Source: Holdemania massiliensis AP2
GTDB taxonomy: Bacteria; Bacillota_I; Bacilli_A; Erysipelotrichales; Erysipelotrichaceae
Assembly (NCBI RefSeq): GCF_000327285.1
Contig: NZ_HE998568.1
Location: 274,072 to 309,132 of the forward strand
Direction: 5' to 3'
DNA: 35,061 nt
The notes under the pieces were generated by a model, which searched no databases, had not been told where the DNA came from, and was given only the letters and a program-made list of their open reading frames with translations. The position numbers and the translations under genes were made by a program. Positions 1-35,061 of the stretch are shown in pieces. Positions within the stretch are counted from its first letter, which is position 1, and each line of letters starts with the position of its first letter.

Positions 1-150
1 CTTTTTTTCAAACCGTTCTCTTTTCCAGTTTCAGGAGTGATGGAAGAAAGCACGAACTAGACTTTACTTCAAAGCAGAAAGCCAAAACCTTTTTTGCAAA
101 ACAGCTGCGAACCTGGATTATCGTGTTGATAAAAGATTACTCCAGAATAC

Positions 151-180
151 CGCGGAACCAGCGGTTCGCGCTTTTCTGTT
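151..180 (+). terminator. Probable intrinsic terminator of an off-window gene
   Basis: A GC-rich hairpin pairs CGCG (151-154) plus AACC (156-159) with GGTT (163-166) plus CGCG (167-170), with one bulged G and a 3-nt loop. A T-rich tail follows from 172. It would end a plus-strand transcript entering from the left. Positions 1-60 are open in frame 1 up to a TAG at 58-60, which could be the tail of that gene, but too little is visible to name it. Confidence 0.55.
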
Positions 181-215
181 TTCGTTCACCCATGAATTCT
201 CTTGCTGAATCCCGC

Positions 216-264
216 TTGACAGTTTTGTATTAATGTATTATTGTATTAATCAATTAACACATTA
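216..264 (+). promoter_or_regulatory. Promoter and AT-rich repeat cluster upstream of the glycosyltransferase pair
   Basis: A perfect -35 TTGACA (216-221) is followed after 17 nt by a weak -10 TATTGT (239-244). TTGTATTAAT occurs twice in direct orientation (225-234 and 241-250), and TTAAT/ATTAA half-sites continue to about 264, including the inverted pair TTAAT-CA-ATTAA. The repeats overlap the core promoter, so a repressor site is plausible. The binding protein is unknown. Confidence 0.5.
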
Positions 265-297
265 ACTGATTTACATTCACATGGGGAGGATGAAATG

Positions 298-1326
298 ATG
301 AAAATCTTATTGTATTTTGAAGGCATGAAGTTTATTTCCAAATCCGGCATCGGCAAGGCATTGAGTCATCAGAAAGCGGCGCTGACTTATGAAGGAATTG
401 AATTTACTTTGGATCCCGGCGATGATTTTGACTTAGCTCACATCAATACGATTGGTCCAGGCAGTCTGGCACTGATCCGAAAATGCCGCAGGCTTGGCAA
501 AAAGGTGGTGATCCATGCCCACAGCACTGAGGAAGACTTCCGAAATTCCTTTCTGTTTTCCAATCAGCTGGCTCCGCTGTTTAAAAAACGGCTGATCAAA
601 GTGTACTCCAAGGCGGATCGGATTATCACACCTACCCCTTATTCAAAGAGGCTGATTGAAAGCTATGGTCTTCAGCCGCCGGTACATGCCATCAGCAATG
701 GCATCGATCTAAAGCAGTTCACCTACAGTGAAGAAAAAATCCGACAATTCCGAACTTATTTTGGACTGCGGCCAGATGAAAAAGTCATTCTGTCAGTCGG
801 CTTGTTTTTTGAACGGAAGGGGCTGCTGGATTTCATCGAGGTTGCGCGGCGATTGCCGGAAGTCCGGTTCATCTGGTTCGGTCATGTCCCGCTGTATTCA
901 GTGCCCCGGTCTATCCGCAGCATTGTGACTCAGGAACATCCGGACAATGTCCTCTTTCCCGGCTACATCACAGGGCCGGTCCTGGAAGGCGCTTATTGCG
1001 GGGCGGATGCTTTCTTTTTTCCAAGCAAGGAAGAAACTGAAGGCATTGTCGTACTGGAAGCGCTGGCCTCCTATCAACAGGTCATCCTGAGGGATATTCC
1101 GGTCTTTGATCCCTGGCTGAAAGATCACGTCAATTGTTATAAGGGAAAAACCGTCGATGACTTTGTCCGGCTGGTTCAGGCGGCGGCCGAACACCGGCTG
1201 CCGGATCTGCGGGAAGCCGGGCGGAAAACGGCGGAACAAAGAAGTCTGCCGCTCGTTGGCAGACAGCTCTGTCAGGTTTATGAAGCCGCGCTTCATGATG
1301 AATCCGAAAAAGAACAATTTGAATAA
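298..1326 (+). CDS. GT4-family glycosyltransferase, CpoA-like (probable diglycosyl-diacylglycerol synthase)
   Basis: A GT-B glycosyltransferase of family GT4. The N-terminus (KILLYFEGMKF, KSGIGKA, then HINT, HAHSTEEDFRNSF and ISNGIDL) matches my memory of streptococcal CpoA-type enzymes, which add a second sugar to glucosyl-diacylglycerol at the membrane face. The C-terminal donor-binding half carries the retaining EX7E motif (KEETEGIVVLEAL). There is no signal peptide, as expected for a peripheral cytoplasmic enzyme. Two adjacent ATGs exist (295 and 298); GGGGAGG at 283-289 lies 8 nt before 298, so 298 is preferred. The next gene, a UgtP-type enzyme, starts 30 nt downstream and is probably co-transcribed, supporting a glycolipid or lipoteichoic-acid anchor role. 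The exact sugar specificity cannot be read from sequence. Confidence 0.8.
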   Translation: MKILLYFEGMKFISKSGIGKALSHQKAALTYEGIEFTLDPGDDFDLAHINTIGPGSLALIRKCRRLGKKVVIHAHSTEEDFRNSFLFSNQLAPLFKKRLIKVYSKADRIITPTPYSKRLIESYGLQPPVHAISNGIDLKQFTYSEEKIRQFRTYFGLRPDEKVILSVGLFFERKGLLDFIEVARRLPEVRFIWFGHVPLYSVPRSIRSIVTQEHPDNVLFPGYITGPVLEGAYCGADAFFFPSKEETEGIVVLEALASYQQVILRDIPVFDPWLKDHVNCYKGKTVDDFVRLVQAAAEHRLPDLREAGRKTAEQRSLPLVGRQLCQVYEAALHDESEKEQFE

Positions 1327-1356
1327 ACGTTATGGAAAGTGAAGGGAGAATATCCA

Positions 1357-2529
1357 ATGAAAGTGCTTATTTTATCCGTTACAGCAGGCTATGGTCATCA
1401 CTCCGCTGCTCGGGCCGTCATTGATCAGCTCCTTGCCCGCGGCGCCGAGGTGAAAACCATCGATGTCTACCAGGTGCTCAGCCCGGCTGTTAAGCAGACG
1501 ATTGACAAGGGCTACCGGCTGACCGCCCGACGAACCCCAGCGCTGTACCGCAAGGTTTATGGATTGGCGGAACATCCGCATTCCGGCTGGATCGACACCT
1601 CCGGCATCAATATGATTCAGCTGTTTAATAAACTGAATGCCGCTAAGTTTCAGCGGGTTCTGCGTGATTTCCCAGCGGATCTTCTTCTCTGTACCCACGT
1701 CTTTGCGGCACAGTTAGTCAATGAGATGAAGAAGCGTGGCGTTCTGACGATTCCGGCGCTGGGCATCGTTACGGATTACACGCTGCATCCGTATTGGGAG
1801 GATGTCCCCTGCCTAGACTGGATCGTCACGGCCAGCGAACTGCTGAACCTTGCGGCTGTAAAACGCGGTCTTAACCCATCCCGGCTGCTTCCCCTGGGCA
1901 TTCCGATTCAGGCGAAGTTCAGCCAGCCCCTTAACCGCAAAGAAGCCGCGGCTCTGCTGCGGCTGGATCCTAAGCTGCCAACCGTTTTGATCATGGGCGG
2001 CAGTCTGGGCTATGCTGACAGCCGTAAGATCATTCTTCAGCTTGCCCACAGTCCTCAACCCCTGCAGATTCTGGCTGTCTGCGGACGGAATCAAAAACAG
2101 TATAGTCAGCTGATGAAGCTCAAAGCTCAGCTTAAGGACAGCTGTACGCTTTATCCTTATGGTTTCACAGATTATGTAGACATCATGATGAGCGCTGCGG
2201 ATTGTCTGATCACCAAACCCGGCGGATTAACCGTAACGGAAGCCCTGGCGAAAAAGCTGCCGATGCTGCTGGTCAATCCGCTCCCCGGCCATGAGGAACG
2301 CAATGCTGAATTTCTCGTCAACAATGGAGTCGCCGTACGGATTACGCGGACCTTCCCTGTGGATGAGGCTCTCCATTCATTATTTCTAAATCCCCAACGG
2401 CTGGACATGATGCGGGCCATGATGCACTCACTCAGCCATCCGGACGCCGCCGAAAAGCTTGCTGATTTTGTAATTGAGCTTGGCTGTCAAAATAGCAGTG
2501 AAGCAAAAGAACTGAATGAAGGGGATTAA
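1357..2529 (+). CDS. ugtP: GT28 diacylglycerol glucosyltransferase (UgtP / MGDG-synthase family)
   Basis: A 390-residue GT28/MurG-fold enzyme. The N-terminal MGDG-synthase domain begins with VTAGYGHHSAARAV, and the C-terminal donor-binding half has MGGSLG, a segment FTDYVDIMMSAAD, then TKPGGLTVTEAL and PGHEERNAEFL. These are hallmarks of processive UDP-glucose:diacylglycerol glucosyltransferases that build membrane glucolipids and the lipoteichoic-acid anchor. The ATG at 1357 is chosen over an in-frame GTG at 1339 because AAGGGAG (1342-1348) is 8 nt upstream and the family begins with the Rossmann strand. The partner GT4 gene lies just upstream, and the convergent pgcA would supply glucose-1-phosphate for UDP-glucose. 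The symbol follows the Bacillus family; whether it adds one or several sugars is not known. Confidence 0.8.
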   Translation: MKVLILSVTAGYGHHSAARAVIDQLLARGAEVKTIDVYQVLSPAVKQTIDKGYRLTARRTPALYRKVYGLAEHPHSGWIDTSGINMIQLFNKLNAAKFQRVLRDFPADLLLCTHVFAAQLVNEMKKRGVLTIPALGIVTDYTLHPYWEDVPCLDWIVTASELLNLAAVKRGLNPSRLLPLGIPIQAKFSQPLNRKEAAALLRLDPKLPTVLIMGGSLGYADSRKIILQLAHSPQPLQILAVCGRNQKQYSQLMKLKAQLKDSCTLYPYGFTDYVDIMMSAADCLITKPGGLTVTEALAKKLPMLLVNPLPGHEERNAEFLVNNGVAVRITRTFPVDEALHSLFLNPQRLDMMRAMMHSLSHPDAAEKLADFVIELGCQNSSEAKELNEGD

Positions 2530-2596
2530 AATCATCAGCTAACAGTGATGAAATCAGATCCACCGTGCAAGCTGGATCATAGGCTTTTCAAAATGC

Positions 2597-2632
2597 AAAA
2601 AGGCCGTTCGCATGGAACAGCCTTTTTCCTTT
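2597..2632. terminator. Bidirectional terminator between the glycosyltransferase operon and pgcA
   Basis: AAAAAGGC (2597-2604) pairs with GCCTTTTT (2620-2627), and inside it GTTC (2606-2609) pairs with GAAC (2615-2618) around a 5-nt loop with one C/A mismatch. The flanking A and T runs allow function on both strands, as expected for convergent genes. Confidence 0.85.
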
Positions 2633-2697
2633 TCATTTCAGCATCCAGACAATGCTCAGCCTTTTCGATCAAACCGAAGCCCAATGCAGGACAAGGG

Positions 2698-4392
2698 TTA
2701 AGCAACCAGTTGAGCAATCGCCTTCTGCATGACTTCCGTCTTCGTTTCGGCATCCTCAGCACTGGTTCCCTTAATGCAGTAGTAGAACTTGCATTTCGGC
2801 TCTGTGCCGCTTGGCCGAATCGCAATCCAAGAACCATCCGCCAGATAGTATTTCAGGACATTGCTGCGGGAGAATCCTTCCAAAGGCGAGACAACACCCT
2901 GTTCTTCGCGTGTGGCTTCCTGATAATCCTCAATCGCAGTAACCGCCACCGATCCAATCTGGGTTGGTTTGTCTTGGCGCAGGGTATTCAATATTTCCTG
3001 GATCCGCATAGCGCCTTCCTGACCTTTTAAGGTCAGCGAGGTCTGGCTCTCCTTGTAATAACCTAGTTCTTCATACAGTCCGTTCAGCACATCGACTAAC
3101 GTCTTGCCCTGGGCCTTATAGAAGCAGGCGGCTTCCGCCAGCATCAGACAGGCCTGCGGCGCATCTTTATCGCGGACAAACGGCTTGATCAGTGAACCGT
3201 AGCTTTCTTCATAACCGAAAACATAGTTCTTCGCCTGCGTCTTTTCATACTTGGCTACTTTTTCACCGATGAATTTGAAGCCAGTCAGCGTCTTCTCTGT
3301 TTCCACACCGTATTTCGATGCGATCTTTTCTCCCAGATCACTCGTTACGATCGTATTGAACATGACCGGATTCTGCGGCATCTGACCTTTAGCTTTCAGC
3401 TGCGACAGGATGTATTCAATCAGTACCGAGCCGCTCTGATTGCCGCTGAGCAGAACATACTCGCCCGCATGCAGCACACCGACGCCCATGCGGTCCGCAT
3501 CCGGATCGCAGACTAAAATGATATCTGCCTGTTTTTCTTCAGCCAGCTTCAAGGCCAGCTCATAAGCACCTTTTTCTTCCGGATTCGGAGTCTTGGTGCA
3601 GGAGAAATCCGGATCCGGCGTACATTGTTCCTCAACCGGCGTAAAATGATATCCGGCGCGCGTAAAGACTTCCCGAACCGGGATGTTGGCCGTACCGTGT
3701 TCCGGTGAGAAAACGATTTCAACGTTATCCCGATTGACATCCGGATTCAGCTGAATCGACAGTACGTTTTCATAATAAGCTTCATCGACTTCAGCGCTGA
3801 TCATGTGAATCGAATTCTGCTGCTCGGAAGTCAGCTGCGGATCAATCGCCAGTTCATCCTCAACGGCATTGACCTGGTCAATGACCTGCTGAGCTAAATC
3901 CGGCACGAGCTGACAGCCGGTTTCATCATACAGCTTATAACCATTATATTCCCGCGGATTGTGCGAGGCGGTGATCATGATGCCGCCAAAGCAGTTCAAA
4001 TACCGAACAGCGAACGACAGCTCCGGCGTTGGCCGCAGCGTTTCAAACACATAACTGGTAATTCCGTGACTCGCTAAGACTGCCGCCGATTCACGGGCGA
4101 ACTCGCTGGACATGTGACGGTTGTCATAACCGATTGCCACGCCCCGCTGCATCGCTTCCTGTCCGCAGCCTTCAATATATCGGGCAAAGCCTTCATTGGC
4201 CTTGCGGATCGTATGAATGTTAATCCGATTCGTGCCTGCTCCAAGCAAACCGCGCATGCCGGCTGTGCCAAATTCAATGTTCGTATAGAATGCGTCCTGC
4301 TTTTCTTTCTCGCTCATACCGGCCAGCTCTTTTTTCAGCTGCGGGTCAATGTGCGGATGATTCAGCCACCGCTGATACAATTCTTCGATCAT
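2698..4392 (-). CDS. pgcA: Phosphoglucomutase / phosphomannomutase
   Basis: A 564-residue alpha-D-phosphohexomutase interconverting glucose-6-phosphate and glucose-1-phosphate. All four family landmarks are present: the phosphoserine loop TASHNP (Ser143), the Mg-binding loop DPDADRMG, the sugar-binding loop GYEESYGS, and the phosphate-binding loop RPSGTEPK. Length fits the Bacillus PgcA type. The start has a strong GGAGG 7 nt upstream. It lies 97 nt downstream of ptsH behind a terminator, with a cre site between them, so catabolite control is likely. Product glucose-1-phosphate feeds UDP-glucose, the donor for the convergent UgtP-type gene. Mannose activity is possible in this family. Confidence 0.93.
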   Translation of the reverse strand: MIEELYQRWLNHPHIDPQLKKELAGMSEKEKQDAFYTNIEFGTAGMRGLLGAGTNRINIHTIRKANEGFARYIEGCGQEAMQRGVAIGYDNRHMSSEFARESAAVLASHGITSYVFETLRPTPELSFAVRYLNCFGGIMITASHNPREYNGYKLYDETGCQLVPDLAQQVIDQVNAVEDELAIDPQLTSEQQNSIHMISAEVDEAYYENVLSIQLNPDVNRDNVEIVFSPEHGTANIPVREVFTRAGYHFTPVEEQCTPDPDFSCTKTPNPEEKGAYELALKLAEEKQADIILVCDPDADRMGVGVLHAGEYVLLSGNQSGSVLIEYILSQLKAKGQMPQNPVMFNTIVTSDLGEKIASKYGVETEKTLTGFKFIGEKVAKYEKTQAKNYVFGYEESYGSLIKPFVRDKDAPQACLMLAEAACFYKAQGKTLVDVLNGLYEELGYYKESQTSLTLKGQEGAMRIQEILNTLRQDKPTQIGSVAVTAIEDYQEATREEQGVVSPLEGFSRSNVLKYYLADGSWIAIRPSGTEPKCKFYYCIKGTSAEDAETKTEVMQKAIAQLVA

Positions 4393-4424
4393 AGTTTTTC
4401 CTCCTCAATGATCCATTTCGACAA

Positions 4425-4438
4425 TGTTTGCGCTTACA
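4425..4438 (-). promoter_or_regulatory. Candidate CcpA catabolite-responsive element (cre)
   Basis: The minus strand reads TGTAAGCGCAAACA, preceded by A and followed by T. This fits the relaxed cre consensus WTGNAANCGNWNNCW completely and misses the stricter form TGWAANCGNTNWCA at one position. It sits between the ptsH terminator and pgcA, about 35 nt upstream of the pgcA start. CcpA with HPr(Ser-P) would be the expected ligand. No clear pgcA promoter was found beside it. Confidence 0.65.
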
Positions 4439-4449
4439 TAACCCTTGGA

Positions 4450-4477
4450 AAAAAAAGAAGATGCCGCGCATCTTCTT
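4450..4477 (-). terminator. Terminator after ptsH
   Basis: A perfect 10-bp stem, AAGAAGATGC (4455-4464) against GCATCTTCTT (4468-4477), with a 3-nt loop. On the minus strand it is followed by a run of T (A run at 4449-4456 on the plus strand). It lies 12 nt past the ptsH stop. Confidence 0.9.
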
Positions 4478-4489
4478 ATTCAATCCAAC

Positions 4490-4756
4490 TTATGCAATTA
4501 CTTTCTGTGCACGCAGAACTTCTTCGATTGTTGTGATCGCGACTTCTTCGTCTTCGCCTTCACAGGTGACCGTCACTTCGGACTGTGTTGGAATGCCCAA
4601 GGACATAACACCCATGATGGATTTCATGTTGACTGAACGTCCTTTATAAGCAACCTTCACTTCGCTCTTAAATTTGCTGGCAGCGTTAACAGCGACCGTT
4701 GCTGGACGTGCATGTAAGCCAACTGGATCAATAACCAATACAGAAATCTGTTTCAT
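4490..4756 (-). CDS. ptsH: Phosphocarrier protein HPr
   Basis: An 88-residue HPr of the sugar phosphotransferase system, carrying phosphate from enzyme I to the EIIA domains. The catalytic His15 is in the canonical GLHARPA motif. Ser46 (KSIMGVMSLG) is the HPr-kinase site of Gram-positive HPr, so the protein can also serve as CcpA co-effector. The ATG at 4756 is chosen over an upstream in-frame start at 4789 because AGGAGG lies 9 nt before it and His15 and Ser46 then have standard numbering. It has its own promoter and terminator, so it looks monocistronic. ptsI, its usual partner, is not adjacent. Confidence 0.96.
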   Translation of the reverse strand: MKQISVLVIDPVGLHARPATVAVNAASKFKSEVKVAYKGRSVNMKSIMGVMSLGIPTQSEVTVTCEGEDEEVAITTIEEVLRAQKVIA

Positions 4757-4787
4757 TTTGTTTTTACCTCCTGCTCTACCTGAATTC

Positions 4788-4816
4788 ATTTTAACTCATT
4801 TTTGAACCTGTTACAA
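4788..4816 (-). promoter_or_regulatory. ptsH promoter
   Basis: On the minus strand, -35 TTGTAA (4811-4816) and -10 TAAAAT (4788-4793) are 17 nt apart, about 30 nt upstream of the ptsH start. This is a good sigma-A-type match (4/6 and 5/6). Confidence 0.65.
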
Positions 4817-4856
4817 GAAGAAAGTGAAGAAACGATAGGGCTTTCAGTCACCGCTT

Positions 4857-5333
4857 TCATTTGTGGTAAGGTTCATGATTTAAAATCCTGAAACTTCGAT
4901 AAATTTGTTCAAGAACCAACAAACGGCACAGCTGATGAGGGAAGGTCAGATCAGAAAGCTTCCAGCGCAGATCGGCGCGTTGGATCACTTCCGGACTGAC
5001 GCCCAGCGAACCGCCGATGACAAAGACAAGCTGACTGCCCTGGTAACTGAAAATCTGCTGGAGCTGATCCGCCAGCTGCTCTGAGGTATAGGATTTGCCT
5101 TTCAGATCGAGCAGCACCACGATTTCATCGCGGCGGATTTTAGCCAGAATACGTTCGCCTTCCTTCTGCTTTACCTGTTCATTTTGAGCTGGTGAATTGG
5201 ATTGGGGCGCGGCGATATCCTCCACTTCCACAATCTCGGTCTTACAATACGGCTGCAGCCGTTTCAAATACTCCTGAATGCACTGCTGCATCGGTTTTTC
5301 TTTGATTCGGCCGACGGCAATCACGCGGATCAT
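4857..5333 (-). CDS. rlmH: 23S rRNA (pseudouridine-1915-N3) methyltransferase RlmH
   Basis: A 158-residue SPOUT-class methyltransferase that methylates pseudouridine 1915 of 23S rRNA on assembled ribosomes. Family signatures are visible: the N-terminal IRVIAVGRIKE, the SAM-binding knot with FVIGGSLGVS, and the C-terminal LTFPHQLCRLLVLEQIYRSFRI ending in HEPYHK (the family is typically 155-160 residues). It overlaps the htrA stop by 4 nt (ATGA), indicating translational coupling at the end of the walJ-htrA-rlmH run, the same order as in the Bacillus wal operon tail. Confidence 0.96.
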   Translation of the reverse strand: MIRVIAVGRIKEKPMQQCIQEYLKRLQPYCKTEIVEVEDIAAPQSNSPAQNEQVKQKEGERILAKIRRDEIVVLLDLKGKSYTSEQLADQLQQIFSYQGSQLVFVIGGSLGVSPEVIQRADLRWKLSDLTFPHQLCRLLVLEQIYRSFRILNHEPYHK

Positions 5334-6421
5334 TCAATCGTCACGCTCAGCTTCACTTCCTGATTGCTGCGCAAAACAACCAATTCCGCAGGATCACCAA
5401 TCGTCTTGCCGTAAAGCAGCTTGCGGAAGGTTTTGTAGCTGTCCACCGGCGAACCGTCAAAGCGGATCAGGATATCGTTGACATGCACCCCGGCTTTTTC
5501 AGCCGGACAATCCTCAGCGACTTTGGTGACCAGCAGCCCCTCAGTCTGATCCAAACTGATTCCCATATAGCTTTTCTGATAACTGGTCAGAGCGCTGACA
5601 TCCTTACCGCTGATGCCGACAAACGGACGGTTGACCTTGCCGCTGGCCTTGAGCTGTTCCACAATCGTAGTCACCTCATTGATCGGAATCGCAAAACTAA
5701 TGCCTTCGGTGGAATTGCCCTGCAGCTTCATCGTTGTAATCCCGATCAGCTCGCCGTTCATATTGATCAAAGGACCGCCGCTGTTGCCGGCATTGATCGC
5801 CGCATCGGTCTGCAGCACCAGCATATCCCAATCGTCGGTTCCGTCTTTATCCACATCCATTGAAATCGTGCGGTCCTTGGAGGAAATCACGCCGACGGTG
5901 ACGCTGCCGTCGGCCTCAGCTCCCATCGAATGGCCGATCGCCATGACCCACTCGCCTTTTTTGCACAAGGAAGAATCGCCCAGATCAAAGGCTTCCGCAC
6001 GGAAATCCGGAATCACTTTCAACAAGGCCAAATCGGTATATCCGTCGGCGCCGACCAGTTCCGCCGGCAGCCGTTCGCCGTTGGCAAACGAAACATGAAT
6101 GGAACCGCCGGAGGCGATCACATGCTGATTGGTAATAATATAGACCGCATCGCTAGTCATGCTGTAAATCGTACCGCTGCCGCTGGCGATCAGATCTTCG
6201 CCGGTTTCGTCCAGCACCGACACGCCCGTCACCTTCGCTTCGCTGCGCTCTACAATCTTGGTGATATCCGAAGTCACAACGGACACCGGACGCGTCGACT
6301 GCTGCGGATCCTGTGTCGGCTGCTGCTGTGATTTCTCTTTTTTTACCTGTCCCAGTTCAACGGTCAGAACTAAGTTCCAGCACACTAACAGGGCGGTAAG
6401 CAGAATCAAGCCTTTCTTCAT
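5330..6421 (-). CDS. htrA: HtrA/DegP-family membrane-anchored serine protease
   Basis: A 363-residue trypsin-fold protease with one PDZ domain for quality control at the membrane-wall interface. Residues 5-25 form a single N-terminal membrane anchor, followed by a Gln/Pro/Ser-rich linker. The catalytic triad is complete: His100 (TNQHV), Asp130 (TDLALLK), Ser214 (GNSGGPL). The PDZ domain covers about 260-360 (TEGLLVTKVAEDCPAEKAGV). The start is fixed by GGGAGG 8 nt upstream, which makes the first 65 nt overlap the end of walJ in another frame. Cys153 and Cys294 or thereabouts are extracytoplasmic. It is followed by rlmH with a 4-nt overlap. Confidence 0.92.
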   Translation of the reverse strand: MKKGLILLTALLVCWNLVLTVELGQVKKEKSQQQPTQDPQQSTRPVSVVTSDITKIVERSEAKVTGVSVLDETGEDLIASGSGTIYSMTSDAVYIITNQHVIASGGSIHVSFANGERLPAELVGADGYTDLALLKVIPDFRAEAFDLGDSSLCKKGEWVMAIGHSMGAEADGSVTVGVISSKDRTISMDVDKDGTDDWDMLVLQTDAAINAGNSGGPLINMNGELIGITTMKLQGNSTEGISFAIPINEVTTIVEQLKASGKVNRPFVGISGKDVSALTSYQKSYMGISLDQTEGLLVTKVAEDCPAEKAGVHVNDILIRFDGSPVDSYKTFRKLLYGKTIGDPAELVVLRSNQEVKLSVTIE

Positions 6422-7163
6422 ATCGGCATCCTCCCATGAGTATTTCGTACTGTCCCGCGGCTTTCAGCACCAGATCCTGACGGCAGGCGCATTGTTTCAA
6501 AGCATCGGCACTGACCTGCCAGGCCAGCTGCGGATTGTTCGCTTCCTCGCTGAGATGCGCTAAGAAGATCGAACGGGTGCGCGGCGTAACCAGACGCGTC
6601 AGCAGGTGGGCACAGTCCTCGTTGCACAGATGGCCGCTGTCGGAAAGAATCCGCATTTTGATCGGATACGGCCGCCGGGTCTGCATCAGCATCCCTACAT
6701 CATGATTGCTTTCCATAACATAATAATCCGCATCCGCAATCAACGGCACGCATTCTTCACGGACATAGCCGGTATCGGTAATATAGACCAGCTTCTCCTG
6801 CGCCGTTTCCAGCACATAGCCGACGGTATTTTCGGCATCATGCGACAACGGCAGCGGCATCACCCTGAGATCGCCCACCTGAAAAGGAACATAAGGCACA
6901 ATCCAATGCTGATCCGCTCGGTTTTCCAGCCTGAACGCGGCATAGGCCTGCACATTGGAAAACATCTTAAGCTGGCTTGTATGGTCGCGGTGACCATGCG
7001 TGACCAACAGCGCTTCTGTATTGAGATAGTCTACACCGATCATGTGAAAACTGCGTGTTAAGTAAGTTTTCGTCGTTCCGCAGTCAATCACAATCTGCGT
7101 GGCGGCGGTTTTCAGCACAAAGCAGTTACCCTTGGAACCGCTCGCCAACAGATAAAATTCCAT
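6357..7163 (-). CDS. walJ: WalJ/YycJ-type metallo-beta-lactamase-fold hydrolase
   Basis: A 268-residue cytoplasmic MBL-fold protein. The N-terminus LLASGSKGN and the metal motif THGHRDH (HxHxDH) are typical of YycJ/WalJ, a putative nuclease linked to coordination of DNA replication with cell division. Further metal ligands are likely at MPLSHDAENT and SDSGHLCNEDCA. The start is uncertain: ATG at 7163 gives the family-like MEFYLLASGS; ATG at 7175 and GTG at 7193 are alternatives, none with a good ribosome site, so translation is probably coupled to the preceding M23 gene whose stop is at 7169-7171. The 3' end overlaps htrA by 65 nt. Confidence 0.88.
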   Translation of the reverse strand: MEFYLLASGSKGNCFVLKTAATQIVIDCGTTKTYLTRSFHMIGVDYLNTEALLVTHGHRDHTSQLKMFSNVQAYAAFRLENRADQHWIVPYVPFQVGDLRVMPLPLSHDAENTVGYVLETAQEKLVYITDTGYVREECVPLIADADYYVMESNHDVGMLMQTRRPYPIKMRILSDSGHLCNEDCAHLLTRLVTPRTRSIFLAHLSEEANNPQLAWQVSADALKQCACRQDLVLKAAGQYEILMGGCRYEERLDSAYRPVSVLELSSDR

Positions 7164-7168
7164 TGTCT

Positions 7169-8677
7169 TTAACATGGCAAGAACCCATCGCACGGATTGC
7201 GGCGCCGGCTTCCCTCATAGATGAAGAAATGAACGTGCGGTCCGGTCGCGCGGCCGGTCATGCCGATCTGACCGATAATCTCACCTTTTTCAACATTCTG
7301 TCCCACCTTGTTGAAGGCCGGCCGGTTCATGTGGCCATAATAGGTCTTGTAGCCGTTGTTGTGATCAATGATCTGATAGTAGCCGTTAATCGAACTGTAG
7401 CTGGCTTCAACGACCGTGCCGCGGTCAGCCGCGTACAGATTGCCGTAACGGTTGTAGGAGTTCTTGATATCAATCGCCTGATGGCCGGCATAACAGCCCC
7501 AGCGGCAGGTGATCGACGGATTGTCCACCGGCCAGCGGAACGTTCCGGTTCCGACGCCAGGAATAACCTTGGTGCCCACGCGGGTTTCTTCGCGGATTGG
7601 CTGACGCGTGATAATCGAGGACACCAGCGTACCGCCGGTATTTTCACCATTGATCCAGACTTCTTCATAGAAAGCGTTGCGGGAGCCATTCTGAGCGCTA
7701 ATATCGGTAACATAGGAGCCTTCCTTCATATTCGGATCTTCCTTATAGATTGGATCTTCCGGGTAAACTTCTTCCTTCGCGACCCGTTCCTTAGTGACCC
7801 GAACGGTAATCGGGGATTGGAAATTGGTCACGTTGAGCACCATCCCCGGCTGAATCAGCTGATCCACACTCTCCAGCTGATCGCTGTTGATCGACACAAC
7901 CTGCTGGGCAGAAAGCCCGTTCTTCGTTCCAACACCGTCGATCATATCGCCTTCAACGACGGTGTAATACTTCATTTCCAGATTCGGCTCGGCGCCGTAG
8001 CTTAAATAGTGCAGGATTTCCTGCTTGTCTTTGAGGATATTGGAGGAGGATGCACGATCGGTAGTCACGGTCATTTTCTCCAGGACATCAATATTAACTT
8101 CCCGAGTTCCGTACGTTTTCAATTCCGGCGTGGATTGTCCCATCCGCACTGTATCCAGCGTTTCTTTGGACACGAAGTTCAACAGATACTGATCGCGGGC
8201 ATCATAAAAATCCTGAAGATTTTTAACATAGATCGTCGCATAGACATCGTTTTCATCCGAAAAGTCGATCCGGTTAGTTTCTACAGAAAACAGATCGCCT
8301 TCCCGTAAATACGCACAGAGAGCCTCATCAATATTCTCATAACGATAATAGCTCAGCTCCTCAGTGACGATCATATCTTCCCCCAGTTCCAAGCGGGTAT
8401 TGGGAAAGTCCGTTTCATATACGCTATGGTAAACCTCATCCAGCAGCGCCTCAATCTTCGCATAATCGCTGACAACGCCGACCAGTTTTCCGGCATTGTA
8501 GATTTTCTTCACCGTCAGCGGCTGCGCGGAAAGGGTTTCAATCTGCTGCGGAAGCAGGCTTTCTTCCACTTTTCCCTCAGCCTGTACAACCTGATTGGCC
8601 CGGGAAAGAGCCGGCCACAGCCCGGCAATCAGCGCGCTTAAAACCAAGGCCGCGGCAATCGGTATCCATTTTTTCAT
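7169..8677 (-). CDS. Membrane-anchored LysM/G5/M23 peptidoglycan endopeptidase
   Basis: A 502-residue exported wall hydrolase. Residues 5-25 are a signal/anchor segment; 30-240 form a poorly conserved alpha/beta region; a LysM-like motif follows (YYTVVEGDMIDGVGTKNGLS... LIQPGMVLNVT); then a G5-like domain of about 75 residues (VRVTKERVAKEE to VGTKVIPGVGTG); and a C-terminal LytM-type M23 domain from about 385. All zinc/catalytic residues are present: His399-x3-Asp403, His449, His481-x-His483. Cysteines occur in close pairs (CRWGC; near the C-terminus CDGFLPC). It lies 21 nt after dnaB with GGGAGG before its ATG and overlaps walJ, so it belongs to the long operon, in the place where walRKHI sit in Bacillus. 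Confidence 0.88.
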   Translation of the reverse strand: MKKWIPIAAALVLSALIAGLWPALSRANQVVQAEGKVEESLLPQQIETLSAQPLTVKKIYNAGKLVGVVSDYAKIEALLDEVYHSVYETDFPNTRLELGEDMIVTEELSYYRYENIDEALCAYLREGDLFSVETNRIDFSDENDVYATIYVKNLQDFYDARDQYLLNFVSKETLDTVRMGQSTPELKTYGTREVNIDVLEKMTVTTDRASSSNILKDKQEILHYLSYGAEPNLEMKYYTVVEGDMIDGVGTKNGLSAQQVVSINSDQLESVDQLIQPGMVLNVTNFQSPITVRVTKERVAKEEVYPEDPIYKEDPNMKEGSYVTDISAQNGSRNAFYEEVWINGENTGGTLVSSIITRQPIREETRVGTKVIPGVGTGTFRWPVDNPSITCRWGCYAGHQAIDIKNSYNRYGNLYAADRGTVVEASYSSINGYYQIIDHNNGYKTYYGHMNRPAFNKVGQNVEKGEIIGQIGMTGRATGPHVHFFIYEGSRRRNPCDGFLPC

Positions 8678-8698
8678 TTCATCCTCCCTTTCGGGGTA

Positions 8699-10030
8699 TT
8701 ACCCATTTTGATTCTCATAATTGTAAAAAGCGTTGATGTTGCGTTCAAACGCCAGCTCGATCTGACGGGTCGGCCCGTTACGATGCTTGGCGATATTAAT
8801 TTCGGTTTTTTCCGTGCCTTCTTCACTCTTTTCCCGCTGATAGTATTCATCACGGTACAAAAACATAACGATATCGGCATCCTGTTCCAGGGCTCCGGAT
8901 TCACGCAGGTCAGACAGCATCGGCCGTTTGTCCTCACGTTTTTCAACGGAACGGGACAGCTGCGACAAGGCGATGACCGGCACCTGCAGCTCACGCGCCA
9001 GTCCTTTTAAGCCACGGGAAATTTCTGAAACTTCCTGCTGACGGTTATCGGGATTGCGGCCGCTGCCGGTAATCAGCTGAATGTAGTCGATCAGGATGAC
9101 TGCCAGGCCGTGTTCAGCCTGGAGTTTGCGGCATTTGGAATAGATCTCCGATACCCGCACATTCGGGGAATCGTCAATAAAGATCTTCGTTGCTTTTAAA
9201 TCCGCCGCCGCTTCATTCAGCTGGTTCCATTCGTTGTTATTGAGGAAACCAGTTCTTAACTGACCGCCCGGAACCCGGCTTTTCGCGGAAAGCATACGGG
9301 AAATCAGCTGTTCGGCAGGCATTTCCAACGAGAAAATCGCCGCGGCCTGATGATTCAGCTGAGCGATCTGCATCGCCACGTTTAACGCGAAAGCTGTTTT
9401 CCCCATTGACGGACGCGCTGCCAGGATGATCAAGTCGCCGCGCTGGAAACCATTGGTCGTGTTGTCCAGATCCCGATAGCCGGTCGCCACGCCGGTCACC
9501 CCGGATTTCTGCGCACTCATCTTGTGGATATTTTCAATGACGTTGTTGACCACTTCATTGCTGGACTTGAAATCCGTTGTCTTGCGCCGCCGGGTTACGT
9601 CGAGGATCTGCTTTTCCGCCAGGTCCATCATCGTTTCCATGTCGTTGGCGTTCTGCATTCCTTCCTCGGCAATCGTCTGCGCGGTTTCAATCAGACTGCG
9701 CAGCAAGGCTTTGGACTGAATCAGCTCGATATAGTATTTCGTACTGGCGGAAGTCACCGAGCTGTCCGCCAGCTGCATGATGTATTCCAGCCCGCCCACG
9801 GACGCCAGCTGTCCCTGATCGGTTAGCAGACTGGCGACGGACACGGCGTCCACCGGCTTGCCTTCGCTGTTTAAAGCATCGACAGCGGCATAGATCTTAC
9901 GGTGAGCCTCCAGGAAAAATTCCTCGCTGCGCAGGCCTTCTTCGGATGCGATGCGGACGCTGTTGGGATAGATGAAAAGCGAACCCAACAACGACTGTTC
10001 GGCATCAATACTGCTGGGCATCTGTCGCAT
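8699..10030 (-). CDS. dnaB: Replicative DNA helicase DnaB
   Basis: A 443-residue hexameric 5'-3' helicase that unwinds DNA at the fork (called DnaC in Bacillus subtilis). The N-terminal DnaB domain (DAEQSLLGSLF) is followed by a RecA-type motor: Walker A ARPSMGKT (205-212), Walker B VILIDYIQLI, and the arginine-finger region KHRNGPTRQIEL. No intein is present and the length is normal. The ATG at 10030 is 6 nt past the rplI stop with only a weak purine stretch upstream, suggesting coupling; an in-frame ATG at 10021 is possible. The rplI-dnaB order is conserved in Bacillota. Confidence 0.97.
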   Translation of the reverse strand: MRQMPSSIDAEQSLLGSLFIYPNSVRIASEEGLRSEEFFLEAHRKIYAAVDALNSEGKPVDAVSVASLLTDQGQLASVGGLEYIMQLADSSVTSASTKYYIELIQSKALLRSLIETAQTIAEEGMQNANDMETMMDLAEKQILDVTRRRKTTDFKSSNEVVNNVIENIHKMSAQKSGVTGVATGYRDLDNTTNGFQRGDLIILAARPSMGKTAFALNVAMQIAQLNHQAAAIFSLEMPAEQLISRMLSAKSRVPGGQLRTGFLNNNEWNQLNEAAADLKATKIFIDDSPNVRVSEIYSKCRKLQAEHGLAVILIDYIQLITGSGRNPDNRQQEVSEISRGLKGLARELQVPVIALSQLSRSVEKREDKRPMLSDLRESGALEQDADIVMFLYRDEYYQREKSEEGTEKTEINIAKHRNGPTRQIELAFERNINAFYNYENQNG

Positions 10031-10036
10031 AAACGC

Positions 10037-10486
10037 TTACTCTTTTCCGGTAACCTGAACGCGGATCGTGCCGATGACGTCTTTGAACAGCTCGATCCGG
10101 ACGTTGGTCACGCCCAAGCTCTGAATCGGCGCGGTGTCGAGAATCTTGCGCTTGTCAATATGAATGCCATGCTTGCGCTCCAGTTCCTGAGCAATCTGTT
10201 TGGTGGATACAGAGCCGAAGACCCGGCCTTCCTTACCGCTCTTGACCGAGAACTGAAGCATGATTTTTTCCAGCTGAGAGGCCGTTTCGCGGGCCTTCGC
10301 TTCCATTTCTTTTTCATTCAGCTTCTGCTGAACCTTCTGTTCGTCCAGGATTTCCAGACTTTTCGCCGTCGCCTGAACTGCCAGGCGGTTGCGGATCAGA
10401 AAGTTGCGGGCATAGCCGTCTGCGACCTCCACGATCGACCCTTTCTTTCCAACCTTGCTGACATCGCTTAATAAAATGACTTTCAT
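10037..10486 (-). CDS. rplI: 50S ribosomal protein L9
   Basis: A 149-residue L9: N-terminal KVILLSDVSKVGKKGSIVEVADGYARNFLI binds 23S rRNA, followed by the long charged connecting helix and the C-terminal domain (GRVFGSVSTKQIAQEL). Length is typical. Its ribosome site AGGAGG lies within the 3-nt gap and tail of gdpP, so the two genes are tightly coupled. Confidence 0.97.
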   Translation of the reverse strand: MKVILLSDVSKVGKKGSIVEVADGYARNFLIRNRLAVQATAKSLEILDEQKVQQKLNEKEMEAKARETASQLEKIMLQFSVKSGKEGRVFGSVSTKQIAQELERKHGIHIDKRKILDTAPIQSLGVTNVRIELFKDVIGTIRVQVTGKE

Positions 10487-10489
10487 CGT

Positions 10490-12442
10490 TTATTCCTCCT
10501 TCATGACTTCATCTAAGGTGGTGATCAGCTCTGTGCGCAGATCCTCCACCTTTGTATTTTCCCGCTGCAGTGCGGCGGCGCTTAAATGACCTCCGCCATG
10601 CATCCGTTCCATAATCACCTGAACGTTAATGCGGCCGCGGCTGCGCGCACTGATCGCTGTCTGGGAATCACTGATTTTGGCAATGACAAAGGCGGCTTCT
10701 ACGCCTTTGATGGTCAAAATGGAATCCGCAACCTGCGACAACATCGAACGGGAAAGAATCTCATTATCCGTAACTGCGGAAATGACAATACCATTATCTC
10801 TTTTTTCACAGAATTTTAAAACCTTTGTTTTCGTTTCAAATTCAGAATATTCATCCTTTAATAAATTATCGGCTTCCTGCGGATCCGCTCCCCAGCGCCG
10901 GATCATCGCCGCAGCTTCAAAGGTTCGGGTACCAGTACGGACTTTAAAGCGGTTGGTATCAATCATCATGCCGGTCAGCATAATCGTGGCTTCCTCACTG
11001 ATAAAGTCAACCTTGCCGGTCTGATACGGAACAAATTCCGAGATCAGTTCGCAAGCGCTGGAAGCGCTGGGTTCGATATACACTAAGATCGGGTTGATAT
11101 CGAGATCTGTCCGGCGGCGGTGATGATCGAAAATCGCGATCTTCTTGGCTTTTTCCAGGACCTGCGGACCATTGGACTGACTTGGATGGTGATGATCCGC
11201 CATGATGACCAAGGTTCCATCCCGCAGCTGATTCAAGGCTTCATTTTCCGTGACAAACTTATGCCGCGGTTCCAATTCTTTCTTATACAGCGTCATTGCT
11301 CCGCTGAGCTTTTCCTCCATCCCGCCGGATTTGGAAATAATGCAGCATGGCTTATCGTATGCCTGGACGATCCGGCTCAAGCACATCAGGGAACCCAGAC
11401 AATCAAAATCCGCTTCTTTATGTCCCAAGAGAATCACGTTTGTACTTTTCTTAATCAGATCGCGAAGCGTATGCGCCATGATCCGCACCCGCACGCGGCT
11501 GCGCTTTTCCTGAGCCTCGCTGCTGCCGCCGAAATACTTGACGTCCTCACCCTGACGGCGGATCGCCACCTGATCACCGCCCCGGCTCTGGGCCAGTTCC
11601 AGCAGCTGGTTGACCATTTCATCGAGCTGAGCCACATCACTGCTGCCGCGTGCAAATCCCATGGACAGGGTGATCGCCACATCGAGCTGCTGAGAGGCTT
11701 TGCGGGTCTGCGCCAGAATGCTGAAGCGCTCATCAACGATCTGTTTAAAAATCCGCTCGTTTAAGACGACGAAGAACCGATCCGATTTCAAACGCCGCAA
11801 TAACATACCCTGGTTTTTCGCCCATTCGACGACCGGCTGGCGGATATTGTTGTTGATCATCGCGATTTCCTGTTCTTCTTCATACTGTGTGGATTCCTCA
11901 TAGTTATCCAGATGGATCAGACCCACGACAATCTGTTCTTCCTGATAAGCCTTTTCCAGCTGATGCTGTTCGGTTACATCCTGGAAAAACAAAATCCGGG
12001 CATCTTCCTTACGGGCAATTTCATAAGTTCGATCATCGATCTGAACCTGGACTTTTTCCACATCCCCCTGAATTAAATCATTCACTTCCGGCAGCCACAT
12101 CGTCAGCTTTTTGGAGATGCGGTTGATGCCCCGCTCTGCAAACAATTCGCTCATCCAGGTGATCGTGTAGTTTTCATCATAAGTAACAATTCCGATCTGA
12201 CCGAACTGAAAAGCATCCTTCGCTTCGCTGCCCAGAATTCGCGAAACGCCAAACATTCGATTCTGACTGTCCTCCTGATAATACTGCACGAGGAAATATA
12301 ACGTCAGAGTATTAATGATAAAATACAAAGCAGCGATCTTGATATCCAGATCAAACAGGAAATACAGGCAGACTAAGCCCAGCACTTCAACGACGATCAG
12401 GATCAGCAGCAGCGTTTTGATCCTTCCGATTTTTTCAGACAC
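10490..12442 (-). CDS. gdpP: GdpP cyclic-di-AMP phosphodiesterase
   Basis: A 650-residue membrane enzyme hydrolysing c-di-AMP to pApA. Order: two membrane helices (about 8-28 and 33-54), a degenerate PAS domain (GIVTYDENYTITWMSEL), a degenerate GGDEF domain (about 165-300, lacking the GGDEF signature), then DHH (LGHKEADFDCLGS, MADHHHP, FDHHRR) and C-terminal DHHA1 (MHGGGHLSAAA). The DHH metal ligands look intact. The start is GTG at 12442, decided by GGGAGG about 8 nt upstream; an ATG at 12447 is out of frame. It follows yybS almost directly, as in Bacillus yybS-yybT-rplI-dnaC. Length matches Bacillus GdpP (about 659). Confidence 0.96.
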   Translation of the reverse strand: MSEKIGRIKTLLLILIVVEVLGLVCLYFLFDLDIKIAALYFIINTLTLYFLVQYYQEDSQNRMFGVSRILGSEAKDAFQFGQIGIVTYDENYTITWMSELFAERGINRISKKLTMWLPEVNDLIQGDVEKVQVQIDDRTYEIARKEDARILFFQDVTEQHQLEKAYQEEQIVVGLIHLDNYEESTQYEEEQEIAMINNNIRQPVVEWAKNQGMLLRRLKSDRFFVVLNERIFKQIVDERFSILAQTRKASQQLDVAITLSMGFARGSSDVAQLDEMVNQLLELAQSRGGDQVAIRRQGEDVKYFGGSSEAQEKRSRVRVRIMAHTLRDLIKKSTNVILLGHKEADFDCLGSLMCLSRIVQAYDKPCCIISKSGGMEEKLSGAMTLYKKELEPRHKFVTENEALNQLRDGTLVIMADHHHPSQSNGPQVLEKAKKIAIFDHHRRRTDLDINPILVYIEPSASSACELISEFVPYQTGKVDFISEEATIMLTGMMIDTNRFKVRTGTRTFEAAAMIRRWGADPQEADNLLKDEYSEFETKTKVLKFCEKRDNGIVISAVTDNEILSRSMLSQVADSILTIKGVEAAFVIAKISDSQTAISARSRGRINVQVIMERMHGGGHLSAAALQRENTKVEDLRTELITTLDEVMKEE

Positions 12443-12446
12443 AGCA

Positions 12447-13370
12447 TTACCTCCCTAAGATTTTCTGGCGCATATCGGTTGTGACATACAGGAAGCCGAC
12501 GATTGCCAACAACGGCAGCATGATCGGCAAAAGCAAAAATGTCAGAAGAATGATATACAGCGCAACGTTCTTATGATAGCGGACAGCCCCGTAAACAAGA
12601 CAGCAGAGATATCCGAAGAAGACCAGCACCAGCGCCCCCAGCACGCCGCCAACCAAAATCAGCTCCGTTGCCAGCGGCGGCAGCGTTGTGAACTGTCCGA
12701 CAAAATTACTGCCGATAAACAGAAAGAAGCAGACATACGCCAGCCACTTCGGAATCATGATTTCACTGAGCGGTTTCGGCGGAGCTACCTTAATCTTCAT
12801 CCGTTTCAGCATAAAATTAGAAAGCAGATGGACGATGATGCCTTCCATAACCCCGGTCAGAACCGCGGATAAGACAAAAATCATCTTGAGAAATCCCGTC
12901 ATGTCCAATCCCGACGGCAGCTGCAGATTGAAATTATCCGACATCTGCGTCATCATTTTGCCCATTTCGGAAATTTCCATAGCTATATCATAACCGAAAA
13001 AGGACGCAAATAAAACCGTTGTGATTAAATTTGAGAGAATCGTAAAGATCATCGTCGTCAGCATCAGACGCAGATTATTCCATCCGCTTTTCACACCCTG
13101 CCCATAAACCACACCGCAGACGCAGGCGGTAATTACATAAAACCAGGTCTGCGGCCCAGCGATAATGAATGAAAGAAAAATAACGGAAACAAACGGAACC
13201 AACGCGCTTTTCCATCCGTATTTTACCGCGTACATGACCATCGGCAGCGGCACCAGCCATGCAGCATAGAGATCTAAAAGTCCAGCCAGCTGGCGGTTTA
13301 AAAACAGAAACAGGCCGATCAGAGCGACCATCATCGCGCCGTCAGTTATTTTTCTTACACTATTATTCAT
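12447..13370 (-). CDS. yybS: YybS-family (DUF2232) integral membrane protein
   Basis: A 307-residue polytopic membrane protein with about eight hydrophobic segments, matching the YybS/DUF2232 family by size, topology and position immediately before gdpP. The molecular function is not established; the fold is related to small-molecule transporters of the ECF S-component type, so a transport role is conjecture. The ATG at 13370 (MNNSVRKITDG) is chosen over an upstream in-frame start at 13403 because AGGAGGG is 6 nt before it and the longer form would begin inside the upstream terminator hairpin. No promoter is visible between that terminator and this gene. Confidence 0.85.
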   Translation of the reverse strand: MNNSVRKITDGAMMVALIGLFLFLNRQLAGLLDLYAAWLVPLPMVMYAVKYGWKSALVPFVSVIFLSFIIAGPQTWFYVITACVCGVVYGQGVKSGWNNLRLMLTTMIFTILSNLITTVLFASFFGYDIAMEISEMGKMMTQMSDNFNLQLPSGLDMTGFLKMIFVLSAVLTGVMEGIIVHLLSNFMLKRMKIKVAPPKPLSEIMIPKWLAYVCFFLFIGSNFVGQFTTLPPLATELILVGGVLGALVLVFFGYLCCLVYGAVRYHKNVALYIILLTFLLLPIMLPLLAIVGFLYVTTDMRQKILGR

Positions 13371-13391
13371 GTTATCCCTCCTGTGAATGGC

Positions 13392-13427
13392 AAAAACCTC
13401 CACCAGATCACTGATGGAGGCTTTTTC
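13392..13427 (-). terminator. Terminator or attenuator between rpsR and yybS
   Basis: CCTCCA (13397-13402) pairs with TGGAGG (13415-13420), extended by CAG/CTG around an ATCA loop with one mismatch. On the minus strand it is followed by TTTTT (13392-13396). It lies 12 nt after the rpsR stop and just 22 nt before the yybS start codon, overlapping the space where a yybS promoter would be needed. Confidence 0.85.
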
Positions 13428-13432
13428 ATAAC

Positions 13433-13663
13433 TTAGTCGTTAACGTAAGGCAGCAAAGCCATCTGGCGTGCGCGTTTAATCGCTGTTGCCAGCATGCGCT
13501 GATACTTAGCACGTGTGCCGGTAACCCGCCGTGGAATGATCTTGCCGTTGGCAGAAACAAACCGCTTCAGCAGTTCAACATCTTTATAGTCGATCGAAGT
13601 GATATTGTTTTTTGTGAAATAGCAGACCTTTTTGCGTCCCATACGCTGTTTTTTGAATGCCAT
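13433..13663 (-). CDS. rpsR: 30S ribosomal protein S18
   Basis: A 76-residue S18 with the usual signatures ([55 protein letters not shown]). It binds S6 and the platform of 16S rRNA. AGGAG lies 9 nt upstream of the ATG. It is the last gene of the rpsF-ssb-rpsR operon and is followed by a terminator hairpin. Confidence 0.97.
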
Positions 13664-13680
13664 AGTCGATCTCCTTTCAA

Positions 13681-14160
13681 TTAAAATGGTAAGTCATCAC
13701 TGGAAATATCCAGTGTCGGTCCAGCGCTGAAATCATCGAATCCATCGTTCGCCGGTGCATCCCCAAAGGGATTGGCCTGGGCAAAGCCCGCATTCTGCGG
13801 CTGATAGCCCATCGCAGCGGAACGATTCTCGGATGCCGATTTCGACTCCAACAGCTGTACGCTGTCACAGACAACCTCTGTGACGTACACTTTCTGACCG
13901 GAAGCGTTGTCGTAATTGCGTGTCTGAATCCGTCCGTCAACGCCAACCAACGCGCCTTTGTGCGCATATTGGCCAAGGAAATCCGCAGATTGCCGCCAGG
14001 CCACGCAGCTGATGAAATCAGTCTGACGGTCCTGCCCATTGCCGCCGGAGAACCGACGGTCGCAGGCGACGGTGAAGGTTGCGACAGAAAGTCCGCTCTG
14101 GGTCTTTCTGAGCATTGGATCGCGGGTTAAACGCCCGACTAAAATGACACGATTAATCAT
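13681..14160 (-). CDS. ssb: Single-stranded DNA-binding protein
   Basis: A 159-residue SSB. The OB-fold ([23 protein letters not shown] to about residue 105) binds ssDNA as a tetramer. A flexible Asn/Ala/Gly-rich linker leads to the acidic tip DDLPF that recruits replication and repair partners. GGAGGAG precedes the ATG. It sits between rpsF and rpsR as in most Bacillota. Confidence 0.97.
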
Positions 14161-14187
14161 GACAGCTCCTCCTTCAGTTCTTTATCC

Positions 14188-14478
14188 TTATTTTTCTTCC
14201 TGTTTGATGATCATGTAGCGAACAACGTTGGCATTGATCCGCGCCAGACGGTCAAATTCCTTGACTGTCGCATTGTCAGCTTCAAAAGTTACAACCATGT
14301 AGTAACCTTTGGTCATGTCTTCGATTCGGTACGCAAACTCTTTGACTCCCCAGTCATCAGCCTTCAGGATTTTTCCTCCGTTGTCGGTGATGATAGCGTG
14401 CAGTCCGTCGATAACCTGCTGACGAGCTGCATCATCCAGGGATGCGTTTACGATATACATGACTTCATACTTCTTCAT
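14188..14478 (-). CDS. rpsF: 30S ribosomal protein S6
   Basis: A 96-residue S6 (KKYEVMYIVNASLDD at the N-terminus, WGVKEFAYRIEDMTKGYYMVVTFE in the centre). It pairs with S18 on the small subunit. The ATG at 14478 is preferred over an in-frame GTG at 14487 because AGGAGGTG lies 7 nt upstream and the family starts with M(K)KYE. It is the first gene of its operon, behind a clear promoter and a leader hairpin that may bind the S6:S18 dimer. Confidence 0.97.
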   Translation of the reverse strand: MKKYEVMYIVNASLDDAARQQVIDGLHAIITDNGGKILKADDWGVKEFAYRIEDMTKGYYMVVTFEADNATVKEFDRLARINANVVRYMIIKQEEK

Positions 14479-14504
14479 GAAACACACCTCCTTATGGTCT
14501 ATTG

Positions 14505-14526
14505 GCTTATCGCTTGGCGGATAAGC
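14505..14526 (-). promoter_or_regulatory. Putative S6:S18-binding leader hairpin of the rpsF operon
   Basis: On the minus strand GCTTAT pairs with ATAAGC and CGC with GCG around a 3-nt loop, leaving one bulged C so that a CCG stands at the bulge. Leaders of rpsF operons are known to carry a hairpin with a conserved CCG that mimics the S6:S18 site on 16S rRNA for autoregulation. Position (27 nt upstream of rpsF) and the CCG fit; the exact motif match is unverified. Confidence 0.5.
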
Positions 14527-14562
14527 AAGGAGTAAATATTCTTTATATCTACCCGTTTATTT

Positions 14563-14591
14563 AGTATAGCAAACTCGGGAGTGAAAGTAAA
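14563..14591 (-). promoter_or_regulatory. Promoter of rpsF-ssb-rpsR
   Basis: On the minus strand, -35 TTTACT (14586-14591), 17-nt spacer, -10 TATACT (14563-14568). This leaves a leader of about 75 nt before rpsF, enough to hold the S6:S18-like hairpin. Confidence 0.7.
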
Positions 14592-14715
14592 CCTCTTTTT
14601 TCGCAATTTCACGTTTGTGGAAAAGCTCGCCGAAAACCCTGCGCAGTTCGCTTTTTCACAATTTCCAACCCGTTCATTTCCGCGTATCAGGCTATCGTTT
14701 TTCTTCCTCTTTTCG

Positions 14716-14740
14716 TATAATAGAAGCAGAACAAAGGAGG
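14716..14740 (+). promoter_or_regulatory. -10 element and ribosome site of the lipoprotein gene
   Basis: A perfect TATAAT at 14716-14721 lies 12 nt before AAAGGAGG (14733-14740). The -35 region is poor (TATCGT at 14693-14698), so promoter strength is uncertain. Confidence 0.5.
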
Positions 14741-14747
14741 CATCATG

Positions 14748-15599
14748 ATGCGTTTCATCCGTTGGTTATCCCCCGTCTTAGCGGTTCTGCTTTTTTTAAC
14801 TGCCTGTCAGCATCAGCCAAAAGAAATCGGTCTGACTGCCGTTTCTTCAGCGTATCAGAAACAGCACGCTCAGCACCAGAATGATCCGCATTTTGCCGAG
14901 CAGAATGTGGAAGCTGCCGCCGACTTAATCAAGGAAGTTGCCAAACTGCGCTTTTTCCGTGCGGGCGAACAGCTTGCCCAGTATTTGACGCTGGAGTGCC
15001 GTGCCCGGATGATCGAAGCCAATCAGAAACAAAGCGGAACCGATTACGGTATGAGCCGGCTGGGCACCCTTGAAACATGTGAAGTCCTGAGCCTGAGTGA
15101 TAATGACGCTCTGGTACAAATCGATTGTGCTTACGGTGATACGCCGACATCCTACATCCTAGCTCTGCGCTTAGCTTCAGCTGATGAAACCTGGCTTGTT
15201 GACCAGATGCTGATGTCAGATAACCCACCGAAACCGCGCGGCAGGATTGAAAGTGCTGATCAGCTTGTTCAAGCCTATCAGGAAGCCATCCTTGCCCATG
15301 ACTACACCCGGCTGGCTTATCTTTATCAGGTTCCCTGGGATCCGGAAGGTCTTCTGTTCTGGAGCACCGTTGAGATCGCAGACAGTGAAATCATCACGCA
15401 GAAGATTCAGACAGATCAGGCATGTTATCAGCTGAAAATTACCGTGGAGGATCCCGGCATGTCACAGCTGTCAAAAGAAACTTCCAACGTCTGGCTGTGG
15501 TGCCGTCGGATTCGCCAGGGAGAAGAAATTCAAAGTCCAGGCTGGACGATCGAAGGTCTGATGAGTCAGCAGCCACCTCAATCCTGGTGGCAGGAATAA
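14748..15599 (+). CDS. Cys-rich membrane lipoprotein of unknown function
   Basis: A 283-residue exported lipoprotein. The signal peptide ends in a lipobox LTAC near residue 20, so the mature protein starts with a lipidated Cys. I do not recognise a family. The mature part seems to hold two similar alpha/beta segments (about 45-160 and 170-280), each beginning with a helix ending in an aromatic-rich stretch (AKLRFFRAGEQLAQYL; ILAHDYTRLAYLYQVPW) followed by strands, which recalls tandem NTF2/SnoaL-like folds; this is only an impression. Five further Cys are outside the lipobox. ATG 14748 is 7 nt after GGAGG; ATG 14745 is adjacent. It is the only plus-strand gene here and stands alone. Confidence 0.75.
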   Translation: MRFIRWLSPVLAVLLFLTACQHQPKEIGLTAVSSAYQKQHAQHQNDPHFAEQNVEAAADLIKEVAKLRFFRAGEQLAQYLTLECRARMIEANQKQSGTDYGMSRLGTLETCEVLSLSDNDALVQIDCAYGDTPTSYILALRLASADETWLVDQMLMSDNPPKPRGRIESADQLVQAYQEAILAHDYTRLAYLYQVPWDPEGLLFWSTVEIADSEIITQKIQTDQACYQLKITVEDPGMSQLSKETSNVWLWCRRIRQGEEIQSPGWTIEGLMSQQPPQSWWQE

Positions 15600-15667
15600 G
15601 TCATACAAGCTTTGATTCCTCATCTTATTCCAGCCTTGCATTTAACATAGGCATCCCTAAAACAACT

Positions 15668-15699
15668 AAAACTCTGAACTTTCCTATCCAGAGTTTTTA
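15668..15699. terminator. Bidirectional terminator between the lipoprotein gene and alaT
   Basis: AAAACTCTG (15668-15676) pairs with CAGAGTTTT (15689-15697) around a 12-nt loop, with T on one side and A on the other, between two convergent genes. Confidence 0.8.
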
Positions 15700-15712
15700 G
15701 ATTCGCTATAAT

Positions 15713-16876
15713 TTAACTGTTTTCAAGAAAACGGTTGATCCGCTCCAGCGCTGACTTGATTTCATCAATGCTGTAAGCGTAAGAGATACGTACAAATCCC
15801 TCGCCGCTGGCGCCGAAGGCATTGCCGGGTACGACTGCAACCTTTTCTTTTTCCAGTAGCTTTTCGCAGAATTCTTCCGAGGTCATCCCGGTATGTCTGA
15901 TCGACGGGAACACATAGAATGCTCCCTGCGGCATCGGACATTTCAATCCCATCCGATTTAAGCCGTTGACAATAAAGTTGCGCCGGCGCTCAAATGAATC
16001 TTTCATCATTTCCACATCGCCGTCACCCTTGGCCATCGCTTCAATTCCGGCGTACTGACTGATTGTCGGAGCGCACATAATCGCATACTGATGGACTTTA
16101 TTCATCGCCGCAATCAGATCCTGATGGGCGGCAATATAACCCAAACGCCAGCCGGTCATTGAATAGGCCTTTGAGAAACCGCTGATCAGAATGACCTGAT
16201 CTTTGATTTCATCAAACGAGGCGATGGAACAATGTTTGCCGCTGTATGTCAGCTCGGCATAAATTTCATCGGTAACCACCGCGATGCCCGACTGCTGAAT
16301 CAACGGCACAATTTCACTGAAATCTTCCCGGGTCATAATTCCCCCGGTAGGATTTCCCGGGAAATTCATTAAGATTGCCTTTGTTTTCGGAGACAACGCC
16401 TTCTGAAGCTGTTCCTTTTTCAGTTTAAATTCGTCTTCTTCTTTTAATTCTACGATCACCGGCACACCGCCGGCCAGACGCACGCAGGGCTCATAGGCAA
16501 CATACCCCGGCGACAGCACAATCACTTCATCGCCTGGATTCAGCAGTGATCTAAAAGCGATGTCGATCGCTTCGCTTCCCCCGACCGTAACCAGAATATC
16601 CGTGTTCCATGCATATTCCAGCTGAAATTTCCGTTTCAGATAACGGCAGATTTCCTTACGCAGCTCCGGCAGACCTGCATTCGCAGAATAAAAAGTCCTG
16701 CCCTTTTCGATCGCGTAAATAGCTTCTTCCCGAATATGCCACGGCGTATCAAAATCAGGCTCACCGACGCCCAGCGAAATAACCCCTTCCATCGAACTGG
16801 CTAAATCAAAAAACTTGCGGATCCCAGAAGGCGGAATCGTCCCGATGACGTCATTTAATAACGTTTTAGGATTCAT
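15713..16876 (-). CDS. alaT: Class I aminotransferase, AlaT/PatA-like
   Basis: A 387-residue fold-type I PLP enzyme. The N-terminus (IPPSGIRKFFDLASSMEGVISLGVGEPDF) and overall sequence resemble Bacillus subtilis AlaT (YugH), an alanine-forming transaminase. Lys236 in SGFSKAYSMTGWRLGY is the PLP Schiff-base residue; NFPGNPTG, DEIYAEL and the C-terminal VRISYA arginine motif are intact. The start overlaps the stop of the Lrp-type gene (ATGA, 4 nt), so they are translationally coupled, the same pairing as alaR-alaT in Bacillus. Other amino-acid specificities (aspartate, aromatic) cannot be excluded. Confidence 0.82.
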   Translation of the reverse strand: MNPKTLLNDVIGTIPPSGIRKFFDLASSMEGVISLGVGEPDFDTPWHIREEAIYAIEKGRTFYSANAGLPELRKEICRYLKRKFQLEYAWNTDILVTVGGSEAIDIAFRSLLNPGDEVIVLSPGYVAYEPCVRLAGGVPVIVELKEEDEFKLKKEQLQKALSPKTKAILMNFPGNPTGGIMTREDFSEIVPLIQQSGIAVVTDEIYAELTYSGKHCSIASFDEIKDQVILISGFSKAYSMTGWRLGYIAAHQDLIAAMNKVHQYAIMCAPTISQYAGIEAMAKGDGDVEMMKDSFERRRNFIVNGLNRMGLKCPMPQGAFYVFPSIRHTGMTSEEFCEKLLEKEKVAVVPGNAFGASGEGFVRISYAYSIDEIKSALERINRFLENS

Positions 16877-17361
16877 GGAGTCACCAGCAGCCGTTCCTGA
16901 TCATCGCTCTGCTGATCAATGATCACACCTTCGACTTTATATTGTTTTAAAACAAAATACGTAGCCGTTCCCTTGACGCCTTCAATCGGCGCCAGCTTCT
17001 GTCCGACAAAATCCGCAACTTCGCGCATCGTCCGTCCCTTGACGATCACAATAAATTCCGAACGTCCGGAAATCAGATACATATTGCTGACCTCAGGGTA
17101 ACGATAGATTTTTTCCGCAACCTTATCATAGCCGCAGTCCCGCTCCGGTGAAGCATTCACTTCGATCAGCGCCATGACATGATCCTGATTCGTTTTATCC
17201 CAGTTGATCACCGTGTGATAACCGCAGATGACTTTCTCTTCGGCCAGCTTTTTCATTTCGTTGTCCACTTGTTCCGGGCTTGAGTTTAAAATATCGGCAA
17301 GATCGACCACAGATATCCGCGCATCCTGTTCGATCGCTTTTAATAATTGAATCTCCTGCAT
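16873..17361 (-). CDS. alaR: Lrp/AsnC-family regulator, AlaR-like
   Basis: A 162-residue Lrp-type protein: N-terminal winged HTH (LLKAIEQDARISVVDLADILNSSPEQVDNEM) and a C-terminal RAM/AsnC ligand-binding domain (HVMALIEVNASPERDCGYDKVAEKI, YLISGRSEFIVIVKG). Coupling to the aminotransferase suggests it controls that gene in response to an amino acid, as AlaR does for alaT in Bacillus. AGGAA lies 7 nt before the ATG. The leader of about 140 nt carries candidate operator repeats. The symbol is by context and resemblance only. Confidence 0.82.
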   Translation of the reverse strand: MQEIQLLKAIEQDARISVVDLADILNSSPEQVDNEMKKLAEEKVICGYHTVINWDKTNQDHVMALIEVNASPERDCGYDKVAEKIYRYPEVSNMYLISGRSEFIVIVKGRTMREVADFVGQKLAPIEGVKGTATYFVLKQYKVEGVIIDQQSDDQERLLVTP

Positions 17362-17384
17362 GAGTATTCCTCGCTTTCTTTTTC

Positions 17385-17515
17385 CTTTGACCTGAACTTT
17401 ATTGCCGTCAGGCCATCCAGGAAACGAGCTTTGACCTGTTCTGCCTTCTCATTTCCCAACTTCCCCCACTTTCTGTGCTTTGCGGCATGCGTTATCGGCA
17501 TGCTGAATGATTATA
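17385..17515 (-). promoter_or_regulatory. alaR promoter region with repeated elements
   Basis: A -10 TATAAT on the minus strand (17510-17515) has no convincing -35. Two copies of the palindrome GCATGC (17485-17490 and 17498-17503), 13 nt apart, lie at the expected transcription start. Two direct copies of CAGGTCAAAG (minus strand; plus positions 17385-17394 and 17429-17438) lie 44 nt apart in the leader. Either set could be an autoregulatory site; this is inference. Further upstream (17593-17608) is a perfect 16-bp palindrome, AATGAAAATTTTCATT. Nothing else is seen in 17516-17592. Confidence 0.4.
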
Positions 17516-17608
17516 GGATATCACAAAAACAGACATCGCGGGGAATGTTTTGTTCTTTGTTTCAGAAAATCATGACATTTTACTTTGTTCTCAATGAAAA
17601 TTTTCATT

Positions 17609-17641
17609 AAAACAGGATCAGGCTGCCCTGATCCCATTTTT
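17609..17641 (-). terminator. Terminator of ABC module A
   Basis: GGATCAGG (17615-17622) pairs with CCTGATCC (17627-17634) around a 4-nt loop. On the minus strand T-rich sequence follows, about 50 nt past the ATPase stop. The plus side also has ATTTTT. Confidence 0.8.
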
Positions 17642-17685
17642 AACCCCTTCGATTTTTAAATCACTGCCGCGAAAGAAAGTCCTTT

Positions 17686-18363
17686 TCAGCTGATATCCTT
17701 CAGCTGACCTTCATTAAGATAAACACGATGATCACTGAGTTCTGATACCACATTGGAATGGGTAACAACGATAACCGTTTTCCCGAATTCCTCCGTCAGC
17801 ATCCGGAAGATCTTGATGATTTCCTGTTCTGTTGCCGTATCCAGGTTTCCTGTCGGTTCATCCGCGAAAATTAAGTCGACATTCGATGCGATCGCCCGCG
17901 CGATCGCTACCCGCTGCTGCTCGCCGCCCGACAGCTTCGTCACCAGCCGATCCGCCTTGGATTTCACAATCCCGAATTTCTCCAGCAGCGCATAGGCGAC
18001 TTCCTTCTGATTCTTCGGTATGGAATTGTCCGTTTCCGTCATCGCCAGCTCAATGTTTTCCAATCCTGTCAGATAGCTGATCAGGTTGTACTGCTGGAAG
18101 ACGATGCCGATTTTATTGCGGCGATACTTATACAGTCCGATCTTATCCAGATCCTCGCCTTCATAATAAATCTTGCCGTTTTCCTGCTTGTCCAGTCCGG
18201 CAATGATTGACAACAGCGTCGTCTTGCCGCTGCCGGATGGGCCTAAGATCGTATAGAACTGTCCCTGCTCAAACTCGTAGGACAGATCCTTCAAAATCTG
18301 ACGCTTATATCCGCCGTCTTCGTAACCGTAGTTCAGATTTTCTAATTTCAAAATCGTTGTCAT
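17686..18363 (-). CDS. ABC transporter ATP-binding protein, module A (MacB/LolD type)
   Basis: A 225-residue ATPase: Walker A GPSGSGKT (41-48), Q-loop (VFQQYNL), signature LSGGEQQ (144-150), Walker B LIFADE (164-169), D-loop, and H-loop (VTHS). Its closest type is the FtsE/LolD/MacB class, which powers mechanotransmission permeases rather than classic import. It lies 12 nt after its permease, with AAGGAGG before the ATG. It differs from the module B ATPase at only 7 of 225 positions, mostly at the two termini. Substrate unknown. Confidence 0.9.
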   Translation of the reverse strand: MTTILKLENLNYGYEDGGYKRQILKDLSYEFEQGQFYTILGPSGSGKTTLLSIIAGLDKQENGKIYYEGEDLDKIGLYKYRRNKIGIVFQQYNLISYLTGLENIELAMTETDNSIPKNQKEVAYALLEKFGIVKSKADRLVTKLSGGEQQRVAIARAIASNVDLIFADEPTGNLDTATEQEIIKIFRMLTEEFGKTVIVVTHSNVVSELSDHRVYLNEGQLKDIS

Positions 18364-18375
18364 TGTCTGCCCTCC

Positions 18376-19947
18376 TTAATTCTGATTCATCAGGATCTTC
18401 TTCGGATTAAACCGCATGATCATGAAGGATGGGATCAAAATGGAAATGAATACAACGCCGATGCCCAGGATATAGATTTCACCAATGATCATCGGATTGA
18501 TCTGAACTTCATATTCCGCTAACAGATCGTCCTGGCTGAGTTCAGTGAAGTAGTTTGTATCACCCCAGTAATAAGTTCCATTGTTCTGATCATCCAGATC
18601 ACTGTACTGCTTTTCCGTATCCACCTGATAATCCATAACCAGCTTGCCCACTTGTTTAGCGATTAAAGAACCGCTGGCTACTGATAAAGTGAATCCGATC
18701 AAGGCCACGACAATCAGTTCAACGAAGAACTGGGCCACCACCTTCATCTTGGATACCCCCATAGAAAGCAGCACGCCGATCTCATATTCCCGTGTTTTCA
18801 GCGTTAAAGCGGTGACCAGCGTAATGATAACAACCGCATTGATCGCTACAATCCAAACGATAATGTTGGAGAACAGCGACAGTGTATCCAGCGGACGCGC
18901 CAGTTTCTTAAACGTATCATTGTTCGCGTCCATCAACATATATTCTTTCAGATCTGCCTGGTGATCAGCCACAAACTCATCAACATGCAGCGGATCATCG
19001 AGTAAAAAGACCGCTTCGTTCACATACGTATAGCTTTCCGGCGTCGGTCTTTCGGCATCCAAGTAGTATTCTGGATTCTGTTCTTTTCCATACTCCCACT
19101 GCTTAATCCCCATTTGATAATAGGCATTGCCGTAAGCCAAAGCCGGCGCCAAAATGATGTTGTCCGGCGAGTTATACCGGCTCATCCATTGATATTCATC
19201 AGAATTTTCATCCAGTTCCTCATTGTTATGGAAGATACCGATAATTTCCAGCGTCATCGTAATATCTTCTTCGGTGATCCCGCTCTGTTGGTAATACTGC
19301 ATTTCACTTCGCCCAACTAAATCGATTGAGATCTGATCGCCGATCCGCAGATTATTTAGGTCCGCAAGCTTATCCGTAATCAAACAAACCATGGCACCGT
19401 TATCCACTTCTTCCTGATTATAGAACCGGCCTTCGACGACTTCATACATGTTGTCTTCCAACTCAATCATATTCGGAAAGAAATTGGTCTGCAGCCGCAG
19501 ATCCGGTTCGACATATTCAACGGTGGTTCCATCTTCATAGGTAATGCTGCCCCCGCCATTATTCTCCCGTTCATTGTTCAGCGGGACCGTTTCAAAACCA
19601 TTGGAATACAACATGTTGCTGTTAACGATATTGACGGTTTTTACCCGTTCATCGGTCATCAGATTTTTAATATCTTCCATTTTGACCTGCGGATAATTTT
19701 TGTAGGCCTCCTGCTGCTCCTCTTCCGGCAAGTTGTCAGCATAATCCCAGAAAGCCTGATAATCAACTTCATAGGAAACAACCGCCCGCATCTTTCTGCG
19801 GGTTTCGACTTTTGCTTGTTCTGAAGCGTTGTTGATGCCCAGTCCAATAATGACCAGATTTCCAATCAGGAAAAAGGTAATGGCCAGTAAAATTGACTTC
19901 GACATGCGGCGCGTTACATTTTTAAGCGCACGGGTGAAAAAATTCAT
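18376..19947 (-). CDS. FtsX/MacB-type ABC permease, module A
   Basis: A 523-residue type VII permease: membrane helix 1 at about 18-40, a large extracytoplasmic domain (about 45-350), and helices at about 360-383, 404-425 and 486-512; an FtsX domain covers the last three. Between helices 2 and 3 the cytoplasmic coupling segment TLKTREYEIGVLLSMGVSK is typical. A second extracytoplasmic insert of about 55 residues (440-485, rich in Asp/Asn/Tyr) lies between helices 3 and 4. Membrane parts are nearly identical to module B, the outer domain is diverged. Substrate unknown; lipoprotein, peptide or envelope-stress roles are known in the family. Confidence 0.88.
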   Translation of the reverse strand: MNFFTRALKNVTRRMSKSILLAITFFLIGNLVIIGLGINNASEQAKVETRRKMRAVVSYEVDYQAFWDYADNLPEEEQQEAYKNYPQVKMEDIKNLMTDERVKTVNIVNSNMLYSNGFETVPLNNERENNGGGSITYEDGTTVEYVEPDLRLQTNFFPNMIELEDNMYEVVEGRFYNQEEVDNGAMVCLITDKLADLNNLRIGDQISIDLVGRSEMQYYQQSGITEEDITMTLEIIGIFHNNEELDENSDEYQWMSRYNSPDNIILAPALAYGNAYYQMGIKQWEYGKEQNPEYYLDAERPTPESYTYVNEAVFLLDDPLHVDEFVADHQADLKEYMLMDANNDTFKKLARPLDTLSLFSNIIVWIVAINAVVIITLVTALTLKTREYEIGVLLSMGVSKMKVVAQFFVELIVVALIGFTLSVASGSLIAKQVGKLVMDYQVDTEKQYSDLDDQNNGTYYWGDTNYFTELSQDDLLAEYEVQINPMIIGEIYILGIGVVFISILIPSFMIMRFNPKKILMNQN

Positions 19948-20004
19948 TCTTCACTTCCCCCTTCATTGTTGACGGCGTCAGCCGCCTAATTTCTATGTTC
20001 TGAT

Positions 20005-20033
20005 TTTATAGTATCACAGAAGTCTGAAATCTA
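20005..20033 (-). promoter_or_regulatory. Possible promoter of ABC module A
   Basis: On the minus strand a -10 TATAAA (20005-20010) lies 17 nt from a weak -35 TAGATT (20028-20033), about 58 nt upstream of the permease start. The leader contains a small GGCG/CGCC hairpin. Together with the terminator at 20064-20097 it suggests modules A and B are separate transcription units. Confidence 0.35.
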
Positions 20034-20063
20034 AATAGCGAATTCCTTTCAATTTCATTACAG

Positions 20064-20097
20064 AAATAAGACCGAGGATTGCTCCTCAGTCTTATTT
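20064..20097 (-). terminator. Terminator of ABC module B
   Basis: AAATAAGAC (20064-20072) pairs with GTCTTATTT (20089-20097), extended inside by GAGG/CCTC with one mismatch. It overlaps the stop codon of the module B ATPase, an unusually tight arrangement. Confidence 0.85.
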
Positions 20098-20773
20098 ACT
20101 GAATATCGATCAGCTGACCTTCGTTTAAAAGCACCCGGTGATCGCTCAGTCCCGATACGACATTGGAATGGGTAACGACAATAACCGTTTTCCCGAATTC
20201 CTCTGTCAGCATCCGGAAAATCTTGATGATCTCCTGTTCCGTTGCTGTATCCAGGTTCCCCGTCGGTTCATCCGCGAAGATTAAATCCACGTTCGACGCG
20301 ATCGCCCGCGCGATCGCTACCCGCTGCTGCTCGCCGCCCGACAGCTTCGTCACCAGCCGATCCGCCTTGGATTTCACAATCCCGAATTTCTCCAGCAGCG
20401 CATACGCCACTTCCTTCTGATTCTTCGGAATCGAATTATCCGTTTCCGTCATCGCCAGTTCGATGTTTTCCAGTCCTGTCAGATAACTGATCAAATTGTA
20501 CTGCTGAAAAACAATACCGATTTTATTACGGCGGTACTTATACAGACCGATCTTATCCAAATCGTCGCCTTCATAGTAAATCTTGCCGCTCTCCTGTTTA
20601 TCCAGCCCGGCAATGATTGACAACAGCGTCGTCTTGCCGCTGCCGGATGGGCCTAAGATCGTATAGAACTGTCCCTGCTCAAACTCATAAGACAGATCCT
20701 TCAAAATCTGACGCTTGTAACCGCCGTCTTCGTAGCCATAGTTCAGATTTTCTAACTTTAATATCGTTGACAT
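20096..20773 (-). CDS. ABC transporter ATP-binding protein, module B (MacB/LolD type)
   Basis: A 225-residue paralogue of the module A ATPase with all nucleotide-binding motifs intact (GPSGSGKT, LSGGEQQ, LIFADEP, VTHS). The ATG at 20773 is chosen over an in-frame ATG at 20782 because AAGGAGG directly abuts the upstream ATG but is 9 nt from this one, and the start then matches module A. The stop lies inside the terminator stem. Near identity with module A (7 differences) and long identical DNA blocks point to recent duplication or gene conversion. It probably works with the adjacent permease, and might also serve module A. Confidence 0.9.
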   Translation of the reverse strand: MSTILKLENLNYGYEDGGYKRQILKDLSYEFEQGQFYTILGPSGSGKTTLLSIIAGLDKQESGKIYYEGDDLDKIGLYKYRRNKIGIVFQQYNLISYLTGLENIELAMTETDNSIPKNQKEVAYALLEKFGIVKSKADRLVTKLSGGEQQRVAIARAIASNVDLIFADEPTGNLDTATEQEIIKIFRMLTEEFGKTVIVVTHSNVVSGLSDHRVLLNEGQLIDIQ

Positions 20774-20787
20774 ATTCTCCATCCTCC

Positions 20788-22380
20788 TTAATTCTGATTC
20801 ATTAAGATCTTCTTCGGATTAAACCGCATGATCATAAACGTCGGAATCAGAATCGAAATGAAGACGACGCCGATGCCCAGGATATAGATTTCAGCGATGA
20901 TCATCGGGTTGATCTGCACGTTGTATTCCGCTAACAAATCCTCCTGGGTGATCTCGGTGAAGTAGTTGGTTTCTCCATAATAGAAGTTATTGCTGCTGTC
21001 ATTCTCATCCGCGTATTTATTCTCCGTATCGACCTGATAGTTCAGCACCATCTTGCCGACCTGCTTGGCCACTAATGAACCGCTGGCTACCGACAAGCTA
21101 AAGCCGATCAGCGCGACAATGACCAGTTCGATAAAGAACTGCGCCACAATCTTCATCTTGGAAACTCCGATCGAAAGCAGCACGCCGATCTCATATTCCC
21201 GGGTTTTCAGCGTTAGAGCGGTAACGAGAGTGATGATGACGACAGCGTTGATCACAACGATCCAAACGATGATGTTGGAGAACAACGACAACGTATCCAA
21301 TGGCCGGGCCAGCTTCTTAAAGGTTTCATTGTTGGCATTGAGAATGACATAATCGCCGGTCTGATCCTGATAATCCTCAACGAACTGATCAACCTGCAGC
21401 GGATCCTCCAACAGATAAACAGCCTTGGAAGCCATGTTGTAGTCTTCCTTCGTCATGATATCTTCTTCTTTATAATATTCCGGCATCGTCGTCATGTAAT
21501 AATGATACGATTTAAGATAGAAATCATAGTATTTGTCAGTAGCTGTGGTCGCCGGCATCAGCAATGTGTTCTGCGGCGATTCATAACGAGCCATCCACTT
21601 ATACTCGTCGGAATTCGGATCCAACTGTTCGTTGCTTTTATAGATACCGATGACCTCCAAGGATAGAAGCAAATCCTCCTCAGTAAGCTCGGAACCTTCC
21701 ATCTCCGCAATCTGCGACGGATCAGTAATGTTGACGCTGATCGTATCGCCGACACGCAGATTGTTCAGCTCTGCCAATTCCTTCGGAATACAGACAACCG
21801 CGGCGGAGTTGTCAATCTCTTCCTGCGTGTAGAAACGGCCATCCTGCATTTCATAGGTACCATCCTGAAATTCAATCATATCTGGATAAAGATTCGTCTG
21901 TACCCGCAGATCCGCCGGAAGCCAGCTGGCCCGCATCATGGAAACCGCGCCGTCAACCGCAGAGTCAGTGCTTTCCTGCGGGGTATAATTACTGTCAAAA
22001 TCATTGTTCAGCGGTACAGACTGGAAATCTTTGGTATACATCTGCTGCGTGGAAATGAAGTTGACGGCCTTGACCCGGCTGTCCGCTTTCAATTTTTCGA
22101 CCTTATCCAGCGTGAGCCGCGGCGAATTCTTATAAAACGCTTCGCGTTCATCGTCATCCGTAATCTTATCCGCGTCATTGTAATAAGTCGTATAATCCAA
22201 TTCCAGCGAAACGACTGCCCGCATTTTCTGACGAGTCAGAATCTTTGCGTTTTCGGCCGCATTGTTGATGCCCAGTCCAATAATGACCAGATTGCCAATC
22301 AGGAAAAAGGTTACGGCTAGAAGAACCGATTTGGACATCTTCCGTGTCACATTTTTAAGCGCTCGATTGAAAAAATTCAT
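20788..22380 (-). CDS. FtsX/MacB-type ABC permease, module B
   Basis: A 530-residue paralogue of the module A permease with the same layout: one N-terminal helix, an outer domain of about 310 residues, then three helices with an FtsX domain and an identical C-terminus (FNPKKILMNQN). The outer domain differs clearly from module A, including a Ser/Ala/Met-containing insert before ADLRVQTNLYPDMIEF, whereas the last 170 residues are almost the same. The ATG at 22380 matches the module A start; GGAAG lies 10 nt upstream, and ATG 22389 is an alternative. It starts 62 nt after the PASTA gene with no clear terminator between, so the two are likely co-transcribed. Confidence 0.88.
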   Translation of the reverse strand: MNFFNRALKNVTRKMSKSVLLAVTFFLIGNLVIIGLGINNAAENAKILTRQKMRAVVSLELDYTTYYNDADKITDDDEREAFYKNSPRLTLDKVEKLKADSRVKAVNFISTQQMYTKDFQSVPLNNDFDSNYTPQESTDSAVDGAVSMMRASWLPADLRVQTNLYPDMIEFQDGTYEMQDGRFYTQEEIDNSAAVVCIPKELAELNNLRVGDTISVNITDPSQIAEMEGSELTEEDLLLSLEVIGIYKSNEQLDPNSDEYKWMARYESPQNTLLMPATTATDKYYDFYLKSYHYYMTTMPEYYKEEDIMTKEDYNMASKAVYLLEDPLQVDQFVEDYQDQTGDYVILNANNETFKKLARPLDTLSLFSNIIVWIVVINAVVIITLVTALTLKTREYEIGVLLSIGVSKMKIVAQFFIELVIVALIGFSLSVASGSLVAKQVGKMVLNYQVDTENKYADENDSSNNFYYGETNYFTEITQEDLLAEYNVQINPMIIAEIYILGIGVVFISILIPTFMIMRFNPKKILMNQN

Positions 22381-22442
22381 ATTTCTCATTCTTCCTTTCT
22401 GGTTAAAACTCAGGGAATCAACAGAACAAGGGTACCCGTGCT

Positions 22443-24062
22443 TTATTCAGCGGCCGGGCTGCCCTCATTGGCGTTTTGAGTTCCATCGTTCTTGTCTTTA
22501 TCCGGATCGTTTAATTTATCAGGGTTATAGAATACCTCTATGCTTAAAGCGTCACCAGCTTTCACCTTCGTATTCGGATCTACCGGCTCTCCGCCTTTTT
22601 TCACAGTAATCTGCCCGTCTTCTTTGCCCGCACCTTCAGGATCTTTCGTTGACACATAATTGAAGCTGCACGCTAACTTATTCGTATCGCAGAAGGACTT
22701 CATCGCTGCTTCGGAGCCCAGCGGCGTCAGACCGATCTGAACCTCTTTCGGTTCCTCTGCCTTCGGCGTACATCCGCCGGTTGATTTCTTATACCCGATC
22801 TTCGCGTTCAGCGGCAATGGCCGGTCGCAGCCATGCGGCAGATCTGTTCCATCATTGGCCATGCAGTGATAGCTGATGATCTGACCGGCAGTCGGATATT
22901 CATCCGAACATTCCTCGCCATCCCACGCGCCTGCCGTGATGCTGGCGCCGCGGTAATTCACATCGTCAACCCACGCGTTAAGAGCCAGATAGTCTTTGCC
23001 ATACCATTCGCGGCTGTTGGTCTGCAGCTGCGGCATATACAGTGAAATCGTCAGTTCCAGCACCGTGCCTGAATCAACCTGGCTGCCGGCCTTGATCGAC
23101 TGCGAGATAACGCTGCCGGCCGGTGCGTCGCTGTAAACTTCCTTCTTCACGATGGAAACCGCGTTTTCTTTATTGGCGGCCCAAGCTTCCAGCTGATCCT
23201 TGGTGTAGCCGACTAATTGCGGAACCTTAACGGCTTTCCCCTTGGAAACCGTCAGCGTCAGAGTATCGCCCTGCTTCATCGTTTTGCCCGATTCAATCGA
23301 CTGAGAAACAACCAGTCCGGTCGCGATCGTGTCGTGATAAACCTCGACGATCTCCAGCTCAACTTTCTTGCTCTTTGCCCACGTTTCAGCACTGGACACT
23401 TCTTTCTTTACGAAGTCATCAACCGTCACTTCCCCAGCTGGCTGCGGTCCCTTGGACACACTGATCGTCAGGTTGGTTCCTCGCGTAAAGTTATTTTCGT
23501 TTACCGATTTCAAATCAAAGGAAATAACCTGATCCTTTTCGACTGTATCGCTGTAAACCGTATTGACTTTGACCTTAGACAGCTTGTTCTTGCTGATCCA
23601 ATCGTTGATCTCGTCCAGCGTCATGCTCTTGATATCCGGAAAATCAATCTTTTCGTCCGGATCGGCTCCCTTGGACACCTCGAAGATCAGCGTTGAGTTT
23701 TTCTTGACCTTACTGCCTTCTTTTTTATTCTGGGATATAATCTGGTCTGCCTCATAATCCATGGAGTACACTTGATTCATTACAATATTCTTGGTATCAA
23801 TGCCGTTTTCCTTCGCCCAGATCCCAACGTCATTGGTCGTCTTGCCGACAAAGTTTTCCACCTTGATCTTCGGGGCGAAAAACAGGAAATAAATACCGAT
23901 GATCGCGATGATCAAAGCCGCTGCAACGCCGATCATGATCTTCGGATCTAGGCTGCGCTTCGGCTTAACAATGCGTTCTACTTTTTCTTCTTTGAAGCTG
24001 TCCGGCTTTTTCTCGATTTCAGAAGCCAGCGAGCTTAAATAATCTTTTTTTGGTTCTGCCAT
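22443..24062 (-). CDS. PASTA-domain membrane protein without kinase domain
   Basis: A 539-residue single-pass protein. About 45 cytoplasmic residues (Lys/Glu-rich) precede one membrane helix (about 46-66), then at least four PASTA repeats, each ending in a SVSKG-like strand, followed by a region of two degenerate PASTA-like units holding six Cys (within EECSDEY, YHCMAN, HGCDRP, GGCTPK, SFCDTN, LACSFN), and an acidic tail rich in Asp/Asn/Lys. PASTA domains usually bind peptidoglycan fragments or beta-lactams and sit on PknB-type kinases or PBPs; no kinase or transpeptidase is attached. The ATG at 24062 is favoured by GAGGAG 8 nt upstream over an ATG at 24086. Its operon with an ABC module suggests an envelope role. 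Confidence 0.85.
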   Translation of the reverse strand: MAEPKKDYLSSLASEIEKKPDSFKEEKVERIVKPKRSLDPKIMIGVAAALIIAIIGIYFLFFAPKIKVENFVGKTTNDVGIWAKENGIDTKNIVMNQVYSMDYEADQIISQNKKEGSKVKKNSTLIFEVSKGADPDEKIDFPDIKSMTLDEINDWISKNKLSKVKVNTVYSDTVEKDQVISFDLKSVNENNFTRGTNLTISVSKGPQPAGEVTVDDFVKKEVSSAETWAKSKKVELEIVEVYHDTIATGLVVSQSIESGKTMKQGDTLTLTVSKGKAVKVPQLVGYTKDQLEAWAANKENAVSIVKKEVYSDAPAGSVISQSIKAGSQVDSGTVLELTISLYMPQLQTNSREWYGKDYLALNAWVDDVNYRGASITAGAWDGEECSDEYPTAGQIISYHCMANDGTDLPHGCDRPLPLNAKIGYKKSTGGCTPKAEEPKEVQIGLTPLGSEAAMKSFCDTNKLACSFNYVSTKDPEGAGKEDGQITVKKGGEPVDPNTKVKAGDALSIEVFYNPDKLNDPDKDKNDGTQNANEGSPAAE

Positions 24063-24120
24063 TACGGTTCTCCTCTCCTTTTTCATTCCATAATTTAAAC
24101 ATACTCTGATAACCTTATTT

Positions 24121-24126
24121 ATTATA
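24121..24126 (-). promoter_or_regulatory. -10 element upstream of the PASTA gene
   Basis: A perfect TATAAT on the minus strand, 58 nt before the PASTA start. No clear -35 is present at 16-18 nt. The remainder of the gap, 24127-24404, is AT-rich and shows no gene, hairpin terminator or repeat that I can support. Confidence 0.45.
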
Positions 24127-24404
24127 ACATAGCGGATTTTGCATTTTCTTAAATCTTTATGACATCGGCAAGAGAGAATGAATCAGGATGTTTCGGGATT
24201 AACCTTTTAGCAGACAAGGCAGCATATTTTTCATGATTCTTTAGAACATTTTATTCCATTGTGTCAGAACTGTTTTAAAGCTTTCATTTTATAACATTCC
24301 GCGGATTCCTCCTGCTTGTATTCCATTGAAAAAAATATAGAAGTTCGGTTTTCAATCATGATAGGATAGAAGCATAGTGATTATCAGAAATGAAGGAAGT
24401 TAAA

Positions 24405-25760
24405 ATGAACCCAAAGCAACCCTTAAAAACTTATTTTGGATAGGATTCATTCCGGGAAGGGCAGGAACTGATCATTAACGCCATTCTCTCTGGAAAAGAT
24501 GCCTTGGCCATCATGCCCACCGATGCGGGAAAATCGCTTTGTTATCAAATTCCGGCGGTCATGCTTTCAGGGGCAACCATTGTGATTTCGCCGCTGATTT
24601 CCTTAATGATGGACCAGACAAAACGCTTAACGCCGCGGGAATTCGTACAGCTTACATCAACTCCTCCCTGACGCCTGCGCAAATCACAAAAGCTCTGAAC
24701 CTAGCCGCTCAGGGAACCTACAAGCTGATCTATGTTGCCCCGGAACGATTGGAAAATGAGGAATTTATTCATTTTGCCCATAAGGCTAAAATTGCCATGG
24801 TTACGGTTGACGAAGCGCATTGTATTTCTCAATGGGGACAGGATTTCCGTCCCAGTTATGTAAAATTTGTGGTATTTGTCAAACAGCGGAACGCAAAGTG
24901 ATTAAAAGTGATGGAAAATTACTGTCCGACCACCGGCTGCCTGCGCAACTTCATTTTAAGTTATTTTGGTGAACAGCACCGCAAACCCTGCGGCCATTGC
25001 GGTCATTGCGACAGCGAATACAAAACGATGGATCTGACGACACCGGCCAAGAATGTGATCTGCTGTGTCGCTGAGATGCAGGGCCGTTATGGCATCACGG
25101 CCGTCACGGGAACCTTACTGGCGCCCAGCAAGCCCCGCTCAAAGAAATCGGGGCGCAGCAGTATACCTCCTATGGCGCGCTGAAAGGCTATCCCGAAAGC
25201 TTGATCCGGACATTGATTCGGGAGTTAATCACCCGCGGTTATCTGCATCAGACCGGCGAACAGTATCCGGTTCTTCAATTAGGCGATTACACACCGCTGA
25301 AACAGGAAACTACCCGCGTTATCTTCTAATTGCGTGTCGATCCAGAACCAGGCAAACGCCCGCAGAAGAACCGGGCGAGCAGACCGAATTCGCTTTCCGG
25401 CACAAGTTATGCTTTATTTGAAGAACTGCGCCGGCTGCGCGCAAGACTTGCAAAGGAAGAGAGCCTGCCGCCCTATGTTATTTTCAGCAATAAGACGCTG
25501 ATTGAAATTAGCTGCCGGAAAATCAGAAAGCGATGTTGAATGTTGCCGGCGCGGGCGTTCACCGGATGGAGCGATATGGGAAACGCTTTCTGAATGCGAT
25601 AGCTGAATTTATCCAAGCTCATCCTAAAGTCACAAAGCGATCAGCTTCGACAACTGAAAATCGCGCACAAAAGCCTGAATTCTATTTAACGCTTGAGGAC
25701 GCTGAAAACTTTGTTTATAAAGATCATTGTTTTATCTCAGAAATCAGAGTGGATTTAATA
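24405..25760 (+). pseudogene. recQ: Decayed recQ (ATP-dependent DNA helicase) pseudogene
   Basis: Fragments in several frames match RecQ in order. From ATG 24405 the reading MNPKQPLKTYFG hits TAG at 24441-24443 where Tyr is expected, then continues DSFREGQE. The Walker A loop reads MPTDAGKS, the usual Gly replaced by Asp (24522-24524). A one-base loss near 24620 shifts frame into [15 protein letters not shown], and DEAH is at 24809-24820. Around 24870-24900 about 200 residues of the second helicase lobe are missing; the zinc domain then appears (YCPTTGCLRNF, CGHCGHC). Further frameshifts near 25140 and 25520 break the winged-helix (LKEIGAQQYTSYGALKGYPESL) and HRDC (LFEELRRLRARLAKEE; LNVAGAGVHRMERYGKRFL) regions. 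The 3' limit is approximate. It cannot make a helicase. Confidence 0.9.
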
Positions 25761-25784
25761 CTTTTTGCACTTTTAATGATACAA

Positions 25785-25822
25785 AAAAAATGCGTTTTTG
25801 AAGTTACGCATTTTTTATTTTT
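25785..25822. terminator. Terminator between the recQ remnant and the flavodoxin lipoprotein gene
   Basis: AAAAAATGCGT (25785-25795) pairs with ACGCATTTTTT (25806-25816) around a 10-nt loop, with A and T runs on both sides. It serves convergent transcription: the old recQ 3' end and the gene ending at 25897. Confidence 0.8.
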
Positions 25823-25896
25823 TCTCCTGGGCTATCTGTCACAGCCCCTTTGTTAGTTTATCCGTGGTTTATAGAATCGTTCAGCGTTTTGGGGGC

Positions 25897-26772
25897 TTAG
25901 TTGAAGTAAACCTTGTCCAGGAATGCATTCAGATCTGAACGCAGCTGCTCGATTTCTTCTCCATAGTTTTCAGACTCATTGCCTGGTGTGCGGTCATTGA
26001 CAAAGCGGCCGTAGTTCGTTGTTCCCCAGAAAGCTGAAGTATCATCATCAAAGACCTTGAAAGCGTTCATGTAGGTATCCCACTTTTCGTCTTCAATACC
26101 CACGCCGTCGCCGATATAGCCGCGTCCGCCGCCGAGGTAGCCGCAGTTCATGATCGTGAAGTAGCTCTTATCCTTTAACAAGCCTTCCAGACCGTTGGCT
26201 CCGTCCTGATACGCAAACTTCTTCGCAAAGACTTTCTCTTTATAACCTTTGACGATCGAGATTTCCGAGTCATGCCAGTTCGGATAAACAAAAATCAGAT
26301 GATCAGCCTGACTGACCAGATCCTGTTCTGCCTTGATATCCGCCGTTGGCTCACCCTGGCCATCCTTCGCATAATAGAAATCCGCGGCGGAAAGAACCGG
26401 ATTAAAGTTCATCGTGTATAAGTCGCGCATTTCGACTTCCATGCCTTTTTCTTCCATGTGTTTCATCGCTGTGCGGGCCATATCCCACAGTACGCTGTTA
26501 TGGCGCGGATCGCCGATGATAAATAAGGCTTTTTCCTTATCGCTGTCGGTGAAGCCGGCGGGTGTATAATCCTGAATGTATGCTTCCTGTACAATCGAAG
26601 CTGAAGTCACGGAATCCACCGTAGGTCCGGTAAAGCCGTCAGTGGCCGCTGTTGCTTCCGGTGTCGCGGTAACTTCCGGAGTGGTTTCCGGAGTCGGGGT
26701 TGTTTCTGGTGTCTGAGCCGCGCAGCCAGCCAGCATCAGAACCGCGGTAAAAATGAGAATCAGTTTTTTCAT
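25897..26772 (-). CDS. Exported lipoprotein with NAD(P)H-quinone-reductase-type flavodoxin fold
   Basis: A 291-residue protein. Signal peptide with lipobox LAGC near residue 17, then a low-complexity Thr/Pro/Glu linker (TPETTPTPE...) to about 50, then a flavodoxin_2-type domain (about 80-291): IIGDPRHNSVLWDMARTAM, DLYTMNFNPVLSAADFYYA, ADHLIFVYPNWHDSEISIVKGYKEKVF, and a GYLGGGRGYIGDGVG loop. This fold binds FMN or FAD and normally reduces quinones in the cytoplasm, so an outer-surface form is unusual; an electron-transfer role is inference. The ATG at 26772 is set by AGGAGG 6 nt upstream and by the signal peptide; an in-frame ORF extension to 26925 runs through non-coding repeats. It is followed by a terminator and appears monocistronic. 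Confidence 0.85.
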   Translation of the reverse strand: MKKLILIFTAVLMLAGCAAQTPETTPTPETTPEVTATPEATAATDGFTGPTVDSVTSASIVQEAYIQDYTPAGFTDSDKEKALFIIGDPRHNSVLWDMARTAMKHMEEKGMEVEMRDLYTMNFNPVLSAADFYYAKDGQGEPTADIKAEQDLVSQADHLIFVYPNWHDSEISIVKGYKEKVFAKKFAYQDGANGLEGLLKDKSYFTIMNCGYLGGGRGYIGDGVGIEDEKWDTYMNAFKVFDDDTSAFWGTTNYGRFVNDRTPGNESENYGEEIEQLRSDLNAFLDKVYFN

Positions 26773-26792
26773 GCTTTCCTCCTTGCGTTTTC

Positions 26793-26906
26793 CGAGTTTT
26801 GTGAGCAGGATCGTCCAAAAGCTCAGTTTCCGAGTTTTATGAGCAGGAAAAACTAAAAGCTCAGTTTTCGAGTTTAGCGAGCAAGAAAGAACTAAAGCTC
26901 CGCCGG
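26793..26906 (-). repeat. Three tandem 38-bp hairpin-forming repeats in the lipoprotein leader
   Basis: Units start at 26793, 26831 and 26869, exactly 38 nt apart. On the plus strand each reads CGAGTTT.., a 14-nt loop containing GAGCA, then ..AAAGCTC. In each unit GAG pairs with CTC, and five neighbouring bases pair as TTTTG/CAAAA, TTTTA/TAAAA and TTTAG/CTAAA respectively, so the helix is kept by compensating changes; one extra G is bulged. The period is not a multiple of three, arguing against coding. The block lies between a strong promoter and the ribosome site, so it would be transcribed as three successive stem-loops. Confidence 0.75.
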
Positions 26907-26955
26907 AATATCCGGCTTCCGGCATCTATTGTAGCATAATTTCCAGCAATGTCAA
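26902..26955 (-). promoter_or_regulatory. Promoter and first leader hairpin of the flavodoxin lipoprotein gene
   Basis: On the minus strand a perfect -35 TTGACA (26950-26955), 16-nt spacer and extended -10 TGC-TACAAT (26928-26933) predict a start near 26921. The leader then begins with a perfect GCCGGA/TCCGGC hairpin (26902-26916) and continues into the tandem repeats, giving a structured leader of about 150 nt. Confidence 0.8.
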
Positions 26956-26971
26956 AGCGCTCACAAAGCAG

Positions 26972-26995
26972 AAAACCGGCATTTCTGCCGGTTTT
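26972..26995 (-). terminator. Terminator after uvrB
   Basis: A perfect 10-bp stem, AAAACCGGCA (26972-26981) with TGCCGGTTTT (26986-26995), 4-nt loop, located 18 nt past the uvrB stop; the minus strand continues with a T-rich stretch. Confidence 0.85.
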
Positions 26996-27012
26996 GATCA
27001 AAATTCACAGTT

Positions 27013-28992
27013 TTACAGAGAAGCTCTGAGTTCCAAAAGCATATCGCGCAGTTCGGCAGCCCGCTCGAAATCGAGCACCCGCGCCGCGTCCTTCATCTCC
27101 TTTTCAAGATTGTCGATCAGCTTCTGTTGTTCCTTCTTGCCCAGTTTGGACTTCTTCTTCATGTAGCGAGCCGCCATTTCCTGCGTTTCCTTGCCATGAA
27201 TGGCCTCGCCGATCTCCTTGACAATCGTCGTCGGAGTGATGCCGTGTTCTTCATTGTAAGCGATCTGAATCGCGCGGCGGCGGTTGGTTTCCTCAATCGC
27301 CTTCTTCATGGAATCCGTCATCTTGTCCCCATACATGATGACCCGGCCATGGGCATTTCGGGCAGCTCGGCCGATCGTCTGGATCAGTGAACGTTCCGAA
27401 CGCAGGAAGCCTTCCTTATCGGCATCCAGAATCGCAACCAGCGATACCTCCGGAATATCAATGCCTTCCCGCAGCAGGTTAATGCCGACCAAAACGTCAT
27501 ACTTGCCCCGGCGCAGATCGCGGATCGTTTCCGTCCGCTCCAGCGTCAGGGTTTCATGATGCAGATAGGCGACCTTCAGATCATTCTTCTTCAGATAATC
27601 CGTCAGATCCTCCGCCATCTTGACCGTCAGCGTCGTAATCAGGACGCGTTCGTTCTTTGTGATGCACTGTCGGATTTCATCCAACAGATCATCGATCTGT
27701 CCGTGCGTGGGCCGCACGGTGATTTCCGGATCCAAAAGACCGGTCGGACGGATAATCTGTTCCACCACTTCGCCATGAACCTTATCCAGTTCGTAGTTGC
27801 CCGGCGTCGCGGAAACATAAATTGCCTGATTGACCAGCGTTTCAAATTCTTCAAAACGCATCGGCCGGTTGTCCAGCGCACTCGGCAGCCGGAAACCGTA
27901 TTCCACCAGCGTTTCCTTACGCGCCCGGTCGCCGTTGTACATTCCGCGGATCTGCGGCAGCGATACGTGCGATTCATCAACGACCAACAGGAAATCCTTA
28001 GGGAAATAATCGAACAGATTCCACGGACGCTGCCCCGCCGGACGGCCGTCGATATGCGAAGAGTAGTTCTCGATGCCCGGACAGACGCCGAATTCCCGCA
28101 GAGCTTCCAAATCGTAGCGGCAGCGTTGTTCCAGACGCTGCTTTTCAACAAGCTTGCCCTGCCGGTCCAGTTCAGACAAGCGCTGTTCCAGTTCTTCCTC
28201 AATTTCCTGACAGGCGCGTTCGATCTGATCTTTCGGCCGGGCATAACCGGAAGCTGGGAAAACATTATAAACCGTATAGGCGTTCTGCAGCTTGCCGGTC
28301 AGAGGATCGACTTCACAGATCCGTTCGATCTCATCGTCAAACATTTCAATCCGAAGCATGAAGGTATCGGTATGCCCCATGCTGACTTCAATCGTATCGC
28401 CGCGCACACGGAACGTTCCTCGTGCCCGATCCATATCATTGCGCTTGTATTGCCGGTCCACCAGCTTGCGCAGAAGGTCGTTGCGGTCAATATGCTCGCC
28501 GACGCGGATCGTAAAGAACATGTCGCGGTATTGGTTTGGATCGGAGGACGCATAAATACAGGCGACCGAAGCGACGATGATCGTGTCGCGCCGTTCCAGC
28601 ACGGAGTTGACCGCGGCCATCCGAAGCATGTCCAGCTCATCGTTGGTCATCGCATTCTTTTCAATATAAGTATCCGTCTTCGGCATGTAGGCTTCCGGCT
28701 GATAGTAATCAAAATTGGATACGAAATATTCCACGCGGTTATGCGGAAACAGTTCCTTGAATTCGGAATACAGCTGACCGGCCAGCGTCTTGTTGTGGGC
28801 AAAAACCAGCGTCGGACGATTCACCCGTTCGATCACATTGCCGATCGTAAACGTCTTGCCGGTACCGGTAGCTCCCAGCAGAACCTGTTCTTTTTTGCCT
28901 TCCTGCAATCCCGCGACCAGCTTATCGATCGCCCCCGGCTGATCTCCGGTTGGCTTGTATTTAGAAACTAACTGAAAATGTTCATTCGCCAT
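27013..28992 (-). CDS. uvrB: Excinuclease ABC subunit B
   Basis: A 659-residue UvrB, the damage-verifying helicase-like subunit of nucleotide excision repair. Walker A GATGTGKT is at 40-47, the beta-hairpin that clamps DNA at [19 protein letters not shown], motif VI at QTIGRAARN, and the C-terminal UVR motif ([24 protein letters not shown]) that recruits UvrC is intact. Length matches the family (about 660). It overlaps the upstream protease gene by 11 nt and has only a weak ribosome site, so it is translated by coupling. uvrA, often next in Bacillus, is not downstream; a terminator follows instead. Confidence 0.98.
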
Positions 28993-30499
28993 GGAGAATA
29001 CTCACCGCCTTCTGCAGCTGATTATCAACGCTCTTATCCATCGACCAGCTGTACCGAACAGCGGAAACCAGCGACTGCAGCGTCGGGGCGTCCAGCTCAC
29101 CGCTGGCTTCCAAATTGTGTTCAGATTGGTACTGCCGCAGCGCCTGAGTTGTAGAAACATCCAGATATCCATCTGTACGCTTTACCGCATACCCCAGAAA
29201 ACTCAGCGCTTTCTGGGCCGAAGCCACATGCTCGCTGACCTGATCCTGAACATAACGTTCTGTTTCCTCCAGCATGAATGAGGACGCGGTAGTCTGCATA
29301 ACCGGCGGCAGTTCCACAATCTCATCCGGCGTAATGCCTATCCCGTTAATCCATTCCTCATTCGGCGACAGCCAGCGGGAATTCGTGTATTTCAGAACCG
29401 AACCATCCGCAAACGGGCGCTGCACCTGCACGCTGCCCTTGCCATAGCTCTGCGTGCCGACGAGCGTCACATCCTCACGCTGTTCCTTTAACGCCAGGGT
29501 CAGGACTTCTGAAGCACTGGCCGTATCGCCGTTTATCAGAATGACGATTCCCTGAATATTTTCAAGCTGACCGGCGGTCGTATGACTCTCCACGCGCCGG
29601 CCATCCTTATATTCCTGCGTCATGATCAGCGTATCTTCCGGCAGAAACAAGCTCGAAACACTGACCAAAGCATCCAGATATCCGCCGCCGTTATCGCGCA
29701 GATCCAGAATCAAATGCTGCAATCCCTGCTCGCTCATCATCTTTAAATAGCGTTCGCATTCCATGCCGGTCGTCGATCCGAAGGAGATAATCTCCAGATA
29801 TCCCAGCGTATCGTCCAGCATTTCGCCATAAACCGTATTGTTGACTTCGCCGCGGATGATTTTCATCGTGACCGGCTCGTTGTTGCGCAAAACCTCCAGC
29901 TCGACCTCAGTCCCGGCTTCCCCGCGGACTAAATCGGCGACTTCATCGCTGGGCAAATCGGTCAGCACCTGACCATCTGCCTTCAAAAGAATATCGCCGA
30001 CCTGAACGCCAGCCTGATATGCCGGGGAATCAACAAAGACGCGGGTCACAATTTTGGGACCGGAAGCGTTGTACTGAATTCCAATTCCGACGAAGTTGTT
30101 GTCAATCGCGGTCGAAAACGCCAGCGTCTGTTCCGCCGACATATACGTCGTATGCGGATCCAGCGCCGAACTGCTCATGCCGTAGAGAGCGCTGTCGATC
30201 AGATCCTGTTCGAGATTTTCATCATCCTTGCCGAAATACCATTCATTTTTCATAATACTGTAAATGGAGTCCAGCTTTCCCTGGGCAAACTTGCCGGTAT
30301 TGGCGGGACTGCCGACTCCGGAAGAAGAAGAAACGGGATGCAGAGTACCGCCTAACAAAAAGCCGACGATAAAAACGACCGCCAGCGAAGCGATCATCAA
30401 CGCGCTCACCTGCCGCCGGCGCTGACGCTGGCGCATCTCATCCGGCCACAGATGGCGCTCTAATTTAATTTTAACTGTTTTCTTTTCATTTTCACTCAT
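28982..30499 (-). CDS. S41 C-terminal processing peptidase (CtpA/CtpB family)
   Basis: A 505-residue membrane-anchored serine protease. A cytoplasmic Arg/Lys-rich stretch precedes one membrane helix (about 32-52); PDZ at about 130-215 ([15 protein letters not shown] type: [18 protein letters not shown]); S41 core with the nucleophile in NGDTASASE (about 324-331) and catalytic Lys in YGKGSVQ (about 354); and a C-terminal peptidoglycan-binding_1 domain (QKALSFLGY to LQSLVSAVR). Bacillus CtpB has the same order and lies near ftsEX. The ATG at 30499 is preferred over GTG 30508 because GAGGTG lies 6 nt before it. It forms an operon with uvrB. Substrates are unknown. Confidence 0.92.
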
Positions 30500-30618
30500 T
30501 CGGGTCACCTCAGTTTTTTTATTTTACCACAGTTCTGCCTGCGGGCCTGACCTCTCTGTTATTTTGAACAGATTTTCATCTTCTAAGCATAAATTGGCTT
30601 TAACTTTTTTCAAGTTCC

Positions 30619-30647
30619 AGTATAGCATAAACGCCGCAGCTTGAAAA
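30619..30647 (-). promoter_or_regulatory. Promoter of the ctp-uvrB operon
   Basis: On the minus strand, -35 TTTTCA (30642-30647), 17-nt spacer, extended -10 TGC-TATACT (30619-30624). The predicted leader is about 110 nt. Apart from this and the terminator near 30730, the gap 30500-30799 shows nothing else I can support. Confidence 0.6.
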
Positions 30648-30729
30648 GCACAAGGCCCCGACCCGGCCGTATTGAAGGAATAAGCTTCGGCTGGATCAGA
30701 CAAGCTTGCTTCATGCGGTCCTCCTGATT

Positions 30730-30766
30730 AAACAAGGACGCCTGCGCTTTGTTCAACGTCCTGTTT
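30730..30766 (-). terminator. Probable terminator after the diguanylate cyclase gene
   Basis: AAAC plus AGGACG (30730-30740) pairs with CGTCCT plus GTTT (30757-30766) with one bulge and a 16-nt loop. The minus-strand tail is only moderately T-rich, so efficiency is uncertain. Confidence 0.5.
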
Positions 30767-30799
30767 GCAAAAAAGCGGCATCCCGGACGAACCCACTTC

Positions 30800-32224
30800 T
30801 TACAGATTTTCTTCCTCCGGCGCAGCCGGGATCAGACAGATTTGATTTTTGCCTTTTTGCTTAGCCTGATACAAAGCCTGATCGGCCCGCTTCAATACCG
30901 CTTCATAATCACGTTCCTGAGGTGAAACCATCACGATGCCGACACTGATATGCACGGTTGTCTGCTGATCAATCCGCGTCAGAAACCGCTGCGCAATATC
31001 CCGGGCTTCCTGTTCCTGCTTCAGATTATTCAGCCAGACCGTAAACTCATCGCCGCCGTAGCGGCTGACAATATCATGACTGCGGACACTTTCGCGTAAA
31101 ACCCGGCTGACGCTGATCAGCACGCGGTCGCCTTCATCGTGTCCGTAATGATCGTTAATCGTCTTGAAGTCATCGACGTCAATGAACAGACAGGCACACA
31201 GCGTATGGCGGTTCTCTTTTAAGATGCGGGATGCCTGCCGCTGTGCCATCAATCGGGTATAGACGCCGGTCAGCGGATCTTTCTGCGCTTCCCTGACCCG
31301 CCGCTGAAAATACAGAATCAAATAAACTCCCGTGGCCGCCAGCAGAATGACGATCAGCAAGATCGCGGCAAGCACGCCGAAGGCGCTGGCGCTCATTTCC
31401 TGCAGGATTTTCTCATGCGCATCCATCACCACCAGCGAACAGATATACCAATCCTGAATTCCTACCGGTTCATAGTAAAGCAGCCGCAGCTGGCCGCCAT
31501 TGTAATAAGTCAGCGTGCCGCTGTTGCCGGCCAGAACTTCACTGCGCATCTGTTCCACAAGATCATCCGATTTCAGCTTCATCGTTTCCAACATTTCATA
31601 AATAGTTGCGTAGCGTTCCATCCCCGCATAAGAGGAGATGAGTTGCCCCTGCGGAGTGAAGACCAGCGTCGCCTTGGCCTTGGGATTGGCGTAATTGTTA
31701 AGTGAAGCGCCCAGAGCCGTGGTTGTAATCTCAGCGCAAACCGCTCCCTGGACTTCTCCCTGGCGGATCATCGGTACGGTCAGCACGATGCTGTCCTCTC
31801 CCTCCGGCGTCGTCAGAGGCCCGGAAATTGTCGTTTTCCGCTGCATTGCCGCCTGAAAATATTCACGATTGCTGATATCCATGACCGCCTGCTTCGCATA
31901 CGTCAAATTTCCCCGCGCATCCGCAACGCCAAAGCGCATTCCGTCCACGCTCTCCCAATTCAGGATCTTCTGCCAGTTTTCCTGTCCTTCCGCGTCCGGA
32001 ACATCGCTGATTTCAGCGATCGTTTCCAGCCAGTACAGCCGATTTTGAATGATTTGATCGAAATATAATTTATCGGACTGAGTGGTTACGACAAGATTGT
32101 TCACCGCCTGCGTAAATAATTTTTCCTGCAGGCTCTGATAAAAAATTCCCATGACTCCCAACAGTGCCGCAATGAGAAGCCCGGCCGCCAAGATGCCGGA
32201 AACCGGATATTCCTTCTTGTTCAT
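30800..32224 (-). CDS. Membrane-bound diguanylate cyclase with Cache-type sensor
   Basis: A 474-residue c-di-GMP synthase. Helix 1 at about 10-30, an extracytoplasmic double-Cache-like ligand domain (about 35-280, with QSDKLYFDQIIQNRLYWLETIAEI and the strand pattern VLTVPMIRQGEVQGAVCAEI), a second helix at about 283-309, and a cytoplasmic GGDEF domain. The active site is an exact GGDEF (390-394) in RYGGDEF, and the inhibitory I-site RSHD (381-384) is five residues upstream, so the enzyme should be active and product-inhibited. No EAL or HD-GYP partner is nearby. GAGG precedes the ATG. The gene is divergent from the dehydrogenase homologue and separates ctp-uvrB from the M23-ftsX genes. Confidence 0.93.
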   Translation of the reverse strand: MNKKEYPVSGILAAGLLIAALLGVMGIFYQSLQEKLFTQAVNNLVVTTQSDKLYFDQIIQNRLYWLETIAEISDVPDAEGQENWQKILNWESVDGMRFGVADARGNLTYAKQAVMDISNREYFQAAMQRKTTISGPLTTPEGEDSIVLTVPMIRQGEVQGAVCAEITTTALGASLNNYANPKAKATLVFTPQGQLISSYAGMERYATIYEMLETMKLKSDDLVEQMRSEVLAGNSGTLTYYNGGQLRLLYYEPVGIQDWYICSLVVMDAHEKILQEMSASAFGVLAAILLIVILLAATGVYLILYFQRRVREAQKDPLTGVYTRLMAQRQASRILKENRHTLCACLFIDVDDFKTINDHYGHDEGDRVLISVSRVLRESVRSHDIVSRYGGDEFTVWLNNLKQEQEARDIAQRFLTRIDQQTTVHISVGIVMVSPQERDYEAVLKRADQALYQAKQKGKNQICLIPAAPEEENL

Positions 32225-32259
32225 AACGTTCCTCTTTTCCTGCCGCTGACATTATCTTA

Positions 32260-32293
32260 ATCTTACCATTTCCTAACCGCGGATTCAATCCGC
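32260..32293 (-). promoter_or_regulatory. Promoter of the diguanylate cyclase gene with overlapping dyad
   Basis: On the minus strand, -35 TTGAAT (32283-32288), 17-nt spacer, -10 TAAGAT (32260-32265) preceded by TGG. A perfect dyad, GCGGATT-C-AATCCGC (32279-32293), covers the -35 and is not followed by a T run, so it looks like an operator rather than a terminator. Confidence 0.5.
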
Positions 32294-32334
32294 TTCGGCA
32301 AGGATTGTGAACAACTGAACTTATCGTATTTTCC

Positions 32335-32369
32335 CCTGCCGCGGCAGGACAGGGATTGTATGCTATAAT
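32335..32369 (+). promoter_or_regulatory. Promoter of the dehydrogenase homologue with palindrome
   Basis: An extended -10, TGC-TATAAT (32364-32369), lies 12 nt before AGGAGG. The -35 position (32341-32346) has no consensus match and falls inside the perfect 14-bp palindrome CCTGCCGCGGCAGG (32335-32348), a candidate regulator site. Confidence 0.5.
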
Positions 32370-32391
32370 AAAAGAAAACAGGAGGAATTTT

Positions 32392-33306
32392 ATGTTTAAA
32401 AAATGTGTCATCCTGGAACCGGTCGGGATGAATGAGAATGCCCGGCTGCGGGTTAACGATCTGGCTGAAACAGTCATTGAGTATCCGGATTCGCCGGGGG
32501 ATGAGGATGAAATCATCCGGCGGATCGGCGATGCGGACTGTCTGCTGGTGAGTTGGAAAACGAATGTCGGCGCTTCGGTGCTGAAAGCCTGCCGCCAGCT
32601 TCGCTACATTGGAATGTGCTGCAGTCTGTACTCGGAAGCCAGTGCCAACGTCGATATCGCAGCCGCGCGAGAACTGGGCATCACTGTTACCGGCATCCGT
32701 GATTATGGGGATGAAGGCGTCGTCGAATATGTCCTGTATGAACTGATCGGCTTCCTCAATGGTTACCGGCAGCCATCCTTCAGACCCATTCCGCTGGAGC
32801 TGACGGATTTGAAGGTTGGAATTCTCGGCATGGGTACGACCGGCCAGATTATTGCCCGGGGTTTGATGCACTTTGGTTCAAAGATCCAATATTACAGTCG
32901 GACCCGCAAACCTGAACAGGAAGCACAGGGCATGGTTTATCAGCCGCTGGACAGCCTGCTTGAGCACAACGACGTCATCTGCGAATGTTTGAATAAAAAT
33001 GCCATTGTCATGGGATGGGAACAGTTTCAGCGGCTGGGCGATCACAAAATCGTGTTCAACACATCGATCGGTCCGGGACATGATCCTGAAGCTTTGAAGC
33101 GGTGGCTGGCTTTGCCAGACACGCATTTCTTCTGCGACAGTGAACGGGCATTAGGCGATCTGACGCTGCTCGATCATCCGCGGGTGCGGTGTTTAAGAAC
33201 CTCTGCCGGCAATTCCGTACAGTGCATCGAACGGCTGGGGCAGAAGGTCTTAGCCAACATGGAGAATTTTCTGCAAGCTCAGTCCGACGAACATTCGGTT
33301 CAATAA
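32392..33306 (+). CDS. D-2-hydroxyacid dehydrogenase homologue, atypical active site
   Basis: A 304-residue protein with the two-domain fold of NAD-dependent D-2-hydroxyacid dehydrogenases: a catalytic/lid domain (DADCLLVSWKTNVGASVLKAC, LRYIGMCCS) and a Rossmann domain with GILGMGTTGQ (GxGxxG) near residue 145. The usual active-site Arg (NxxRG) is replaced: the strand reads NTSIGPGHD. The His normally in TPHxGG is replaced by Ser (RTSAGNS), and the Glu of the DVFxxEP loop is not recognisable. Hence substrate oxidation by the standard mechanism is doubtful; cofactor binding remains likely. The ATG at 32392 follows AGGAGG by 6 nt. A terminator follows. Role unknown. Confidence 0.75.
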   Translation: MFKKCVILEPVGMNENARLRVNDLAETVIEYPDSPGDEDEIIRRIGDADCLLVSWKTNVGASVLKACRQLRYIGMCCSLYSEASANVDIAAARELGITVTGIRDYGDEGVVEYVLYELIGFLNGYRQPSFRPIPLELTDLKVGILGMGTTGQIIARGLMHFGSKIQYYSRTRKPEQEAQGMVYQPLDSLLEHNDVICECLNKNAIVMGWEQFQRLGDHKIVFNTSIGPGHDPEALKRWLALPDTHFFCDSERALGDLTLLDHPRVRCLRTSAGNSVQCIERLGQKVLANMENFLQAQSDEHSVQ

Positions 33307-33322
33307 CGCGAAGTCAAGAAAA

Positions 33323-33366
33323 GTCCGGGGAAATCTGCAGTGCGGATCCCGGACGTTTTTATTTAT
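33323..33366 (+). terminator. Terminator after the dehydrogenase homologue
   Basis: GTCCGGG (33323-33329) pairs with CCCGGAC (33348-33354), followed by G and a T run (33356-33360). It lies 17 nt after the stop codon. Confidence 0.85.
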
Positions 33367-33372
33367 AAACTT

Positions 33373-33412
33373 TCAGGTTTGCGTTCATCCATGATTCAAA
33401 GACAAAACCTGA
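33373..33412. repeat. Inverted repeat in the convergent intergenic region
   Basis: TCAGGTTT (33373-33380) and AAACCTGA (33405-33412) form an 8-bp stem with a 24-nt loop, between the two terminators. It has no T run of its own; a secondary terminator arm or chance are equally possible. Confidence 0.35.
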
Positions 33413-33427
33413 GCGGTTTTGCCAAAG

Positions 33428-33489
33428 AAAAAAACGCTCTGTTTCTGACAGGAAATCAATTTCCGTCCTACCGCAGCCGCGTTTTTTTT
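33428..33489 (-). terminator. Terminator after the coiled-coil M23 gene
   Basis: An outer stem AAAAAAACGC (33428-33437) with GCGTTTTTTT (33479-33488) encloses a strong inner hairpin, GAC-GGAAAT (33447-33456) with ATTTCC-GTC (33459-33467). On the minus strand the outer arm ends in a T run, about 70 nt past the stop at 33559. Confidence 0.7.
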
Positions 33490-33558
33490 CTCTTCGCAAG
33501 GAAACGGATTGGTTTTTAATCTATCCCTTTCCTGCTGTTTTGTCAATTACCGGTTTGC

Positions 33559-34920
33559 TTAGTATCCGAAAACGGTTTCCGGTTTTACACGGCAAGGGGC
33601 TCCGACATTAGAGCACAGCCGGTTTAATCCTGCCGCTCCCCAGCCGGCGCCGAAGGCCAGATCACCGCTCCAGCTGCTGGCATAGCTTTCCAAGGACATG
33701 GTTCCCAGCTTGAACACTTCCACATGCACGTGAGCGCCGGTCACATTGCCGGATTTGCCGATGGTTCCGATCTGATCCCCGGCATCGACCACTCTTCCGG
33801 TTGGCGCCGGACTTCCCGGACTCATATGCAGATATTTAACGGCATAGGTCACGTTGTTGATGCTTGTCAAGAGGTACACCTGATTTCCGCCGCCGCGGCT
33901 GCCGCCCTGGGCTTCGCCGCAGGAATTGCCGATGTAGCCATCGTTGGAACAGCCGTCCGCACTCGCCAGCACAACGCCGTTGCCGGCCGCAAAAATCGGT
34001 GTTCCGACACCCGCCGCAATATCCATACCCAGATGGACTCCGCCATTGACATTCAGGCCATAATGCCAGGTTCCGGCGGACAGACGGCCGCTGTTTGTCG
34101 GCCGGGTAAAGCCGCTGGAAGTCAGAATTGAACCCAGTCCTAAGGAGCTGAGCATGCCTTTCAGCTCGCTCAGGCTGCCTGAAATCTGATTGCCCTGCGC
34201 TTCCAGTTCCGCTGCTTGTTCTTCATATTTCTTCTGCGCCAGCTCCGCCGTCGCTTTTAAGCTGACAACCTGGCGCTTCTTGGCTTCGACATCCGTCTTG
34301 GTCGCTTCCAGCTCTTCCTTTTCAATGTTGAGCTGTTCTTTGTCGGCATTCAGCTGATCCATCAGCGTCTTTAATTCTTCCAGCGATTTCTTATCATAAT
34401 TCATGATGTCGTTGACGCCCTGAATCCGCCGTAAAAGCGAAGTGAAGTCCTCTGCGCCCATCAGAAAGTCCAGAAATTGATTGGTATGCAGCGTCTGCTG
34501 GGATCGCACCAGCCGCTGTTCCACCTTTTCCCGCAATGCGTTAATTTCGTTTTCCTTTTGCAGAATCTGTTCTTCCAAAGCGGCAATCGAAGCTTCCTTT
34601 TCTACAATTTGAGCGTTTAAGGAATTGATCTGCGACTGCAGTGAGGAAATCTGTGAATCATAGTTTCTGATTTCCTGTCCGACCTTCGCCAGATCTTCTT
34701 CGATTTCTTTGCGCTTCTTTTTGATTTCATTCAATTCGTTCTGCAGTTCATTGTTGCGCTTCGACGCGTAGTTCTGACATTCCGTCTTCTGCGCTTCGGA
34801 CAAATCCGAACCGGAACACATTGTCAGATAATAAACATCCTCGTCCTCATCGGCCATGACCGGCAAGACCATGCCCAGAAGCAGGATGGCGCTCAATAAG
34901 ATCAGTCCCAGTTTTTTCAT
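33559..34920 (-). CDS. Coiled-coil M23 peptidoglycan hydrolase next to ftsX (EnvC-like)
   Basis: A 453-residue secreted protein: signal peptide (MKKLGLILLSAILLLGMVLPVMA), a short Cys-bearing stretch, a long coiled coil (about 40-245) with a non-helical break near NQFLDFLMGAEDF typical of EnvC/PcsB-like proteins, a Gly/Ser linker, and a C-terminal M23 domain. Zinc and catalytic residues are present: His296-x3-Asp300, His365, His397-x-His399. Thus it should be an active hydrolase, unlike the degenerate EnvC activators. A Cys-containing insert (CSNDGYIGNSC) sits inside the M23 core. The ATG overlaps the ftsX stop (ATGA), and FtsEX probably controls it. ATG 34920 is 5 nt after GAGGTGG. Confidence 0.9.
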   Translation of the reverse strand: MKKLGLILLSAILLLGMVLPVMADEDEDVYYLTMCSGSDLSEAQKTECQNYASKRNNELQNELNEIKKKRKEIEEDLAKVGQEIRNYDSQISSLQSQINSLNAQIVEKEASIAALEEQILQKENEINALREKVEQRLVRSQQTLHTNQFLDFLMGAEDFTSLLRRIQGVNDIMNYDKKSLEELKTLMDQLNADKEQLNIEKEELEATKTDVEAKKRQVVSLKATAELAQKKYEEQAAELEAQGNQISGSLSELKGMLSSLGLGSILTSSGFTRPTNSGRLSAGTWHYGLNVNGGVHLGMDIAAGVGTPIFAAGNGVVLASADGCSNDGYIGNSCGEAQGGSRGGGNQVYLLTSINNVTYAVKYLHMSPGSPAPTGRVVDAGDQIGTIGKSGNVTGAHVHVEVFKLGTMSLESYASSWSGDLAFGAGWGAAGLNRLCSNVGAPCRVKPETVFGY

Positions 34921-35061
34921 CGTTTCCACCTCAGATATTTTGTTACCGACATGAAGCTGCCGATCAATCCGACCGCCATCCCGATGCCTAATAAGATTAA
35001 CGACAGCTGCAGCACAAATGGATGCGGCGGCGTCAGCTTAAACATCTCTGAAAACAGCACC
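34917..35061 (-). CDS. ftsX: Cell-division protein FtsX, C-terminal fragment
   Basis: The last 47 codons of a gene entering from the right edge, read on the minus strand and ending in TGA at 34917-34919. The product contains one membrane helix (LSLILLGIGMAVGLIGSFMSV) and ends KYLRWKR, the position and pattern of the last FtsX helix and its short cytoplasmic tail. Its stop overlaps the start of the coiled-coil M23 gene by ATGA. FtsX with FtsE normally transmits ATP-driven conformational changes to a wall hydrolase, which fits the neighbour. Most of the gene is outside the window. Confidence 0.75.
   Translation of the reverse strand, partial: VLFSEMFKLTPPHPFVLQLSLILLGIGMAVGLIGSFMSVTKYLRWKR

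Follow-up and report, generated by a model that had tools for sequence, protein, structure and literature searches.

Tandem 34–38-nt units in the predicted leader of a flavodoxin-like lipoprotein gene are conserved in three genera of Erysipelotrichaceae

The closest described system is the preQ1-I riboswitch (RF00522), whose specificity base is a C (in UC or AC) directly before the 3′ strand of P1 (PMC11625349). The element described here is present in Holdemania massiliensis AP2, H. filiformis DSM 12042, Holdemania sp. Marseille-P2844, Dielma fastidiosa, and G070, a genome of another genus of the same family, so that three genera carry it. Its units, as modelled here, would resemble preQ1-I in their proposed topology, in the UU that follows the first strand of stem S1, and in a putative A-rich third loop (PMC11625349). 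They also share with it a leader position near the ribosome site and a size of about 34–38 nt. Yet the base preceding GCUC is U in 13 of 13 units, not C, the proposed second stem (S2) is longer, and the units occur in two or three tandem copies. The gene at all five loci encodes a quinone-reductase-like lipoprotein and none is a queuosine gene. RF00522 gave no match at the gathering cut-off in the window, the whole 35,061-nt stretch of H. massiliensis contig NZ_HE998568.1 that was analysed, and none to E 10 in the Holdemania and G070 leaders. Given the U in place of C, this lack of a match and the lack of a queuosine link, the element is not filed under preQ1-I. A U at the specificity position would, speculatively, be expected to prefer a different face, one like adenine or diaminopurine.

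Guanidine-II (mini-ykkC) and glycine riboswitches are alike in carrying at least two repeated small RNA units per leader. Guanidine-II hairpins have ACGR loops, which are absent from the present units, and the units have no Rfam match to guanidine-II or other tandem riboswitches. The RAT sites of BglG/LicT and the TRAP repeats likewise consist of short RNA sites that recur along a 5′ leader. They differ from the element in that no terminator-like site was found on the gene strand between units and gene in the scanned window, Dielma and G070 loci, and no dedicated regulator was found for the units; their consensus sequences presumably differ as well. A search of the window against Rfam 15 at the gathering cut-off returned no match. 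At E ≤ 10, the Holdemania and G070 leaders gave weak matches only, all far below the cut-off and none credible, in agreement with a first-pass annotation of the locus that had recognized no named RNA family. Nothing was found in the literature on this element.

At the H. massiliensis locus, three units lie in tandem on the minus strand between a predicted promoter and a lipoprotein gene (Table 1). Tandem Repeats Finder (TRF), applied to the 35-kb window, reports them as an array of period 38 with 2.9 copies and a score of 126; the second-ranking array scores 59. The promoter has a near-consensus TTGACA-16-TGnTACAAT layout, composed of TTGACA (26955–26950), a 16-nt spacer, and TG followed by TACAAT (26933–26928). 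Transcription is expected to start near 26920–26923, judging from this layout. The ribosome site begins about 10 nt past the last unit core. The exact 38-nt spacing, the placement of the units between a strong promoter and the lipoprotein ribosome site, and an extra GC hairpin had all been noted in the first-pass annotation, and each is recovered by the repeat analysis, the consensus scan or the sequence itself.

Table 1. Features of the leader and the downstream gene in the H. massiliensis AP2 window.
Feature	Positions	Strand	Details
Predicted sigma-70 promoter	26928–26955	−	Consensus scan 11/12
GC-rich hairpin, 5′ end of leader	26902–26923	−	Inverted repeat and predicted fold
Unit 1 (38 nt)	26863–26900	−	Core GAGC...AAACTC 26870–26900; proposed S1 GAGC/GCUC
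Unit 2 (38 nt)	26825–26862	−	Core 26832–26862; proposed S1 GAGC/GCUC and S2 UUAGUUUUU/GGAAACUGA
Unit 3 (38 nt)	26787–26824	−	Core 26794–26824; S1 retained, S2 unsupported
Ribosome-binding site AGGAGG	26778–26783	−	Sequence
Lipoprotein with Flavodoxin_2 / NAD(P)H:quinone-reductase-like domain, 291 aa	25897–26772	−	PF02525, E 2.7e-22; PF03358, E 6.1e-9

Equivalent promoters are predicted upstream of the units in Dielma (consensus 12/12; L046, 2831–2858) and G070 (10/12; L032, 1447–1475). At the five loci, every unit is situated between the predicted start and the ribosome site, in identical orientation. The GC-rich 5′ hairpin is specific to Holdemania; it is present with changes in the other two Holdemania species and was not found in the Dielma or G070 leaders. 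The hairpin region (about 26905–26927, minus strand) also matches the start of a GGDEF-protein gene (32191–32213, plus strand) over 23 nt at 96%, possibly by chance.

The distribution of the element was analysed with the pattern GAGCTT-N4..16-GCTC-NNN-AAACTC in 194 related genomes, the reversed pattern serving as control. Five genomes contain matches, solely upstream of the orthologue, and the reversed control gave one match in total. Each of the three Holdemania species has three units, while G070 and D. fastidiosa have two; the first Dielma unit carries AAACAC and is therefore missed by the exact pattern. A covariance model searched against 393 genomes returned the same five loci at E ≤ 3e-8; its remaining matches, outside these loci at E ≥ 0.004, were treated as noise. 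An inter-unit pattern matched its own genome alone among 392 genomes of the phylum. With a looser pattern, no further copies were found in the element-bearing genomes, the matches being chance-like or unrelated. Viral contigs (120 stretches) were also searched; every one listed had a single match, which was treated as chance. All collections searched contain five element loci only.

Full-length orthologues number five in 272 genomes of the family, and all have the element. Their proteins share 70–95% identity. The gene neighbourhoods are of at least three kinds: in Holdemania the gene is located downstream of uvrB, in Dielma it follows a LysR-type gene, and in G070 its neighbours are unrelated. 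The element is missing from more distant homologues in Hungatella and in a Clostridiaceae metagenome-assembled genome (about 60% identity). It is specific to this one gene, with one locus per genome. Its narrow range of five genomes means that broad comparative searches would miss it.

Two further sequences were encountered in these searches. In genome G023 (L013), a gene at 1501–1845 corresponds to the C-terminal part of the orthologue only and lies beside a LysR-like gene; no leader units are present there. A GAGCTTGTTTTTT(G)CAGCTCTGGAAA-type sequence recurs in two Holdemania genomes (L207, L209, L215, L221, and L228, at about 1501–1526). It is not the unit and perhaps represents a terminator family.

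The units vary little between species. Pairs of Holdemania species differ at 1–4 positions of the 116-nt unit region, the units being 97% identical. When the window's species is compared with the other two, by contrast, the gene has changed at 50% of its fourfold-degenerate sites and the DNA upstream of the promoter at about 34% of positions. A comparison of the window's species with Holdemania sp. finds a single change among the 57 positions of unit spacers and tails (P ~2e-9 if these changed at the upstream rate). These comparisons indicate that the units are under strong purifying selection. The spacers and tails vary from unit to unit, yet each is frozen across species, a pattern that unit-specific pairing partners would produce. 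Three of the four variable sites within the Holdemania units fall in the NNN triplet between GCTC and AAACTC (P 0.0013).

The first-pass annotation had proposed three hairpins, each with a stem of GAG-c-UUUU... and ...AAAA-CUC whose paired bases change together. Covariation in this stem was evaluated with 11 distinct unit sequences from five genomes and 500 shuffles. The covariation score is reached by 156 of the 500 shuffles and the double-change count by 316, so the compensatory changes do not stand out from shuffled sequence. In relatives, the stem itself fails. Unit 2 of H. filiformis and Holdemania sp. reads TTTTA/CAAAA, so that the pair taken as compensated in unit 2 is an A.C mismatch in two Holdemania species out of three, and unit 1 of H. 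filiformis has an A.A mismatch. All Dielma and G070 units lose one inner pair, and the variable NNN triplet overlaps the 3′ arm. The alternative pairing of GAGC with GCTC, which the same annotation had mentioned, is retained in every unit and is the helix returned by RNAalifold. This helix, S1, is intact in 13 of 13 units; being invariant, it cannot be tested by covariation.

The spacer between GAGC and GCTC varies in length (10, 11 or 14 nt), and GCTC-NNN-AAAC does not. The spacer can pair with the bases that follow AAACUC to form S2, which is of the type AUGCUUU/AAAGCAU in Dielma and G070 and UUAGUU(UUU)/(GGA)AACUGA in Holdemania. No pairing is found between Dielma or G070 spacers and Holdemania tails; the unit-2 spacer of Holdemania does pair with Dielma or G070 tails, but less well than with its own. 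When tails were shuffled jointly and pairing was summed over unit types, none of 1000 shuffles was as good, for an S2 that was defined after inspection of the data and with Dielma and G070 spacers that, being nearly identical, are not independent. Within Holdemania alone, S2 is marginal (70 of 1000 shuffles), and unit 3 is without it. For the individual units, an equal or better S2 occurs in 170 of 1000 shuffles for unit 1 (best S2 UUAGUU/AACUGA), in 28 for unit 2, and in 578 for unit 3. S1 and S2 cross and would together constitute an H-type pseudoknot with L1 of 1–3, L2 of 0–3, and L3 of 9–10 nt in most units. Loops of such lengths are typical of small pseudoknots. A pseudoknot-like unit appears to be the better model, fitting the observed variation more closely than the three hairpins do; it leaves unpaired the NNN triplet that holds three of the four variable Holdemania sites.

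Several other explanations can be weighed against a pseudoknotted RNA. The main rival, which we consider rather unlikely, holds that the units are tandem transcription-factor sites in DNA, where a repressor downstream of the promoter would act as a roadblock. Repressors often have tandem sites beside a promoter, GAGC...GCTC forms an inverted repeat, and a LysR-type gene adjoins the Dielma orthologue, as a LysR-like gene does the G023 remnant. But the operator of a dimeric regulator has fixed half-site spacing, and the GAGC–GCTC spacer varies both between units and between genera. It shifts by 1 and 4 bp (10, 11, 14), and the unit period shifts by 3–4 bp (34/35 vs 38); these changes alter the helical phase and so argue against an operator. 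Each spacer is frozen across species although the spacers differ between units. The individual spacer of a unit therefore matters, whereas a pair of DNA half-sites should tolerate any spacer. An operator is also difficult to reconcile with units that always lie, in a single orientation, between predicted start and ribosome site at five of five loci, and with one locus per genome and no regulon. Far less probable still is that the units are tandem duplicates without function or belong to an upstream open reading frame. The leader in the window is indeed open and in frame with the gene (ORF 25897–26925), but a period of 38 (or 34/35) is no multiple of 3, and the open frame in Dielma reaches only about 17 codons above the gene. 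Conservation also lies far above that of fourfold sites and upstream DNA, and this reading is largely refuted.

Two other RNA folds, each of which we regard as improbable, dispense with the pseudoknot. The units may be simple protein-bound hairpins (GAG-UUUU...AAAA-CUC with a 14-nt loop). This helix is paired in 90.9% of cells, and for unit 3 on its own it lies close to the optimum. Against it stand the shuffle-level covariation and the uncompensated breaks in close relatives already described, the loss of the GAG/CUC end in Dielma unit 1, and the location of the most variable sites in the 3′ arm. Alternatively, nested hairpins may alternate. Each spacer would pair with its own tail plus the GAGC(U) of the following unit, and this pairing would compete with GAGC/GCUC within the unit, giving a switch without a true pseudoknot. 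In Dielma, GCUUAUGCUUU/AAAGCAUGAGC forms an 11-bp hairpin that is the minimum-energy fold of that stretch, and G070 has a similar hairpin near its optimum. Such pairing does not require the last unit, yet conservation is as high at the first GAGC and the last GCTC as at the copies in between. The alternating hairpins share bases with S2 and may be an alternative state of the same switch.

The preferred reading is that the leader RNA acts in cis, its tandem pseudoknots binding a small molecule or protein and setting translation, a reading that we hold with about as much confidence as doubt. A conserved element inside the predicted transcript of orthologous genes, at five loci in three genera, is what is generally expected of a cis-regulatory leader. 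The first-pass annotation had compared the repeats to a multi-unit RNA regulator or protein-binding leader; gene-specific conservation within the predicted transcript and the absence of an Rfam match agree with that comparison, the three-hairpin structure is given up, and action as RNA is a step we infer.

In the proposed mechanism, the two or three tandem units would act in cis in the 5′ leader of a single gene and control its expression. Each would fold as a compact H-type pseudoknot. S1 would join the invariant GAGC to the GCUC 10–14 nt downstream, a short L1 (UU) would cross S2, and S2 would be built from the variable spacer and the bases directly after the AAACUC block. The rigid NNN-AAACUC would provide the A-rich loop L3, lying over S1. 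Once folded, the units would bind a small molecule or protein and so alter how accessible the ribosome site is, which would make translation of the flavin lipoprotein responsive to the signal. With repeated copies, the response would be steeper.

Pairings that could mask the ribosome site can be drawn at each type of locus: CUCCAAA/UUUGGAG in Dielma, CUCCAU/AUGGAG in G070, and UUCUUUCUUGC/GCAAGGAGGAA in Holdemania unit 1. In a nested fold prediction, the unit 1 loop likewise shows complementarity to the ribosome site. AGGAGG is predicted to be largely paired (0.14 unpaired), and 44 of 100 shuffled-upstream controls bury the Holdemania site as deeply. Burial was dropped as evidence for a switch, as 42–57 of 100 shuffled-upstream controls are equal and the values lie within the range of the window's other genes. 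Because shuffled upstream sequence hides the ribosome site just as well, the switching step there is one that we infer. The folding stability of the whole leader is not unusual relative to shuffles (z −1.42).

A more specific proposal, which we put forward tentatively and think unlikely to hold in full, is a new riboswitch class in three Erysipelotrichaceae genera. It would comprise two or three tandem H-type pseudoknots of preQ1-I-like layout with U replacing the specificity C. These would sense a metabolite of redox type, or one resembling a quinone, flavin or purine, and adjust the translation of a flavin lipoprotein located outside the cytosol. Should the element act as RNA, it would be an undescribed regulatory motif of gut commensals. 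In two or three copies it would serve just one gene, which is predicted to encode a protein that transfers electrons beyond the cytosol. This claim lends itself to easy testing, because the units are short and their natural variation suggests precise mutations.

The gene downstream of the units encodes a Flavodoxin_2 lipoprotein at five of five loci. The H. massiliensis protein has a lipobox (LPAM_1 match), and in a PDB profile comparison its domain groups with the NADPH quinone oxidoreductase 3lcm and with NQO1/NQO2. Motifs like [S/T]GA[S/T] are flavinylated by ApbE; known examples of such flavinylated proteins include FMN_red proteins that carry the motifs on extensions (PMC11334425). All five element-bearing genomes encode ApbE. 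From its sequence, the lipoprotein is possibly a covalently flavinylated, quinone-reductase-like protein. Its N-terminal tether contains a conserved DxxTSAS at residues 53–59 (window 26596–26616, minus strand), seen also in L047 and L048, and the Hungatella homologue also carries DAVSGAT. Both tether motifs resemble ApbE flavinylation sites.

Two other regions of the window display unrelated features. Two consecutive, near-alike pairs of ABC ATPase and FtsX-like permease genes occupy 17686–22389 on the minus strand, with starts at 18363/19947 and 20782/22389, and represent a tandem duplication. On the plus strand, 24539–25421 contains RecQ-like helicase fragments in separate frames (VDEAHCISQWG; C-terminal CGHCGHC), apparently a broken gene.
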